Part shown: piece by piece, positions 1-64,000 of the stretch
How positions within the stretch are numbered: position 1 is the first letter of the stretch
Layout of the letters: each line of letters begins with the position of its first letter
Source of the DNA: Flavobacteriales bacterium
GTDB lineage: Bacteria; Bacteroidota; Bacteroidia; Flavobacteriales_E; Vicingaceae
NCBI GenBank assembly: GCA_015075325.1
Contig: JABTUP010000001.1
Span: 1 to 64,000 of the forward strand
DNA length: 64,000 bases
Reading direction: 5' to 3'
Notes under the pieces: model-generated
Databases searched by the model: none
Told to the model about the DNA's origin: nothing
Seen by the model: only the letters and a program-made list of their open reading frames with translations
Position numbers and translations under genes: made by a program

Positions 1-393
1 TGCGGTGTGTTTTCTGTCTGCATAGTTGTCAATTTTCTTGTCAATGTAAAATTTGAGAGTTAGTGAAAGTAGTCCGACTAAAATAAATATTGTTGCTGAA
101 AATGGAAAACTATTAATGTCTTCGCCCCAACCAATTAAATATATCGTAACTGTCAGTACGAACAAAATAATTGTAACCCATTTTCTGTTTATGATGCTAC
201 TTGCTAAATTCTGAACTGTCACGATAATTGCGAATAATGGAATAGATGTACCAACTGCAAGGTCGCTAATTTCTCTGTTGTCTGGCCTGAAAAAAGCCAC
301 AGTTGAATACCAAAACACGTAAAGTGCCACAAAGTAAAATAGAACTTGAAGTCCACTTGCCAATAGTCCTTTTGTTAGAATACGTGTCAGCAT
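1..393 (-). CDS. Multi-pass membrane protein, C-terminus outside the window
   Basis: An open frame of 131 codons runs from an ATG at 393 to the window edge without a stop, so the C-terminus is missing. The translation begins MLTRILTKGLLASG and contains about four hydrophobic segments separated by short polar loops (for example around VLFYFVALYVFW and WVTIILFVLTVTIYLIG). It therefore looks like a small polytopic inner-membrane protein. I do not recognise a family. Its ATG overlaps the stop codon of the upstream small gene (TAATG), so the two are probably translationally coupled. Both lie directly downstream, on the same strand, of a truncated recombinase and its attI-like tail, the position of accessory cassette genes in an integron-like array. 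That role is an inference. Confidence 0.6.
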   Translation of the reverse strand, partial: MLTRILTKGLLASGLQVLFYFVALYVFWYSTVAFFRPDNREISDLAVGTSIPLFAIIVTVQNLASSIINRKWVTIILFVLTVTIYLIGWGEDINSFPFSATIFILVGLLSLTLKFYIDKKIDNYADRKHTA

Positions 394-581
394 TATTTTT
401 TCTTAGGTTTTACAAATAGGTAAATACTTGTCGCTGTCGAAATAACTGCAATGCCCCAAATAATCCAGTCTTCGGTCATATGTGGTCTGAACATAAGTCG
501 TCCGTGACTGCCAACTGCATAAAACATTAGTGATAGTCCTGCTAAAATTAAAAGTCCGATTGCAATTATTGTCCGTGTCAT
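393..581 (-). CDS. Small two-TM membrane protein
   Basis: This 62-residue protein has two transmembrane helices (roughly residues 3-22 and 38-56) and ends in the basic tail KPKKK. The frame is open further upstream to 677, but the extra 32 codons run back through the repeated recombinase tail (617-677). I therefore start at the ATG at 581 (MTRTIIAIG), the first Met outside the repeat. It is the first gene after the attI-like motif GTTATGC (complement of 611-617) and is coupled to the following membrane-protein gene by a TAATG overlap. No family was recognised. Position and size fit a cassette-borne gene. Confidence 0.55.
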   Translation of the reverse strand: MTRTIIAIGLLILAGLSLMFYAVGSHGRLMFRPHMTEDWIIWGIAVISTATSIYLFVKPKKK

Positions 582-616
582 TGTATAGTTGTTGGTCGTC
601 CTAACATACCGCATAA

Positions 617-846
617 CTTGTTTATATGTACCATAATGTTGTATATATCCACCTAAATTTGGGTAGATATATACCATAAAATGGTTGTTTTAAATACATT
701 CGCTTTTCCAAATTTAATTAAATATTTAGATTGTCAAAAGGGCTTTTTATTTTACTTATACTTTTTTCAGTTACGTGGGTATATATTTCAGTTGTCTTAC
801 TGCTTTTATGCCCTAATAATTCTTGTATATATCTTAAATCTGTGCC
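617..846 (-). repeat. Copy 1 of recombinase-end/attI-like repeat module
   Basis: These 230 bp match 28090-28319 base for base at roughly 95% by eye, in the same orientation and without length changes. Read on the minus strand, the module holds the last ~43 codons of a tyrosine recombinase, its stop codon (718-720), and about 100 bp of tail that ends in GGTACATATAAACAAGTT. An imperfect palindrome in the tail has arms GTATATATCTACC and GGTGGATATATAC around an A/T-rich loop. Identity between copies stops at the GTT. The next bases differ (GTTATGC here, GTTGGCA in copy 2, GTTAGCA in copy 3), as expected if GTT is the crossover point of an integron attI-type site. Confidence 0.75.
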
Positions 847-855
847 AGACTCAAG
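718..855 (-). pseudogene. Tyrosine recombinase C-terminal fragment (integron-integrase type), copy 1
   Basis: The minus strand encodes [17 protein letters not shown] followed by a TTEIYTHV segment and an ending of SPFDNLNI. This is the C-terminal part of a tyrosine recombinase: box III (LLGH) and the nucleophile Tyr (IYTHV) are present. The N-terminal DNA-binding domain and the first catalytic Arg are absent, and a stop lies just upstream (874-876). The SPxDxL ending after the Tyr box resembles integron integrases more than XerC/XerD. It is a remnant that cannot catalyse recombination alone. It sits about 160 bp downstream, on the same strand, of the tRNA-Lys terminator. Confidence 0.75.
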
Positions 856-1014
856 AAACGCACTTTTAATGGTTTACAACAACAAAAACGTAAACACAAA
901 TCGAAGTTTGGAGTTGGGGGTTTGTCAATTTTGAGTTTGCAATAAACAGCAACTTAAAACAAGTTTTAACTCGTTCTTTAAAAAAAAGTTTACACAAAAC
1001 AACGGCGGGAATAA
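856..1014. other. Spacer between recombinase remnant and tRNA-Lys terminator
   Basis: Apart from the last few triplets of the open frame of the remnant (to 873), I see no gene here. The short plus-strand open frames in this area overlap the recombinase remnant and have no protein-like features. The DNA is AT-rich and probably represents the degraded remainder of the recombinase gene or host spacer. Confidence 0.4.
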
Positions 1015-1047
1015 GCAAAAAAAAATCTCGTATTAAACGAGATTTTT
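1015..1047 (-). terminator. Rho-independent terminator of tRNA-Lys
   Basis: A perfect stem, AAATCTCGT (1023-1031) with ACGAGATTT (1037-1045), closes a five-base loop and is flanked by A-runs on the left and T-runs on the right. It can therefore terminate in either direction. It lies just 3' of the minus-strand tRNA-Lys. Confidence 0.85.
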
Positions 1048-1055
1048 TTTTGTTG

Positions 1056-1128
1056 TGACCTGGCTGGGATTCGAACCCAGGACCCTTTCATTAAAAGTGA
1101 AATGCTCTACCGACTGAGCTACCAGGTC
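1056..1128 (-). tRNA. tRNA-Lys (anticodon TTT)
   Basis: On the minus strand the gene starts GACCTGG and ends CCAGGTC plus the discriminator A, a perfect 7-bp acceptor stem. The D-arm (AGCTCAGTCGGTAGAGC), the anticodon loop CTTTTAA with anticodon TTT, and the T-arm (GGGTTCGAATCCC) are all canonical. CCA is not encoded. A hairpin terminator follows. The recombinase remnant of copy 1 lies just beyond it on the same strand. Confidence 0.97.
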
Positions 1129-1319
1129 TCCTAAAAAAGGAGTGCAAATATAAAAGCCTTATTTTAAATAGCAAAACATATAATGTCTTTTTTTATTTAT
1201 TTATTTTAACCAGTTGATTAACAGTGTTGTTTTAACTCAATAATGTTGTCTGTAGCAAACAATTTGTTAATTATTGGTGGTGTTTTTACTAAAATCAGGT
1301 GAGTTCGAAATAAAAGAAT

Positions 1320-1575
1320 TAACGTGAGTTCGATATAATCATAATTTTAACATTTTGATAATATGTTGTTTATATCGAAATTAATCAACAAAAAGACTCT
1401 CTTTTCTTCAAGATAGTGCCTTTTATACAAATCACCCACCCTACCCTCCCTCAAGGGAGGAAGCCACAACGGAGGTCATTCTCCCCTTGAGGATTTGAGA
1501 TTAAGAGGAAAATCTGCTGTGCAGATTTGGGTATAGAGGGGTGATTCCAATTTATCTTATATCGAACTCACGTTA
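1320..1575. repeat. 256-bp element bounded by 19-bp perfect inverted repeats
   Basis: TAACGTGAGTTCGATATAA at 1320-1338 is repeated exactly in inverse orientation at 1557-1575. Between them lies a palindrome-rich core (1431-1546) containing CCTCCCTCAAGGGAGG and a TCACCC/GGGTGA pair. Similar palindromic text occurs at 59462-59530. A partial direct copy of the end sequence (GTGAGTTCGAAATAA) lies just outside at 1300-1314. No open reading frame is evident. The organisation is that of a non-autonomous MITE-like or palindromic element. It occupies much of the 560-bp gap between tRNA-Lys and the SDR gene. Confidence 0.7.
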
Positions 1576-1666
1576 TGTTAAAATTGAAAACACTCTATTT
1601 TGCATGTTTTGGCATTTATAAATAGTTTATCCTAAAAATATCTCGCCATCTTGTTTTAAACTTTTC

Positions 1667-1674
1667 TACTTTTG
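1667..1674 (+). promoter_or_regulatory. -7 promoter motif before SDR gene
   Basis: TACTTTTG matches the Bacteroidota -7 consensus TAnnTTTG and lies 15 bp before the ATG of the SDR gene. No well-spaced TTG -33 element is obvious, so the call is tentative. Confidence 0.4.
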
Positions 1675-1689
1675 CTTTAAAACTAAAAC

Positions 1690-2496
1690 ATGCTAAATAA
1701 AGTTGTAATAATAACAGGAGCGTCGTCGGGTATCGGAAAAGCTTGTGCCGAACAGTTTGGAAAACAAGGAGCAAAACTTACCATAACTGGGCGTAATGAA
1801 CAAAACCTTACCGAAACTGCAAAGGAGTTAAAAGCCCAAGGAATTGAAGTGTTGGCAGTTGTTTCTGATGTAGCAGTTAAAGACGATTGTAAGCGAATAA
1901 TCGATGAAACGGTAAAAACCTACGGAAAAATAGACGTGTTAATTAACAATGCAGGAATTTCGATGCGAGCACTACTCAACGATGCCGATTTAAGCGTAAT
2001 TGAAAAAGTAATGCAAATTAATTTTTACGGCACGTTGTATTGTACCAAATTTGCTTTGCCTTATTTACTAAAAAGTAAAGGTTCTGTGGTGGGCGTTTCG
2101 TCTATTGCTGGTTATGTGGGTTTACCTGCCCGAACAGGTTATTCGGCATCGAAATTTGCCATGCAAGGATTTTTAGATGCCTTGCGTACCGAAAACCTAA
2201 AAAATGGGTTGCATGTAATGATTGCTTGTCCGGGTTTTACAGCCTCAAACATTAGAAACACCGCTTTGGCGGCCGATGGAAATGCTCAAGGAGAATCGCC
2301 ACGAGAGGAAGATAAAATGATGACTGCTGAGGAAGTAGCAAAACACATTTATAACGGAGTGGTGAATAGAAAACGTTCATTGGTACTCACTACCGAAGGT
2401 AAATTGGCCGTTTTTTTAAGCAAGTTTTTCCATTCTTTTATCGAAAAAATGGTTTTTAATAAAATGGCAAAAGAGCCCAACAGCCCTTTAAAATAA
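1690..2496 (+). CDS. Short-chain dehydrogenase/reductase (SDR)
   Basis: A 268-residue classical SDR with a Rossmann fold for NAD(P)(H). The cofactor motif TGASSGIG is at residues 9-16 and the structural NNAG motif at 86-89. The catalytic Ser lies near 137-138 and the Tyr-x-x-x-Lys pair is Y151/K155 (YSASK). Length is normal for the family and the C-terminus carries a hydrophobic/basic helix (FLSKFFHSFIEKMVFNKMAK) that could be amphipathic or membrane-associating. The substrate cannot be read from the sequence. The gene is followed after 11 bp by aroK on the same strand and probably shares its transcript. A TAnnTTTG motif sits 15 bp upstream of the start. Confidence 0.9.
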   Translation: MLNKVVIITGASSGIGKACAEQFGKQGAKLTITGRNEQNLTETAKELKAQGIEVLAVVSDVAVKDDCKRIIDETVKTYGKIDVLINNAGISMRALLNDADLSVIEKVMQINFYGTLYCTKFALPYLLKSKGSVVGVSSIAGYVGLPARTGYSASKFAMQGFLDALRTENLKNGLHVMIACPGFTASNIRNTALAADGNAQGESPREEDKMMTAEEVAKHIYNGVVNRKRSLVLTTEGKLAVFLSKFFHSFIEKMVFNKMAKEPNSPLK

Positions 2497-2507
2497 ACCC
2501 AACACCA

Positions 2508-3026
2508 TTGAGCAAACCAAATAAAATAGTTTTAGTAGGTTTTATGGGTAGTGGAAAAACCACGTTGGGTAAAAAATTAGCCAACAAATTGGGTTATGCC
2601 TTTTTCGATTTAGACGAGTTGATTGAAGAACAAGAGAAATTAAGTATTTCCGAAATTTTTTCAAAACAAGGAGAAAATTATTTTAGAACTGTTGAACAAA
2701 AAATACTTCACAAAAAGTTGATTACTAACCAACCATTGGTGTTGTCGGTGGGCGGAGGAACTCCTTGTTTTTTTGATAACATAGAGTTTATTAATAAACA
2801 AGCAATCAGTATCTATTTAAAATACAATGCAGGTATGCTGTATTCCAGATTAAGTTCAGCTAAAGCAAAACGACCACTTTTAACTGAAAAATCGGATGAA
2901 GAATTGAAAGATTTTATCAAAAAAACGTTATCCGAAAGAGAAGGTTTTTATAACCAAAGCAAAATTGTTGTGGAGAGCAATAACATTACTGTTGATACTA
3001 TTTTTCATCAACTTGATTTAAAATAG
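2508..3026 (+). CDS. aroK: Shikimate kinase
   Basis: This 172-residue P-loop kinase phosphorylates shikimate at O3 in the common aromatic amino-acid pathway (cytosolic). The Walker A motif GSGKTT is at residues 14-19. The substrate-binding acidic pair is D34/D36 (FFDLDELI), with R60 and the GGG motif at 82-84. The lid-type KRPLL motif follows near residue 121. No ATG fits the conserved N-terminus, so translation appears to begin at TTG 2508. Length is typical. The 3' end overlaps by 29 bp the convergent small gene at 2998-3237. Confidence 0.93.
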   Translation: MSKPNKIVLVGFMGSGKTTLGKKLANKLGYAFFDLDELIEEQEKLSISEIFSKQGENYFRTVEQKILHKKLITNQPLVLSVGGGTPCFFDNIEFINKQAISIYLKYNAGMLYSRLSSAKAKRPLLTEKSDEELKDFIKKTLSEREGFYNQSKIVVESNNITVDTIFHQLDLK

Positions 3027-3237
3027 CATCAAATTCTTCTGCTGTAATCTTATCCCAATACAAGCTATAATCAGTTGTCATGTCTAATATATAATTTCTG
3101 TCGGGTAAAATGGCGGCTTTAAAGCAATAGATGTTCCAGGTTTTATTCTCGAGTTTTATTTCTTCAAATTCGGTAGCCGATTTTATTTTAAAATACGATT
3201 GGTTGTTTTTATATTTTCTGTATTGAGGATAATCCAT
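2998..3237 (-). CDS. Conserved-looking small protein of unknown function
   Basis: This is a 79-residue soluble protein starting MDYPQYRKYKNN. It has mixed charged and aromatic residues, no signal peptide, no TM segment and a single Cys. Its 3' end overlaps the end of aroK tail-to-tail by 29 bp. The protein-like composition and a clear ATG with its own 150-bp upstream region shared divergently with guaB favour a real gene. I do not recognise a family and no function is proposed. Confidence 0.6.
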   Translation of the reverse strand: MDYPQYRKYKNNQSYFKIKSATEFEEIKLENKTWNIYCFKAAILPDRNYILDMTTDYSLYWDKITAEEFDAILNQVDEK

Positions 3238-3391
3238 TTCGGGTGTTGATTTAACTAAAGTTTGGTGCGTAAAATTAACAACTTTCTACTTTAACCACTT
3301 TATAAACTTTTAACTAAGTAGATTAACAAATTTTAACATCGCAAAACCAACAAATTTTAGTACTTTCGCCACAATTTTATTTTAAAAAAAC

Positions 3392-4864
3392 ATGTTCGAC
3401 TTTTCAAGCAAAATTATTGGCGAAGGCTTAACTTACGATGATATTTTAATGGTTCCGGCTTATTCGGAAGTATTACCGAGAGATGTAGATGTTTCAACGC
3501 ATTTCACCAAAAAAATAAAGTTAAATATTCCAGTAGTTTCTGCTGCAATGGATACTGTTACGGAGTCAAAACTTGCTATTGCAATTGCACAAGAAGGCGG
3601 AATAGGGGTGTTGCATAAAAACATGACCATTAGCCAACAAGCTGACAAGGTTAGAAAAGTAAAGCGTTCGGAAAGCGGAATGATTCAAGACCCAGTAACC
3701 ATGTCGGTTGAAGCCACAGTTGGCGATGCTCTTGACTTAATGAAAGAACATAAAATTGGTGGAATACCAGTGATTGATTCAGCAAAAAAATTGGTAGGTA
3801 TTGTTACCAACAGAGATTTAAGGTTTCAAAAAAACATGTCGCGACCCATTAAAGAGGTGATGACGGATAAAAATATCATAACTGCTCAGCAAGGAACAGA
3901 TTTAAGTAAAGCGAGAGAAATTTTACAAGAACATAAAATTGAAAAACTACCTGTGGTTGATGAAAACTACATTTTAAAAGGGTTAATTACTTATAAAGAC
4001 ATTACCAAAGTACAACTAAAACCAAACGCTTGTAAAGATGAATTTGGAAGATTACGAGTTGCTGCAGCAGTTGGTGTTACAGGAGATGTAATGGAGCGAG
4101 TAGAAGCTCTTTACAATGCAGGTGTTGATGCTATAATTATTGATACAGCACACGGACATTCTAAAGGAGTAATAGAAACCCTTAAAAGAGTAAAAGCCAC
4201 CTATCCAAACTTACAAGTGGTTGTGGGAAATATAGCAACAAAAGCTGCGGCTATTGCATTAGCTGAAGCTGGTGCTGATGCCGTTAAAGTAGGTATAGGT
4301 CCAGGTTCAATATGCACCACACGAATTATTGCAGGAGTTGGTGTTCCTCAACTTTCGGCAGTTATGATGGTTGCCGAAGGGTTAAAAGGTACAGGAGTGC
4401 CATTAATTGCCGATGGAGGAATTCGTTTTACAGGTGATATTGTTAAAGCTTTATCAGCAGGAGCCGACTCTATTATGGCAGGTTCTTTGTTTGCTGGTGT
4501 CGACGAATCGCCAGGTGAAACCATTATTTTTGAAGGAAGAAAATTTAAAGCATACCGAGGAATGGGTTCGATTGAAGCCATGCAACAAGGCTCAAAAGAT
4601 CGTTATTTCCAAGATGCAGAAGATGATATTAAAAAATTGGTTCCAGAAGGAATTTCAGGTAGAGTGCCTTACAAAGGGTATTTAAGTGAAGTAATTTATC
4701 AAATGGTTGGTGGTTTAAAAGCGGGGATGGGTTATTGTGGAGCTAAAAATATGGAAGCATTAAAAGAAGCTAAATTTATTCGAATTACTCATTCGGGTAT
4801 GGCAGAAAGCCACCCACACAACATTACCATAACCAGAGAAGCACCAAATTATACAACAAGATAA
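3392..4864 (+). CDS. guaB: Inosine-5'-monophosphate dehydrogenase
   Basis: This 490-residue enzyme converts IMP to XMP with NAD+, the committed step of GMP synthesis. The TIM-barrel catalytic domain is split by two CBS domains (about residues 98-205), which are a regulatory nucleotide-binding module in this family. The catalytic loop [11 protein letters not shown] places the nucleophile at C308. The flap with YRGMGS and the C-terminal [12 protein letters not shown] motif are intact. The gene is followed after 23 bp by the PPIase cluster on the same strand. Confidence 0.97.
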
Positions 4865-4887
4865 TTAAAAAATAAAAGGTACAACTT

Positions 4888-6864
4888 ATGAGAAAATCAG
4901 GATTATTTACAGCATTAATTACATTGTCGTTGTGTTTAAGTGCACAAGTAAACGACCCCATTTTATTAAGTGTTGATGGAAAAGGAGTTACACTTTCTGA
5001 ATTTGAAGCCATTTTCAAAAAAAATAATACCAAAGAAACTCAGGTAACTCCAGAATCAGTTAATGAATACCTCGATTTATACATCAAATTTAAATTAAAG
5101 GTAAGAGAAGCCGAAGCAATGGGTTTAGATACTTCTGCCGCCTTTAAACAAGAATTAGAAGGTTACAGAAAACAATTGATTCAACCGTATTTAACCGATA
5201 GAGAAGTTTCGGAAGGATTGATTAAGGAAGCTTATGAGCGAATGAAGTTCGATGTAAATGCAAGTCATATTTTAATTAATGTTGACCAAAATGCTTTACC
5301 TAAAGATACCTTAATTGCTTATAACAAAGCACTTAAAATTAGAGAACGAATTGTAAAAGGAGAAGATTTTGGAACTGTAGCAGCAGAAACATCTGAAGAC
5401 CCTTCGGCAAAAAACAACAAAGGAAATTTAGGTTATTTTAATGTTTTCCACATGGTTTATCCATTTGAAACAGCAGCTTACACTACCAAAGTTGGCGAAA
5501 TTTCTATGCCCGTTCGAACAAGATTTGGATATCATCTTTTAAAAGTGAATGATAAACGACCAGCAAGAGGAACCATGCGTGCTGCTCATATTATGATTCA
5601 GGCAAGCAAAGATTTAGATGAAGAAACCCAAAAAGCGAAACAACAAAAAATAGAAGAAATTTATCAGAAATTACAAGAAAATCCAGCATCGTTTGGCGAA
5701 TTGGCTCAACAGTTTTCTGATGACAAAGGTTCATCTACTAAAAATGGTGAATTACAACCTTTTGTAACCGGTAAAATGGTTCCCGAATTTGAAGAAGCAG
5801 CTTTTGCCCTTCAAAACGATGGCGATTTTTCTAAACCAATTCGCACAGAATACGGTTGGCATATTGTAAAACGTATCGAAGTTAAGCCGTTAGATTCGTA
5901 CGAAACAATGTACAACGAAATAAAAGGAAAAGTAAGTAGAGATTCTCGTTCAAACAAAACCAAAGATGCGGTTTTGGCTAAAGTTAAAGCAGAAAACAAC
6001 TTTAAAGAATATTTAGCAAAACGTGATGAGTTTTACAAAGTGGTAAATAAAGAAGAGTATTTAAAAGGAGAATGGACTGCCGCAAAAGCAAGTAAGTTAA
6101 CTAAAGTAATGTTTGGTTTTTATGCAAACGATGGTGAAAAATTTGAATTTACTCAACAAGATTTTGCTAAGTTAATTGAGCAAAATAAACCAAAATCAAC
6201 TGCTGATGTAAACATTGTTGCTGATATTAACAGATTATATGCTGCTGTTTTAGAAGAAAAAACATTGAAATTTAAAGAAGACAGGTTGCCAAAAACAAAC
6301 ATGGAATACAAACTGCTTTATCAGGAATACAGAGACGGAATTCTATTGTTTAACCTTACTGACCAAAAAGTATGGTCGAAAGCCATTGCTGATTCGGCTG
6401 GTTTAGCAAATTATTTTGCCGAAAACCAAAAAAACTATATGTGGAACAAACGTGCAGAAGCTACAATTTACAAATGCTTAAATGAAGAAATAGCGTTGAA
6501 AGTTGAAAAAATAATATCAAAAAAGACCAAAAAACCACTTTCAAACGATGAAATTTTAAAACTCATCAATACCGATAGCCAATTGTCGTTAAACATTGAA
6601 GAAGGTAAATTTGAAAAAGGAGAAAACAGCTCGGTTGATGCAACAGAATGGATGAAAGGAAAAAGAAACAAAGTTAAAACAGCAAACGGAGTAGATATCG
6701 TTGTGATAACAAATGTGTTAGAAGCAGAACCTAAAAAATTAAATGAAGTGAAAGGTTTGGTAACTTCCGATTATCAAAACTATTTAGAAAAACAATGGGT
6801 TGATGAGTTAAAATCAAAATACAAAGTTGAGGTAAACAACGAAGTACTTAAGATGGTAAAATAA
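4888..6864 (+). CDS. Periplasmic peptidylprolyl isomerase with two parvulin domains
   Basis: A 658-residue secreted protein. A signal peptide (residues 1 to about 19, ending SLCLSAQ) is followed by a SurA-like N-terminal helical region. Two parvulin-type rotamase domains then begin near residues 123 (ASHILINV) and 231 (AAHIMIQAS). Each ends with the family FGYHLLKV / YGWHIVKR strand. A long C-terminal region after about residue 350 has no recognisable domain. Such proteins fold outer-membrane proteins in the periplasm. It is the first of three consecutive genes for related chaperones (4888-9076), separated by 3 bp from the next, indicating one transcript. Confidence 0.92.
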   Translation: MRKSGLFTALITLSLCLSAQVNDPILLSVDGKGVTLSEFEAIFKKNNTKETQVTPESVNEYLDLYIKFKLKVREAEAMGLDTSAAFKQELEGYRKQLIQPYLTDREVSEGLIKEAYERMKFDVNASHILINVDQNALPKDTLIAYNKALKIRERIVKGEDFGTVAAETSEDPSAKNNKGNLGYFNVFHMVYPFETAAYTTKVGEISMPVRTRFGYHLLKVNDKRPARGTMRAAHIMIQASKDLDEETQKAKQQKIEEIYQKLQENPASFGELAQQFSDDKGSSTKNGELQPFVTGKMVPEFEEAAFALQNDGDFSKPIRTEYGWHIVKRIEVKPLDSYETMYNEIKGKVSRDSRSNKTKDAVLAKVKAENNFKEYLAKRDEFYKVVNKEEYLKGEWTAAKASKLTKVMFGFYANDGEKFEFTQQDFAKLIEQNKPKSTADVNIVADINRLYAAVLEEKTLKFKEDRLPKTNMEYKLLYQEYRDGILLFNLTDQKVWSKAIADSAGLANYFAENQKNYMWNKRAEATIYKCLNEEIALKVEKIISKKTKKPLSNDEILKLINTDSQLSLNIEEGKFEKGENSSVDATEWMKGKRNKVKTANGVDIVVITNVLEAEPKKLNEVKGLVTSDYQNYLEKQWVDELKSKYKVEVNNEVLKMVK

Positions 6865-6867
6865 ACT

Positions 6868-7743
6868 GTGCTAAAATTAACTCAACATATAGTTATTGCA
6901 TCGATTGTTTTGGTAATCACATCATGTAATTTTTTAAAAAAAGAAGAAGCAGATAAAAGTGCTATTGCACGAGTTAATGATACTTATTTATATGCTTCAG
7001 AACTAGAAGAAATTGTTCCTAATGATGCATCACCAGAAGACAGTTTGTTAATAGTAAACAACTTTATTCAAAAATGGGTAAAAGAACAATTGGTGTTGGA
7101 TAAAGCAGAATTAAACCTTAAACCTGAACACCGCGATTTTGAAAAACAATTAGAAGATTATCGAAAAACATTAATTATTTACTCTTACGAAAATCAATTG
7201 ATAAACGAAATATTGGACACCAATGTTTCTATTGATGAGATTGCAGCTTTTTATACAGAAAACAACGAAATTTTTATTTTAAAAAACGATATCGTAAAAG
7301 TGCGTTTCCTAAAAGTAAACAAAAACGCACCTAACATTAAAAAAATTACCAAGTTTTATAAATCATCAAAACCAGAAGAAGTAGAAAAATTAAAAGAACT
7401 TGCTCATCAATATGCCGAAAAATTTCATTTAGACGAAGAAGAGTGGGTGCTTTTTGATGAAATAAAAAAAGAAATTTCGAACGCTACTTTAACGAGCGAT
7501 TTTCTTAGAAATAACAAAAGTACTGTTCAAGAAGATTCCCTTTCGATGTACTTTATTCATTTTATAGATTACAAGTTAGAAAAAGATGTTTCGCCGTTGA
7601 GTTTTGAAAAGGAAAACATTAAAAACATGATTATTAATAAACGTAAAATAAAACTTTTAACCCAATTAAAGAACGACCTTTACGAACAAGCTTCAATAAA
7701 TAAAGATTTTGAAATTTATGACAAAAAAAATACTGAAAAGTAA
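6868..7743 (+). CDS. SurA-like N-terminal domain lipoprotein
   Basis: A 291-residue protein beginning at GTG (6868), three bases after the preceding stop. The N-terminus has a lipoprotein signal peptide with the lipobox VITSC, so it is probably anchored in a periplasm-facing membrane. The rest is helical and charged and resembles the SurA/PpiC N-terminal chaperone region (IARVNDTYLYASELEEIV), but I see no parvulin rotamase domain. It lies between two rotamase genes and overlaps the next one by 26 bp, suggesting the three products work together in outer-membrane protein biogenesis. The specific role is inferred from context. Confidence 0.8.
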   Translation: MLKLTQHIVIASIVLVITSCNFLKKEEADKSAIARVNDTYLYASELEEIVPNDASPEDSLLIVNNFIQKWVKEQLVLDKAELNLKPEHRDFEKQLEDYRKTLIIYSYENQLINEILDTNVSIDEIAAFYTENNEIFILKNDIVKVRFLKVNKNAPNIKKITKFYKSSKPEEVEKLKELAHQYAEKFHLDEEEWVLFDEIKKEISNATLTSDFLRNNKSTVQEDSLSMYFIHFIDYKLEKDVSPLSFEKENIKNMIINKRKIKLLTQLKNDLYEQASINKDFEIYDKKNTEK

Positions 7744-9076
7744 ACTCTCGTTTGTACTGTTTTTATCTGTTTTTATAGGTAATGCAATGGCTCAGGAAGG
7801 AAAACCAATTGACGGAATAATTGCAGTTATTGGAGATAGAATTGTAATGCAATCTGAATTCGAAAGCCAGATTGTATCATTAAAATCGCAGGGAATAATT
7901 ATTGATAACGATACCAAATGCCAGCTTTTAGAAGAATTGATGTTTCAAAAAATGTTGGTTAACCAAGCAGCTATTGATAGTGTTATTGTTACCGATGCTC
8001 AAGTAGACGGAGAATTGAACAGAAGATTAAATTATTTTATTTCTCAAATTGGCTCAGAAAAAAAACTAGAACAGTATTACAAAAAATCTATTCAAGAAAT
8101 TAAAGATGAATTAAGAGATATTATTAAAGAGCAGTTAACTGGTCAAATGATGACTCAAAACATTACATCGGGAGTTAAGATTACCCCAAAAGAAGTAAAA
8201 GCATTTTTTGATGCATTGCCAGAAGATAGCATACCGATGATTAATTCAGAAATAGAAGTTGCCCAAATTTTATTTAATGCAAAACAAAGTGATAAAGTAA
8301 GAGAGGAAGCAAAAGAACGGTTAAATAGCATAAGAGAACGAATTTTAAAAGGTGAACAATTTTCGACATTGGCTATTTTATATTCTGAAGATGAAGGCTC
8401 AGCAAAAAAAGGTGGTGAACTTGGTTTTATGGGTAGAGCCGATTTAGTTCCTGAATTTTCTGCTGCTCTTTTTAAATTAAAAAACAATAAAACGGTTACC
8501 GAAATTGTAGAAACACAATTCGGATTTCATATCATTCAAATGATTGAACGACGCGGACAAAAAGTAAATTCGAGACATATTTTGGTGAAAATTAAAAACG
8601 ACGAACAAGAGATTTTAGCTGCAAAAAATTTAGCAGATAGCGTTTATAATTTAATTCATACTGATACCTTAACTTTTGGTCAATTGGCCATGAAATATTC
8701 GAGCGACGAAAAAACCAAAAAAAGTGATGGATTGATGGTTAACCCACAAACAGGAACATCAGTTTTTGAAATTGATCAGGTCGACCCTCAAATTTATTAC
8801 ATTGTTGAAAAAATGAAGTCGGGAGAAGTTTCTAAGCCCGTTCCTGCCGAATCGTTTGATGGAAAAAAAGGATATCGAATTATTAAATTAATTAGCAAAA
8901 CTGAACCTCACAAAGCAACATTCGAAACCGATTATGCAAAAGTTCAAGAGGCAGCTTTGGCTACAAAACACAATGAAGTAACTAACAATTGGATTAATAG
9001 TAAATTGGCATCAACTTACATAAGAATTGATGACGAATACAAAGGTTGTTCATTCCAAAATAAATGGGTGAAGTAA
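7718..9076 (+). CDS. SurA-type periplasmic chaperone/peptidylprolyl isomerase
   Basis: About 452 residues, with a signal peptide ending near GNAMAQ, a SurA N-terminal segment (IDGIIAVIGDRIVMQSEFES) and two parvulin domains. The first has SEIEVAQILFNA and FGFHIIQMIERR, the second SRHILVKIK. The order and length (about 430-460 residues) match SurA. The ATG at 7718 (MTKKILKSK) is preferred over an in-frame TTG nine bases upstream because it gives a normal basic signal-peptide start. The start lies inside the end of the preceding lipoprotein gene, suggesting translational coupling. Confidence 0.9.
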   Translation: MTKKILKSKLSFVLFLSVFIGNAMAQEGKPIDGIIAVIGDRIVMQSEFESQIVSLKSQGIIIDNDTKCQLLEELMFQKMLVNQAAIDSVIVTDAQVDGELNRRLNYFISQIGSEKKLEQYYKKSIQEIKDELRDIIKEQLTGQMMTQNITSGVKITPKEVKAFFDALPEDSIPMINSEIEVAQILFNAKQSDKVREEAKERLNSIRERILKGEQFSTLAILYSEDEGSAKKGGELGFMGRADLVPEFSAALFKLKNNKTVTEIVETQFGFHIIQMIERRGQKVNSRHILVKIKNDEQEILAAKNLADSVYNLIHTDTLTFGQLAMKYSSDEKTKKSDGLMVNPQTGTSVFEIDQVDPQIYYIVEKMKSGEVSKPVPAESFDGKKGYRIIKLISKTEPHKATFETDYAKVQEAALATKHNEVTNNWINSKLASTYIRIDDEYKGCSFQNKWVK

Positions 9077-9115
9077 TTTTATGTAATTTTAGTAACCATT
9101 TTTTAATCGAGTTAA

Positions 9116-10087
9116 ATGATAGAAAATCAATACAAATCAGATGTAGAAGCTTTAGATGCTTTTGTTCAAAAATACAATTTACTTACTAAAGAAATTTCTA
9201 AAGTTATTGTTGGGCAAGATGATGTTATTAAAAAAGTATTGATTACTATTTTTAGTCGCGGACATTGTTTGTTGGTTGGTGTGCCAGGTTTAGCAAAAAC
9301 CTTGTTAATTAACACCATTTCAGATGCTTTAGGGTTAAAATTTAACCGTATTCAGTTTACACCCGATTTAATGCCTTCTGATATTATTGGTTCAGAAATT
9401 TTAGATGAAAATAAAAACTTTAAATTCATAAAAGGGCCATTGTTTGCCAATATTATTTTGGCCGATGAAATTAACCGTACACCACCAAAAACACAATCGG
9501 CATTGTTAGAAGCCATGCAAGAGAAAACAGTTACTGCTGCTGGGCATCAATACAAACTCGATAATCCTTTTTTTGTTTTAGCAACTCAAAATCCTATTGA
9601 ACAAGAAGGAACTTACCCGTTGCCAGAAGCACAATTAGACCGATTTATGTTCAATATTTGGGTAGATTATCCAAAGTATCAAGAAGAATTGGCAATAGTA
9701 AAAAGTACCACAACCGACTCTGCTGTTCAGTTAAATAAAATGATGAGTGCCGAAGAAATTGTTTTCTTCCAAAATCTTATTCGTAAAATTCCGGTAACCG
9801 ATAATGTAATTGAATATGCTGTAAAATTAGCCTCTAGCACACGTGCTGGTAGTGAGTTTTCTAATGCTATGGTAAACGATTATTTGAGCTGGGGAGCTGG
9901 ACCAAGGGCTTCGCAATACTTAATTATTGGAGCAAAATGCCATGCAGCCATTAATGGTAAATATTCGCCAGATATTGAAGATGTTAAAGCAGTAGCAGAA
10001 CCCATTTTACGACACCGTATAGTACGTAACTATAAAGCTGAAGCAGATGGCTATTCAATCGAAAAAATAATTGAAAGTTTGCTTTAA
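9116..10087 (+). CDS. MoxR-family AAA+ ATPase
   Basis: A 323-residue cytosolic AAA+ ATPase. The Walker A motif is in GVPGLAKT (about residues 60-67). The segment ADEINRTPPKTQSALLEAMQ covers Walker B and the following helix, and LPEAQLDRFMF carries the sensor/arginine-finger region. MoxR ATPases usually act with VWA-domain and DUF58 proteins as chaperones for complex maturation or envelope stress, but no such partner gene follows. It follows the SurA cluster by 39 bp on the same strand and meets fumarylacetoacetase tail-to-tail, with only four bases between the stop codons. Confidence 0.93.
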   Translation: MIENQYKSDVEALDAFVQKYNLLTKEISKVIVGQDDVIKKVLITIFSRGHCLLVGVPGLAKTLLINTISDALGLKFNRIQFTPDLMPSDIIGSEILDENKNFKFIKGPLFANIILADEINRTPPKTQSALLEAMQEKTVTAAGHQYKLDNPFFVLATQNPIEQEGTYPLPEAQLDRFMFNIWVDYPKYQEELAIVKSTTTDSAVQLNKMMSAEEIVFFQNLIRKIPVTDNVIEYAVKLASSTRAGSEFSNAMVNDYLSWGAGPRASQYLIIGAKCHAAINGKYSPDIEDVKAVAEPILRHRIVRNYKAEADGYSIEKIIESLL

Positions 10088-10091
10088 GCAA

Positions 10092-11348
10092 TTATTTAGC
10101 AGGCAAAATTTTTGCAGAAACTTCACCAAAACCAACTCTAACGCCATTTTTTTCGGCGTAACCTCGCATAATTACGGTATCGTTATCAGCAATAAATTTA
10201 CGCTCAGTGCCATCGAGCATTTTTACAGGTTTGGTTCCTTTCCACGTAATTTCGAGCATCGAACCAAATTCGCCTTCGTTTGGCCCGCTAATGGTTCCAG
10301 AACCCATGCAATCGCCAACTCTAATGTTGCAACCGTTAATGGTATGGTGAGCCAATTGCTGGTTCATGTTCCAATACATGTATTTGTAGTTCGATTTACT
10401 AACAACAACTTCACTACTACCTTCGGGTTGAATGGTAACTTCTAATTTAATATCCAAATGTTTGTTTCCTGTATATTCTAAATAAGAGAATACTTTTGGT
10501 TCTTGAACAGGGCCTTCGGTTCTAAAAGGCTCTAAAGCATCTAAAGTAACTATCCAACACGAAATATGCGAAGCAAAATTCTTCGCTAAAAATGGTCCAA
10601 GTGGAACATATTCCCATGCTTGAATGTCTCTTGCACTCCAATCGTTTAACAACGCCATTCCAAAAATGTAATCATCGGCTTCGGCTGTGGTTATGGAATC
10701 GCCAATAGGTTTTCCCTGATAAGTAAAAAATGCTGTTTCCAATTCAAAATCCAATAAATTGCAGTTTCCAAAAACAGGAGCTTCATCTGGGTTTGGTTTT
10801 TTTTGCCCTTTTGGTCGGTGAATGGCAACACCTGAAGGTAAAATAGAACTAGAACGTCCGTGATAACCCACAGGAATGTATTTCCAGTTGGGAAGCAACG
10901 CATTTTTTGGATCTCTAAACAAACAACCAACATTATAGGCATGTTGTTCGCTCGAATAAAAATCGGTGTAATCGCCAATGTTTATTGGTAATTGCATTTC
11001 AACTTCATTAATATTAAAAAGTGCGGTTTGTATTTCTGAATTATTTTTTGCTGCTGTATTTGTATCTCTAAAAAGTATGGAAAGTTGGTTTCTTAAATCA
11101 CGAGTAGCTTGTTTACCCAATAACATAAAATCGTTCAAATACGATGTGCGAAAAACGGAAGCATCAAATGAAACGAATCCTTTTAAAGCCAGCTGATGAA
11201 TGTCGATAACAGTATCGCCAATTCGGGTTACTACCACAACTCCATTTTTTGTTTTGGCTACTCCAAATGGAATGTTTTGAATAGAAAAATCAGAGTTTAT
11301 TGGAACAGTTATCCAGCTTTTTAAATTGGGGTTATTGGCTTCTATCAT
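10092..11348 (-). CDS. fahA: Fumarylacetoacetase
   Basis: A 418-residue enzyme hydrolysing fumarylacetoacetate to fumarate and acetoacetate, the last step of tyrosine/phenylalanine catabolism. It has the N-terminal SH3-like domain and the C-terminal FAH fold. The catalytic His motif YHGRSSSI, the acidic metal ligands in LDFELETAF, and the FNDWSARDIQ-like segment (LNDWSARDIQAWE) are all visible. Length matches bacterial FAH. No other tyrosine-degradation genes are adjacent, and glyA lies 66 bp upstream on the same strand. Confidence 0.95.
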   Translation of the reverse strand: MIEANNPNLKSWITVPINSDFSIQNIPFGVAKTKNGVVVVTRIGDTVIDIHQLALKGFVSFDASVFRTSYLNDFMLLGKQATRDLRNQLSILFRDTNTAAKNNSEIQTALFNINEVEMQLPINIGDYTDFYSSEQHAYNVGCLFRDPKNALLPNWKYIPVGYHGRSSSILPSGVAIHRPKGQKKPNPDEAPVFGNCNLLDFELETAFFTYQGKPIGDSITTAEADDYIFGMALLNDWSARDIQAWEYVPLGPFLAKNFASHISCWIVTLDALEPFRTEGPVQEPKVFSYLEYTGNKHLDIKLEVTIQPEGSSEVVVSKSNYKYMYWNMNQQLAHHTINGCNIRVGDCMGSGTISGPNEGEFGSMLEITWKGTKPVKMLDGTERKFIADNDTVIMRGYAEKNGVRVGFGEVSAKILPAK

Positions 11349-11414
11349 TTTTTAGCTTGTTGTTTTAGGGGTTAGTAGTTAGTAATCAGATGTTATTTTC
11401 AAATTGCTTTATTC

Positions 11415-12704
11415 TCAAATTGCTTTATTTTCGAAATTAAATAATGGATAATTTTCCATCAATTCGTTTACTTCATCTCTTACTTCTTCTATAATTGCTT
11501 CGTTATCCTTATTGGTAATTACTCTGTCCAATAATTCTACAATTTTTACAATTTCTGCTTCCTTAACTCCTCTTGTAGTAATTGCAGCAGTTCCAACTCT
11601 AATTCCAGATGTTACAAATGGCGATTTATCATCGAACGGAACCATGTTTTTGTTTACGGTAATGTCGGCCTTAACCAATACATTTTCGGCTTCTTTACCA
11701 GTAATGTTTTTCGAACGTAAATCAATTAACATACAATGATTATCAGTACCTCCTGAAATAACACCATATCCTCTTTTGGTTAATTCTTCCGCCATTACTT
11801 TTGCATTTTTCATGAGTTGAATGCAATAATCCATGTATTCATCAGATAGTGCTTCTTTAAAAGCTACTGCTTTACCCGCAATAACATGTTCTAACGGACC
11901 GCCTTGTGTTCCAGGAAAAACAGCTCCATCTAAAATTGCCGACATCATTTTAATTTCTCCTTTTGGTGTTTTTAATCCCCAAGGGTTTTCAAAATCTTTA
12001 CCCATCATAATCATTCCACCTCTTGGACCACGTAAGGTTTTATGAGTGGTGGTGGTTACAATATGGCAATGTGGCATTGGGTCGTTTAATAAGCCTCTTG
12101 CTATTAATCCAGCAGGATGAGAAATATCTGCCATTAATAAAGCACCAACTTTGTCGGCTACTTCACGCATACGTTTGTAATCCCAATCTCTACTATAAGC
12201 CGAAGCTCCAGCAATAATTAATTTTGGTTTTTCTGCTAAAGCAGTTTTTTCAATACTATCGTAATCAACTCTACCAGTTTCTTTGTTTACACCATAAAAT
12301 GATGTTTTATACAATTTTCCTGAGAAATTAACTGGAGAGCCATGAGTTAAATGTCCTCCGTGAGATAAATCAAAACCTAAAATTTTGTCGCCAGGATTTA
12401 AAACACCTAACATTACAGCAGCATTTGCTTGTGCTCCAGAATGAGGTTGAACATTTACCCATTCGGCATTAAACAACTGTTTTGCTCTGTCTATTGCTAT
12501 TTGTTCAATTTCATCTACCACTTCACAACCACCATAGTATCTTTTGTATGGCAAACCTTCTGCATATTTGTTGGTTAATACACTTCCCATGGCTTTTAAT
12601 ACGTTATCGCTAACATAGTTTTCGGAAGCTATTAGTTCAACACCTTCTTTTTGTCTGGTAAACTCATCTTGAATTAAATCGAAAATTTCTTGGTCTTTAT
12701 TCAT
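11415..12704 (-). CDS. glyA: Serine hydroxymethyltransferase
   Basis: A 429-residue PLP enzyme that interconverts serine + tetrahydrofolate and glycine + 5,10-methylene-THF. The PLP-lysine lies in [14 protein letters not shown]. The N-terminal [13 protein letters not shown] and the [12 protein letters not shown] segments are conserved, and the C-terminal domain carries [13 protein letters not shown]. Length is normal. It is a housekeeping gene with a 99-bp gap to ppk1 upstream. Confidence 0.97.
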
Positions 12705-12803
12705 GTTAAAGTGAATTAAATTTGAGAGACAAAATTATACATAATAATTTTTGCAGATGTAAGAAAAGCGTGTAGGAAAATTAATTTTTAACTATTCGGT
12801 TAA

Positions 12804-14852
12804 TTAGCTCTTAAAATAATTGTATAACTCTATTTGTGAGCGTTTTGGCTTTTTTGTGTTAAGCTTTTTATAGGCGTTGTCTTGCGATTTAGTAATGAGT
12901 CGTGCCTTGGTATTATCAGCTAACTGAATGGTTAACATGTCTTTAATGTTTTTTTGCAAGCTTTTATCATAAATTGGGCAGCCCACTTCAATTCGACGGT
13001 CGATGTTTCTCGACATCCAATCGGCAGAAGAAAGGTAATACAGTTCGTCGCCTCCATTACAAAAAATCAGTAATCTGGAATGTTCTAAAAATCGGTCGAT
13101 AATACTGATAACTTCTATGTTTTCGCTAAAACCTTTTAAGCCAGGAACTAAAGAACAAATACCCCTAATAATCAATTGAATTTTTACACCTGCATTACTT
13201 GCCTGATATAATTTTTTAATCATTTCGTTGTCAACCAAGTTGTTGAGTTTAATCAACATGTATGCAGGTTTGCCCAACTTTGCGTTTTTAATTTCGTTAT
13301 CAATCAATAAATTTAATCTTCTACGGGTATTAAAAGGCGAAACAATAAGGTGTTTAAATGTTGGCCGTTCGAGTGAGTTTTTAAACAATTGAAAAACTTT
13401 ATTTACTTCTTCGGTTATTCTAGGGTCTTTTGTTAATAATGAGGTATCACAATAAATTGCTGCATTTATTTCGTGAAAATTTCCTGTACCAACATGAGCA
13501 TATCTTGTGGTTTTTGAACTATCTTTTCGAGTTATTAAAATAAGTTTTGAATGCACTTTTAAGTCTGGAAATCCAAAAACGACATGAATTCCTTCGTCCA
13601 TTAATTTAGTTGACCAATTAATGTTGGCTTCCTCATCGAAACGAGCACGTAGCTCGATAACAACGGTAACACTTTTTCCGTTTTTAGCTGCGTTTATCAA
13701 CGCATTAATAACTTTTGAGTTTTTGGCAACTCTATATAAGTTAATTTTTATTGAGGTTACTTTGGGGTCAATGGCAGCTTCTCTAAGCAAATCAATAAGG
13801 TGATTGAAGGATTGGTAAGGGTAGTTTAATAAAATATCTTTTTTATCGATTTCGGCAAAAACACTCATTTTATTAATTAAATCGCGGTGTTTGTAAGGAT
13901 GAAGCTTTTCGGCTCTCAAGTGTTTGCCTCCAACATTTGGAAAATCAATAAAATCTTTGAAATTATGGTATCTTCCACCAGGAATGATGCTGTCGCCTTT
14001 GTGTGATTTATTTCTTGATAAAATATATGCTAACAAATCTTCTGGAATGGTTTCGTCGTAAACAAACCGAACAGGTTGAGCTGTTTTTCTGCTTTTTAAA
14101 CTTTTAGAAATTTTATCTAAAATATTTTGAGAGATGTCTTGGTCAATGTCTAACTCAGCATCTAATGTTACTTTAACGGTAAATGCTTCAATTTTTTTGT
14201 AGTTGAAAATAGCAAAAATACTGTCTAATTTATAGCGTATAATATCGTCGAGTAAAATGATGTATTTTTTTTCGTTGATATCGGGTAATGTAATAAATCG
14301 AGGCAGCACCAACGAAGGTATTTCCATAATTGAAAAATCAACCGAATTATTGGGTTTGGTGAGTTTTATAGCAAAATAAATCGATTTTCCTTTAAGTTTT
14401 GGGAAAGGATTTTTTTTGTGAAGCATAATGGGAACAAGAGTAGGGCGGACTACATCTTCGAAATACGAATTGATAAACGTAACGTGTTCTTCGAGTATGT
14501 TTTTTTCGTTTATGAAAAAAATATGTTCTTTTTCCAACTCCTTGAATAGTGTTTGGTAAACTTCCTCAAAATGTTGCTGGAGTTGAATGGTTTTCTTAGT
14601 TATTTTTTTTAGAATTTCTTTTGGCGAATCTTCTTCGTGTTCTATCGACTTAATTTTTGCTTCCACCAAACGTTTATTGGCTGCCACTCGAATTCTAAAA
14701 AATTCATCTAAATTGTTGGAAAAAATACCTAAAAAACGAATACGTTCAATTAATGGAACCGATTCGTCTTCAGCTTCTTGCAAAACTCTTTCATTAAAAG
14801 ATAACCAACTTAAATCGCGATTGATTATTGGAAATGATTTGGTTTTAGGCAT
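12804..14852 (-). CDS. ppk1: Polyphosphate kinase 1
   Basis: A 682-residue enzyme that reversibly transfers the ATP gamma-phosphate to polyphosphate. It shows the N-terminal helical domain (INRDLSWLSFNERVLQEA) and the PHP-like head domain. Two phospholipase-D-like catalytic modules follow, with the active-site His segments VHSKLILI and YAHVGTGNFHE, and later FLEHSRLLIF. Length fits PPK1. It stands alone, without an adjacent ppx gene. Confidence 0.96.
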   Translation of the reverse strand: MPKTKSFPIINRDLSWLSFNERVLQEAEDESVPLIERIRFLGIFSNNLDEFFRIRVAANKRLVEAKIKSIEHEEDSPKEILKKITKKTIQLQQHFEEVYQTLFKELEKEHIFFINEKNILEEHVTFINSYFEDVVRPTLVPIMLHKKNPFPKLKGKSIYFAIKLTKPNNSVDFSIMEIPSLVLPRFITLPDINEKKYIILLDDIIRYKLDSIFAIFNYKKIEAFTVKVTLDAELDIDQDISQNILDKISKSLKSRKTAQPVRFVYDETIPEDLLAYILSRNKSHKGDSIIPGGRYHNFKDFIDFPNVGGKHLRAEKLHPYKHRDLINKMSVFAEIDKKDILLNYPYQSFNHLIDLLREAAIDPKVTSIKINLYRVAKNSKVINALINAAKNGKSVTVVIELRARFDEEANINWSTKLMDEGIHVVFGFPDLKVHSKLILITRKDSSKTTRYAHVGTGNFHEINAAIYCDTSLLTKDPRITEEVNKVFQLFKNSLERPTFKHLIVSPFNTRRRLNLLIDNEIKNAKLGKPAYMLIKLNNLVDNEMIKKLYQASNAGVKIQLIIRGICSLVPGLKGFSENIEVISIIDRFLEHSRLLIFCNGGDELYYLSSADWMSRNIDRRIEVGCPIYDKSLQKNIKDMLTIQLADNTKARLITKSQDNAYKKLNTKKPKRSQIELYNYFKS

Positions 14853-14932
14853 AATAGTTAATTTTTATCCAAATTTGAGTTATTCAGATTAATTCAAAAT
14901 TAAGCCAAAGTTAATTAACTGCTGATTTCCTA

Positions 14933-17560
14933 TTAAACTAAATTATGCAACTGTTCTTCCAACACTTTTATTTTAGCTTCGGCTTCGGCTTGTTTTTTTC
15001 GTTCAATGGCTAAAACCTGTTCAGGAGCATTGTTTACAAACTTTTCGTTGGCTAATTTTCCGTTTACCGATTTTAAAAATCCCAACGTGTATTCCAATTC
15101 TTTCTGAATTTTAACTCTTTCGGCTTCCACATCAACATTTTCTGAAATTGGAATATAATACTCGTTCGATTTTACCACAAACGAAAACGCATTGTCCATT
15201 TTTTCAGGTGTATAATTTAAAGCCGACAGATTGGTTAATTTAATAATAACCGCATCGAAGCGTTTGTTGGTTTCCTGATTGGTTTTTACAAACAATTCAA
15301 CTTGGTCTTTATTCGGAATATTTTTCTGCTTACGAATGGTTCTGATTTCGGTAACTACTTGTAACGCAAAGTTAAATTCATCAATTAAACTGTTGTCGGC
15401 TTCTGTGGCTTTTGGAAAGTTGCTCATCATCAACGATTCTCCATCTTTTCTGATGGATAAATTTTGCCACAATTCTTCGGTAACAAAAGGCATAAACGGA
15501 TGTAAAACTGTAAGCAATCGTTCAAAATTTGCAACGGTTTTTTCGTAGGTAGTTTTGTCGATTGGCTTTTGGTAAGCTGGTTTTACAATTTCTAAATAAG
15601 ATGAGCAGAAATCATCCCAAATGAGTTTGTAGGTGTCCATTAATGCATCCGATAAACGGTATTTGCTGTAATGGTCTTCTATTGTTGCAAGGGTTTGGTT
15701 AAATTGAGCGTTAAACCATTCAATGCCTACTTTTGCACTTTCGGGTTGAGGAATGGTTTCGTCAATTTCCCAGCCTTTAACTAATTTAAAAGCGTTCCAC
15801 AGTTTGTTGCAGAAATTTTTACCTTGTTCGCACGATGATTCGTCGAACAACAAATCGTTTCCCGCTGCGGCACATGATAACATTCCGAAACGAACACCAT
15901 CGGCACCAAATCGTTCAATCAATTCCAACGCATCAGGCGAATTACCCAACGATTTACTCATTTTTCGTCGTTGTTTATCACGTACCATTCCAGTAAAATA
16001 AACGTCTTTGAATGGTTTTTCGTTTTTAAACTCGTATCCTGCAAAAATCATTCGGGCAACCCAGAAAAAGATAATGTCCCAACCTGTAACCAACACGTTG
16101 GTAGGGTAGTAGTAATCAAAATCTTTGCTGTTTTTATCAAAACCATCGAACACCGAAATAGGCCACAACCACGATGAAAACCAAGTGTCAACCACATCTT
16201 CATCTTGTCGTAAATCAGTAATTTGTAAGTTGGCATTGCCCGATTTTTCTTTGGCTAATCTTAAAGCTTCCTCACTATTTTCGGCAACTACATAATCGTT
16301 GGCTTCGTTGTAATAATAAGCAGGTATTTGTTGCCCCCACCACAATTGGCGAGAAATGGGCCAATCTCTGATGTTGTCCAACCAGTGTTTGTAAGTGTTT
16401 TTAAACTTTGATGGGTACATCTGAATGTCGTCATTCATTACATGTTCCAATGCAGGTTTTACCATTTCGTCCATTTTCACAAACCATTGCAACGACAATT
16501 TTGGTTCTACTACTGTGTTTGGGTTTCGTTCCGAATAGCCAACGTTGTTGGTAATGTCTTCGGTTTTTACCAAACAGCCCAATTCTTTTAATTTTTCGGC
16601 AACTTTTTTACGAGCCACAAAACGGTCTTCACCTACAAAAATTTGAGCTTTTTCGTTTAATGTTCCATCGTCGTTAAAGGTGTCGATAATTTCTAAACCG
16701 TGTTTATTACCAATTTCATAATCGTTGGTATCGTGTGCAGGAGTAACTTTTAAGCAACCTGTTCCAAATTCAATATCAATATAATCGTCGCAAATAATGG
16801 GTACTTCGCGGTTTATCATTGGCACGATGGCTTTTTTGCCGTGTAAATGCAAGTAGCGTTCGTCTTTCGGGTGAACACAAATAGCTGTATCGCCCATAAT
16901 GGTTTCTGGTCGGGTAGTGGCAATGGTAATGGTTTCGTTGCTGTCTTTTATTTTATAGCTAACGTAGTATAGTTTCGATTGCTCATCTTTACGAATTACC
17001 TCTTCGTTCGATAGTGTGGTTTTTGCAGTTGGATCCCAGTTTACAATTTTCCAATCTTTGTAGATGTAGCCTTTGTTGTACAATTCCACAAACGATTTTA
17101 CCACAGCCTCGTTTAGCTTGGGTTCCATGGTAAAACGTGTACGGCTCCAATCGCAGCTAGCACCCAATTTTTTTAGTTGTTCTAAAATAATACCGCCGTA
17201 TTTATCTTTCCATTCAAAGGCATGTTTTAAAAAATCTTCGCGAGAAATATCAGTTTTTGTTATGCCTTTTTCGCGTAATAAGTTTACCACTTTTGCTTCG
17301 GTAGCAATAGAGGCGTGGTCGGTACCAGGTACCCAACAGGCGTTGTAGCCCATCATTCGGGCACGACGAATTAATACATCTTGAATGGTGTTGTTGAGCA
17401 TGTGTCCCATGTGCAACACACCTGTTACGTTTGGTGGAGGAATTACAATGGTAAATGGTTCACGGTGGTCGGGTTTCGATTCAAAAAACTTGTTTTTTAA
17501 CCAGTAAGCGTACCATTTGCTTTCTATTTCTTGTGGCGAATATGTTTTTGCTAATTCCAT
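14933..17560 (-). CDS. valS: Valyl-tRNA synthetase
   Basis: An 875-residue class I aminoacyl-tRNA synthetase. The HIGH-type motif is in PPNVTGVLHMGHM (near residue 45). The editing domain follows (TTRPETIMGD), then the KMSKS motif in RRKMSKSLGNS and the C-terminal anticodon-binding domain and coiled-coil arm (residues about 810-875, rich in E, K and A). Length is normal. The gene is 80 bp downstream of a hairpin repeat that separates it from umuC. Confidence 0.97.
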   Translation of the reverse strand: MELAKTYSPQEIESKWYAYWLKNKFFESKPDHREPFTIVIPPPNVTGVLHMGHMLNNTIQDVLIRRARMMGYNACWVPGTDHASIATEAKVVNLLREKGITKTDISREDFLKHAFEWKDKYGGIILEQLKKLGASCDWSRTRFTMEPKLNEAVVKSFVELYNKGYIYKDWKIVNWDPTAKTTLSNEEVIRKDEQSKLYYVSYKIKDSNETITIATTRPETIMGDTAICVHPKDERYLHLHGKKAIVPMINREVPIICDDYIDIEFGTGCLKVTPAHDTNDYEIGNKHGLEIIDTFNDDGTLNEKAQIFVGEDRFVARKKVAEKLKELGCLVKTEDITNNVGYSERNPNTVVEPKLSLQWFVKMDEMVKPALEHVMNDDIQMYPSKFKNTYKHWLDNIRDWPISRQLWWGQQIPAYYYNEANDYVVAENSEEALRLAKEKSGNANLQITDLRQDEDVVDTWFSSWLWPISVFDGFDKNSKDFDYYYPTNVLVTGWDIIFFWVARMIFAGYEFKNEKPFKDVYFTGMVRDKQRRKMSKSLGNSPDALELIERFGADGVRFGMLSCAAAGNDLLFDESSCEQGKNFCNKLWNAFKLVKGWEIDETIPQPESAKVGIEWFNAQFNQTLATIEDHYSKYRLSDALMDTYKLIWDDFCSSYLEIVKPAYQKPIDKTTYEKTVANFERLLTVLHPFMPFVTEELWQNLSIRKDGESLMMSNFPKATEADNSLIDEFNFALQVVTEIRTIRKQKNIPNKDQVELFVKTNQETNKRFDAVIIKLTNLSALNYTPEKMDNAFSFVVKSNEYYIPISENVDVEAERVKIQKELEYTLGFLKSVNGKLANEKFVNNAPEQVLAIERKKQAEAEAKIKVLEEQLHNLV

Positions 17561-17631
17561 TAAAGTTTAATTTTTAAGGCAGCAAAGTTACTATTTTGAA
17601 TGGAATATTTTAAACAGAAAATGGAAAGCAA

Positions 17632-17705
17632 GGATGGCAGGTTCTTATTTTTCTTAAAACCAACCGATGAGGAACGAAATGGTTGGTTTTAAAACTACGC
17701 CATCC
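17632..17705. repeat. REP-like long palindrome
   Basis: A 74-bp nested inverted repeat. The outer arms are GGATGGC (17632-17638) and GCCATCC (17699-17705). The inner 12-bp perfect stem is TTAAAACCAACC (17654-17665) with GGTTGGTTTTAA (17681-17692), around the loop GATGAGGAACGAAAT. The arrangement resembles REP elements associated with REP-associated tyrosine transposases, none of which is in the window. There is no T-tract, so it is not a simple terminator. It lies between the 3' end of umuC and the 5' end of valS. Confidence 0.65.
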
Positions 17706-17771
17706 GAAGTGAAACGTGAAATTAATTATTTGTAAGCTTCCCTGAAAAGAAAAGGCTGTGTAAGTACATAT

Positions 17772-19034
17772 TTACACGTTAATGGTTATAATTTCACTTA
17801 GTTTGGTGGTGTAGCGTGGCGATAGTTTTTCCTGTTTCATTTTCCACACACGTTTTTGGTCTTGCGATGCAAGTCGAATTTTCTGTTGTCCAAATTGTAC
17901 ATTTATTTTGTCAATTGCTTTCATTAAAGGAATGTGTCGTTCGTTTCTGCTTTCAAAAAGCGTTGTTTGCACAACTTCTTCGGGCGTAAAATCCTGCACA
18001 ATTACACCTACTTTTTTATAAGCATAACCGTCTTTAAAAATTCGCTTTAAACCTTGCGTAGCAAATTTTGCCAATTCAATGCTCGAATTTGTAGCGAACG
18101 GAAGTTGCACAACAATGGTTCTATTGTATTGTGGTAAATCTTTTCTATGACCGTTGGAATGAATAAAAACCATTAACGAATTACAACACGATTTTTGTTT
18201 ACGCAATTTTTCGGCACACGAGCTGGCAAAGGTTGAAATACGTTCGTTGAGTTGTTCCAGTTTGGTGTAATTGGTTTCAAAACTTCTGGTTGTTGCAATG
18301 TTTTTTTTAGGTTGAGCTTCTTCAAGATTTAATGTTGGAATACCTTGCAAATCGTGTTTTAAACGAAGACCAACAACAGTTAAATTGCTTTTTACCCATT
18401 CGTCGGTAAGTTGAGTAAAATCGTAAGCTGTAAAAACATTTTGAGCATTTAAGCGATTTGTGTGTTGTCTGCCAATTCCCCAAACGTCTTCAATTTTGAG
18501 CCATTTTAATGCTTTAATACGTTTTTCTTCGCTGTCGATAATGTAAACGCCGTTTGTTTTTTCTGGAAATTTTTTTGCAATTCGATTGGCTAATTTTGAA
18601 AGTGCTTTTGTTGGTGCAATGCCAATACTAATTGGTATTCCTGTCCATTTGTTTACTTTGTAACGCATTTCTTCTCCATAATTTTGCAAGTTGAAAAACT
18701 TGTCAAAACCGTTCAATTTCAAAAAACATTCATCAATACTATAAATTTCCATTTCGGGCGAATAGTCCGAAAGTATTGTCATTACTCGGTTGCTCATATC
18801 TCCATACAAAGCAAAGTTTGCCGAAAAAACATTTACTTGGTGTTGCCGAAACAATTTTTCGTATTCAAATGCAGGAGCTCCCATTGGAATACCTATTTCT
18901 TTGGCTTCGTTGCTTCGGGCAATAACACAGCCGTCGTTATTCGACAGCACCACAACAGGCTTTCCGTTTAAATTTGGCTGGAAAACCCTTTCGCACGAAG
19001 CGTAGAAGTTATTGCAATCAATAAGGGCAAACAT
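17772..19034 (-). CDS. umuC: Y-family DNA polymerase V catalytic subunit (UmuC)
   Basis: A 420-residue translesion polymerase. The palm residues are in FALIDCNNFYASCERVF (metal-binding Asp near residue 5) and YSIDECFLKL (D/E pair near residue 101). Helix-hairpin-helix and little-finger domains follow, and the C-terminal UmuC-type extension is present. Length matches UmuC (about 420). It is 3 bp downstream of umuD and surely in one operon. Activity normally requires the cleaved UmuD' partner and RecA. Confidence 0.95.
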   Translation of the reverse strand: MFALIDCNNFYASCERVFQPNLNGKPVVVLSNNDGCVIARSNEAKEIGIPMGAPAFEYEKLFRQHQVNVFSANFALYGDMSNRVMTILSDYSPEMEIYSIDECFLKLNGFDKFFNLQNYGEEMRYKVNKWTGIPISIGIAPTKALSKLANRIAKKFPEKTNGVYIIDSEEKRIKALKWLKIEDVWGIGRQHTNRLNAQNVFTAYDFTQLTDEWVKSNLTVVGLRLKHDLQGIPTLNLEEAQPKKNIATTRSFETNYTKLEQLNERISTFASSCAEKLRKQKSCCNSLMVFIHSNGHRKDLPQYNRTIVVQLPFATNSSIELAKFATQGLKRIFKDGYAYKKVGVIVQDFTPEEVVQTTLFESRNERHIPLMKAIDKINVQFGQQKIRLASQDQKRVWKMKQEKLSPRYTTKLSEIITINV

Positions 19035-19037
19035 TTG

Positions 19038-19487
19038 TTAAAAGTTTTTGATAACGTGAGTAACAATTCCCCAGATTAAAAAATCATTTTCTTTGGTTAC
19101 TTTGATGGGTTCATAATTTTCGTTTTCGGGAATGAGCCAAACAACATTTTTTTCTTTTTTAATTCGTTTAGCGGTAAATTGACCATCGATATAACAAATA
19201 GCAATTTTACCGTTTGTTGGTTCTAAACTTCGGTCAATTATCATTAAATCGCCGTTGTCGATACCAATATTTTTGAGCGAAACACCTTTTACTCTGCCAC
19301 AAAAAGTAGCCGAACGATGTTTGATAAGGTGTTTGTTAAAATCAATAGTTTGGTCAATAAAATCTAAAGCAGGAGAGGGGAAACCAGCACTAATTCCTTC
19401 GTCGACAAATGGTACAGCCATTTCGGTTTCGCTCTCCACCGAAAAAATGTCAATAATTGTTCCTGTATGTAGTTTTAATGGAGTCAT
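19038..19487 (-). CDS. umuD: UmuD/LexA-type S24 self-processing protein
   Basis: A 149-residue S24-family protein without a DNA-binding domain, hence UmuD rather than LexA. The self-cleavage region SAGFPSPA has the Ala-Gly bond typical of UmuD. The catalytic Ser lies in VKGVSLKNIGI and the Lys in FTAKRIKK. Cleavage gives UmuD', the cofactor of UmuC in error-prone repair. Expression is probably damage-inducible, but I cannot define an operator. The unusual GC-rich segment at 19519-19625 lies directly upstream. Confidence 0.92.
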   Translation of the reverse strand: MTPLKLHTGTIIDIFSVESETEMAVPFVDEGISAGFPSPALDFIDQTIDFNKHLIKHRSATFCGRVKGVSLKNIGIDNGDLMIIDRSLEPTNGKIAICYIDGQFTAKRIKKEKNVVWLIPENENYEPIKVTKENDFLIWGIVTHVIKNF

Positions 19488-19518
19488 TTTAAGCCAAATT
19501 TACACTTAATTTTTTTCA

Positions 19519-19625
19519 GTGTGCATGTTCGGTTGAGAGGCTCTCCCTGACGTGAAAGCGTCAGGGCAGTCTACTCGATTGGCGGCTGGGCTTATTTGTT
19601 TAAAGGTCATAGCGCCTAATGTCAT
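19519..19625 (+). other. Structured GC-rich segment, possible mobile-element end
   Basis: This stretch is much richer in G+C than its surroundings. It contains a perfect 8-bp stem, CCCTGACG (19545-19552) with CGTCAGGG (19559-19566), around the loop TGAAAG, preceded by GAGAGGCTCTC and followed by CAGTCTACTCGATT. The layout reminds me of sequences found at the 3' side of bacterial group II introns, but no reverse transcriptase is present and I cannot draw domain V with confidence. It is best read as the scar of a mobile element upstream of umuD, marking one edge of the accessory island. Confidence 0.3.
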
Positions 19626-19771
19626 CTTTTTATTTTATTCGGTTTTTTGTTTTAATGTTTTAATGCTCCATTTAATAGCATACATAATATATCTCAAAAC
19701 GAAAAGTAAAATACCAAAAAATAATGAGTGTCAATATTCCAAAGTTAATTTGTTCGTAATTATCGAGTACT

Positions 19772-20290
19772 TTAGATTCGGTTTCGCTTTTTTTGCAAAT
19801 TGAGGATATTTATTTCTTGGTTAATTTTAATAGAGCTATTTTTATTATCAACTTCATTATTGGTTATGATATTTAACTCAACAAATTTTTTTAAACTATC
19901 TGGATTTTGAAATCCAATTTTAGTAAAAATTAAATCCCATCCGCTTACTTTCCATTTTGTGTTCCACCTAATTGCCAAACTGTCCTTTTGATACAGTGCT
20001 TCAAGAATTTTCCATAAATCGTTGATGTAAGTAGTGTCAGGATTCACATCTACTTCCTTTGCACATTTTTCACCAAGCCAATTACGTTTTTCTTTCTTTG
20101 ATTCAAATGATTTAGATAAACTGTCTGAAAGAGTTGTCTTTTCTGAAATTGTTTTTTCTAAATTGCCAACTTGATTATGTCTGTATAGATTATATGGGTA
20201 TGTCAATGCAAAAGCAATGAGTCCAATAACAATAGTTATTGTCAAAACAAGGAATTCTCTTGCAATGATTTTTTTTGTCTGTAATTTCAT
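19772..20290 (-). CDS. Membrane-anchored protein of unknown function
   Basis: A 172-residue protein with one N-terminal transmembrane helix (about residues 12-31: EFLVLTITIVIGLIAFALTY). A coiled-coil-prone segment (TISEKTTLSDSLSKSFESKK) and a soluble domain with WKILEALYQKDSLAIRWN follow. It probably faces the periplasm. The family is not recognised. It begins 33 bp after the attC-like palindrome (20323-20453) and is co-oriented with the restriction operon, so it may be a second integron cassette. No clear attC follows it. Confidence 0.65.
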   Translation of the reverse strand: MKLQTKKIIAREFLVLTITIVIGLIAFALTYPYNLYRHNQVGNLEKTISEKTTLSDSLSKSFESKKEKRNWLGEKCAKEVDVNPDTTYINDLWKILEALYQKDSLAIRWNTKWKVSGWDLIFTKIGFQNPDSLKKFVELNIITNNEVDNKNSSIKINQEINILNLQKKRNRI

Positions 20291-20322
20291 ATAATTGAAT
20301 TGATTGTCATTTTAGCCTGGCC

Positions 20323-20453
20323 GCCAACGGTTTGCGGCTTTGCGAAGGTGGCGATTTTCACCACTAAACTTCAATCGAAGCACTAAATTTTGATTAACTA
20401 CTTCACTGTCATACGAAGCACTGCACCGCCACTTTTGCAAAACCGCTGTTGGC
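20323..20453 (-). other. attC-like recombination site
   Basis: A 131-bp imperfect palindrome bounded by GCCAAC (20323-20328) and GTTGGC (20448-20453). The long arms, 20323-20353 and 20427-20453, pair over most of their length: read as reverse complement, the right arm gives GCCAACAGCGGTTTTGCAAA and the left arm GCCAACGGTTTGCGGCTTTG. The size, the AAC...GTT outer boxes and the folded single-strand structure with bulges fit an integron attC site. On the minus strand it follows the restriction operon. Its outer box TGCCAAC is the complement of the GTTGGCA found at the attI-like end of copy 2 (28084-28090), as expected for a cassette inserted there. Confidence 0.6.
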
Positions 20454-20713
20454 AGCAGGTGTTTTGTTGTTCGTCTTTGTAAACCATTGTAATTGTTGGG
20501 ATTAAGTGTCATTTTATGTTTGCTTTTTTGTCTGACTGTGTCGGGTTGTGCGTTGTGTTTTTTATTTTTTTTGAAGGGTGGAAAATTTTTTAAAAACAAT
20601 TTTTCTTTGCGTTGGCTTTGCAAGCTCTTTGACAAAGCTTTGGTTTGAGCGTTGACTCGTGGGGCTTTGGCAATGTGCTTGCAAAATGCGTGGGCGTATT
20701 AATAATTTAATTG
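20454..20713 (-). other. 3' flank of restriction operon, with inverted-repeat arm
   Basis: Non-coding DNA between the operon and the attC-like site. The 18 bp at 20585-20602 are an exact inverse copy of 27901-27918 at the other end of the operon. The sequence around both is similar over about 45 bp in the same inverted sense (A/T-runs next to a CACCC or GGGTG block). The neighbouring part (20600-20700) has several short GC-rich palindromic words such as TTGCAAGC and CAAAGCTTTG. A 107-codon open frame through here reads through the palindrome and is not credible as a gene. Confidence 0.5.
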
Positions 20714-21763
20714 TCACGAGTTCATTTTTCTGTAAAGTTCACTAACAATTTTGTACCAATCCTTAAAGGTCATATTTTTATGTTTGTTACCATAGTGTTT
20801 GGATGTTATCTCAACAGTTTGTAAAACTTGATTTTTTTTCAATAATGGCTTTATAGTTTGCAAAAGTTCTTTATCTGTAATTTCAGAAATGATGTTTACG
20901 GTTTGCAACTCTGTTTCGGTTTGAGTTCCTTTTGTTTTATTAGAAGATTTTGGATTAAGCGTTTGTTCGTGCTTGCAAAATTCAATATATCTTTTGATTG
21001 AATTAGAATACAAACGTTGTCCTCTTGTGTCGTTATCTTTAAACTCTTTTACAGAAAACCATTTTTTAAACAGTTCTTGTAAAGTGCTTACGTTTACAAT
21101 ATCAAATATTGAGTTGTGCTTCAATTCGGATATGTCTTTTAAATCTTTGGAAACCTTGTTTAAACCAGAAGTGTAATGTTTGACTGTTCCGTCAGAATAA
21201 TTATTCTCTTGTAGCCATATTATAAAGCGTTCTTTACTTGAAAGCGGCTCTTTTCTTTTACTTACAGGAACAGAATCTGTCACAGAATCTTCTTTAAACA
21301 AGCTCAAAGCAACATCAAAAAAGTGTATCAGATTTTCACGTTTGAACAAAACAATTTTTTCTCCGTTAGATAAATAGCCAAACCGAAACTCATTATCTTT
21401 TACTTCTTCCTGCAATGATGAACGTGAATACAACGAAACATTACTCTTTGCGTTTAATCGCTCTTTTACCTTTTTAGGATTCCAACTAACAACGGTATCT
21501 GTATCTACATCGTAACCCAAAATAATAAACGGAATATCCGCTTTGAATATTTTTGAAAAACGTTCGCTAAATGGTAACTGAACTCGTGTAACATCAGGCG
21601 AAGCTTTGAAATATGCAGGTGATAAGTTTTTTAGAAATACAAAATACTTTGCTGTTCCGATTTTGATTAAAAACGGATTCCCTTCTTCATAGCTGAACTC
21701 GTCTAACTCATTAAGTGTTTCAATGAATTTTATCTTTAAATCTTTTGCTATTAATTTTCTCAT
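20714..21763 (-). CDS. Restriction-operon protein with SAM-like central domain
   Basis: A 349-residue cytosolic protein, the last gene of the five-gene restriction operon (3 bp after the nuclease gene). Residues 1-150 form a domain I cannot assign (conserved-looking FLIKIGTAKYFVFLKNLSP, FIILGYDVDTDTVVSWNP and NVSLYSRSSLQ). Residues about 170-270 resemble the SAM-like, integrase-core-binding fold often fused to restriction enzymes (SSKERFIIWLQENNYSDGTV, then YSNSIKRYIEFCKHEQ). The C-terminus is short and basic. A role in target recognition or as an additional nuclease subunit is an inference from position only. Confidence 0.75.
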   Translation of the reverse strand: MRKLIAKDLKIKFIETLNELDEFSYEEGNPFLIKIGTAKYFVFLKNLSPAYFKASPDVTRVQLPFSERFSKIFKADIPFIILGYDVDTDTVVSWNPKKVKERLNAKSNVSLYSRSSLQEEVKDNEFRFGYLSNGEKIVLFKRENLIHFFDVALSLFKEDSVTDSVPVSKRKEPLSSKERFIIWLQENNYSDGTVKHYTSGLNKVSKDLKDISELKHNSIFDIVNVSTLQELFKKWFSVKEFKDNDTRGQRLYSNSIKRYIEFCKHEQTLNPKSSNKTKGTQTETELQTVNIISEITDKELLQTIKPLLKKNQVLQTVEITSKHYGNKHKNMTFKDWYKIVSELYRKMNS

Positions 21764-21766
21764 ACT

Positions 21767-22747
21767 TTAAAACAATGAGTTATGAAGTTTTGATTTTGTT
21801 CTCGTTTTATTTGCAGTTTTTACATCAGTTAAATCGCAATCAAATCTAATATTCGTAATGTTTGACGGAATATCTGTTCTGTTGATTGTAGGAATATCAA
21901 AACTGTTATAATACTGGATTGTATCTACTGCAAATTGGTAATCAAAGAAAATATCAAATGATTTTTCAAAATCGTTACCAAGCGTTACCGCAACCATTTC
22001 ATTAACACGAAAAGCTAAGTTTTTGTCTTTGATTTTATTTTCAATACTTTCAACTAAATCAAAAATGGTTGTCCCTGTTCCCGTTTCAATGGCGAAAATT
22101 GAAACAACGATTAGTTTAGAACTTAAATTTGGTGTCAACTGCTCCAAAGAAAAGTTGTGTATCCTTCTGCTTTTTGCTGTGCTTTTCACTTCAATCTTAT
22201 CGTTGCCGTCATTGAAATCGTATTTGTCAGTTGTTGAACTATGCCACGATTGAATTAAGTAGTCGGGATTCTTTGATTGTTCAACCATCAATAATTCAGC
22301 CCAAAGTCCTTGAATTGTTTTTAGAGGCGGTTTTGAAAACTTAGTGAAAAGATTAATCAACTTCTCGATTTCAATTTTCAAGTTTTTCAAAAGCGGTTTT
22401 TCTGAAATATTTTTTATGAGTACAAATACAATTTTCAAAAAATATTCCTGCAAATAATCGGAATCTGATTTTAAAGAAACGACTGTGTAAATATCTTCTT
22501 CAATCTTGCCTTTTTTGTTTATCAGTTGGCATTGACGATTATACAGAACAGAAATAAATTCAAGATTTGTGTCTAATGATTTCGCCTTTGTATTATCATC
22601 ACATTTAATAAAAAACATTGGCTGACCGTTTTGTGATATTCCAAGCTTATGATTTTTAATTGTCGGTAATGAAGCAATAGCGAAGCTATCGCCATTTTTT
22701 GGCGATTCATTTTTAAGTTCTTGGAATATTTTAAAAACGTTCTTCAT
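21767..22747 (-). CDS. PD-(D/E)XK motif restriction endonuclease subunit (DUF4420 type)
   Basis: A 326-residue predicted nuclease. Residues about 150-200 hold the restriction-fold core: E151 in GLWAELLMVEQ, an Asp near 174-177 (TTDKYDFND), and the catalytic E186-V-K188 in DKIEVKSTAKS. This is the PD-(D/E)XK motif protein family found with Z1 helicases and MORC-type ATPases in restriction operons. It lies one base after the Z1 gene and 3 bp before the next gene, so it is cotranscribed. It probably supplies DNA cleavage directed by the ATPase and helicase subunits. Confidence 0.85.
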   Translation of the reverse strand: MKNVFKIFQELKNESPKNGDSFAIASLPTIKNHKLGISQNGQPMFFIKCDDNTKAKSLDTNLEFISVLYNRQCQLINKKGKIEEDIYTVVSLKSDSDYLQEYFLKIVFVLIKNISEKPLLKNLKIEIEKLINLFTKFSKPPLKTIQGLWAELLMVEQSKNPDYLIQSWHSSTTDKYDFNDGNDKIEVKSTAKSRRIHNFSLEQLTPNLSSKLIVVSIFAIETGTGTTIFDLVESIENKIKDKNLAFRVNEMVAVTLGNDFEKSFDIFFDYQFAVDTIQYYNSFDIPTINRTDIPSNITNIRFDCDLTDVKTANKTRTKSKLHNSLF

Positions 22748-22748
22748 T

Positions 22749-24920
22749 TTATTTTTCTACACCTACAAATGAATGAGCAAAATCTTCGGGATAATAAATT
22801 CCCAAAGTGTAAAGAACTTTCTTGTCCCATTGCATTGAAGTATGTTTTACTTTGATTTTATGAATTTGAATACAAAGGGAATCTTCAAATCGAATTCCTT
22901 TATCTCCCGGATAAACCTCTTTTCCTGATGTGGAACGACCCGAAAAAATATTGTTTAATTTTAAACCTCCTTTGCTTTCTATCAGTGACGTCCCTTTGCT
23001 TTTGGAAATATCATAAGCATAACTCATTTCAAAAATATATGCTTCTTTTATCTCCTTTTTCTCTGCTAAATATCGTAGATATTGGATTGTAGAAGATTTT
23101 CGCAAAGCATCGGGCATATTCATTATTTTAAAGTCTTTCAAAAACTCAATGACTTTTCCGATTTCAAGCTTTACATAACGATGATTTCTGTCATCAGTTC
23201 CGTAGTTTTTAAACTCTTTGAATGTTTGGTTTGAAAGAAAATCTGAAACAAAAGAAATATTTTCGTCAATATGCTGTAAGGCGTTCATTTGTCGCCAACC
23301 ATTTAGTTTATGTGATACTACATCAACAGAAAGAACATTGCTTCTTGTTGGGTTCATTGAGCCGTTAAGGATTAACAATTGTTCAACGGTTTCAAGCGAG
23401 TTTTCTTTTAGTATTTTCCGCATAATTTCTTCGTGCTCGACATAATCCCTATATTCTAAAATAGAATCAAGCGGAAGGTAAACACGACAAGAATCAAGAT
23501 AATTACGTTTGTACCCGAAAAATCTGCAACGTTGCTGTATTGTGTCTGCATTTGACTTGCTTATGCTGTAACGTGGCATATAAGAAACAGCCAATCCCTC
23601 AACGGTATAACCTCTATTCAGCATTTCAGCACCAACTAAGATGTGAGATGTCGCATTGCTCCAATCTATTTCTCGTGAGCCTTGAATTACCAATTCTAAA
23701 TTGGTATCAAGTAAAACTTGCGAAACTTCACTCATTACTTCTTCAAAACTTGGTGGGGTGTCAATCCGTTTTATTGCATCTTCGTAATTGTTATAAAATT
23801 CAGTTACTAATTCTATTTTACTTGGGTCATTGTCAGGAAGTCCCAATCTATTAGACCAATTATCGATAATGTTAGAAACCCAATTGTAGAATTTTTTACT
23901 TGCGTCTTGCTCTCTGTCTGCGTGTATCATCATAGAAAGAAAATTCTCTTTCTCTTGGATATTCACAACGATTGCAGTTCCCATTAAAAATAATTGCAAG
24001 GCTTCAATCAAGCTTTGCGGACATTCTGACAAAGGATTGTGCTTATGATGATAAACCTCTAAATCGGGAATGGTTTTTATTAGGTCTGTATTATCTTCAA
24101 AAAATGTTTTTCCTCCTGTATATGCTTTGCCCGGAGTTAGAACAACGTGAAATTTTGGCGAAAGCAAGTCCATAATGTTAATAAGCAATGGTGCTTGCGG
24201 TGTCGCTGTATATTGAATGTATGAATGATTAGGAAGCGAAGCTCGTAAATCTAAAATGCTTGCATAAGTAGAGCTAAATTCATCATCTTCCCAATCTTCC
24301 GACTTACTGTTTTTTCTTGCATAAGTGTTCAAACTTGCTTGATCTGCTTCATCGTCAATAATCAAAACTCCATTGTTGCCTAATGCTTCTCTGACTTCAA
24401 TCGTTTTAAAGATTTCCGTTAATTCACTTATATGCTTGGTATGTTTTAATACGGTTATGAGTATTGCTGGTTTACGGTTTAATTTTAAAGCACCTTTAAT
24501 ATCATTGTGTCCATTTGTTTTAATGGACGGACTTTGATAAACTTTAAAAAATCTTGAATTATCACTTTCTGTAAGTAAATCTTTCTTTAACCGCTTAGTT
24601 GTTTGCTCTAATAAGTTGTTTTTAATCCCTGCAAAATAAATTACTATTCTAAATCCATTATCTATTGCCAAAGCCGTTAAAGTGGTGAATGACATTGTTT
24701 TTCCACTTTGAACGTAACCAATCGTTATTCCTGTTGTGCTTCCAACGGTTTCAATTGGATTGTTACATTGGGAAAGTATTGAAGTCGTTTCGTTCAATAA
24801 ATTTTCTCGTTCGTCATTGTCTAACTTTGTGAAACGGCTAAGTAAATCAGCCGTTCTTTCTCCTTGAACGATTGGAAAACTGGTTGTTGATGGCTGAATT
24901 ATTTTTATCGTTTCACTCAT
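22749..24920 (-). CDS. Z1-domain superfamily II helicase/ATPase
   Basis: A 723-residue protein. Walker A is GYVQSGKT (near 68-75), the Walker B/DEAD-like motif is LIIDDEADQAS (near 185), and motif III is QYTATPQAP. The helicase C-terminal lobe carries MLNRGYTVEGLAVSYMPR and the motif-VI-like TIQQRCRFFGYKR. These are hallmarks of Z1-domain proteins, known partners of MORC/MutL-type GHKL ATPases in restriction-modification systems. It presumably translocates on or remodels DNA. It is separated from its neighbours by 3 bp and 1 bp. Confidence 0.92.
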   Translation of the reverse strand: MSETIKIIQPSTTSFPIVQGERTADLLSRFTKLDNDERENLLNETTSILSQCNNPIETVGSTTGITIGYVQSGKTMSFTTLTALAIDNGFRIVIYFAGIKNNLLEQTTKRLKKDLLTESDNSRFFKVYQSPSIKTNGHNDIKGALKLNRKPAILITVLKHTKHISELTEIFKTIEVREALGNNGVLIIDDEADQASLNTYARKNSKSEDWEDDEFSSTYASILDLRASLPNHSYIQYTATPQAPLLINIMDLLSPKFHVVLTPGKAYTGGKTFFEDNTDLIKTIPDLEVYHHKHNPLSECPQSLIEALQLFLMGTAIVVNIQEKENFLSMMIHADREQDASKKFYNWVSNIIDNWSNRLGLPDNDPSKIELVTEFYNNYEDAIKRIDTPPSFEEVMSEVSQVLLDTNLELVIQGSREIDWSNATSHILVGAEMLNRGYTVEGLAVSYMPRYSISKSNADTIQQRCRFFGYKRNYLDSCRVYLPLDSILEYRDYVEHEEIMRKILKENSLETVEQLLILNGSMNPTRSNVLSVDVVSHKLNGWRQMNALQHIDENISFVSDFLSNQTFKEFKNYGTDDRNHRYVKLEIGKVIEFLKDFKIMNMPDALRKSSTIQYLRYLAEKKEIKEAYIFEMSYAYDISKSKGTSLIESKGGLKLNNIFSGRSTSGKEVYPGDKGIRFEDSLCIQIHKIKVKHTSMQWDKKVLYTLGIYYPEDFAHSFVGVEK

Positions 24921-24923
24921 AGC

Positions 24924-26456
24924 TTAGATATTTCTTATAAAATTATTAAAATTCAAACGCAAGTTTCCTGCTCCTTTTGTTCCTTGTGATGGTGCGATGA
25001 GCTCAGCTAAAACTAATGCACGTATAATTGAAACTATCGGCTGATAATCTTCTTCGGATTTTATTTTTTCATACCGTGTGAAAAATGGGTGAGCAAGATT
25101 GATTTTGAAAGTTGCTTTTTTATCAAACAATTCGTCTTTTTCTTCTTGCAATGAATACAAATCTGTAATTGACGATTCGGTAATAAACTCTAATTTCAGC
25201 TTGTATTTTTCGCCTTTTATTTCAATAAAATCTTCGTGAGCGTCAATCGTCTTAGCTTTTTTGTAAAGTCGCTCGTTTTTAGTTACTATACTTGTATTAT
25301 TGATTTCTTTTAATGAAGTTTCAACCTTTTCTTTTAGATTTTCAACCTTTGTTGTTTTCTTCATATTACTGACAATGCTTTTAGCAACTTTGACATTGTC
25401 ATCTTGTGTTTTTGGCTTAATGTATTTTTCAGCCTGTGTATACAAATCAAAATCTTTGGCAGAAATTTCCACCTGAATAGCTTCCATTAAAAATTCTAAA
25501 TCTTCTTGCTCTTGAAAAGAACCTTTATTAAAACTTACAGCAAAACCCTCTAACTCTAATTCGCCAAAAATCCTTTTGTATCTTGGAGAACCAATTTGTC
25601 CACAAATAACTTTTGGTCTGTATTTTTCATCGTGGCTTCCCTCGATTACTCTACCTCTTCTGAAAAGCGAAAGTCCGTTTACTTCGCTTGTACTCATTGT
25701 ATTTAAGATTCCTATAAATCCCGTAACCTTGTATTTGTCAGATGAAAAATTGATTTCTTTTTTCCAATAAACAGGTGTTCCTTTTGTATTGGTATAATAT
25801 GGAGCATTTAGAATTTCGGGGTCTTCGTAGGTTAGCTCAACATCATTTATGTATAGCTTTAAATCTCCTTTGCGAATAAATTTTCGGTAAATACTTGCCA
25901 AATGTTTTTTGATTTTATCCATTTGGTAGGCGGTAGGAGCGTTCTTTGATAATCGAGATAAAGTAATTTCAGTAAAATGCACGGATTTAGCTTTGTTCGT
26001 ATTTTTTACTTTCAAAACTTCTCTATCTTCCTTTAAAACTTTTTCTAAGTCAAATTGGACAGAGCGTTCCTCCGTTTCATTTAGAGCTGCTGTTTTTACA
26101 CTCCAAACGTTGGCTAACCAAATTGAAGCGGTTTTCATCCCCATTCCAAACTCGTGTAGTCCCGTGTTGTCAATCGGAATATTTGCAGGTTCAAATGCTC
26201 GTTGAAAATTACTTGTGTCAATGCCTGCGGCATTGTCAAAGATTTTAATAAAGTCGTTTTCCCAATCAATGTTTATTCTGACTTCAAATTGATATTTCCC
26301 ACTATGTACTTTAGTTAATGCTTCTTTATTGTTTTCAAAACTTTGAACAGCATTATCTACATATTCGCCCAATGCAAACCAAACCTTATTGTTAAGGTTT
26401 CTGAATTGTCCGTAAACACCTGTTTGAATTTTTATTGATACTGTATTTACACTCAT
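24924..26456 (-). CDS. MORC/MutL-type GHKL ATPase
   Basis: A 510-residue protein. The N-terminal GHKL ATPase has the N-box ALGEYVDNAVQSF (E31, D34, N35), the G1 box IFDNAAGID and the G2 box GLHEFGMGMKTASIWL. The S5-like transducer domain follows (ITLSRLSKNAPTAYQM onward) and a lysine-rich linker leads to a C-terminal domain. It belongs to the bacterial MORC-like ATPases of restriction systems, which act as ATP-driven clamps. It lies four bases after the methylase gene and three before the Z1 gene. Confidence 0.92.
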   Translation of the reverse strand: MSVNTVSIKIQTGVYGQFRNLNNKVWFALGEYVDNAVQSFENNKEALTKVHSGKYQFEVRINIDWENDFIKIFDNAAGIDTSNFQRAFEPANIPIDNTGLHEFGMGMKTASIWLANVWSVKTAALNETEERSVQFDLEKVLKEDREVLKVKNTNKAKSVHFTEITLSRLSKNAPTAYQMDKIKKHLASIYRKFIRKGDLKLYINDVELTYEDPEILNAPYYTNTKGTPVYWKKEINFSSDKYKVTGFIGILNTMSTSEVNGLSLFRRGRVIEGSHDEKYRPKVICGQIGSPRYKRIFGELELEGFAVSFNKGSFQEQEDLEFLMEAIQVEISAKDFDLYTQAEKYIKPKTQDDNVKVAKSIVSNMKKTTKVENLKEKVETSLKEINNTSIVTKNERLYKKAKTIDAHEDFIEIKGEKYKLKLEFITESSITDLYSLQEEKDELFDKKATFKINLAHPFFTRYEKIKSEEDYQPIVSIIRALVLAELIAPSQGTKGAGNLRLNFNNFIRNI

Positions 26457-26460
26457 CTTT

Positions 26461-27741
26461 TTATTTGATTAGGTTTTCAGCAATTTTCTTTACTACTCCA
26501 ACATTTACAGCATTTCCCAATGCTTTGAATGCTTTGGCTATTGTTGGTGGTAATTCTTCTAATTCTTCCATACATTGAAGTTTTGCAGCTTCTTTTCTGG
26601 TCATATATCTGCCAAGCCACGGAAAAATTGGAATTTGTGTTGTTGTCAAAACAAGAGCAGGCGAATATGTAGGCATTTTTATTCGTATTCCTGACGGTCT
26701 GAACTGAACAATTTTATCATTGATAGTTAAAGGTACTTCGCCACAATTCCATTCAAATTTTTGATGACTGTTTTCAAAGTCTTTGATTTTTGGAATCCAA
26801 TCTTTCAACCAACTTTTGTGTTTCGTGTAAAAAGCCCTGTTTGCTCTGATGTAATATTTTTTCCAATCGGGAAACTCTGTTTGCTTTTCTTTTACTCCAT
26901 TTTGTGCATAAATTGGTAAGCATTGGAGCATATCATCAAACGAATTGCCTTTTATTTTTTTTCCAAATGTTCCTTTTTTACCTTCCAAATCTGCTTTGCG
27001 TAATTTGATAGGTGCTTTGCCTTCAAATGGATAATCTGCTCCAAATTCCATTGCCCAAATCGGGAAACGAGGTACTTCTTCGGGTTTCAAATTATTTAAA
27101 AACTCCTGCCAAACTTCTAAATGATTTTTTGTGTTTTCACGCAAAGTCATAAAATCAGTGTCGCCTTTTATGATAATGTCGTGAATACTTATGTTTTCGT
27201 GAATTTCTTTTTCTGGAAATTGAAAATCGGCTAATCCGCCTTTCTTTTTTAATCTTCCTACAATGTAAATTCTCGAACGGTGTTGCGGAATACCAAAATG
27301 ATGAGGCGATAAAATTTCTTCTTTTACATCATACAATTTGGATAACTCTTTATGAATTACTTTCCAAGTGTTGCCCTCATCGTGTCCCCTAAGGTTTGGG
27401 ACATTTTCTAAAAACACATATTCGGGTTCGTGTTGCTCCAAAATTTCCATTATTCTGTAAAACAAGTTTCCGTTTCTTGGGTCGTCAAGTCCCAAACGTG
27501 CACCTGCTTGTGAAAACGGTTGGCAAGGAAATCCTGCACATAAAATATCGTGAGCTGGAATAGAATATATATCAACTTCATTGATGTCGCCTTGAATTTT
27601 CGTCTTATGGTTTTTCTCGTAAAGTTCTCTTAGCTCTTGATTGAGTTCACTCGCAAAAACACATTTGTGTCCTAAGTCTGATAAGGCAAGATGAAAACCG
27701 CCTAGTCCTGCGAATAAGTCAATGAACTTCAATTTTCTCAT
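26461..27741 (-). CDS. DNA (cytosine-5-)-methyltransferase of the restriction operon
   Basis: A 426-residue C5-cytosine methylase. Motif I is FIDLFAGLGGF (SAM binding). Motif IV is GFPCQPFSQAG with catalytic C73, motif VI is LENVPN (near 111) and motif VIII is QHRSRIYIVG. A target-recognition domain spans about residues 210-370 and motif X is KALGNAVNVGVVK. It should protect host DNA from the restriction machinery encoded by the next genes. It is the first gene of the operon, transcribed from the side of the attI-like site. The recognition sequence cannot be read from the protein. Confidence 0.95.
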   Translation of the reverse strand: MRKLKFIDLFAGLGGFHLALSDLGHKCVFASELNQELRELYEKNHKTKIQGDINEVDIYSIPAHDILCAGFPCQPFSQAGARLGLDDPRNGNLFYRIMEILEQHEPEYVFLENVPNLRGHDEGNTWKVIHKELSKLYDVKEEILSPHHFGIPQHRSRIYIVGRLKKKGGLADFQFPEKEIHENISIHDIIIKGDTDFMTLRENTKNHLEVWQEFLNNLKPEEVPRFPIWAMEFGADYPFEGKAPIKLRKADLEGKKGTFGKKIKGNSFDDMLQCLPIYAQNGVKEKQTEFPDWKKYYIRANRAFYTKHKSWLKDWIPKIKDFENSHQKFEWNCGEVPLTINDKIVQFRPSGIRIKMPTYSPALVLTTTQIPIFPWLGRYMTRKEAAKLQCMEELEELPPTIAKAFKALGNAVNVGVVKKIAENLIK

Positions 27742-28083
27742 ACTAATTTGATAATTCTATTAATTGTTTAGGTTTAAAAAACTCAGACTTTAAATTTATA
27801 CATTTTTCCTGTGCGTAGGCAAAAAAGTGGCTCTTTTGGGTTTGCGAAGGGTTGGCTTGTGGTTGGCGCAAAGCCAAATGTGCCACTTGCGGGTGGGCTA
27901 AAATTGTTTTTAAAAAATGCGGGTGAGAAAAAAATAAAAAACATAGGGTCGGCAATGAGTGTCGGCTAACTCGTTGTCCGTTTGTATTATCGTTTCTATG
28001 TCTTTGGTCACCTGTCAAAATGGTTTACTTTTTTATCGTTTTTAGTCGTCTGTTTGTTGTTGTGGTGTCTCTTTTACACTTGC
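27742..28083 (-). other. 5' flank of restriction operon, with inverted-repeat arm and hairpins
   Basis: About 340 bp without a credible gene between the attI-like end and the methylase. The 18 bp at 27901-27918 match 20585-20602 in inverse orientation. Just to the left is a GC-rich zone (27830-27900) with the hairpin TTGGCGCAAAGCCAA and a GTGGC/GCCAC pair. This should also contain the operon promoter. A 91-codon open frame here has a low-complexity translation and is not called. Confidence 0.5.
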
Positions 28084-28089
28084 TGCCAA

Positions 28090-28441
28090 CTTGTTTATAT
28101 GTACCATAATGCTGTATATATCCACCTAAATTTGGGTAGATATATACCATAAAATGGTTATTTTAAATACATTCGCTTTTCCAAATTTAATTAAATATTT
28201 AGATTGTCAAATGGGCTTTTTATTTTACTTATACTTTTTTCAGTTACGTGGGTATATATTTCAGTTGTTTTATTGCTTTTATGTCCTAGTAATTCTTGAA
28301 TATATCTTAAATCAGTGCCGCTTGCCAATAAATGAGTGGCATAAATATATAGTAACCAGTGCAATGTTGCAGGTTTATTTATTTTCAAGTGTAATCATTT
28401 TTAAACCACTAAAAAAGGCATTTGGTAATTTATCGTTTTAT
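28090..28441 (-). repeat. Copy 2 of recombinase-end/attI-like repeat module
   Basis: About 350 bp shared with copy 3 (43094-43440, inverse orientation), of which 28090-28319 is also shared with copy 1 (617-846). On the minus strand it begins near AAAACGATAAATTACCAA about 30 bp after the MFS gene stop. It contains the recombinase C-terminal fragment, the stop, the GTATATATC/GATATATAC palindrome, and ends in CATATAAACAAGTT. The junction base word is GTTGGCA, and the restriction operon begins downstream. Confidence 0.75.
28191..28388 (-). pseudogene. Tyrosine recombinase C-terminal fragment (integron-integrase type), copy 2
   Basis: The frame encodes [17 protein letters not shown], then [16 protein letters not shown] and a TTEIYTHV segment, ending SPFDNLNI. 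It aligns with the C-terminal third of integron integrases and XerC-like recombinases. The tyrosine (IYTHV) and LLGH box are intact, but box II reads HWLLY instead of HxLRH, so the catalytic Arg and His are lost. The N-terminal ~250 residues are missing. Copy 3 has the same HWLLY sequence and the same left break, so the truncation predates duplication. Confidence 0.8.
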
Positions 28442-28467
28442 TGGGTTGAGTGTTTCTCTAACTATTT

Positions 28468-29733
28468 TTAATTCAACATTTCCTTTTTGGGTACAGTAAG
28501 CAACATCAAAAATCCAATAACAAAAAACAAGATTAAACCCAAAATAGATTCTCTTATGTCGCCCGTAATACCTTCAATAAAACCAAACATAAAAGTTCCT
28601 ATTACTATTCCAATTTTTTCGGTTACATCGTAAAAACTAAAATAAGAAGCATGGTCTTGTGTGTTGGGCAGCAGTTTCGAATAAGTTGAACGTGATAGCG
28701 ATTGAATTCCTCCCATAACAAAACCAACAACTCCAGCAATTGCATAAAAATGTAACGGAGTTTTTACCACTGAATAAGCAGCAATACAAATGCCTATCCA
28801 TATAAAAATATTAGCACCCAATGCTTTAATGTTTCCCACCTTGCTTGATAAATAAGCCATTAAATAAGCTCCAGGAATGGCTATAAATTGAATGATTAAT
28901 ACACTAACAATTAATCCTGTTGTTTTACTGGCTTCATCGGCCCACGAAATTTCTTTCGTACCAAAAAAAATAGCCATTATCATTACGGTTTGCACTCCCA
29001 TGCTGTAAATAAAAAAGGCTGCCAAATAGCGTTTTAGTTGTTTTATGTTTTTTAGCTCAATCCACACGTTTTTTAACGCTCTAAATCCTTTAAACAAAAC
29101 ATTTCCTGTTGGTTTTTTGTTGTACACATTGTTTGGCAAACGAGCATAGGTTAGTTGGCTAAACCCCATCCACCATAAACCAGTAAGTATAAATGAGTAT
29201 CGGGCATCGACTCCAAAAACTTGAATAAGAACCAAACAAATAATCAGCAATAACGAACTTCCAATGTAGCCTTTTGAAAAACCTTGAGCACTTATTTTAT
29301 CGTGTAAATCGGGTGTTGCAATTTCGGGCAAATAAGCATTGTAAAAAACCAAACTGCCCCAAAAACCAATGCTTGCTAATAAAACCGATACTAAACTTAA
29401 TTCGATGTGCTGGGCAGAAAAGAAAAATAAACTGATGCAGGATAACGAACCCAAATAGCAAAAGAATTTCATAAATTTTTCTTTGTTACCGGTATAATCA
29501 GCAATACCAGATAAAATGGGCGACAACACAGCAACAATGATAAATGATAACGAAATAATGTAGGAATACAATTCGGTATTGATGAATTTGAAGTTAAAAA
29601 AATCGACAGTTTGGGGAACAACTGCTTCATAAAAAATGGGAAAAATAGCGGTGGTAATAACTAACGGATAAACGGAATTTGCCCAATCGTAAAAAGTCCA
29701 GGCATTTATTATTTTTTTATTGTTTAATTCCAT
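28468..29733 (-). CDS. MFS transporter, Atg22/UMF1-like family
   Basis: A 421-residue, roughly 12-TM permease. The start INAWTFYDWANSVYPLVITT is the signature of the Atg22/UMF1-type MFS family (vacuolar amino-acid effluxer-like), often annotated simply as MFS transporter. TM segments are spread evenly. The motif GGIQSLSRSTYSKLLP between TM helices is also typical. The substrate is unknown. Copy 2 of the recombinase module begins about 30 bp after its stop, on the same strand. Confidence 0.9.
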   Translation of the reverse strand: MELNNKKIINAWTFYDWANSVYPLVITTAIFPIFYEAVVPQTVDFFNFKFINTELYSYIISLSFIIVAVLSPILSGIADYTGNKEKFMKFFCYLGSLSCISLFFFSAQHIELSLVSVLLASIGFWGSLVFYNAYLPEIATPDLHDKISAQGFSKGYIGSSLLLIICLVLIQVFGVDARYSFILTGLWWMGFSQLTYARLPNNVYNKKPTGNVLFKGFRALKNVWIELKNIKQLKRYLAAFFIYSMGVQTVMIMAIFFGTKEISWADEASKTTGLIVSVLIIQFIAIPGAYLMAYLSSKVGNIKALGANIFIWIGICIAAYSVVKTPLHFYAIAGVVGFVMGGIQSLSRSTYSKLLPNTQDHASYFSFYDVTEKIGIVIGTFMFGFIEGITGDIRESILGLILFFVIGFLMLLTVPKKEMLN

Positions 29734-29790
29734 TTTTAGGGGTAAGTCGTTAGGGGTTAGGAGTAAGTCGTTAAGCGTTAGTGTTTAGTT

Positions 29791-29853
29791 GTTATTTGTT
29801 ATTTGTTATTTGCTATTTGCTATTTGCTATTTGCTATTTGCTATTTGCTATTT
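29791..29853. repeat. Heptamer tandem repeat (GTTATTT)3(GCTATTT)6
   Basis: Nine consecutive 7-bp units: three GTTATTT followed by six GCTATTT, then a degenerate unit. They fill the spacer between the secreted protein gene (29868-32252) and the MFS gene. The preceding 29740-29790 also has loose 7-bp periodicity. Heptamer arrays of different sequence recur in other spacers of this window. Confidence 0.9.
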
Positions 29854-29867
29854 GCTTTTTAAAAAAA

Positions 29868-32252
29868 TTAATTACTGCACGTTTTGCAATACGATTCTTT
29901 AATGTACGGGGTTTTTAATAACTGAAAACTCATGTTTGGGAAACCAAATAATTTACAAAAACGCTCTTTATTTAGTTCTTTTGCTTTGTTTAACAATTTA
30001 TTGTATTCTGTTTCAGGAATAAGCTTGTTGTCGTATATGGCAATGGTTAAAAAGGTAAACAGAAAATCTTCGTCATAAGTTCCATTATCAATTAAAGGTT
30101 TCATTAATTCAATTGCCCAACTAATTCGCATTTGAAAAATAAAATAATCACTAATTTTTTCAATTTGTTGTTTGGTAAGTTTGGATTGAAGCAACATTTT
30201 TTTCACCTCCAATAAAGCTTTATCACGCTCCTTAAATTTTTTGGTTTCGTAATAATAGTCGGCAGAAATGATGTTATAATTTAACATCAATTGATGTATT
30301 TTATACGGTTCTAACTCAGTACCATAAAGCGATTTAATGTCTTTGAACAGGTTTTTTGGATCGGTTTCTCGTAGTAAATCTTCCGACCAAAGCAATAGGT
30401 TAAGCACCGCTTTATTGTAATTTAAATATTCATTTGCTGGATTGATATTCAACTGAATTTGAATTTGTTTTAAGATGTATTTGTATAAACTATCTTTATT
30501 TTGTTCGGTATTATGATACCAATAAAAAGCCAATTGATTGTTGTTTAACGAAACCGTTTCTTTAAAATGTGGAATGGAAATTTTTAATACTTCTTCGGCG
30601 TCAATTTTCCCTTCTTTAACTGCATTAAAAAGTAACGATTGGTAAATTTTAGCTTTTGCAAAATCTTTTAATTTTAATGCCTGTTTTAGTTTATTGGGCA
30701 GTTCTTTATAAAGAGCCGTATCCATATAAATTTTTTCTACAGTAAGTGTAATTTCAGCCTTTCGCTGGTCTTCTAAATAGGGTTCTAAATTATAGGCTAA
30801 TGTATCGGAATTAACTATTTTTAAAATGGCTTCTTTCGATAATCCTGTAAATTGTTTTTCATACGGCGAGCCTTTTATCGATTCGTAAAATCCCAATAAG
30901 TTTTCTTCCGTTTTTATTGTTGTTGGCACATCTTGAAGTTTGTATTCTTTAATCACTTTTAAAATGCTTTGAGCTCTTTTTTCTTGCAGCACTTTGTTCT
31001 CTTTTTCGTTTCCTTCGATAGATGAAAATGCAATAATTTCAATTTTTTTAAGGTCGTATCTGTTCAAACTAATGGAATCTAAAAACGGTTCAATGTCTTC
31101 CATTTTATAATCGTATTTTCCTTTTTTAAATGGAACCGTAAATTTTAACTGATTAACAACCGAATCGGCTTTATTACTCACCGATAAGGTATCCATGATT
31201 AAACCAAGGTTAATTGATTTTAAGTTTTCTCCAGCTAAACTGTTGTAAACAATGGTTTGGCAAAGGCAATTGTTTTTAATAATTAACAAAGTAAATTCCA
31301 CATTATTGGTATCAACATAACTTGGAATTGGCCCTAATGAAACCTCTAATTGACCGTCGTTTTTCAGTTCATTTTTACTCAACAAATAACTTTTATTAAC
31401 TGGTGGCAGCAAAATACCGCTATGAATTTTTGATGGATATAATCGATTACCTGTTTCGCACGAAAATTGATTTCGAGAAATGATGTCGATAGCTATTGCA
31501 TCATTGTTTGAAGAAAGCACATTTTTAAGCAATTCTAAGTCATGAAAATAGAAATAAATCTGTCCGTTTTTAAAAAAAATATTGTCCGAAAGCAATTCGG
31601 GTAAGTAAGGAAAATTTTTCTCAATATCAGTGCATTTTTCTTTGTTATAAGGTTCAATTTTATAATCGTCTTTTACCTGCTTTACTCCTTCGGGAAGAAT
31701 AAAAGGTTCAGAACCATAAACTTGAGTAGCAATAATTTTTTTTGATTTAGGATCAAATGCAACAGAAGTTCCGATGTTATAATAAGATTTGTTAAAAATT
31801 ACGTTTGGGCTTTCTTTTGCGGCAACCCAAGCAGAAACAAAAGCATTTGCTACATCATCATAAGTTTTAAGTGTTATTCTGTTGTTGGTTCCAGGCACTT
31901 TTATTTTGGCTCCCAAAACGGTTTGCATACAATTTTCGCCAACTTCGCTATGTAAACCTTCATAAAACAATACCCTATCGAAAGGAGTTTGTTTTTTCTT
32001 GTTTGGTTGCTCATGTTCAACTTTACCCGATTTTAATATATGAGCAGTTTGATCATCGGCAGCTAATTTTAAAACCTGATCTTGTTTTAACACATTTTGA
32101 GATTTTGCTAAACGGTTTTCGTTTACTTTTTTCTCGATAAGTTGCTCTAAAAATTGGGCTTTAAACTTTTTTAAGTTAATGTTTTCACTGGGCGACTGAG
32201 AGATACCCAAAAAAGGAATTAAAAAAAATAATATGATAATTATTCTATTCAA
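29868..32252 (-). CDS. Secreted protein with CAP/SCP-like and OmpA-like domains
   Basis: A 794-residue protein with a signal peptide (residues 1 to about 19, ending LGISQ). Residues about 25-190 resemble a CAP/SCP-type domain (KLAADDQTAHILKSGKVEH, GENC, FVSAWVAAKESPNVIF, YNIGTSVAFD). A middle region is unassigned. Residues about 370-450 look like an OmpA-type peptidoglycan-binding domain (LKFTVPFKKGKYDY; QEKRAQSILKVIKEY). The C-terminal half is helical and lysine-rich with no recognised fold. It is therefore probably an envelope protein attached to the cell wall from the periplasm. The domain calls are by eye and the CAP call is stronger than the OmpA call. Confidence 0.7.
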   Translation of the reverse strand: MNRIIIILFFLIPFLGISQSPSENINLKKFKAQFLEQLIEKKVNENRLAKSQNVLKQDQVLKLAADDQTAHILKSGKVEHEQPNKKKQTPFDRVLFYEGLHSEVGENCMQTVLGAKIKVPGTNNRITLKTYDDVANAFVSAWVAAKESPNVIFNKSYYNIGTSVAFDPKSKKIIATQVYGSEPFILPEGVKQVKDDYKIEPYNKEKCTDIEKNFPYLPELLSDNIFFKNGQIYFYFHDLELLKNVLSSNNDAIAIDIISRNQFSCETGNRLYPSKIHSGILLPPVNKSYLLSKNELKNDGQLEVSLGPIPSYVDTNNVEFTLLIIKNNCLCQTIVYNSLAGENLKSINLGLIMDTLSVSNKADSVVNQLKFTVPFKKGKYDYKMEDIEPFLDSISLNRYDLKKIEIIAFSSIEGNEKENKVLQEKRAQSILKVIKEYKLQDVPTTIKTEENLLGFYESIKGSPYEKQFTGLSKEAILKIVNSDTLAYNLEPYLEDQRKAEITLTVEKIYMDTALYKELPNKLKQALKLKDFAKAKIYQSLLFNAVKEGKIDAEEVLKISIPHFKETVSLNNNQLAFYWYHNTEQNKDSLYKYILKQIQIQLNINPANEYLNYNKAVLNLLLWSEDLLRETDPKNLFKDIKSLYGTELEPYKIHQLMLNYNIISADYYYETKKFKERDKALLEVKKMLLQSKLTKQQIEKISDYFIFQMRISWAIELMKPLIDNGTYDEDFLFTFLTIAIYDNKLIPETEYNKLLNKAKELNKERFCKLFGFPNMSFQLLKTPYIKESYCKTCSN

Positions 32253-32299
32253 TACTTAGAATTTTAATGTTGCAAGTTAAACAATAATACAACAATATT

Positions 32300-33235
32300 T
32301 TATTTAAGTATAAAGTAAATATAAACAAGGTAAGAAGCTGTAAGGATAACGCCTTTAATCCTGTTAATGTTATATTTATAAAGCATTAAAGGTAATAACA
32401 GTAAACTGACTCCTATCATCCAAAACACATCTATATTGATAACTTGAGTACTTACAGGTGTTTCTTTAATTAATGCTGTAAAACCCAATACGCATAAAAT
32501 GTTAAAAATATTTGAACCAACTAAGTTTCCAACAGAAATATCTGATTCTTTTTTAACTGCAGCAATTACTGAAGTTACCAACTCCGGAATACTTGTACCA
32601 AAAGCAACTATGGTTACACCAATAATGTGTTCGCTAACGCCAAATTTTGTTGCAATTTGAACTGCACCATCTAACAACCAATTAGCACCAAAAGTTAATC
32701 CAACTATTCCAAGTATGATAAACAAAATACTTTTCCAAAGAGGGTAAGCAGTTTTTTCAAGTTCCTCCAAATCATCTTGCTCCGATTCAGGTGATTTTGG
32801 GGAATATTTTACAGTAAAAAATGTGAAGAGAATAATTCCTAAACTTAAAATTGCACCTTCCCACCAATTAATTGAACCGCTTACACTAAATACATAAAAT
32901 AAAATTGAAGCTACCATCATTATTGGCCAATCTATTCGAACTGTCGAAATCTGTACTTTAACAGGCATTATCATGGTGGTAATACCCAAAACCAATGCTA
33001 TGTTTGCTATATTTGAACCCACTACATTTCCAATAGCAATTTCAGGATGGTTATCAATTGCAGCTTTTAAACTAACCAACAATTCGGGTGCTGAAGTTCC
33101 AAAGGCAACAACCGTCATACCTATTACTAAGGTAGAAACATTAAATTTTAAAGCAATACCAACTGCTCCTTTAACAAGCGTATCTCCACCAAAAATTAAG
33201 GCAATTAATCCTACAATTAGTAATAAATATTCCAT
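32300..33235 (-). CDS. Calcium/sodium antiporter (CaCA family, YrbG-like)
   Basis: A 311-residue inner-membrane exchanger with about ten TM helices and two inverted alpha-repeat motifs. These are GTSAPELLVSLKAA...GNVVGSNIAN in the first half and GTSIPELVTSVIAA...GNLVGSNIFN in the second. They contain the ion-binding acidic residues. Length and organisation match YrbG-type K-independent Na+/Ca2+ exchangers. Its start abuts the tatA stop, so the two are cotranscribed. Confidence 0.95.
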   Translation of the reverse strand: MEYLLLIVGLIALIFGGDTLVKGAVGIALKFNVSTLVIGMTVVAFGTSAPELLVSLKAAIDNHPEIAIGNVVGSNIANIALVLGITTMIMPVKVQISTVRIDWPIMMVASILFYVFSVSGSINWWEGAILSLGIILFTFFTVKYSPKSPESEQDDLEELEKTAYPLWKSILFIILGIVGLTFGANWLLDGAVQIATKFGVSEHIIGVTIVAFGTSIPELVTSVIAAVKKESDISVGNLVGSNIFNILCVLGFTALIKETPVSTQVINIDVFWMIGVSLLLLPLMLYKYNINRIKGVILTASYLVYIYFILK

Positions 33236-33613
33236 TTATATTTCCCCCTCAGTTTTTGGTTTTGGATGAACTGATGTTGAACGAGATACGGTATTTGGCT
33301 GGGTTGGTTGTGGCGTTTCTTCCTCAGTATTATTTTCTTCACTAAATGTAGAAGTAGTTTTGGTTTCATTAAAAATCATGTCCTTTACTTGTCGTTCAAC
33401 ATTTATCGAATCTTTTAACTTGGTAATGTCTTTTGTACTGTCTTTAATTTCTTGTTGAATATCGTTGGTAGCATTTTTTAATTCATTTAATCCTTTACCT
33501 AATCCTCTTGCTAGTTCTGGAATTTTTTTTGAGCCAAAAAACATGATGATAACCAACACGATGAAAAAAAGTTCGCCACCGCCAATGTTAAAGAATAATA
33601 ACTGATAATACAT
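33236..33613 (-). CDS. tatA: Sec-independent translocase TatA/MttA
   Basis: A 125-residue protein with one N-terminal TM helix (ELFFIVLVIIMFF), then the conserved FGSKKIPELARGLGKGL hinge and amphipathic helix, a charged coiled-coil segment, and a Pro/Thr-rich tail. This is a TatA-type pore component of twin-arginine export. The tail is longer than in minimal TatA proteins, as often in Bacteroidota. tatC is not in the window. Confidence 0.9.
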   Translation of the reverse strand: MYYQLLFFNIGGGELFFIVLVIIMFFGSKKIPELARGLGKGLNELKNATNDIQQEIKDSTKDITKLKDSINVERQVKDMIFNETKTTSTFSEENNTEEETPQPTQPNTVSRSTSVHPKPKTEGEI

Positions 33614-33660
33614 AAAATCAATTTTTGTTCAAAACTACTAAAAATAGATGTGTTTAAAAC

Positions 33661-33691
33661 AAAAAAGGTCTTGAACAATCAAGACCTTTTT
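33661..33691 (-). terminator. Rho-independent terminator after the beta-barrel gene
   Basis: An 11-bp perfect stem, AAAGGTCTTGA (33664-33674) with TCAAGACCTTT (33679-33689), around the loop ACAA, with A-runs to the left and T-runs to the right. It lies 23 bp after the minus-strand beta-barrel gene end and before tatA. Confidence 0.9.
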
Positions 33692-33713
33692 CTAAAATTC
33701 AAAAAACTGATTT

Positions 33714-34340
33714 TTAAAAATTAAAAGCAGCTCGTATATTTATAAAACTTGAAGAACCACCTTTAGAACTTACCGTTAAATATCTTGCACTAAGGTCAAT
33801 TTTTTCATTAATTATGTAACCTAAACCAGCACCAAACGATAAATATGTGCCAGAGAAAGAGTCTTCATACGATTTTTTTTCATACGAATAAGACCACCCA
33901 GTAGATGGTGTCCAATCTATTTTTTGTTCGTTTCTTGTATAGCTTACTTTATACATTAAAGAAGTTAATCCTAATGAACCAATACCATATAAACCATTCG
34001 TATTATCAGCAAAATAGTATTTAAAATTTGCTAAAATCGGAATCATCGAATATGATCTTGAATAACTATCATAATGTTATGTTCCATCTGCATACTTATC
34101 TTCAATAAAATCTGGGTCTTTTGTAGGGAAAAAAGTAAATCCTGCTTCACCACCAATAGACATCTTATCATCAAGTGCATAGTCATATCCTAAACTAACA
34201 CCAAATCCAAGAGAAATTACATCTCCTACATTACCCATTGGTAACGCTGCATTTACTCCAGCACTAAATTGAGCTTTAGCAGTTTGGCCAAAAGCTACAA
34301 GGCATAATGCAACGCCTACTACTTTTAAAATTTTTTTCAT
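33714..34340 (-). pseudogene. Outer-membrane beta-barrel protein interrupted by an in-frame stop
   Basis: The signal peptide and first strands (MKKILKVVGVALCLVAFGQTAKAQFSAG, here split as two shorter motifs: MKKILKVVGVALCLVA and QTAKAQ) start at 34340. A TAA at 34077-34079 interrupts the frame after about 87 codons. The same frame resumes without shift (HYDSYSRSYS, then MIPILANFKYYF) and continues to a normal barrel end, RAAFNF, with a terminal Phe. The total would be about 208 residues, the size of small OmpW-like/OmpA-like Bacteroidota porins. A single base change explains the interruption. It may be a genuine nonsense mutation, a phase-like variation or a sequencing error. Confidence 0.8.
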
Positions 34341-34435
34341 AATTTTTGTTTTTAGTTATTACTTATTTAGTTGTTTGCGAATGTATAGTAAAGATTTCAA
34401 ACAGTAAATACGACATGTGTCGTATTTATTAAAAA

Positions 34436-35002
34436 TTAATTTTTAACTCTTTCAGAATAAGCTCCTGTTCGAGGATCTAATTTTATTTTATCTCCTACTT
34501 CAATAAACAAAGGTACTCTAACATCGGCACCAGTTTCTATTTTTGCAGGTTTCATTGCATTTGTAGCTGTATCGCCTTTTATTCCTGGTTCGGTATAGGT
34601 TATTTCCATCTCTACATAGGTTGGCAATTCACAAACTAAAGGCACTTCTTCTTCGGCATCAAAAACAATTTCTACCACTTCTCCTTCTTTTAAAAATTTA
34701 GGTGCATCAATCAAACTTTCAGCAATGTAAACTTGTTCGTAATCATCTTGATTCATGAAGTGATAACCATTTTCATCACTATATAAAAATTGATATTTTC
34801 TACGTTCTACTCTAACTGGTTCAATTTTATGTCCTGCTGTAAATGTATTATCCAATACTTTTCCTGATGTTAAATTTTTAAGTTTTGTTCTAACAAAAGC
34901 TGGTCCTTTTCCTGGTTTAACATGTTGAAATTCTACAATTGAATATAAGCCATTATTAAATCTAATGCACATTCCATTTTTAATATCTGCTGTAGTTGCC
35001 AT
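34436..35002 (-). CDS. efp: Elongation factor P
   Basis: This 188-residue factor relieves ribosome stalling at polyproline. The three beta-barrel domains are complete. The modification-loop region is VKPGKGPAFVRTKLKN, with Lys at the position modified in EF-P. The C-terminal signature IKGDTATNAMKPAKIETG is conserved. It lies 87 bp downstream of lpxA, with the heptamer array in between. Confidence 0.97.
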   Translation of the reverse strand: MATTADIKNGMCIRFNNGLYSIVEFQHVKPGKGPAFVRTKLKNLTSGKVLDNTFTAGHKIEPVRVERRKYQFLYSDENGYHFMNQDDYEQVYIAESLIDAPKFLKEGEVVEIVFDAEEEVPLVCELPTYVEMEITYTEPGIKGDTATNAMKPAKIETGADVRVPLFIEVGDKIKLDPRTGAYSERVKN

Positions 35003-35014
35003 TTTTAGTGTATT

Positions 35015-35042
35015 GTGTTTTGTGTTTTGTGTTTTGTGTTTT
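35015..35042. repeat. Heptamer tandem repeat (GTGTTTT)4
   Basis: Four exact copies of the 7-bp unit, continuing imperfectly to about 35060 (GTAATTT and related units), fill the spacer between efp and lpxA. Confidence 0.85.
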
Positions 35043-35089
35043 GTAATTTGTTTCTTGTGAATTGATAACTATGAACTGATAACTGATAA

Positions 35090-35872
35090 CTAATTAAGTG
35101 GTCCTCTTATCATTCCTTTAGTTGATTCTGCAATAAATTTAAGTATAAATTCTTTTTCTGGAGATTGTGGTGCTTCTTGCTCAATAACTCTAACTGCATT
35201 AGAAAGATTAAGACCTCTTACATAAATAGAGCGATAAATGTCTTCTATTTGTAATATTGTTTCAGTTGAAAAACCTCTTCTTCTTAACCCTACCGAATTT
35301 ACGCCAACATAACTCAATGGCTCTCTTGCTGCTTTTACATAAGGCGGAACATTTTTTCGAACGTTTGAACCTGAACCAATAAAAGCATGTTGGCCTACTT
35401 TTACAAATTGCTGAATGCCTACAACACCTTCGATAACTACAAAATCTTCTAATTCAACATGCCCTGCAAGATTTACACAATTGGCTAAAATACAGTTGTT
35501 TCCTACAATACAATCGTGACCAACATGAACATAAGCCATTATTAAACAGTTGCTACCGATTTTTGTTTTCATGCGGTCAACTGTACCTCTATTAATGGTT
35601 ACACATTCTCTGATTATGGTATTATCACCAATTTCTGTAGTGGTAATTTCTCCGTTAAATTTTAAGTCTTGAGGAATTGCTGAAATTACTGCTCCTGGAA
35701 AAATTTTACAATTTTTTCCAATTCGTGCACCTTCAAAAATGGTAACATTTGGTCCAATCCAAGTGCCTTCTCCAATTTCTACATCGCCGTAAATAGTAGA
35801 AAAAGCATCAATTTTTACATTGTCAGCAATTTTGGCATCAGGGTGAATACTTGTTAATGGGTATTTATCCAT
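35090..35872 (-). CDS. lpxA: UDP-N-acetylglucosamine O-acyltransferase
   Basis: A 260-residue left-handed parallel beta-helix enzyme performing the first acyl transfer of lipid A synthesis. Hexapeptide repeats run through residues about 10-185 (for example IGEGTWIGPNVTIFEGARIG). The catalytic His is in AYVHVGHDCIVGNN. The C-terminal helical domain follows. The gene is 31 bp downstream of lpxC/fabZ in the lipid A cluster. Confidence 0.97.
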   Translation of the reverse strand: MDKYPLTSIHPDAKIADNVKIDAFSTIYGDVEIGEGTWIGPNVTIFEGARIGKNCKIFPGAVISAIPQDLKFNGEITTTEIGDNTIIRECVTINRGTVDRMKTKIGSNCLIMAYVHVGHDCIVGNNCILANCVNLAGHVELEDFVVIEGVVGIQQFVKVGQHAFIGSGSNVRKNVPPYVKAAREPLSYVGVNSVGLRRRGFSTETILQIEDIYRSIYVRGLNLSNAVRVIEQEAPQSPEKEFILKFIAESTKGMIRGPLN

Positions 35873-35903
35873 ATTTTTTTAAATTTTGCCAAAAATAGCG
35901 AAT

Positions 35904-37322
35904 TTATTGAACTATCGCTTCTTTCGTTTCTTCTTTCTTTTCCTTAATAATTTGAGCCATTAACTCTGCTTCCACAGCCAACTGTCCATTTACATATCCT
36001 TTTCCGTCCATATGAATAATTCCTCTACGAATTGGTGTTAGCAATTCTAACTTAAATACTAAAGTATCTCCAGGAACAACTTTTCTTTTAAATTTAACTC
36101 TATCAATTTTCATGAAATAAGTTAGGTAATTTTCTGGGTCTGGCACTGTACTTAAGGCAAATATTCCGCCTACTTGTGCCATGGCTTCAATTTGAAGAAC
36201 TCCTGGCATAACTGGGTTACCTGGAAAATGACCAGTAAATTGTGGCTCATTAAATGTGATGTTTTTAATACCAACAATAGAGTTTTCGGTAACTTCAATA
36301 ACCTTATCAACTAATAAAAATGGGTAACGATGAGGCAATAATCTTTCTATATCAGTAATCGTATAAATCGGTTCTTTTGTTAAATCGAAATGCACCAATT
36401 GATTTTTTTGCTGGTTTTTTATTTCTTGTTTAATGATTTTAGCAAAATCTACATTTCCTTTATGTCCTGGACGAGCAGCTAAAATGTGTCCTTTTATTGG
36501 TTTTCCAACCAAAGCTAAATCGCCAACAATATCTAATAATTTATGTCGTGCAGGTTCGTTTTGAAAATGCAAAGTAAGGTTATTTAAAATTCCTGCTGCT
36601 TCAATTTTAATGTGTGGTTTACCTAATAAATCGGCTATTTCATCAAGTTTTTCTTGAGGTAACACTTTATCTACTAAAATAATAGCGTTATCAATATCTC
36701 CACCTTTTATTAAGCCATTTTTTGCTAAAAATTCAATTTCTCTTAAAAAAACGAATGTTCTACATTTTGAAATTTCTGGGACAAATTCTCCTATATGGTA
36801 CATGTGAGCATGTTGAGTGCCTAATAATGGAGAATTGTAATCAACCATAACCGTTAATCGGAATGTATCTTGCGGAACTGCCAACATTTCAGTTTGACGT
36901 TCTAAATCTTCATAAGTTAAATTATTGGTTACTACAAAATAATCCTTGTCGGCTTCTTGGTCAACTACTCCAACCTCTTGAATTAATTGAATAAATGGAT
37001 AAGCACTTCCATCCATAATAGGTATTTCTTGTCCGTCGAGTTCAATCAACGCATTATCGATTTCCATTCCAACTAACGCAGCCAAAATGTGTTCTGTAGT
37101 ATAAACTCGTACGCCGTTTTTTTCTAATGTTGTTCCTCTCGATGTATCAACTACTAAATCGCAATCTGCTTCTATTATTGGTTGTCCTTCAACATCTGCT
37201 CTTTTAAATTTAAATCCAAAATTTGCTTCTGCTGGATGAACAGTCATTTTTACTTTATTACCTGTATGTAACCCTACTCCTATAATTGAAAACGAGTTTT
37301 TTAATGTTTTTTGTTTTGACAT
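35904..37322 (-). CDS. lpxC/fabZ: Bifunctional UDP-3-O-acyl-GlcNAc deacetylase / 3-hydroxyacyl-ACP dehydratase
   Basis: A 472-residue fusion typical of Bacteroidota. Residues 1 to about 300 are LpxC, with the zinc-binding His in VYTTEHILAALVG and the later KCRTFVFLREIEFL region and the HKLLDIVGDLALVG motif. Residues about 325-472 are FabZ, with LLPHRYPFLLVDKV, the catalytic His in GHFPGNPVMPG and the Glu in QIEAMAQ. LpxC commits UDP-acyl-GlcNAc to lipid A, while FabZ dehydrates hydroxyacyl-ACP, so both use the same hydroxyacyl pool. It lies between lpxD and lpxA. Confidence 0.97.
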   Translation of the reverse strand: MSKQKTLKNSFSIIGVGLHTGNKVKMTVHPAEANFGFKFKRADVEGQPIIEADCDLVVDTSRGTTLEKNGVRVYTTEHILAALVGMEIDNALIELDGQEIPIMDGSAYPFIQLIQEVGVVDQEADKDYFVVTNNLTYEDLERQTEMLAVPQDTFRLTVMVDYNSPLLGTQHAHMYHIGEFVPEISKCRTFVFLREIEFLAKNGLIKGGDIDNAIILVDKVLPQEKLDEIADLLGKPHIKIEAAGILNNLTLHFQNEPARHKLLDIVGDLALVGKPIKGHILAARPGHKGNVDFAKIIKQEIKNQQKNQLVHFDLTKEPIYTITDIERLLPHRYPFLLVDKVIEVTENSIVGIKNITFNEPQFTGHFPGNPVMPGVLQIEAMAQVGGIFALSTVPDPENYLTYFMKIDRVKFKRKVVPGDTLVFKLELLTPIRRGIIHMDGKGYVNGQLAVEAELMAQIIKEKKEETKEAIVQ

Positions 37323-37401
37323 AATTTATTGTTTAAAGTTCAATGTTTGAAGTTCAAAGTTTTGGTTCTAAGTATTCTGACTTTTATCTTCTGTCTTCCC
37401 C

Positions 37402-37434
37402 GCCCGTCCGTCAGCTGACGGATTCGGTACGGGC
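37402..37434. repeat. GC-rich nested palindrome in lpxD-lpxC spacer
   Basis: The perfect 14-bp palindrome CCGTCAGCTGACGG (37408-37421) lies inside GCCCGT (37402-37407) and ACGGGC (37429-37434). It stands out as GC-rich in an AT-rich spacer and is followed by heptamer repeats. It looks like an inserted palindromic element rather than a terminator, since no T-run follows and lpxC must still be transcribed. Confidence 0.65.
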
Positions 37435-37439
37435 AGGCA

Positions 37440-37497
37440 ACTTCGGTCTTCTGACTTCTAACTTCGGTCTTCCGACTTCTGTCTTCCTACTTCTTTC
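37440..37497. repeat. Degenerate heptamer array overlapping the 3' end of lpxD
   Basis: About eight 7-bp units of the form CTTCnnn (CTTCGGT, CTTCTGA, CTTCTAA, CTTCGGT, CTTCCGA, CTTCTGT and so on). The array crosses the lpxD stop codon at 37458, so the last dozen residues of LpxD (KEVGRQKSEDRS) are encoded by repeat sequence. Confidence 0.75.
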
Positions 37498-38510
37498 TCT
37501 AACTCATTTAAACGGTCTAATATTTCTGGAAGTTTTTTAAAGCCTACATAAGCTCTTTTGTAATCGCCCATAGCATAAGCTGGCGAACCTTGAACTATTG
37601 CTCCTTCTTCGGTAATGCTAGAACCCACTCCTGATTGAGCTGCTATTTTTACTCCATCAGCAATAGTGATATGACCTACAATACCAACTTGCCCTCCTAT
37701 CATACAATTTTTGCCTATTTTGGTTGAACCAGCAATTCCTGTTTGTGATACAATTACTGTATTTTCGCCAATAATTGCGTTGTGTCCTATTTGAATTAAG
37801 TTATCGAGTTTTGCTCCTTTTTTAATAATGGTAGAACCCATGGTTGCTCTATCAACACAACTGTTTGCTCCTATTTCAACGTAATCTTCAATAATTACAT
37901 TTCCTATTTGTGGAATTTTTCGGTAATTGATTTCGCTGCTTGGTGCAAATCCAAATCCATCGGCTCCAATAACAACTCCTGAGTGAAAAGTACAATTTTT
38001 ACCGATTACACATTCGTGATGTATTTTAACTCCTGCAAAGAGTGTGGTATTATCGCCAATAACTGTATTGTTACCAACAAAACTGTTGGGGTATAACTTT
38101 ACATTATTTCCTAATGTTACATTTTCGCCAACATAAGCAAATGCTGCGATGTAACAATTTTCGCCAACTTTTGCCGAAGCAGAAACAAATGAATTGGGTT
38201 CGATACCTGTTTTATTGTTCTGAATTTGATGGTATGTATCGAGCAATTTTGCAAAACATTCGTAGGCATTTTCTACTCTAATTATGGTGCAGGTTTCTTT
38301 TACTGGTTTTTCTAACACAAAATCGTTGTTAACAATAACTACCGATGCATCAGTAACATACAAATGTTCTTGATACCGCGAATTTGACAAGAAAGATAAA
38401 GAATGAGGTTCTCCTTCTTCTATCTTACTAAGCTTTTTAACTTTTACATCTGCGTTACCTTCAATAGTACCACCAAGTAAGTCTGCAATTTGTTTAGCTG
38501 AAAATTCCAT
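37458..38510 (-). CDS. lpxD: UDP-3-O-acylglucosamine N-acyltransferase
   Basis: A 350-residue enzyme that adds the second acyl chain in lipid A synthesis. The N-terminal uridine-binding domain (FSAKQIADLLGG) is followed by hexapeptide repeats forming the beta-helix. The catalytic His lies in KLDNLIQIGHNAIIG. The C-terminal helix includes residues from the heptamer array. I start at the ATG giving MEFSAKQI. An in-frame start three codons upstream is possible. It heads the cluster lpxD-lpxC/fabZ-lpxA-efp. Confidence 0.95.
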   Translation of the reverse strand: MEFSAKQIADLLGGTIEGNADVKVKKLSKIEEGEPHSLSFLSNSRYQEHLYVTDASVVIVNNDFVLEKPVKETCTIIRVENAYECFAKLLDTYHQIQNNKTGIEPNSFVSASAKVGENCYIAAFAYVGENVTLGNNVKLYPNSFVGNNTVIGDNTTLFAGVKIHHECVIGKNCTFHSGVVIGADGFGFAPSSEINYRKIPQIGNVIIEDYVEIGANSCVDRATMGSTIIKKGAKLDNLIQIGHNAIIGENTVIVSQTGIAGSTKIGKNCMIGGQVGIVGHITIADGVKIAAQSGVGSSITEEGAIVQGSPAYAMGDYKRAYVGFKKLPEILDRLNELEKEVGRQKSEDRS

Positions 38511-38629
38511 AAAAACCAAAAGTAAGAGTTTGAAATATATTTTACTAATTTTTAAAAAGGAGTTTTTAACTTTTGTTTGTTTAGGAAAATGTATTTCTAT
38601 ATTTGTTCAATCAAAAAAAATGATTTGAA

Positions 38630-40621
38630 TTGCTTCTCAACAACCTAAAAAATAAAATCCCTGCACCTTTTCGAATATTGCTAACCTTGTATGTTGCAAG
38701 CATAGCTATTTTTACCGCATTTCGCCTTATTTTATTTGCCACCGAGTTTAATCATGTAAATTCGGTACCTCAATCGGAGCGTTTTTTTGTTTTTATGAAT
38801 GCATTTGTAATGGGCTTACGTTTTGATATTGTTGTAACGGGTTATATTGCTATTTTACCTGCTTTTTTACTATTTTTATTTTACCAAATTAACCTCATCA
38901 ATTCTTTAACTCTAAGCATCATCAAAACGTATGTTGTTGTTTTATTTAGCGTTGCATTTATTATTTGTGGTATTGATTTAACCTATTTTCATCACTTCTT
39001 TTCGCGTTTTACGGATGCTGGTTTGCAATGGGCAGACAATACCGAATTTATGTTTAGCATGATTTTTCAAGAGTTTGATTATTGGTGGGTAATTTTTCCT
39101 ATTGTGGTTAGTATTGTACTTTTTATTATTCTGCTTAATAAATGGGTTTTCACAAAACGGCACACTAACCAGCCCATCGTTTTCACCACAAAATCGCGAC
39201 TTATCAGTATTTTGTTTTCGCTTATTTGTTTACTATTTATTTTTATTGGCATTAGAGGTCGATTTGAATCAAAATCGCCCATTAGAGTTGGAACCGCTTA
39301 TTTTAGCAATTACGCATTTCCCAATCAATTGGGGTTAAATCCTGTTTTTACTTTTTTAAGAAGTTACCTCGATGCTAAAAAAGACCAATCAGATAAAATT
39401 CAGCTCATCAGCGATGAAATTGCATTAAGCAACACCCAAATTTATTTAAATAGAGTTGGAAACAAATTAGCTCCACTAGCCAAAGAAATTGTGCCCGACA
39501 GCACAAACTCAAACCCACCAAACGTGGTTTTAATTTTAATGGAAAGCATGAGTTCTGCCAAAATGAGTAGATTTGGAAACCCCGACCAACTAACTCCATT
39601 TTTAGACAGCATCGCTCAAATCGGTTTTAGTTTCGATAATTTTTACAGCACCGGAACGCATACTTTTAATGGTATTTTTAGTACGCTGTTTTCTTATCCT
39701 GCTTTGTTTTCAAAACATCCCATGAAAGGTGTTGAAATCCCAAAATTTAATGGAATTGCCTCTGTTTTAAAACAACACGGTTATACCACTACCTATTTTA
39801 CAACACACGACGACCAATTTGACAATGTTGGTGGTTTTTTACGCGGAAACGATTACGAACAAATCATCTCAAAAGAACATTATCCTTCCGATCAGGTTAA
39901 AAGTACGTTGGGTGTTCCCGACGATTACTTGTTTGAATTTGCTATTCCTAAATTAAACGACCTACACAAAAAAAACCAACCATTTTTTGTTGCCATGATG
40001 ACCGCAAGCGACCACGGTCCTTACGTTATTCCTGAATATTTTAAACCAAAACAAAGCGATGTAAAAAAACAAATTGTGGAATATGCCGATTGGTCGCTTA
40101 AAAAGTTTATTGATTTGGCAACACCTCAACCTTGGTTTAATAACACGCTTTTTGTTTTTGTTGCCGACCACGGTGCATACATGGATGCTAAATACGATGT
40201 TCCGCTAAGCTACAACCACGTACCGTTTATCATTTATTCGCCCAATTTAATAAAAGAAGGTAAAAGTTTTGATGCTTTTGGTAGTCAAACCGATGTTTTT
40301 CCAACACTGATGAACCTGATACAATTGCCTTACATTAACAACACACTTGGCGTAGATTTATTTACCGAAAAAAGGCCTTACGCTTACTTTTGCAACGATG
40401 ATAAATTGGCTGTAATCGACAACGAATTTTTGTTTATTTATAGAAAAAATGCCGAAAAATCGCTTTACAAACATCGTGAAAACTCGGTTGTTGACTACAT
40501 TAAACAATTTCCAAACAAAGCCGACAGCATGCAAAATTATGCTATTAGCCAAATGCAAGCAGCTCAGTATTTGATTGAAAAAAAACTGACCAACACCACA
40601 AAAGATGTTACTTTTGAATAA
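38630..40621 (+). CDS. LTA synthase-family membrane phosphoglycerol/phosphoethanolamine transferase
   Basis: A 663-residue protein with about five N-terminal TM helices (residues about 15-215) followed by a sulfatase-fold domain. The nucleophile Thr is in FYSTGTHTFNG. Metal-site residues lie in LILMESMS, ASDHGPYVIP and VFVADHGAYM. Such enzymes modify surface glycans or lipids on the outer face of the inner membrane. No ATG fits, and the frame starts at TTG 38630 about 110 bp from lpxD, which is divergent. It is followed by a glycosyltransferase and a polytopic membrane protein, suggesting a small surface-glycolipid unit. Confidence 0.9.
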   Translation: MLLNNLKNKIPAPFRILLTLYVASIAIFTAFRLILFATEFNHVNSVPQSERFFVFMNAFVMGLRFDIVVTGYIAILPAFLLFLFYQINLINSLTLSIIKTYVVVLFSVAFIICGIDLTYFHHFFSRFTDAGLQWADNTEFMFSMIFQEFDYWWVIFPIVVSIVLFIILLNKWVFTKRHTNQPIVFTTKSRLISILFSLICLLFIFIGIRGRFESKSPIRVGTAYFSNYAFPNQLGLNPVFTFLRSYLDAKKDQSDKIQLISDEIALSNTQIYLNRVGNKLAPLAKEIVPDSTNSNPPNVVLILMESMSSAKMSRFGNPDQLTPFLDSIAQIGFSFDNFYSTGTHTFNGIFSTLFSYPALFSKHPMKGVEIPKFNGIASVLKQHGYTTTYFTTHDDQFDNVGGFLRGNDYEQIISKEHYPSDQVKSTLGVPDDYLFEFAIPKLNDLHKKNQPFFVAMMTASDHGPYVIPEYFKPKQSDVKKQIVEYADWSLKKFIDLATPQPWFNNTLFVFVADHGAYMDAKYDVPLSYNHVPFIIYSPNLIKEGKSFDAFGSQTDVFPTLMNLIQLPYINNTLGVDLFTEKRPYAYFCNDDKLAVIDNEFLFIYRKNAEKSLYKHRENSVVDYIKQFPNKADSMQNYAISQMQAAQYLIEKKLTNTTKDVTFE

Positions 40622-40650
40622 TTGATTGAAAAAATTATCATAACCACTTT

Positions 40651-41778
40651 ATGAACATAGGATTCGACGCTAAAAGACTTTACTCCAACTTTACTGGTTT
40701 GGGAAATTACAGCCGTACATTGGTGAAAAATCTTGGCTTGTTTTTTCCTGAAAACAACTACCACCTTTACACGCCCAAAATAACCCCACACGTTGAAACC
40801 GATTTTTTTTCGAACAGCCCTCAATTTAAAACACATCTTGCCGACACCGCTTTTAAATCTTATTGGAGGAGTTTTGGCGTTACCAAACAATTAAAACATC
40901 ACCAAATTGAACTTTTTCATGGTTTAAGCCACGAATTGCCTTTTAACATTAAACAAAGTAAAGTAAAAAGCATAGTTACCATTCACGATTTAATTTTTAA
41001 GGTTTACCCCAATACCTACTCGTTTTTCGACAGAAAAATGTACGACCTTAAATTTAAAAAAAGTTGCGAAAATGCCGACCGTATTATAGCAATTAGCCAA
41101 AACACCAAAAAAGATATTGTTGATTTTTATAACATCGACCCACTTAAAATTGATGTGATTTACCAAAGTTGTCAACCTATTTTTTTTAATCCAGTTGACG
41201 AAGTTGCTGCAACCGATTTATTGAAACAATTTAATCTACCTTCAGATTTTTTACTTTTTGTTGGCAGCATTGAACGAAGAAAAAATTTAGAATTAATTAT
41301 TCAGGCATACGAATATTTAGCTCCCAACCACCAACTGCCCTTGGTAATTATTGGAAACGGCAAAGCTTATAAAACTGAAATACTAAAATTGATTGAACAA
41401 AAAAAACTTAGCAGCAACATCATTTGGCTTCACAAACTAAGTAGCAACCAGCATTTGCAATACATTTATCACAAAGCAAGTGCCCTAATTTATCCATCGC
41501 TTTACGAAGGTTTTGGGTTGCCTGTTGCCGAAGCTCTTTTGTGTAAAACACCTGTTATTACTTCAGCAGTTTCGTGTTTGCCCGAAGCAGGCGGATCTCA
41601 TTCTCTTTACATCAATCCTCATCAACCCAAAGAATTAGCCCATGCCATTGAACAAGTTTTAACACAACCTTCGTTAGTAGAAACCATGAAAACGGAAGGT
41701 TACCGTTACGCTTCACAAACTTTTTCAGCAAAAACAGTTACCAATCAATTGATGGAATGTTATAAAAAAACCATTTAG
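40651..41778 (+). CDS. Family 4 glycosyltransferase
   Basis: A 375-residue GT-B enzyme. The N-terminus begins MNIGFDAKRLYSNFTGLGNY (donor/acceptor domain with the G-loop). The C-terminal donor domain has LLFVGSIERRKNLELII and the EX7E motif SLYEGFGLPVAEALLC. Substrate is unknown. It lies 29 bp after the LTA-synthase-like gene and 4 bp before the next, in one transcription unit, probably for surface polysaccharide or glycolipid. Confidence 0.92.
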   Translation: MNIGFDAKRLYSNFTGLGNYSRTLVKNLGLFFPENNYHLYTPKITPHVETDFFSNSPQFKTHLADTAFKSYWRSFGVTKQLKHHQIELFHGLSHELPFNIKQSKVKSIVTIHDLIFKVYPNTYSFFDRKMYDLKFKKSCENADRIIAISQNTKKDIVDFYNIDPLKIDVIYQSCQPIFFNPVDEVAATDLLKQFNLPSDFLLFVGSIERRKNLELIIQAYEYLAPNHQLPLVIIGNGKAYKTEILKLIEQKKLSSNIIWLHKLSSNQHLQYIYHKASALIYPSLYEGFGLPVAEALLCKTPVITSAVSCLPEAGGSHSLYINPHQPKELAHAIEQVLTQPSLVETMKTEGYRYASQTFSAKTVTNQLMECYKKTI

Positions 41779-41782
41779 TTTT

Positions 41783-43102
41783 TTGACAAAAAATGAACAT
41801 ACCATTTTAGTATCGTTAGGAATACTATTGCTGCTTAGCTATGCTGTAGCAGGTTTTTTTTGCCACCCATCTGCCGACGATTTTACTTATGCCTTACTCG
41901 GAAAAAACTATGATTTTTTAACCACCGTACTAAACGAAAGGTATAGATGGAACGGGCGTTATTTCAGTAATTTTTTAATGCTATTTAGTCCTTTAAATTG
42001 GGGTGGATTAATGGCTTATAAAGCAATGCCATTGGTGTTAATTCTTTTCATTTTTATTGGAAAAACTTCTGTTTTCAAACACTTTGTTGGAACGCATTAC
42101 GTTTTGCTTTCAATAGTTACCACAGGCATTACGTTTAGTATAATGCCCGATATTACCGAAGGTATTTATTGGTACACCGGAGCATGGACTTACCTGCCTG
42201 GTGCAGTGCTGTTTTTATATGGTTTATCGCTTATTTTTAAATTCAATGGCTCATTAAACGGTTTTCAATACCTTGTTTTAAGCATTTTGTTTACGGTAGC
42301 CAGTGGTTTTAACGAAATTATTCCTCTTTTGGGTATCACTACTTTTTTAATTGCACTGATTTTAAACCGAAACAAAAAAGTTTATTTTATTTTTCTTTTG
42401 TTGTTTATTTTACTGTTGTTTTACATGGTTACTGCTCCTGGAAACGCCATTAGAGCAAATCATTTTGACGAAAAAAATCAACTTTTTTATTCTCTTTATA
42501 TAAGTGTGGCATATACCATACGATTTATTGGAGAATGGCTCTTAAACCCTGCAATTTACCTGTGGGGAATTTTGTTGCTAAACATTAATTTTTCTGCTGA
42601 AAAAATAAAAAAATGGAGCTTTTTACAACAGCCATTAATTGCCTTTTTATTGTTGGTTTTACCCACCTTTATAGCTTGTTTTGGACCCATTTGGAGCACT
42701 GGTTTACTTGGGCAATACCGAACAGCCAATCTTGCCAGTTTATTGTTTGTAATTTCATTTACAATGATTATTATATCTAATAAAGAACAGCTCATTCAAA
42801 CAATTAAATATAAGGCTTTGATTAAGTATTCGTTTATAGTTTTTACTGTATTTTTTATTCTTTGGAAAAACAATTTCTTTTTATTTAAAGAATTTGCAAC
42901 GGGCGAACTGGTTCAATTTAATGAAGAAATGAACCAGCGATACACCTTAATAAAAAATTGTAAGGAAAGCCGTTGCTTGGTTAACGAAATTAAAAGCCAG
43001 CCCAACACCTTGTTTGTTTACCCTTTGGTTGACGACCCTAAACATTGGCTAAACCAATCGTATCAGCTCTATTTTGAGTCGGGAGAAATTGTAAAACGAT
43101 AA
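41783..43102 (+). CDS. Polytopic membrane protein, DUF6056-like
   Basis: A 439-residue protein with about eleven TM helices, starting at TTG four bases after the GT4 stop. The N-terminal periplasmic loop with SADDFTYALLG and RYRWNGRYFSNFL resembles DUF6056 proteins, glucosyltransferase-like membrane proteins found with surface-polysaccharide genes. Its last codons (KR then TAA) lie within the first bases of recombinase module copy 3, so the element starts exactly at the 3' end of this gene. Confidence 0.75.
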   Translation: MTKNEHTILVSLGILLLLSYAVAGFFCHPSADDFTYALLGKNYDFLTTVLNERYRWNGRYFSNFLMLFSPLNWGGLMAYKAMPLVLILFIFIGKTSVFKHFVGTHYVLLSIVTTGITFSIMPDITEGIYWYTGAWTYLPGAVLFLYGLSLIFKFNGSLNGFQYLVLSILFTVASGFNEIIPLLGITTFLIALILNRNKKVYFIFLLLFILLLFYMVTAPGNAIRANHFDEKNQLFYSLYISVAYTIRFIGEWLLNPAIYLWGILLLNINFSAEKIKKWSFLQQPLIAFLLLVLPTFIACFGPIWSTGLLGQYRTANLASLLFVISFTMIIISNKEQLIQTIKYKALIKYSFIVFTVFFILWKNNFFLFKEFATGELVQFNEEMNQRYTLIKNCKESRCLVNEIKSQPNTLFVYPLVDDPKHWLNQSYQLYFESGEIVKR

Positions 43103-43444
43103 ATTACCAACTGCCTTTTTGGGTGGTTTAAAAATGATTACATTTGAAAATAACCAAACCTGCAACATTGCACTGGTTACTATATATTTATGCTACACAT
43201 TTATTAGAGAACGGAACCGATTTACGTTACATTCAAGAGTTATTAGGACACAACAGCAGTAAAACCACAGAAATTTACACGCACGTAAGCACGAAAAGTT
43301 TGCAACAAATAAAAAGCCCATTTGATGATTTGTAAAGAATTATTAATATATTAGCTAAATAAATAACAGCTTCTTTTATGGCACAAAGCCACCCGATTTT
43401 GGGTAGATTGGAGCCATTTTATGGCACATATAAACAAGTTAGCA
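43094..43444 (+). repeat. Copy 3 of recombinase-end/attI-like repeat module
   Basis: On the plus strand it starts with AAAACGATAAATTACCAA (overlapping the stop of the upstream gene) and contains the recombinase fragment. Its more divergent tail keeps the ATGG...CCACCC...GGGTAGAT motif pair and ends in GGCACATATAAACAAGTT followed by AGCA. Its orientation is opposite to copies 1 and 2, but it again lies directly downstream of a co-oriented gene. The DNA that follows is accessory: a hypothetical gene, an IS and gene fragments. Confidence 0.75.
43144..43335 (+). pseudogene. Tyrosine recombinase C-terminal fragment (integron-integrase type), copy 3
   Basis: It encodes [17 protein letters not shown], then [17 protein letters not shown] and TTEIYTHV, ending SPFDDL. 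As in copy 2, box II is HWLLY, so the catalytic Arg/His pair is missing, while the LLGH box and nucleophile Tyr are kept. The N-terminal catalytic and DNA-binding parts are absent. The apparent start (TTG) is arbitrary, and this is a fragment. Confidence 0.8.
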
Positions 43445-43498
43445 AACATAAAAAAAGGCAACTGGAATGGATACGAAAATCAAGTATGGCATACGCTC

Positions 43499-43534
43499 AA
43501 AGCATAAAAGTACTCCGTACACTTATGCTTTTTT
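43499..43534 (+). terminator. Hairpin terminator after module copy 3
   Basis: AAAGCATAA (43499-43507) pairs with TTATGCTTT (43524-43532), with an inner AGTAC/GTAC pair and a short loop, followed by a run of T. It is a strong rho-independent terminator in the spacer between the attI-like end and the next gene. The remainder of 43445-43614 shows no gene. Confidence 0.75.
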
Positions 43535-43614
43535 GCCCTCACAAGTTTAGTTTTCATATTAAGTGTTTTTACGTATTGATTATTAAATAAATTAGATGTA
43601 CTTTTAATCATCAC

Positions 43615-44091
43615 ATGATGAATAAAAAATTAATTGTAATTATATTTTTCATAACTTCTTTAATTTCAGAAGCTCAAGAAAAACAATATTGCTTGAAATT
43701 TTCAAAAGAAGATAAAAATAGCCTAGTAATTAAAGAAGGAAAGAAAATCTCTTTTATGTTATTAAATGAAGAAATATGGAATAAAGGTGAGATAACAAAG
43801 ATAACTGAGGATAGCCTTTTTATTGAAAAATATGTATCTTCTGGAATGTTTGCTGATGGTGATAATTATAGTGTAATAGGGTATAATATCAACGATTTCA
43901 AAACAATAGGATATAAGAAAACAACAAATGTGATTGGAGGAACAGCAAAAAGTATTGTAATTGTGACTTCTGCCATTTTAACTTTTGGGACAGCAATACA
44001 GGGCTTAAGCCCAGATGATGCAGAAGATATGTTTGATAAAAATATTGATGTAGAAGAGGGGTGGAAGCTGGAAATTATCTTATGTAATTAA
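43615..44091 (+). CDS. Secreted hypothetical protein
   Basis: A 158-residue protein with a signal peptide (LIVIIFFITSLISEAQ). It has charged beta-rich stretches such as KLTEDSLFIEKYVSSGMF-type text and a hydrophobic segment near residues 117-133 (KSIVIVTSAILTFGTAI) that could be a TM helix. No family is recognised. It is the first gene after module copy 3 and is followed within 40 bp by the left end of the IS3-family element. Confidence 0.55.
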   Translation: MMNKKLIVIIFFITSLISEAQEKQYCLKFSKEDKNSLVIKEGKKISFMLLNEEIWNKGEITKITEDSLFIEKYVSSGMFADGDNYSVIGYNINDFKTIGYKKTTNVIGGTAKSIVIVTSAILTFGTAIQGLSPDDAEDMFDKNIDVEEGWKLEIILCN

Positions 44092-44172
44092 ATTTTTTAT
44101 AAAAATCTTAATGGAGTTAGTAGATTTGAGTGGACAGTAAGAAGTGATTTATATAAGTCTTAACTTTAAGAC

Positions 44173-44469
44173 ATGAGAAAAGAAAGAACCCATTACAGCA
44201 GAGATTTTAAAATAAAGGCTGTAGAACTAAGCAATCAAAGAGGAAGCTTAACGGATGTAGCATTAGAGCTAGGGATTAGCAGAGATACTTTAAAAAGGTG
44301 GAAAAAAGATTTTAAAATAGGGAAGTTTGATTCCATCAATGGCAATGTAAAAGTAAGAAGCAAAGAAGAGGAAGAAATACTACGATTAAAGAAAGAGTTG
44401 TACGAAATAAAGTTGGAGCGAGATATATTAAAAAAGGCGGTAAGCATCTTCTCCAAGAGCGATCGGTAA
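44173..44469 (+). CDS. IS3-family transposase OrfA
   Basis: A 98-residue helix-turn-helix protein. The HTH is around residues 15-40 (FKIKAVELSNQRGSLTDVAL, then GISRDTLKRWKK). A leucine-zipper-like coiled coil follows (EEEEILRLKKELYEIKLERD). Near its end is the slippery heptamer A AAA AAG (44430-44436), the classical -1 frameshift site used to make the OrfAB transposase. The -1 frame is open from there into orfB. Confidence 0.92.
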   Translation: MRKERTHYSRDFKIKAVELSNQRGSLTDVALELGISRDTLKRWKKDFKIGKFDSINGNVKVRSKEEEEILRLKKELYEIKLERDILKKAVSIFSKSDR

Positions 44470-44471
44470 GA

Positions 44472-45357
44472 TATGAGTTTATTAAAAATCATAAGAAAGA
44501 ATTTCCGATTGAGAAGATGTGTTTGGTATTAAAAGTAAGCAGAAGTGGTTATTACAAGTGGTTGTCAGCAGTTCCATCAAAGCGTAAATTATATCAAGAT
44601 TTCTTGAAAGCAGAAATTAAACAAGTTTACCAAAGAAGTAAATGTAGATATGGAAGCCCAAGAATAACCAAAGAATTGAATATGAAAGAAATAAAAGCAT
44701 CGCAACCATTAGTAGCTAAATTGATGAGAGAGGAGAAAATTTGTAGTATTATAAGAAAGAAATATAGAGTTACAACAAATTCATCACATCACTTTGCTGT
44801 AGTTGAAAACAAGTTGAATCGTAATTTTGAAGTAGAGGCAAAAAACAAAGTTTGGGTGTCAGATATTACTTACATCAGTACTAAAGAAGGCTGGATGTAT
44901 TTAACCACAGTAATTGATTTATTTGATAGAAAAAGTGATAGGTTGGGCATTAAGCGAAACCATGAAAGCAAAAGATACTACTATATCAGCATTTAAAATG
45001 GCAACAATAAACAGACCATTAGTAGAAAACAAGGAATTGATTTTTCATTCAGATAGAGGTGTGCAATATGCCTGTGATGAGTTTAAAATGACGTTGAAAC
45101 AACAAAAAATAGTTACGCAAAGCATGAGTAGAAAAGGAAACTGTTGGGATAATGCTGTTGCTGAAAGTTTCTTTAAAACATTAAAAACAGAACTAATTTA
45201 TCATCACCGCTATCAAACAAAACGACAAGCAGCTTTATCTGTTTTTGAATATATTGAAACTTGGTATAACAAAAATAGAAGACACAACCATTTAAATAAT
45301 TTAACTATCTTAGAACACGAAAATTTAATTAATAACAATTTAAAAAATGCGGCTTAA
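44472..45357 (+). pseudogene. IS3-family transposase OrfB, frameshifted
   Basis: The integrase-core transposase with the DDE triad: D in VWVSDITYIS, D in FHSDRGVQYA and E in NAVAESFFKT. The first part reads normally to VIDLFDRK, and the rest continues in another frame from VIGWALSE. An extra A in an A5 run at 44930-44934 explains the shift. Without it the protein would be about 290 residues, normal for IS3 OrfB. The frame is open upstream of the first ATG (44517) back to the slippery site, as expected for an OrfAB fusion. Confidence 0.88.
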
Positions 45358-45386
45358 TGAATTACAACATTTTGTCTACTTTTTTC

Positions 45387-46117
45387 TTGCAATTCCAAGA
45401 TGGGGGTTGACAGGATTTATGCACAACAATACCAATGGCTTAGCATGGCAGGCAACACCTGTAACCGCTACCCAATTTCATGGAGTGATGAAATCGTATT
45501 GGCCTGACAACACCTATTTGAGGTATGGAGGCTGGGGACATGATGCATATTTCGATTATAATGTTCCTTCTAAATTTGCTTATCCGGGTTCTTCAGACCC
45601 TACTGGATTCGGAACATCAGGAGTTCCTTATCCTTTTTGGAATGCTACAAGTGTCGGACAAATGCAAACTGATGAAAAAAGCGTAGGTAGCATGGGACCA
45701 GTAATCATGGTTCCTGGAGAAGTACAACAAATAGAATTAGCGTATGTTTTTGCTCAAGATGTTGTAAACGCAGGAGTTCAACCTGGTAAAGATTTATTTT
45801 TTCAATACGTTGATGAAATTAAAAACCTTTACACCAATGGGAATTTATATTGCAATACCACATCAACTGTAGAGCAAGTAATAGATAATAGTAAAGTGGT
45901 GGTTTATCCCAATCCTGCTTCAGATAAACTGTACATCAACGGTTTAGGAGATGATTTTATAGTCAACATTAGAATATTAGCTGTTGACGAAAAGTTGATA
46001 AAAGAATTGACATCGAATACAAGAACCATAGATTTAAGTGGAATTGAAAACGGTATTTATTTTATCGAGATTACAACAGAAAACAATAAACTTATTAGAA
46101 AAATAATAAAGGATTAA
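45387..46117 (+). pseudogene. 5'-truncated T9SS cargo protein
   Basis: About 243 codons of the C-terminal part of a secreted protein directly abut the right end of the IS (AIPRWGLTGF is the first host-like sequence). The middle is rich in aromatic and Gly residues (YGGWGHDAYFDYNVPSK). The last ~75 residues form a type A T9SS sorting domain (VVVYPNPASDKLYI ... GIYFIEI ... KIIKD). There is no start or signal peptide, so the 5' part has been lost, not merely displaced, because the DNA left of the IS codes for something else. Confidence 0.8.
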
Positions 46118-46155
46118 GAACAGTTATGCAATCCGCCATTAATAAAAGTAAACAC

Positions 46156-46665
46156 ATGAAAAAAACAGTTAAGCTTATACTTATTGCTTTAACCATATTT
46201 GCTACAAAGGTTAACGCTCAGGATAACAAAGGACAAGCACCAGCAATGCAACTAGCAAACTATGTAAATCCGTTTACAGGCGATTTCAGTTACAGTATTC
46301 CTTTGATTGGAGTTACTGGTCCAAATGGAGAAAGTTTTCCTTTAAACTTAAATTATGCTGGAGGTATAAAAGTTGACCAGCAAGCCAGTTGGGTGGGGTT
46401 AGGTTGGGATTTAAATATTGGTGAGATATCTCGTCAAGTTAACGGATTACCTGATGATTTTAATAATGTAAGAAATTTTAAAGATACTTACTATTCTTCT
46501 GGAACATTACTGGAATTGCAAGAAAAAAGTTTACACAACACCACGTGTAACTATGAAAAAGAAAGAACAAAAGAAACGATCTTTACCAATATGATGCTCA
46601 TTAATAATAATTGGTATGATAAAAAAAATAATAAGCTTTATATATCCGTTAACCAGAAAAATTGA
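46156..46665 (+). pseudogene. 3'-truncated RHS-like/surface protein N-terminus
   Basis: A signal peptide (MKKTVKLILIALTIFATK to VNAQ) is followed by NPFTGDFSYSIPLIGVTG and LGWDLNIGEISRQVNG. This is the start of the very large RHS/SpvB-like surface or toxin proteins of Bacteroidota. The similarity ends near residue 120, and the remaining ~50 codons read into the upstream region of the methyltransferase gene. It is thus a fragment with a fortuitous C-terminus. I start at the ATG at 46156, although the frame is open 30 bp upstream. Confidence 0.75.
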
Positions 46666-47263
46666 ATCTGTACATAACGGTATATTGGAATTAACTCAAT
46701 TAAACGGAAAAGTGTATCTGGATACCGCAAATACAAACTATTCGTATGGTTCGCTACAAAAAATTCTCAAATTTTCATTGTTGCAAGTCGACTTGTCTAA
46801 AGCAAAAAATATTTTAGTTCTTGGTCTTGGTGGTGGTAGCGTATTAAAAACAATACGAAAAGATTTTAATTATGCTGGAAATATTACTGTGGTTGATTTC
46901 GACCCCGTAATAATTGATATTGCTGAAAAAGAATTTGGAATTACCAATGATGAAAAAACAACAATTATCTGTTCCGATGCAGTTGATTTTATTCGCAATA
47001 CCAACGAATCGTTTAATCTTATTATTATTGACCTTTTTATCGACAATGAAATACCAAAAAAAATTTTGTTGCCCGAATTTTGGAAAGAAATAATAAAAAA
47101 TACAGCATTAGATGGTTATATTATTTTCAATACCTTATGTAAACCTTTTACCGACATTAAACCCATTGAAGATAAATTGCGAAAAAGAGGTCTCGATTAT
47201 AAAATTTTTAGGTACGTTGAGAATACCAACAAGGTATTAATTGCAAACTGTAAACCTCACTAA
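46616..47263 (+). CDS. Spermidine-synthase-like SAM-dependent methyltransferase
   Basis: A 215-residue protein with the Rossmann methyltransferase/aminopropyltransferase fold. Motif I is LVLGLGGGSVLKTI, followed by VVDFDPVIIDIA (acidic loop), ICSDAVDFI and FNLIIIDLF. It lacks the N-terminal beta-domain of full spermidine synthases and so belongs to the 'spermidine synthase-like/fused MFS-spermidine synthase' group of unknown substrate. Its ATG lies inside the end of the RHS-like fragment, whose truncation joined the two. Confidence 0.8.
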   Translation: MIKKIISFIYPLTRKIESVHNGILELTQLNGKVYLDTANTNYSYGSLQKILKFSLLQVDLSKAKNILVLGLGGGSVLKTIRKDFNYAGNITVVDFDPVIIDIAEKEFGITNDEKTTIICSDAVDFIRNTNESFNLIIIDLFIDNEIPKKILLPEFWKEIIKNTALDGYIIFNTLCKPFTDIKPIEDKLRKRGLDYKIFRYVENTNKVLIANCKPH

Positions 47264-47340
47264 AAACAGTCGGATAAAAAACCAGCTTTGTTAAAAAAAA
47301 GATTAAAAACCAAATGCTGAAGGAGTAGTAAGATTTATCC

Positions 47341-47348
47341 TAACTTTG
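47341..47348 (+). promoter_or_regulatory. -7 promoter motif before the rhodanese-thioredoxin gene
   Basis: TAACTTTG matches TAnnTTTG and lies 26 bp before the ATG at 47375. No consensus -33 TTG is seen at the normal spacing. Confidence 0.4.
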
Positions 47349-47374
47349 TAGTTCAAATAAAAAAAATCTAAACC

Positions 47375-48154
47375 ATGCTAAACAACTTTAAAATTTTATC
47401 TATTGTAACTATTTCATTATTTACAGCTTGTAGCAACAACGAAACCAATACCAACACTACAACGGCCGAAACCGAACAAACCACTGTTTCAACCGAAGAT
47501 GCTTTTATTAAAAATGTTGATGCACCAAAATTTAAAGAGCTAATTGCCAACGGTTCTGGAATTATTTTAGATGTTAGAACTCCTGAAGAAGTTGCTGCAG
47601 GACATATTGAAAACGCTAGTACAGTTAATTTTTACGACGAAGATTTTGCCCAAAAAATTCAGTTAATGGATAAAAGCAAAGAAATTTACTTGTATTGTAA
47701 ATCGGGAGGAAGAAGTGCTCAGGCTGCCGAAATTTTAAAACAAAATGGTTTTAACAAGGTTTATAACCTCGATGGCGGAATAATGGCTTGGGAAGGAAAT
47801 GGTTATGAAACAATTGCTGAAGAACAACAAGCTGATAGTAAAATTCAACAAATGAGTTTAGACGATTTTAAAAAACTTATTGACACAAAACAACCTGTTT
47901 TAGTTGATTTTCATACCGTTTGGTGTGCTCCTTGCCGAAAAATGGCCCCAATAATCGACGAACTAGAAACTGCTTACAAAGACAAAGCTACAGTTGTTAG
48001 AGTTGACGTTGACAAAAGCAAAGAAGTTGGAAAAGCATACGAAATTAGTGGAGTTCCTGTTTTTATGTTGTTTAAAAACGGTGAAGTAATTTGGAAACAC
48101 AACGGCTTAATTGCTAAAGAAGAACTAGAAAAACAATTAAAAACTCAACTGTAA
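47375..48154 (+). CDS. Lipoprotein with rhodanese and thioredoxin domains
   Basis: A 259-residue exported lipoprotein with the lipobox LFTAC (lipid Cys19). A Thr-rich linker leads to a rhodanese domain (residues about 45-145) with the catalytic Cys108 in YCKSGGRSAQ. A thioredoxin domain follows (about 160-259), with the redox pair in WCAPC (Cys184, Cys187). Both active sites are intact. The fusion suggests periplasmic sulfur transfer or disulfide chemistry in which thioredoxin recycles a persulfide, but this is inference. It ends four bases from the convergent HAD gene. Confidence 0.9.
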   Translation: MLNNFKILSIVTISLFTACSNNETNTNTTTAETEQTTVSTEDAFIKNVDAPKFKELIANGSGIILDVRTPEEVAAGHIENASTVNFYDEDFAQKIQLMDKSKEIYLYCKSGGRSAQAAEILKQNGFNKVYNLDGGIMAWEGNGYETIAEEQQADSKIQQMSLDDFKKLIDTKQPVLVDFHTVWCAPCRKMAPIIDELETAYKDKATVVRVDVDKSKEVGKAYEISGVPVFMLFKNGEVIWKHNGLIAKEELEKQLKTQL

Positions 48155-48158
48155 TCTC

Positions 48159-48854
48159 TTACAGCAGTTTTATCAGTTCGCTTAAACAGCTAATTTCTTT
48201 ATCGGTTTGGTACTGGTGAGGTGTTTGGTAATGGTTAAAATAAATACTATCCATTTTTACCCGTTGAGCTCCATAAATATCGGCATAATAGTCGTCGCCA
48301 ATCATTACGGCATTTTGAGTTGTTGCACCAGCATTTTTTAGTGCTTTTTTAAAAATTAGCGGATGAGGTTTTTTAACCCCTACTTTTTCAGAAAATATAA
48401 GCTGATCGAAAAAATGACCAATTTTAGATTCGCTCAACTTAATGTGCTGCACTTCTTCAAACCCATTGGTAATAATATGTAGTTTGTATTTGGCATGGAG
48501 GTAATTTAATACCTCTGTGGCATGGGGCAGTAAAATGGTTTGTTTTGGCGATTCGTTTATGTAATAGTCGCCAATTTCATTTGCCAGTTTGGTGTTATTG
48601 ATTTTAAAATGATTTAAGGTGAGCTTAAAACGTTCTCCTCTCAATTCATCTTTGGTTATTTTGTTATCACGATACCTATCCCACAGCAAGTCGTTAAAAT
48701 AATAGTATTGCTGAATAAAATCGTCTTCAAATTCGATGTGTCGGTGCAAACCAAAATCGTTAAAAATAGCTACTAGTACTTTTTTAGAATTTTCCTCAAA
48801 GTGCCAAAGGGTTCGGTCTAAATCGAAAAAGATATGTTCGTATTTTTTTGTCAT
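48159..48854 (-). CDS. HAD-superfamily hydrolase, YjjG-like nucleotidase
   Basis: A 231-residue phosphatase. Motif I is FFDLDRTLW with the nucleophile Asp, motif II is LHIITNGF, the Lys is in GVKKPHPLIF, and motif IV is MIGDDYYADIYGA. A helical cap lies between motifs I and II. Length and motifs match YjjG-type pyrimidine 5'-nucleotidases of Bacteroidota, although substrate is not proven. It lies 70 bp downstream of lipA. Confidence 0.88.
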   Translation of the reverse strand: MTKKYEHIFFDLDRTLWHFEENSKKVLVAIFNDFGLHRHIEFEDDFIQQYYYFNDLLWDRYRDNKITKDELRGERFKLTLNHFKINNTKLANEIGDYYINESPKQTILLPHATEVLNYLHAKYKLHIITNGFEEVQHIKLSESKIGHFFDQLIFSEKVGVKKPHPLIFKKALKNAGATTQNAVMIGDDYYADIYGAQRVKMDSIYFNHYQTPHQYQTDKEISCLSELIKLL

Positions 48855-48924
48855 CTGGTTTTGGGTTATGGGTGATGAGTGGTGGGTAATTCACCAACTC
48901 ACTAATCCTCCAACTCCCACTTCA

Positions 48925-49791
48925 TCAAATATGTTTCTCTGCATGATACGACGAACGCACCAACGGACCACTTTCAATGTAGCCAATACCCATTTCTAAG
49001 CCAGCTTTTTTGTATTTAGCAAATTGGTCGGGATGAACAAATTCAACAACGGGTAAATGTTTTGGTGTTGGTTGTAAATACTGTCCAATGGTAACAATTT
49101 CGCAACCCACATTTTTTAAATCTTGCAAGGTTTCCAATACTTCCTCTTCTGTTTCGCCTAGTCCCAACATAATACCCGATTTGGTTTTCATACCGCCATC
49201 TTTTAGGCGTTTAAGCACTTCCAAACTTCTATCGTATTTTGCTTGTATTCTAACTTGTTTGGTTAATCTTCGAACTGTTTCTAGGTTGTGCGATACAATT
49301 TCTGGAGCTACATCAATAATGCGTTGCAGATTGTCCCATTCTCCTTTAAAATCGGGAATTAACGTTTCTAAAGTTGTTCCTGGATTTAATTCTCTAACCT
49401 TGGTAATGGTTTCTGCCCAAATGGTAGAACCACCGTCTTTTAAATCATCTCTATCTACCGATGTAATTACACCGTGCTTAATTCTCATCAATTGTATCGA
49501 TTTTGCAACTCTTTCGGGTTCTTGCAAATCAACAGGCAAAGGTCTGCCGGTAGCCACATTACAAAATCCGCACGAACGCGTACAAATGTTACCCAAAATC
49601 ATAAATGTTGCCGTGCCTGCACCCCAACATTCTCCCATATTCGGACAATTTCCGCTCTCGCAAATGGTGTGTAATTTATGGTCGGAAACGATATTTCTAA
49701 CTTTTTTGTATTCATCACCAGTTGGCAATTTTACTCTCAACCAGTCTGGTTTACGAACTCTTTCAATTTTGTTTTCTGTACTGTTTTCCAT
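48925..49791 (-). CDS. lipA: Lipoyl synthase
   Basis: A 288-residue radical-SAM enzyme inserting two sulfurs into octanoyl-protein. The auxiliary cluster motif is [13 protein letters not shown] and the radical-SAM motif is [10 protein letters not shown]. The C-terminal R-S-S-Y motif is present ([10 protein letters not shown]). Length is normal. It lies five bases after the upstream outer-membrane-protein-like gene on the same strand. Confidence 0.97.
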
Positions 49792-49796
49792 CGCTA

Positions 49797-50540
49797 TTAT
49801 TCTGTTTTTTTACTTCCAAAATTTATTCCCACATAAAAGTTTAAGAAAAACTGTTGGTTTGGTGTTTCTGCCATTATGGGAACATTTTGTAAAAAGGCAT
49901 CAAGTGTTGCCCCTACTTCTACTGCGTTAATTCTATTTGCTTGTCGAGATGACTCAAAATTTAGTGCTGCTTTAATGTGTGCTCCTGGATAAAATCGTCC
50001 TTTTAAAAATCCATAAAAAAAAGATGCTTTTCCTACAATATCTCCCCTATCGTGTTTATCGGGGTCGTAGCGTTGAAATTCTGTTTTCGGAAAGTTTTCT
50101 TCATCAATTATTATTACTTCTAAATAAATTGGTTTTGCGTAAGCTGTTGTTATACCAAAATGCAAAACATAAGCAATTTCAACCCCTTTTACGCTTTGTT
50201 TGCTGATAAAAGTTCGGTGGGTACCAACCGAAAAGCGAGGTGCAAGCAAGTAGTTCATTTTTCCATAAAAATAGCCGTTTGAATTATCTAAAATAGAACT
50301 AAATGTTTTTATTTCTTTCGGATGTTTTATGGTAGTAAATTCTATTTCATAGCTTCGTTTACTAAAACCAGAAGTATAAATTGAACTACGATAATTTAAC
50401 CCCCAGCCTGAGGTATGAACATATCCTCCAAATACTTTATCTCTTTTATAAACGGTTCTGGCTTCTTCAAAAATCGTTTCTTGTGCCATCATTAAAAAGG
50501 GCAACACAAGCAGCGAAATGATCGAAATTATTTTTTTCAT
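49797..50540 (-). CDS. Outer-membrane protein-like hypothetical
   Basis: A 247-residue protein with a signal peptide ([14 protein letters not shown]) and alternating hydrophobic/polar strands, ending [14 protein letters not shown]. The repeated Gly/aromatic strand ends (for example [18 protein letters not shown]) suggest a small beta-barrel of the porin/transport-protein type. No specific family is recognised. Its stop is 5 bp from the lipA start. Confidence 0.65.
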
Positions 50541-50601
50541 TGAACAACAAAGTTAGTAAATATAATGTTGAAAAATATCAATGATAAAATGTAACAATGA
50601 G

Positions 50602-50609
50602 TAGTTTTG
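50602..50609 (+). promoter_or_regulatory. -7 promoter motif before the OsmC gene
   Basis: TAGTTTTG matches TAnnTTTG and lies inside the longer open frame, 30 bp before the ATG at 50639. This supports the shorter start. Confidence 0.4.
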
Positions 50610-50638
50610 CAGCTGATAAAATTATAAGGTTTATAAAT

Positions 50639-51043
50639 ATGACAACTTCTACTGTAAAATACCTTGGCAGCTTACGAACTGAAGCTACACACTTAAGAAG
50701 TAACAGCATTATACACACTGATGCTCCTGTTGATAATCATGGAAAAGGAGAAAAGTTTTCGCCTACCGATTTGGTTGCTACAGCTTTAGCAAGTTGTATG
50801 ATAAGCATTATGGGAATTCAGGCAAATACGAGCAACATTACGTTGGGTGAAATTGACGCTGAAATAACTAAAATTATGAGTTCAAATCCTCGTAAAATTG
50901 CTGAAATTGTGGTAGTAATACGTTTTTCGAACCACAACTATACCGAAAGAGAAAAAACCATTTTAATGAATGCAGCAAAAACGTGTCCAGTAGCACTAAG
51001 CTTAAACCCCGACATTAAACAAACCATTACATTTAATTTTTAA
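50639..51043 (+). CDS. OsmC-family peroxiredoxin-like protein
   Basis: A 134-residue thiol peroxidase-like protein. The first redox Cys is in ALASCMISIMG and the second in NAAKTCPVALSLNP, with the conserved Glu/Arg context of OsmC/Ohr proteins. It reduces organic hydroperoxides in characterised relatives. I start at MTTSTVKYLG because the frame upstream contains a promoter-like motif. It ends overlapping the convergent ytxJ by 4 bp. Bacillithiol-related ytxJ beside it supports a thiol-stress role. Confidence 0.88.
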   Translation: MTTSTVKYLGSLRTEATHLRSNSIIHTDAPVDNHGKGEKFSPTDLVATALASCMISIMGIQANTSNITLGEIDAEITKIMSSNPRKIAEIVVVIRFSNHNYTEREKTILMNAAKTCPVALSLNPDIKQTITFNF

Positions 51044-51390
51044 ACTCCTTGTTGAAGCGATTCTTCAATGTCGTTTATTGAAATGGAAAGGTGTGATGCA
51101 TGATAAATACATTTACCATTTTTTAGCACAATTGCCTGAGGCGATTCGTGTCGAACAGCAAAACGCTCGGCAAGATAGTTAGATAATGCCCTATTATTTA
51201 GTAAATCTAAATAATAAACTATAAAATCGGAATTCGATTTTAATGCATTTTCTAAACGAAATTTTGCGGTGGAACTTATAGAACAGCGGGTGCTGTGTTT
51301 AAAAAGAATTACTGCCTTTTTGCTTTCCATGTATGAATCTTCGACAGCTTTTTCAATATCTGTCAAAGATTCTATGGTTAACCAATCCAT
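51040..51390 (-). CDS. ytxJ: YtxJ-type monothiol redox protein (bacillithiol system)
   Basis: A 116-residue thioredoxin-fold protein. The single active-site Cys is in FKHSTRCSISS, the pattern of YtxJ, the putative monothiol bacilliredoxin-like protein of bacillithiol-producing bacteria. The cis-Pro segment is ESPQAIVLKNG. It starts two bases after the stop of a 42-residue lipoprotein gene on the same strand. Confidence 0.9.
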   Translation of the reverse strand: MDWLTIESLTDIEKAVEDSYMESKKAVILFKHSTRCSISSTAKFRLENALKSNSDFIVYYLDLLNNRALSNYLAERFAVRHESPQAIVLKNGKCIYHASHLSISINDIEESLQQGV

Positions 51391-51392
51391 TC

Positions 51393-51521
51393 TTATGCTG
51401 GAATATTTTTAGTCGTATTTGCTTTGCCGTATGCTGGGCAAGTTTCGTGTGATTTACATGAAGAATACGCAATTGCAATTAAAAAAAGAGCAACTGAGGC
51501 AACTAAAACTTTTTTCGTCAT
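51393..51521 (-). CDS. 42-residue lipoprotein upstream of ytxJ
   Basis: A small frame of 42 residues starting MTKKVLVASVALFLIAIA, with a lipobox-like AYSSC and then CKSHETCPAYGKAN. The mature lipoprotein would have about 22 residues and include a second Cys (TCPAYG). The composition, signal peptide and stop only two bases before ytxJ indicate a real coupled gene missed by length filters. Short lipoproteins with a CPAY-like motif are common in this phylum. Confidence 0.7.
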   Translation of the reverse strand: MTKKVLVASVALFLIAIAYSSCKSHETCPAYGKANTTKNIPA

Positions 51522-51704
51522 TGTTTCTATAAATTTGTTTGTATTTTTCAAAGATAATAAATTTTACTTTTCAAAAGCCATTTTAGATTTCAACAATTTC
51601 GCTAAAAAACAACTAATTTTATCAACAAGTATAGAAAACACAAGGGTTTTTAATTGTATAAATTATTTTATTTAACAAATTTTCTAACGTACGTTTAAAA
51701 AATT

Positions 51705-52388
51705 ATGGAAGTAAATACTCCAAAAATAGAAGAAAGTTGGCGAATAGCCTTACAAAAAGAGTTTGATGCCGATTACTTTAAAAAAATTAAAGCGTTTTTG
51801 GTTGAAGAAAAGAAAAAAGCCGTTGTTTATCCAAAAGGTAACGATATTTTTAATGCTTTTAACCTAACTCCTTTTAACGATGTAAAGGTGGTTATTATTG
51901 GTCAAGACCCATATCATGGACCAAATCAAGCTCATGGCTTGTGTTTTTCGGTTCTCGATGGTGTTAAATTTCCTCCATCGTTAGAAAACATTTACAAAGA
52001 ACTCTGTAAAGATTTGGGTTACCCATTTCCAAAAAGCGGAAATTTAACCTCGTGGGCAAAACAAGGAGTATTATTACTTAATGCATCACTTACTGTGAGA
52101 GCTGGAGAAGCAAATTCACATCAAAGCATTGGCTGGCAAAAGTTTACCGATGCTGTAATTCAAAAAATATCTGATGAAAAAAATGGTGTTATTTTTTTAC
52201 TTTGGGGTGGCTTTGCTCAAAAAAAAGGCAGCAAAATTGATGCTTCAAAACACCACGTGTTAACTTGTGGGCATCCATCGCCACTAAGTGCAAACAAAGG
52301 TCATTGGTTTGGAAATAAGCATTTTAGCGAAACCAATAGATTACTTCAACAAATGGGTAAAACACCAATAAATTGGAAAATAGACTAA
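51705..52388 (+). CDS. ung: Uracil-DNA glycosylase
   Basis: A 227-residue family 1 UDG that removes uracil from DNA. The catalytic Asp is in [19 protein letters not shown] and the catalytic His in [27 protein letters not shown] and the normal length confirm the family. Stand-alone gene, followed after 28 bp by the BamA-like gene on the same strand. Confidence 0.97.
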
Positions 52389-52416
52389 TTTTTACTGAAC
52401 TTCGTTTTACTAAAGG

Positions 52417-54141
52417 TTGAAAAAAATTATCTTCATATTGTATTGGTTGTCATTTACCACTGTTTATTCTCAAAAAATTGAGCTAAACGTGTTGTTTAAT
52501 GATACCGCTATTAAAGCTTCAAAAGTTATTACGTATAACAAATACATCAACTTAAGTGCATTAAAATCAGAAATCAGCCAAATCATTAATCAACTCAACA
52601 GCAAGGCTTATTTAACGGCAAGCTTGGATAGTATTTTGGTCGATTCGAATCAATATCGAGCTTTTATTCATTTGGGCAATGTGTTTAAATGGAGTTATTT
52701 AAAGCCAGTAAACATTGATGAGGAAGTGTTGAGTAAAATAGGTTTTAGAGACAAAGTGTTTAACAACAAACCGTTTAATCAAAGGCAGTTAAACAACTTT
52801 TTAAACGAAACCATTAACCACTACGAAAACAATGGATATCCGTTTGCTTCACTTCGTTTCGACAGCATACAAATTGAAGGCAACACCTTTCGGGGAAACC
52901 TTATTTTAAACAAACACCATCGGTACAAAGTGGATAGCTTGTTAATTCATGGAACTGCCACCATTTCTGAACGATACATTCAAAATTACATTCGTATAAA
53001 ACACGGCGACAGCTACAACGAAGCGTTAATTAAAAACATCAGTATTAGAATAAAAGAACTTCCATTTGTTGAAGAAAGTCAACCTTTTAAAGTTGTTTTT
53101 AATGAAATAGAATCGAAAATAATTTTAGATTTAAAAAAGAAACAAGCCAGTCGTTTTAATGGTATTTTGGGTATTCAACCCAACAACGAAACTGGTAAAC
53201 TAAGATTAACAGGCGATGTAAAACTTAACTTGCTCAACTCGTTTAAAAAGGGCGAAGAAATTATTTTTAACTGGCGTTCGATACAAGAAAATACACAAGA
53301 TTTAAATACTGGTTTTTCCTACCCGTTTGTTTTAAATACTCCTTTTGGATTGGATTACAATTTTAAATTATACAAACGCGACACCACGTTTATTGATGTG
53401 TTTAATAAAATTGGTGTTCGATACATCTTAAAAGGAAACAACTATTTTAGTGTATTTTATCAAAACAAATCGTCATCGCTTTTATCAACCAAAAATTTTG
53501 CTTCATTAACCGTATTGCCCGATTATGCAGATATTTCTTCGCAATTGTACGGTATTGGGGTATATTATGCCAAGTTGGATTACAACCTCAACCCTCGAAA
53601 AGGCTTTAGCATAGTAGCCGAAGGTGCTGTTGGAACAAAAAATATTAAAAAAAACAAAGCCATTAAAGAAAGTTTGTACGATGGAATAAAATTAAACTCC
53701 AATTTATATAACGCCACTTCAGTTTTGGATTATTACTTTCCGCTAAAAAAACGCAGTGTAATAAAATTAAGTAGCAAAAATGGATTTACTTTAAACGAAA
53801 GTTTGTTCGACAATGAATTGATTAGAATTGGTGGACTATTTACACTTCGAGGTTTTGACGAAGAATCGATTTATACCACATTTTATAGTATTGCCACAGT
53901 AGAATATCGCTTTATTTTAGAACAAAACTCTTTTCTTTATTTATTTTTTGATGGAGCTTATTACGAAAAAGACAATGTAAAAGGATTTTTAGCTGACCGA
54001 CCTTTTGGTTTTGGAACAGGTATGAGCTTTGATACCAAAGCGGGAATATTTTCTATAAGTTATGCCTTGGGAAAACAATTTGACAACCCTATTCTGTTTC
54101 GTTCGGCAAAAATTCACTTTGGTTTTATTAACTATTTTTAA
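52417..54141 (+). CDS. BamA/TamA-like outer-membrane protein
   Basis: A 574-residue protein starting at TTG 52417 (signal peptide IIFILYWLSFTTVYS). The N-terminal half contains POTRA-like segments (NETINHYENNGYPFASLRF and SERYIQNYIRIKHGDSYNEA). The C-terminal half is a 16-strand-type surface-antigen barrel with the IGGLFTLRGFDEESI motif, where RGF is the L6-loop motif. It ends in Phe. It may insert or export outer-membrane proteins or lipoproteins. The main BamA is normally longer, so this is an accessory member. Confidence 0.85.
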   Translation: MKKIIFILYWLSFTTVYSQKIELNVLFNDTAIKASKVITYNKYINLSALKSEISQIINQLNSKAYLTASLDSILVDSNQYRAFIHLGNVFKWSYLKPVNIDEEVLSKIGFRDKVFNNKPFNQRQLNNFLNETINHYENNGYPFASLRFDSIQIEGNTFRGNLILNKHHRYKVDSLLIHGTATISERYIQNYIRIKHGDSYNEALIKNISIRIKELPFVEESQPFKVVFNEIESKIILDLKKKQASRFNGILGIQPNNETGKLRLTGDVKLNLLNSFKKGEEIIFNWRSIQENTQDLNTGFSYPFVLNTPFGLDYNFKLYKRDTTFIDVFNKIGVRYILKGNNYFSVFYQNKSSSLLSTKNFASLTVLPDYADISSQLYGIGVYYAKLDYNLNPRKGFSIVAEGAVGTKNIKKNKAIKESLYDGIKLNSNLYNATSVLDYYFPLKKRSVIKLSSKNGFTLNESLFDNELIRIGGLFTLRGFDEESIYTTFYSIATVEYRFILEQNSFLYLFFDGAYYEKDNVKGFLADRPFGFGTGMSFDTKAGIFSISYALGKQFDNPILFRSAKIHFGFINYF

Positions 54142-54161
54142 TTTAATAAATCATTACTTTG
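54129..54161 (+). repeat. Duplicated upstream module, copy a
   Basis: A 24-bp stretch starting TAACTATTTTTAATTTAAT is identical to 55092-55115, followed by the promoter-like TTACTTTG. It overlaps the stop of the BamA-like gene and ends 34 bp before the T9SS gene start. Confidence 0.7.
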
Positions 54162-54195
54162 TATTAAAAATAAAGAACTTAACCAATTTATACTT

Positions 54196-55017
54196 ATGAA
54201 AAAACTTCTTTTTATATTATTGATTATTACAACATCAATAGGTGTTGCCCAAACCACAGCCATACCCGATGCAAATTTTGAGCAAGCATTAATTGATTTA
54301 GGCTATGATACTGGCAGTCCTGATGGGGTTGTTCCTACAGCTAATGTTGATACCATAATTTCATTGTATATATGGGCAAAAAATATTTCAGATTTAACAG
54401 GTATCCAGGATTTTAGTTCTTTAGTTGAATTAAATTGTGAAGCTAATCAATTTGCCAGTATCGATGTAAGTCATAATTTGAATTTAAAAGTTTTAGTTAC
54501 TGCTAATAATTTTCAACTAATCAATTTAGATGTAAGCCAAAACACATTATTAACATATTTAAATTGTGCTGCGAGTCCAAGCCTGTCGAGTATTGATGTT
54601 AGAAATGGAAACAATGCAAATTTTACATACTTTAATGTTCAAGTAGATTCCAGTTTAAGATGTATCTATGTAGATGACAAAAACGCCACTTATTTATCTT
54701 CTTGGCTTAAAGATACTTCTGCTCATTGGGTAAACGATACCTTAGATTGCCAAAACATTACCTCATTTAATGAATATTATGATCAAAATAATTTTTTCAA
54801 CATTTATCCTAATCCATCAAGTGAATATGCTGTATTTGAACTTGAACAGTATCCAGTTCAATTAACTATTTATGATTTACACAACAAGGTAGTACTCAGC
54901 GAACACATTAATCAAAAACTTTTTAAATTAAATACTAGTGGTTTTGACAAGGGTATTTATTTCTGCCATTTATTCTCAGACGGATTACTTTCAAGAAAAA
55001 AATTAATTATTATCTAA
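54196..55017 (+). CDS. Secreted LRR-like protein with T9SS sorting domain
   Basis: A 273-residue protein with a signal peptide (LLFILLIITTSIGVAQ). The N-terminal module AIPDANFEQALIDLGYDT precedes leucine-rich-repeat-like units (LVELNCEANQFASIDVS, LTYLNCAAS). The C-terminal ~75 residues are a T9SS type A sorting domain (FNIYPNPSSEYAVF ... GIYFCHLF ... KKLIII). It is exported through the type IX system and probably attached to or released from the surface. The function of such LRR proteins is unknown. Confidence 0.88.
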   Translation: MKKLLFILLIITTSIGVAQTTAIPDANFEQALIDLGYDTGSPDGVVPTANVDTIISLYIWAKNISDLTGIQDFSSLVELNCEANQFASIDVSHNLNLKVLVTANNFQLINLDVSQNTLLTYLNCAASPSLSSIDVRNGNNANFTYFNVQVDSSLRCIYVDDKNATYLSSWLKDTSAHWVNDTLDCQNITSFNEYYDQNNFFNIYPNPSSEYAVFELEQYPVQLTIYDLHNKVVLSEHINQKLFKLNTSGFDKGIYFCHLFSDGLLSRKKLIII

Positions 55018-55091
55018 TTTTTTGGAATATTTTAAATAATAACCGGCTGAATTTTCTGGATAAAAAGTAACAAAAAGTGTAAGTCATAAAG

Positions 55092-55125
55092 TAACTATTT
55101 TTAATTTAATAAATCGTTACTTTTG
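55092..55125 (+). promoter_or_regulatory. Duplicated upstream module, copy b, with -7 motif
   Basis: The same 24-bp stretch as at 54129-54152, followed by a TACTTTTG motif (55118-55125), which matches TAnnTTTG and lies 24 bp before the oxygenase start. The two copies sit upstream of consecutive genes. Confidence 0.5.
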
Positions 55126-55148
55126 CACTTCATTTTTCAGGAAAAAAT

Positions 55149-55970
55149 ATGTCGAATATCATAAATCCTATTTACTTAAACGAACAAAAAATACTTGAAC
55201 TTAAGCAACAATACGAAGCTGGAGTTCCTTGCAAACACATTGTTCTTCCTAATTTTTTAGACGAGCAATTTGCAACCTCACTTTACGAGAATTTTCCAAA
55301 AATGGATTTGCTAAACGTTAAGCGTAAAAGCATCAACGAAAACAAAAATGAAGACTACCATTTTGAGCGTTTTCATCCTGATTTTTTGAAAATTAAAAAT
55401 GCATTAGCAAACCCTGATTTTATAAAGATTGTAGAAACTATTACAGGTTTAAAAGATTTAGTAACTACCAACGATGCTTTAGGTGCTGGTGTTCATCAAG
55501 GTGCTAACGGGAGTTATGTTGATATTCATATCGACTCCAACTTTAACCCTATGGAAAACCTTTGGAGAAGGTTAAATTTATTGATTTACCTTAACAAAGA
55601 ATGGAAACCAGAATATGGCGGCGATTTAGAATTGTGGGATCAAAAAATGACCAAATGTGTAACCAAAGTTCCTTGCGATTTTAACCGTGCTGTTATCTTT
55701 TTAACCGATGAAACTTCTCCTCACGGATACGGAAAAATTACTGTTCCAGAAGGAGAAACTAGAAAATCGTTTTACACCTACTACTCTACCGTTACCGACA
55801 AAAACTTTAAATACGTTGATTCGCATTTTATTGCTCGACCCGATGATAATTTGGGTAAAAAAATAGCTACATCGGTTAAAGAACCTTTAAAGTTGGCTAT
55901 TAAACGAATTCTAAAAAAAATGGGAATTACTTCACTCGATTTTCAAGATAAAAACAAAAAGAAGTTTTAG
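55149..55970 (+). CDS. 2OG-Fe(II) oxygenase (prolyl-hydroxylase-like)
   Basis: A 273-residue cytosolic oxygenase. The HxD metal motif is in YVDIHIDSNFN, the distal His in ETSPHGYGKI, and the 2-oxoglutarate-binding Arg in GETRKSFYTYYST. The Lys-rich C-terminus has no further domain. Characterised relatives hydroxylate proline or small molecules, and the substrate is unknown here. It is preceded by the duplicated promoter module. Confidence 0.85.
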   Translation: MSNIINPIYLNEQKILELKQQYEAGVPCKHIVLPNFLDEQFATSLYENFPKMDLLNVKRKSINENKNEDYHFERFHPDFLKIKNALANPDFIKIVETITGLKDLVTTNDALGAGVHQGANGSYVDIHIDSNFNPMENLWRRLNLLIYLNKEWKPEYGGDLELWDQKMTKCVTKVPCDFNRAVIFLTDETSPHGYGKITVPEGETRKSFYTYYSTVTDKNFKYVDSHFIARPDDNLGKKIATSVKEPLKLAIKRILKKMGITSLDFQDKNKKKF

Positions 55971-55979
55971 GTCGAGGTT

Positions 55980-56012
55980 GGAAGATAGAAGATAGAAGTT
56001 AGAAGTTAGATG
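55980..56012. repeat. Heptamer array upstream of the ABC exporter
   Basis: GAAGATA, GAAGATA, GAAGTTA, GAAGTTA and looser 7-bp units fill part of the spacer before 56088, another array of the type found at 29791 and 37440. Confidence 0.7.
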
Positions 56013-56087
56013 GCAGGAAGTAACTAAACAAAAAAAAAACAATACTCATCACACCAAACACCAAACACTAAATACAATACACAAAAA

Positions 56088-57875
56088 ATGGCAAGAAAGA
56101 AAAGGCAAAATCCATTCTCGAAAGAAGCAATAAAAAAATCGTTACGCGTTTTTCAATTTATAAAACCATTTAAAGTTCCTTTTATCATTGGGTTTATTGT
56201 TCTGTTAGTTTCAACTGTTGCCATGTTGGCTTTTCCTCGAATTTTAGGAAATTTAATGGATGCGGCAAAAAGTTCATCCGACCAAGAAGTTAATTATTTT
56301 ATTCAACTGCTTATCGGATTATTCTTTGTTATTGGAATTTCGGCATTTCTTCGAATATATTTATTTGGTATTGTTGCCCACAAATCGCTAGCATTACTAA
56401 AAAATAAAACTTACGAACACTTGATCTCTTCACCCATGAGCTTTTTCTCGCAACGAAGAGTTGGTGAATTAAGCAGTAGAATTAGTGCTGATATTTCGCT
56501 ATTGCAAGAAACTTTTACCATTACCATTGCTGAACTCATTCGCCAAATAATTACCATTCCTGTGGGTTTATTTTTCTTGTTTTATATTTCAAGTAGATTA
56601 ACCCTTTTTATTGTTGCAGTTATTCCAATTATTGCTTTAATAGGCGTATTTTTTGGAAAGTTTATTAAAAAATTATCAGTTACTGCCCAAGACGACATTA
56701 CGGAATCAAATAAAGTAGTTGACGAAACATTACACGGAATTGCTAGTGTTAAAGCTTATGCTAATGAATTTTTCGAATTGGTTCGTTACAAAAGAAGCAT
56801 CGACCAATCGGTTGCCACTTCTATAAAAAGAGCCAAATGGAGAGGTTTATTTATTGGTGTAATTATGTTTGTTGCAGGTTCTGCTTTAATGGCAATTGTT
56901 TGGTATGGTTTACACATGGTTCAATTAAACGAGGCCGACCCAACCAAAGGAATTACCATCGGTGAATTGTTGCAATTTGCTTTGTATGCAGCATTTATTG
57001 GTGTTTCGTTTGGAGGAACAGCCGAATTGTTTTCTCAGCTTCAAAAATCGATTGGAGCAACCGAAAGCCTGATGGATATTTTGGAAGAAAATACCGAAGA
57101 CATTGCTCTAACTAAGCCAAACGAAATTAAAATTGAAGGAAATTTATCTTTCAAAAATGTAAATTTTTCTTACCCTTCCAGAAGAGATATTGAAGTATTG
57201 AAAGACATCTCTTTTGATGTAGAAAAAGGAAAGTTACTGGCATTTGTTGGTCCTTCTGGCTCAGGTAAATCGACCATTGCTGCATTAATTTTTGGGTTTT
57301 ACAAACCAAATGAAGGAGAAGTTTTAATCGATTACAAAAATTTAAGCGAATATCATTTATCAGAAATTAGAAGTCAAATGGCGTTAGTGCCACAAGAAGT
57401 TATGCTTTTTGGAGGAACAATAAAAGAAAATATTGAATACGGAAAACCAGGTGCAAGCGACGATGAAATTTTTGAAGCAGCAAAACAAGCCAATGCACTT
57501 GAATTTATTGAAAACTTTCCTGATAAATTTGAAACCATTGTTGGCGATAGAGGTATTCAATTAAGTGGCGGACAAAAACAACGTGTTGCCATTGCTCGTG
57601 CTATTTTAAGAAACCCTTCTATTTTGGTATTAGATGAGGCAACAAGTGCTTTAGACTCAGAAAACGAACGTTTGGTTCAAGAAGCCTTAGAACGCTTAAT
57701 GAAAGGTAGAACTTCGATTGTTATTGCTCACCGATTATCAACCATTAAAAATGCTGATTCAATAATTGTGTTAGATAATGGAAAAATTAAAGAAAAAGGT
57801 ACTCACGTCGAATTACTCAAAAAAGACGACGGTATTTATAAGAACCTTAGCACAATACAATTAGCAGCAGTATAA
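56088..57875 (+). CDS. ABC exporter with fused ATPase (MsbA-like)
   Basis: A 595-residue half-transporter. Six TM helices (residues about 30-330) precede an ATPase domain: Walker A VGPSGSGKST, signature LSGGQKQR, Walker B SILVLDEATS and the switch His in IAHRLSTI. It dimerises to export a lipid or peptide. The MsbA-like assignment is by architecture. It lies 13 bp before an aldo/keto reductase on the same strand. Confidence 0.93.
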   Translation: MARKKRQNPFSKEAIKKSLRVFQFIKPFKVPFIIGFIVLLVSTVAMLAFPRILGNLMDAAKSSSDQEVNYFIQLLIGLFFVIGISAFLRIYLFGIVAHKSLALLKNKTYEHLISSPMSFFSQRRVGELSSRISADISLLQETFTITIAELIRQIITIPVGLFFLFYISSRLTLFIVAVIPIIALIGVFFGKFIKKLSVTAQDDITESNKVVDETLHGIASVKAYANEFFELVRYKRSIDQSVATSIKRAKWRGLFIGVIMFVAGSALMAIVWYGLHMVQLNEADPTKGITIGELLQFALYAAFIGVSFGGTAELFSQLQKSIGATESLMDILEENTEDIALTKPNEIKIEGNLSFKNVNFSYPSRRDIEVLKDISFDVEKGKLLAFVGPSGSGKSTIAALIFGFYKPNEGEVLIDYKNLSEYHLSEIRSQMALVPQEVMLFGGTIKENIEYGKPGASDDEIFEAAKQANALEFIENFPDKFETIVGDRGIQLSGGQKQRVAIARAILRNPSILVLDEATSALDSENERLVQEALERLMKGRTSIVIAHRLSTIKNADSIIVLDNGKIKEKGTHVELLKKDDGIYKNLSTIQLAAV

Positions 57876-57888
57876 CTCATTTAAAAAT

Positions 57889-58884
57889 ATGGAATATAGA
57901 AGATTAGGAAAATCGGGTTTACAATTAAGCGAATTATCTCTTGGTAGTTGGTTAACTTTTGGCAAACAAATAGAAAACAACACTGCCGAAGATTTGATGA
58001 AAATAGCTTACGATAATGGCGTAAACTTTTTCGATAATGCTGAAATTTATGCTCGTGGCGAATCAGAAAAAGTAATGGGCAAAGTGCTAAAGAAAATGAA
58101 ATGGGATAGAGATTCGTACACTGTTTCGAGTAAAGTATTTTTTGGTTTTAGAGGAACAGAAAACACTAAACCCAACCAAAACGGTTTGAGTAGAAAACAC
58201 GTTTTTGAAGCTTGCAACCAAGCCTTAGAGCGATTAAAAGTTGATTACTTAGACCTATATTTTTGTCACCGACCAGATAAAAACACGCCAATTGAAGAAA
58301 CTGTTTGGGCAATGCACAACCTTATTACTCAGGGCAAAGTGTTATATTGGGGAACATCAGAATGGAGTGCTCAAGAAATAATGGAAGCACACATGGTTGC
58401 CAAGCAACATCATTTAATTGGACCAACCATGGAACAACCTCAATACAACATGCTTACTCGCCAAAAGGTTGAAGTAGAATTTTCTCAAATCTACAAAACC
58501 GTTGGACTAGGAACAACCATTTGGTCGCCACTAGCTTCGGGTGTTTTAACAGGAAAATACAACCAAAATAAAGACCCAAAAGGCACTCGTTTAAACATGG
58601 AAGGCATGGATTGGTTAAAGAAAAGTGTACTTGAAAAAGAAAACATAAAAAAAGCCGAAAAGCTAACAGCTTTAGCTAAAGATTTAGGAATATCCTTACC
58701 CGTTTTAGCCATTGCCTGGTGTTTAAAAAACAATAATGTTAGCACTGTAATACTTGGAGCAAGCAAAACAGCTCAACTAAAAGAAAACTTTAAAGCATCG
58801 GAAGCTAAAACCAAGCTTACTGATGATGTAATGGAGCAAATTGAAAAGATTTTAAATAACACTCCGGTTAAACCAACATTCTAA
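57889..58884 (+). CDS. Aldo/keto reductase (YghZ/Kvbeta-like)
   Basis: A 331-residue TIM-barrel NADPH-dependent reductase. It has the catalytic Asp/Tyr pair in FFDNAEIYARGESE, Lys in VSSKVFFGF and His in DLYFCHRPDKNTP. The sequence is closest in pattern to K+-channel beta-subunit-like reductases (LTRQKVEVEFSQIYKTVGLG, STVILGASKTAQL). The substrate is unknown. Confidence 0.92.
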   Translation: MEYRRLGKSGLQLSELSLGSWLTFGKQIENNTAEDLMKIAYDNGVNFFDNAEIYARGESEKVMGKVLKKMKWDRDSYTVSSKVFFGFRGTENTKPNQNGLSRKHVFEACNQALERLKVDYLDLYFCHRPDKNTPIEETVWAMHNLITQGKVLYWGTSEWSAQEIMEAHMVAKQHHLIGPTMEQPQYNMLTRQKVEVEFSQIYKTVGLGTTIWSPLASGVLTGKYNQNKDPKGTRLNMEGMDWLKKSVLEKENIKKAEKLTALAKDLGISLPVLAIAWCLKNNNVSTVILGASKTAQLKENFKASEAKTKLTDDVMEQIEKILNNTPVKPTF

Positions 58885-58910
58885 AAAAGTTGTATAATTT
58901 TGAACTTGAA

Positions 58911-58966
58911 TTGGGGAATTAACTCATTTGTGCCTAGCGTTCCGCAATGCTGCGGGAAGGTGGTTA
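58911..58966 (+). other. tRNA-Ala 5'-half-like fragment with a substitute hairpin
   Basis: TTGGGGAATTAACTCATTTG copies the acceptor 5' strand and the start of the D-arm of the adjacent tRNA-Ala. The anticodon arm is replaced by TTCCGCA-ATGC-TGCGGGAA, followed by GGTGGT as in the tRNA variable region, and the T-arm is absent. It is therefore a fragment of a tRNA-like copy, upstream of the intact tRNA gene. Confidence 0.7.
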
Positions 58967-59003
58967 AATTTAATCCTCGTTCTTTTGTTATTGTATATTT
59001 ATT

Positions 59004-59077
59004 GGGGAATTAGCTCATTTGGCTAGAGCGCTTGCCTGGCAGGCAAGAGGTGGTCGGTTCGATTCCGATATTCTCCA
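59004..59077 (+). tRNA. tRNA-Ala (anticodon GGC)
   Basis: The 5' acceptor strand GGGGAAT pairs with ATTCTCC (one G-T pair), followed by the discriminator A. The D-arm is AGCTCATTTGGCTAGAGC, the anticodon loop CTGGCAG gives anticodon GGC in a CTTGC/GCAAG stem, and the T-arm is TCGGTTCGATTCCGA. CCA is not encoded beyond the A. It is complete, unlike the two fragments on either side. Confidence 0.95.
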
Positions 59078-59084
59078 CAACTAG

Positions 59085-59115
59085 AAAGCATCCGTCTGCT
59101 GACAGATGCTTTTTG
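59085..59115 (+). terminator. Terminator of tRNA-Ala
   Basis: GCATCCGTC (59088-59096) pairs with GACAGATGC (59101-59109) with one mismatch around TGCT, followed by TTTTT. A variant copy lies at 59429-59459. Confidence 0.85.
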
Positions 59116-59129
59116 CTTTTGTTAAAATT

Positions 59130-59369
59130 ATGTACTTTGTCTATATCCTATATTCTTCCAATATCGACAAATATTATATTGGTCAAACTGAGAATATAAA
59201 ACGGAGACTAGCTGAACATAATTCTAAAAGAAATCTTGGTGCTTCCGATTGGCAGATAAAGTATGTTGAAAGTTTTGAAAACAGAAGTGATGCTGTTAAA
59301 AGAGAGACTGAAATAAAAGCTAAGAAAAGAAGAACTTACCTTGAATGGTTAATTTCCAACAATGTATAG
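59130..59369 (+). CDS. GIY-YIG nuclease family protein in tRNA-Ala duplication
   Basis: A 79-residue single-domain protein. MYFVYILYSS and YYIGQTENIKRRLAEHN carry the GIY-YIG core (the Y-V-Y and Y-I-G pairs and the catalytic Arg). A lysine/arginine-rich segment (VKRETEIKAKKRRTYLEW) includes the conserved Glu. This UvrC N-terminal-like family is often near tRNA genes in Bacteroidota. I start at ATG 59130 because the frame upstream runs through the terminator hairpin. Downstream, the stop abuts a copy of the tRNA 3' half. Confidence 0.88.
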   Translation: MYFVYILYSSNIDKYYIGQTENIKRRLAEHNSKRNLGASDWQIKYVESFENRSDAVKRETEIKAKKRRTYLEWLISNNV

Positions 59370-59459
59370 AGCGTCCCGCAGCATTGCGGGAAGGTGGTCG
59401 GTTCGATTCCGATATTCTCCACAACTAGAAAGCATTCGTTATTTTACGGATGCTTTTTT
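59370..59459 (+). other. tRNA-Ala 3'-half-like fragment plus duplicated terminator
   Basis: 44 bp (59392-59435) are identical to 59048-59091, covering the tRNA-Ala variable region, T-arm, acceptor 3' strand and the start of the terminator. The bases before them are GAGCG and a hairpin TCCCGCA-GCAT-TGCGGGA in place of the anticodon arm. A complete hairpin terminator follows (GCATTCGT/ACGGATGC, 59432-59453). The 5' acceptor strand is missing, so it cannot fold as a tRNA. Confidence 0.75.
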
Positions 59460-59461
59460 GT

Positions 59462-59530
59462 TTTCACCCCTCTTTATCTCCCCTCTAGAGGGGAGAATTT
59501 CCTCCCTTGAGGGAGGATAAAGGTGGATGA
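59462..59530. repeat. Palindromic repeat related to the 1.43-1.55 kb element
   Basis: Palindromic blocks CTCCCCTCTAGAGGGGAG and CCTCCCTTGAGGGAGG follow CACCCCTCTT. The same CCTCCC/GGGAGG palindrome and CACCC/GGGTGA ends occur in the core of the element at 1431-1546. It lies between the tRNA fragment and the next gene. Confidence 0.6.
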
Positions 59531-59614
59531 TAAATTAAAATTTAATCGTATCAACTAACTTTCATCTCTAGTTAATTTCATTTTTTGTTTATTTTCACAA
59601 AAAAATTACACATG

Positions 59615-60754
59615 ATGAGTAAAATAATTGTTTTAGGTTCAGGTATGGTTGGGAGTGCAATGGCTATTGATTTAGCTAAAAAACACACCGTGACGCTAAC
59701 CGACAGAAGCCAGCAGGTATTGGATAAGGTAAAAGCAAAATGCCCAAGTTTAACAACCGCTGTTTTAGATGTTACAAATGTTGATTTATTAAAATCGACC
59801 ATAAAACAACACGATTTGGTGGTTTGTGCTGTTCCAGGATTTTTAGGTTTTAACACCTTAAAAGCAATTATTGAAGCAGAGAAAGATGTAATTGATATTT
59901 CTTTTTTTCCTGAAAACTCATTAGAATTAGATGCTTTAGCAAAACAAAAAAATGTTACTGCAATAGTTGATTGTGGTGTTGCTCCAGGTATGGACAACAT
60001 TATTTTAGGATATTACAACGAAAAACTTAAACTAAACTTCTTTGAGTGTTTGGTTGGTGGTTTGCCAAAAGTAAAAAAATGGCCATTTTGCTACAAAGCA
60101 CCTTTTTCACCAATTGATGTAATTGAGGAATATACTCGTCCTGCACGTTATGTAGAAAACGGACATGTGGTAATAAAAGAAGCTTTAACCGATTGCGAAT
60201 ACATTGAATTTGATAAAGTAGGCACATTAGAATCGTTCAACAGTGATGGTTTACGTTCTATTATTTTTACCATGCCTCATATTAAAGACATGAAGGAAAA
60301 AACCTTGCGTTATCCTGGGCATGTGGAATATGTAAAAGTGTTGAAAGAAAGTGGTTTCTTTAGTAGCGAAGCCATTGAAGTAAATGGGCAGAAAATTGCT
60401 CCACTCGATTTTACCAGCAAAGTATTGTTTAACGAATGGAAGTTGGGCGAAACTGAAGAAGAATTAACTGTAATGCGAGTGACCGTTAAAGGCACTAATA
60501 CACAAGGCAAAGAAGAAACTGTAGTTTACAATTTACATGATGAGTTTTGCACTAAAACCAATACCTCATCGATGGCACGAACAACAGGCTATACAGCTAC
60601 CGCTGCTGCAAATCTATTTTTAGAAGGTTTGTTTACCGAAAAAGGAGTTTTTCCACCAGAATTGGTTGGAAAACACGAAGCTTGTTTTAACTATTTCATG
60701 AAGTATTTGGAGGAAAGAGGTGTGGTTTATACTAAGACTAGTTCTATTAGCTAA
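59615..60754 (+). CDS. Saccharopine dehydrogenase-like / lysine 6-dehydrogenase family
   Basis: About 379 residues. The N-terminal Rossmann fold begins KIIVLGSGMVGSAMAIDLA (GxGxxG), and VICAVPGFLGFNTLK-type text and ALVDCGVAPGMDNI-like text (here AIVDCGVAPGMDNII) match the saccharopine dehydrogenase NADP-binding family. The C-terminal half is the catalytic/dimerisation domain (TSSMARTTGYTATAAANLFL). I start at MSKIIVLG, preferring this to in-frame starts up to 10 codons upstream. The exact substrate is not clear. Confidence 0.85.
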   Translation: MSKIIVLGSGMVGSAMAIDLAKKHTVTLTDRSQQVLDKVKAKCPSLTTAVLDVTNVDLLKSTIKQHDLVVCAVPGFLGFNTLKAIIEAEKDVIDISFFPENSLELDALAKQKNVTAIVDCGVAPGMDNIILGYYNEKLKLNFFECLVGGLPKVKKWPFCYKAPFSPIDVIEEYTRPARYVENGHVVIKEALTDCEYIEFDKVGTLESFNSDGLRSIIFTMPHIKDMKEKTLRYPGHVEYVKVLKESGFFSSEAIEVNGQKIAPLDFTSKVLFNEWKLGETEEELTVMRVTVKGTNTQGKEETVVYNLHDEFCTKTNTSSMARTTGYTATAAANLFLEGLFTEKGVFPPELVGKHEACFNYFMKYLEERGVVYTKTSSIS

Positions 60755-60795
60755 CTTGTTTTTATATTTTTTAGATTAACTTCATTCTTCACTTC

Positions 60796-61527
60796 CTAAT
60801 CTTTTATACATCTTATAGAAAACCCATTGTTAGTATTTGATTTTTCTCTATTAATATTATTTGAATTGAGAATAATTCTTGTTAAAGATTCATTCGCATT
60901 ATAAATACTTGAAGACCAAAACACTGCACTCCAATATGGCGAAGTGAAATTATAATTAATATCCCTACTACCTCCAGGCAGAGCGGAAAAACCTGTTTCA
61001 TTTGTCCCATCATTATTCAACCATAAAGTGCTAATAGCTTTCATTTTACCACCGGCAATATAACTTTCCGCAGCCAAACTGCCTAAAGTGTCCATATTTG
61101 AGTTAGCATCTATAAACCTAATTAATTCTGACCACTCCGCATCACTTGGCACATGCCATCCACATGGACATAAGTTTCTTGAATCTGAAACTGCAAACCA
61201 ATTATATAATTTCCCATATACTGATTCAAAATTACTAACATTCATGTTCCAACACCAAGCACCTATTGTCGATGAATTCCAACTCAGGCTATCAGTTAAG
61301 TTAGGTATTGAATCTCCATTACAATATCTAGTAGTACGTAAATTTTCTGCTATCCATATTTGTGTGCCAATTGTTACAGTAATATATGAGTTTCCATCTA
61401 TATCAGTAACTATACCAGTTGATGGTACTATTGGATTATTACTAGATGAAGGAGTTGGTGATGACGATGGAGTACAGGCAGAAATAATTAAGACAGCAAT
61501 AAATACGCTTTTTAAAAATATTTTCAT
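60796..61527 (-). CDS. Lipoprotein with FISUMP (Fibrobacter paralogous) domain
   Basis: A 243-residue lipoprotein: lipobox LIISAC, a Ser/Pro-rich linker, then a FISUMP domain (VTIGTQIWIAENLRTTRYCN, CGWHVPSDAEWSELI, ALPGGSRDINYNF, ending NNGFSIRCIKD). Function of this domain is unknown. It is surface-associated in several Bacteroidota and Fibrobacteres. It is read towards the saccharopine dehydrogenase gene and lies divergent from higBA. Confidence 0.88.
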   Translation of the reverse strand: MKIFLKSVFIAVLIISACTPSSSPTPSSSNNPIVPSTGIVTDIDGNSYITVTIGTQIWIAENLRTTRYCNGDSIPNLTDSLSWNSSTIGAWCWNMNVSNFESVYGKLYNWFAVSDSRNLCPCGWHVPSDAEWSELIRFIDANSNMDTLGSLAAESYIAGGKMKAISTLWLNNDGTNETGFSALPGGSRDINYNFTSPYWSAVFWSSSIYNANESLTRIILNSNNINREKSNTNNGFSIRCIKD

Positions 61528-61675
61528 CTTTTAGAATTTAAGCTATTGTAAATGTAAGAAAGATAATCATTTTATAATCAGTACTTATAGGATTTAAAAA
61601 TAGATTCATGCTTACGCAGGAATGATAAAATAAAAGCAATATTATAAATTAAAGCAACAAAAAATAAATTTTAAC

Positions 61676-61710
61676 AAAAGTTCTCGATTTGAGAACTTTT
61701 AGTATTTTTG
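61676..61710 (+). promoter_or_regulatory. higBA promoter and palindromic operator
   Basis: AAAAGTTCTC (61676-61685) and GAGAACTTTT (61691-61700) form a perfect 10-bp inverted repeat with five bases between. The -7-like TATTTTTG (61703-61710, TAnnTTTG) follows after two bases and the toxin ATG lies 16 bp further. HigA, or the complex, is expected to bind here for autoregulation. Confidence 0.7.
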
Positions 61711-61725
61711 TACTAACATATTTTA

Positions 61726-62022
61726 ATGGAACGAATATTTTCAAAAAGTACTCTACGCGAATATTGGGTAAAACATCCTGATACTGAACAATATTTAAAA
61801 ACATGGTACGACACCGTAATGAGCTCTGTTTGGAAAACGCCAAATGATGTAAAAAAAACGTATGCAAATGCAAGTATCTTAAAAGACAGTAGAATAGTTT
61901 TTAACATCAAAGGAAATGATTACCGACTCATTGTTAAATTTAATTTTGATAAACAATGGGCTTTTATAAAGTTTATCGGCACACATGTAGAATATGATAA
62001 AATTGATGCAAACACCATATAA
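61726..62022 (+). CDS. higB: HigB-type mRNA interferase toxin
   Basis: A 98-residue RelE/HigB-fold toxin, with DSRIVFNIKGNDYRLIVKF and FIKFIGTHVEYDKID typical of the HigB_toxin family, which cleaves mRNA on the ribosome. It precedes the antitoxin, the usual order for hig. Its stop lies 10 bp before the chosen antitoxin start. Confidence 0.93.
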   Translation: MERIFSKSTLREYWVKHPDTEQYLKTWYDTVMSSVWKTPNDVKKTYANASILKDSRIVFNIKGNDYRLIVKFNFDKQWAFIKFIGTHVEYDKIDANTI

Positions 62023-62032
62023 ACAAACAGAC

Positions 62033-62398
62033 ATGAACATTAAATTAATTAAAACCGAATCAGACTATCGAGATGCATTGAACCGACTCGAACAAGTTTT
62101 TGATGCAAAAATTGGTACAGCAGAAAGTGATGAGGCTGATATATTAGCATTGATAATTGACGAATACGAGAAAAAACATTATGCTATTGAAGCCCCTGAC
62201 CCCATTGAAGCCATAAAAATAAGAATGCAAGAAATGCAGTTAAAACAAGTTGATTTAATTAACGAAATTGGCGGAAAAAGTAGAGTTTCTGAAGTACTCA
62301 ATCGAAAAAGAAAATTAACCGTTGAAATGATTCGTAAACTGGCTCAAAAACTTAACCTTTCTGCGGAGCTACTTGTTATAGATTATAAGCTTAATTAG
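62033..62398 (+). CDS. higA: HigA-type antitoxin
   Basis: A 121-residue antitoxin. The N-terminus is acidic (YRDALNRLEQVFDAK onwards) and the C-terminal HTH is Xre/Cro-like (MQLKQVDLINEIGGKSRVSE, VEMIRKLAQKLNLSAELL). The ATG at 62033 (MNIKLIKTES) starts after the toxin stop. An earlier in-frame start overlapping higB is possible. It neutralises HigB and represses the operon. It overlaps the convergent aldehyde dehydrogenase by 8 bp. Confidence 0.92.
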   Translation: MNIKLIKTESDYRDALNRLEQVFDAKIGTAESDEADILALIIDEYEKKHYAIEAPDPIEAIKIRMQEMQLKQVDLINEIGGKSRVSEVLNRKRKLTVEMIRKLAQKLNLSAELLVIDYKLN

Positions 62399-63770
62399 TC
62401 CTCATCACCACCAACTTGTCTTGTAACATTTCGTTAATGGTGTATTGTATCCCGCCAACTCCAATACCAGATTCTTTTCTACCACCAAAAGGCATCCAAT
62501 CTACCCGAAAAGCAGTATGGTCGTTTATCATTACTGCGGCAGCATTTAATTGTTTGGTTATAGCAAATGCTTTGTCAATATTTTTTGTAAAAACAGCTGC
62601 TTGGAAAGCAAAAGGTAATGCGTTGGCTTGTTTAATTGCATCTTCAACAACTGAATAAGTATAGAGACATATTACTGGTCCAAAAATTTCCTGAGTAGAA
62701 ACAAGTGAATTTTTATTTGGATTCAACAAAATAGTTGGTTCAAAACAAGTTTCTGAAATTCGTTTTCCTCCACATAGCAATTTAGCTCCTTCGCTAACAG
62801 CTTCGCTTATCCATGTTTCAATTCTATCTACTTCTTTAGAAAGAATAAGTGGACCTACTTGAGTTTGTTCATTTAATGGATTTCCAACAATTAGTTTCTT
62901 TGCTTCTGCAACTAGTTTATCTGCAACTTCATTCAATATTTTTTGATGAACAAAAACACGTTGAACAGAAACACAAACTTGTCCAGCATGGTAAAATCCG
63001 CCTTTTACAATTGCAGGAATTAACTCTTTTATATCTGCATCTTGTTCAACTATTACTGGAGCTAAACCGCCATGTTCTAAAGCAATTCTAGTTCCTGCTG
63101 CAATTTTACTTCTTAAATGCCAACCAACTTTTGCAGAGCCTATAAAAGTTAAGTAAGCTACTCGTTTATCAGTAGCAAGTTTTTCAGCCAAACCATCTTC
63201 ACAAATCAACACTTGAGCCCAATTTTCAGGTAAACCAGCTTCTTCAAGTAAGTTAATAAACTTTATACATGATAAAGGAGTTGTTAAAGCTGGTTTAACA
63301 ATAACAGGACAACCAGCTGCAACAGCAGTTGCAACCTGATGAACAATTAAATTAAACGGATGGTTAAATGCACTAATAGCTACTACTACACCAATCGGTT
63401 CTTTTGTTGTAAAAGCCAACCGATTTTCTGACGATGGTGTTAACCCCATGGGTATTTGTTCGCCATGCAACTGCAATATGGCTTGAGCAGCTAATTTCAC
63501 TCCGTTGATGGCTCTTAAAATTTCTACTTTCGAATCCTGATAAGGTTTTCCTCCTTCTTGAGTAGCTAATTTTACTATTTCTTCTTGTTGTTTGGTTATT
63601 AATACAACCAATTTTTCAAGAATTTCGATGCGTTGATATGCTGGTATACCATGAGGTTGGTATTGGTGTAAATTGCTTGCTTTCGACAATGCATTTTCTA
63701 TATCAGCAGCAGTGTTAAATGGAATTTCTTTTAACAACAAATTATCGAATGGACAACAAACTTTGAGCAT
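62391..63770 (-). CDS. Aldehyde dehydrogenase family protein
   Basis: A 459-residue NAD(P)+-dependent enzyme. It has the Asn in ISAFNHPFNLI, the Glu/Gly in LEHGGLAPVIV and the catalytic Cys in YHAGQVCVSVQRV, followed by the GPVICLYTY and FGGRKESGIGVGG signatures. It is slightly shorter than many ALDHs and resembles lactaldehyde/glyceraldehyde-phosphate (non-phosphorylating)-type members. Substrate is unknown. The stop of the upstream alpha/beta hydrolase is 5 bp before its start. Confidence 0.93.
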   Translation of the reverse strand: MLKVCCPFDNLLLKEIPFNTAADIENALSKASNLHQYQPHGIPAYQRIEILEKLVVLITKQQEEIVKLATQEGGKPYQDSKVEILRAINGVKLAAQAILQLHGEQIPMGLTPSSENRLAFTTKEPIGVVVAISAFNHPFNLIVHQVATAVAAGCPVIVKPALTTPLSCIKFINLLEEAGLPENWAQVLICEDGLAEKLATDKRVAYLTFIGSAKVGWHLRSKIAAGTRIALEHGGLAPVIVEQDADIKELIPAIVKGGFYHAGQVCVSVQRVFVHQKILNEVADKLVAEAKKLIVGNPLNEQTQVGPLILSKEVDRIETWISEAVSEGAKLLCGGKRISETCFEPTILLNPNKNSLVSTQEIFGPVICLYTYSVVEDAIKQANALPFAFQAAVFTKNIDKAFAITKQLNAAAVMINDHTAFRVDWMPFGGRKESGIGVGGIQYTINEMLQDKLVVMRTN

Positions 63771-63775
63771 AGCTG

Positions 63776-64000
63776 TTACTTAATAAAATCAATTATTTCA
63801 TGGGTTAATTGTTGCAAATCAACCTTTTCAATTGGATGTTTTGAGTTGTGAAGTTGATAAAACAGGGCATTCGGAATTGCGTTAGCAACAGCCATCGTTT
63901 CTTCCAATGTTACCATTTCGTCTTGGTCAGCCAACCCAATTTTTACTTGATGTTGAATCGTTTTAATCGTTTATGGTTAATGGATTGTTTTGACCCATTT
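63776..64000 (-). CDS. Alpha/beta hydrolase, C-terminal part, possibly frameshifted
   Basis: The minus strand encodes IQHQVKIGLADQDEMVTLEE and ends KHPIEKVDLQQLTHEIIDFI. The Asp in GLADQDEMV and the His in NSKHPIE are the last two members of an alpha/beta-hydrolase catalytic triad. The frame has a stop at 63971-63973, while a neighbouring frame (MGQNNPLTIND) looks like the preceding sequence. A frameshift near 63965-63975 is therefore likely, or an assembly error at the window edge. The N-terminus lies beyond the window. It is 5 bp upstream of the aldehyde dehydrogenase. Confidence 0.6.

Follow-up and report, generated by a model that had tools for sequence, protein, structure and literature searches.

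Why does a gene for a 79-residue nuclease sit between pieces of a tRNA gene, and how has an intact tRNA been kept beside it? The question is raised by a locus towards the end of the window, by which we mean the whole 64,000-nucleotide stretch of Flavobacteriales DNA that was analysed. There, a promoter region, a left tRNA-Ala piece, an intact tRNA-Ala(GGC), a terminator, a GIY-YIG open reading frame, a right tRNA-Ala piece and a second terminator follow one another, with a unit of ~380 bp. The tRNA pieces, the intact tRNA, the nuclease gene and both terminators had been described in an earlier note on this DNA and were confirmed by sequence, ARAGORN, Rfam and PF01541, as follows.

58913-58979, plus strand: left tRNA-Ala piece, with a 5′ part, a hairpin replacing the anticodon arm and a decayed 3′ part (sequence; local alignment to the intact tRNA from tRNA position 1, locus L087)
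58940-58958, no strand assigned: left palindrome TTCCGCAATGCTGCGGGAA, the hairpin TTCCGCA-ATGC-TGCGGGAA within the left piece (sequence)
59004-59078, plus strand: intact tRNA-Ala(GGC) (ARAGORN; Rfam tRNA, 62 bits)
59079-59119, plus strand: proximal terminator-like hairpin, 3′ of the intact tRNA (sequence)
59130-59369, plus strand: GIY-YIG nuclease gene, 79 aa (PF01541, E 6.4e-15)
59367-59422, plus strand: right tRNA-Ala piece, with the D-arm remnant TAGAGCG, a hairpin and a 3′ half (sequence)
59374-59391, no strand assigned: right palindrome TCCCGCAGCATTGCGGGA, the hairpin TCCCGCA-GCAT-TGCGGGA within the right piece (sequence)
59423-59462, plus strand: distal terminator-like hairpin, 3′ of the displaced tRNA 3′ half (sequence)

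In both flanking pieces, a hairpin stands in place of the anticodon arm, and the two hairpins are approximately reverse complements of one another, which explains the “inverted loop” that had been remarked upon previously. The left piece, formerly read as a 5′ tRNA half, is tRNA-like from 58913 and does bear the hairpin; it is, however, more than a half, continuing past the hairpin into AGGTGG before it decays. The longest exact duplication, whose 44 bp were also correctly identified before, comprises 59048-59091 and 59392-59435 and extends 13 bp beyond the tRNA end. Furthermore, the stop codon of the nuclease gene (TAG) lies inside tRNA-derived sequence, namely the D-arm remnant TAGAGCG. An Rfam search of the window returned tRNAs only and no intron match. 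Just 3′ of the displaced tRNA half, at 59466-59530, a C-rich palindrome pair (TCTCCCCTCTAGAGGGGAGA, TCCTCCCTTGAGGGAGGA) lies inside a larger inverted repeat and resembles an interspersed repeat.

Among 60 related genomes, 38 contain relatives of the window protein, several of them in regular tandem. A set of 189 distinct loci was assembled, the contigs being scanned with this single protein as query. Two further elements with the same flanking pieces lie in the window's own genome (G000), at tRNA-Asn(GTT) (L042, contig C14) and tRNA-Pro(GGG) (L043, contig C61). Since the arrangement recurs at other tRNA isotypes, a chance origin of the window locus is excluded. In 114 of the 189 loci (114 of 175 in the strand-adjacency count), an intact tRNA of the same orientation precedes the nuclease gene within 400 bp; in the opposite orientation, no tRNA was seen upstream and a single one downstream of the gene; for a random gene position, the chance of such adjacency is ~0.1%, a rough estimate good to an order of magnitude. 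Occupied tRNAs carry 21 isotype/anticodon labels, most frequently Met, Asn, Ala and Val. Upon alignment of each intact tRNA to its own flanks, downstream pieces with a tRNA 3′ end were recovered in 87 of these 114 loci and upstream pieces with a 5′ end in 42, while reversed-tRNA controls gave 0 on either side. The junction falls mostly in the anticodon arm, and the other tRNA half persists as a fragment in which a palindrome replaces the anticodon arm or a loop.

A mirror layout, in which a tRNA 5′ piece with palindrome is followed by the nuclease gene and then by the intact tRNA, was observed in 25 loci (upstream 5′ piece in 19, control 0), and in seven mirror loci the nuclease reading frame ends on a TAG that belongs to the tRNA itself (tRNA positions 8-10). 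Fragments occur without an intact tRNA in nine loci. Overall, 148 of the 189 loci show a tRNA link, 31 with lower profile scores do not, and 10 more lie at an edge. That one intact tRNA is kept in most loci is consistent with an element that supplies its own tRNA half, namely the 3′ half together with a terminator where the layout is the common one and the 5′ half where it is mirrored. The same layouts also appear in two contigs binned as candidate phyla (L253, Dojkabacteria, tRNA-Val; L277, Staskawiczbacteria, tRNA-Gln), by transfer or mis-binning. As an annotation hazard, ARAGORN apparently calls palindrome-bearing pieces at L314, L315 and L244 odd tRNAs (Lys-TTT, Phe-AAA).

The comparison with gene-free relatives that the earlier note had proposed did reveal empty sites. 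In G001, of the same genus as the window, an identical tRNA-Ala and the same downstream gene (which we take from its sequence to be saccharopine-dehydrogenase-like) are present with no nuclease gene, the synteny extending over the right side only. At a tRNA-Val(TAC) locus beside an ABC transporter gene, six genomes of one genus are occupied and 12 clearly empty (leaving out three genomes ending at a contig edge and one with unread bases). On a tree built from the adjacent gene, this distribution requires no fewer than three switches of occupancy. The nuclease gene is thus found inside a putative target gene of which empty alleles exist at the same locus, as for a homing element. Upstream of the intact tRNA, the sequence agrees with that of empty relatives (L332 compared to L318). 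On the downstream side, each of the three successive tRNA 3′ ends of L335 is followed by a different terminator, and the outermost of these is of the kind seen in element-free relatives. L329 has two different terminators after its two tRNA 3′ ends, the inner type of which is also present in one empty relative (L339). Such differing terminators fit an inserted tRNA 3′ half, terminator and nuclease gene displacing the resident half, not a plain recent duplication. Together with the displaced 3′ pieces, they give these loci the duplicated gene end and displaced resident end of mobile ORFs. We also considered a recoded rescue tRNA that resists cleavage; this was rejected for Ala and Val, as the intact tRNA is identical between occupied and empty genomes, and the same comparison revealed no feature of the tRNA sequence explaining why it would stay uncut.

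On the nuclease tree, members appear to group by tRNA isotype much more closely than by host family, which is also somewhat clustered. Isotype required 33 changes on the tree compared to 74.3 after shuffling, with none of 200 shuffles as low; on the same rows, isotype required 29 changes (66.5 shuffled) and host family 60 (68.6 shuffled), for short proteins with many weak forks. This clustering may reflect a homology requirement as much as nuclease specificity. Tandem arrays of 2-10 copies were found in 31 loci, with units of mostly ~340-460 bp that are often >95% identical, including arrays of 10 and 8 nuclease genes in nearly identical units adjoining tRNA-Met (L034, L035). Repeated self-cutting with sister repair would generate such arrays, and unequal crossing-over would do so too. 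A strict age order within arrays was dropped: the outermost copy is 3′-truncated in nine arrays, yet inner copies are broken in several others. In the tRNA-Pro(TGG) array L037, a transposase-like insertion interrupts one nuclease copy.

The protein itself belongs to the GIY-YIG superfamily by its PF01541 match, its catalytic residues and its fold. The catalytic residues Y5, Y16, G18, R26, H30 and E59 of the window nuclease are invariant in 18 relatives, and across these 18 diverse members eight alignment columns, catalytic residues among them, do not vary. An AlphaFold model gave a confident minimal GIY-YIG fold (pLDDT 92.7), whose best PDB matches were UPF0213, Slx1 and the catalytic domain of I-TevI, none below E 1e-3. 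No target-binding domain was recognisable, the nuclease consisting of the catalytic domain only; by analogy with Slx1, target choice could possibly proceed via recognition of DNA structure. dN/dS lay at 0.04-0.24 in nearly all nuclease pairs, one close pair with few changes reaching 0.52. A plasmid or phage origin was rejected, as neither the plasmid nor the phage collection (the latter of 50,697 records) contained a match to the window protein at E 1e-5.

The palindromes require separate consideration. As the search beside other GIY-YIG genes and tRNAs suggested in the earlier note established, nearly every flanking tRNA piece carries one, in an isotype-specific place that is mostly the anticodon arm and sometimes the D or T loop; the class is, however, also distributed genome-wide. 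TCCCG...CGGGA palindromes were matched in all 60 genomes, in most above a reversed-pattern control and including genomes without a close nuclease relative; G032 contains 81 (control 0), and G002, with no close GIY-YIG relative, contains 15 (control 2). TCCCGAAAGCTTTCGGGA is repeated at several sites of the window's genome (for example L295, L310, L312 and L313), at the tips of other inverted repeats and in group II intron-like sequence, and this palindrome seems to insert into hairpin loops. Because the class is present in all 60 genomes and also in other repeats, it is not element-specific, and we rejected the hairpin as a hallmark of the element. The earlier proposal that hairpins form the element ends, against which its author had named widespread occurrence without GIY-YIG genes as evidence, is accordingly unsupported in that form. 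Near a contig end (G058, C22, 35-318), palindromes occur every ~90 bp, perhaps an array of left-type tRNA pieces.

Taken together, we regard a minimal homing-type mobile element, aimed at tRNA genes and equipped with a substitute tRNA half, as the probable explanation of the arrangement. The earlier note's interpretation was partly supported and largely correct in outline: support was obtained for an insertion in the anticodon-arm region with a functional tRNA kept, for a minimal homing-type element, for empty sites at the same locus in relatives and for repeated independent occurrence. Three other explanations were weighed. The nuclease gene might be locally inherited, reflecting an old linkage to tRNA genes with fragments arising from ordinary tandem duplication and decay and no nuclease-driven movement. 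The unrecoded intact tRNA agrees with this, linkage alone would yield isotype clustering, and unequal crossing-over could give near-identical tandem copies; the patchy occupancy of a single locus among genomes of the same genus, two different terminators after two tRNA 3′ ends (L329, L335), mirror layouts, and conserved catalytic residues with low dN/dS are nevertheless not expected from it, and we hold it to be unlikely.

More improbable still is a function useful to the host, for instance in structure-specific repair as by Slx1 or YhbQ-like nucleases, in defence, or in cleaving anticodons, with the tRNA copies as decoys. UPF0213 and Slx1 as closest structures, together with purifying selection, would suit such a role, to which patchy presence, arrays of whole units and broken distal copies run counter; the flanking pieces would also make poor tRNA-like decoys because one acceptor strand is mostly missing. 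Ranked lowest is the idea that the nuclease serves the palindromes, mobilising or processing short TCCCG...CGGGA sequences into hairpin loops with tRNA loci as one landing place, much as RAYT transposases act on REP sequences. It draws on the palindromes that nearly all tRNA pieces bear in a loop or arm and on the same class in hairpin tips of other genome repeats, but palindrome number does not track the nuclease: genomes with and without the nuclease gene were matched alike, and the count for G002 exceeds its control.

For the favoured homing-type element, the following sequence of events can be proposed. Briefly, the nuclease would cut a tRNA gene that lacks the element, within or close to its anticodon arm, and the break would be repaired from an occupied copy, where the 5′ half of the tRNA and its displaced 3′ half would provide the homology arms. 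The tRNA half, terminator and nuclease gene would thereby be copied in and the tRNA rebuilt. The palindrome presumably breaks the target site of the displaced copy, which would spare that copy from cleavage, and occasional cutting of the intact tRNA followed by sister repair would add units and extend tandem arrays.

Several known systems share parts of this behaviour. Integrative elements with tRNA attachment sites bring along a substitute end that makes the tRNA whole again; the element described here differs by having no integrase, a size of ~380 bp and a junction that mostly falls within the anticodon arm. Group I introns of tRNA anticodon loops likewise insert near the anticodon, with homing driven by a nuclease, whereas in the present element a second, intact copy of the tRNA is retained and no splicing is involved, and Rfam found no intron core RNA in the window. 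The closest architecture, gene-end replacement, is that of mobile ORFs in fungal mitochondria (Allomyces atp6; Glomus atp6, atp9, cox2 and nad3), in which a free-standing homing nuclease gene enters a host gene with its own copy of the 3′ end and pushes the resident 3′ end downstream, the Glomus atp9 nuclease being a GIY-YIG enzyme (PMC3630166). Those ORFs reside in mitochondrial protein genes and mostly encode LAGLIDADG nucleases, whereas the tRNA element occupies bacterial chromosomal tRNA genes with a nuclease of ~80 aa; it also differs in having a palindrome within the displaced piece, in its mirrored 5′ versions and in forming tandem arrays. The nearest nuclease precedent is SegB of phages T4 and T6, a GIY-YIG homing endonuclease located among tRNA genes that cuts in the tRNA region (PMC2988022, PMC13096335) and was shown to drive tandem amplification of a tRNA + segB segment by recombination (PMC13096335). 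Unlike the tRNA element, SegB is a phage protein encoded between tRNA genes and is not described as splitting and rebuilding one; a SegB-type close relation to phage proteins was not seen in the phage records at E 1e-5. Among open-licence papers, we found none that describes this arrangement from Bacteroidota, and a term search of a GIY-YIG superfamily survey returned no mention of it (PMC1564403).

As the arrangement recurs in Bacteroidota at over 20 kinds of tRNA gene, it appears to represent a previously undescribed family of minimal selfish elements, which invade tRNA genes but do not destroy them. More broadly, and with somewhat less assurance than for the homing-type element itself, we favour a phylum-wide family of ~0.4-kb selfish elements specialised on tRNA genes. 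Each would combine one minimal nuclease with half a tRNA as replacement, would exist as a 3′ or a 5′ version within an isotype-bound lineage, would break an essential gene and supply the cure in one step, and could grow into tandem arrays. If this is true, bacteria carry natural break-and-rescue drives against essential RNA genes, and a principle known from fungal mitochondria extends to bacterial chromosomes. Such elements would also account for several peculiarities of Bacteroidota genomes, namely tRNA pseudogenes, unusual tRNA calls and broken contigs, and the paired occupied and empty alleles within one genus make the hypothesis directly testable.
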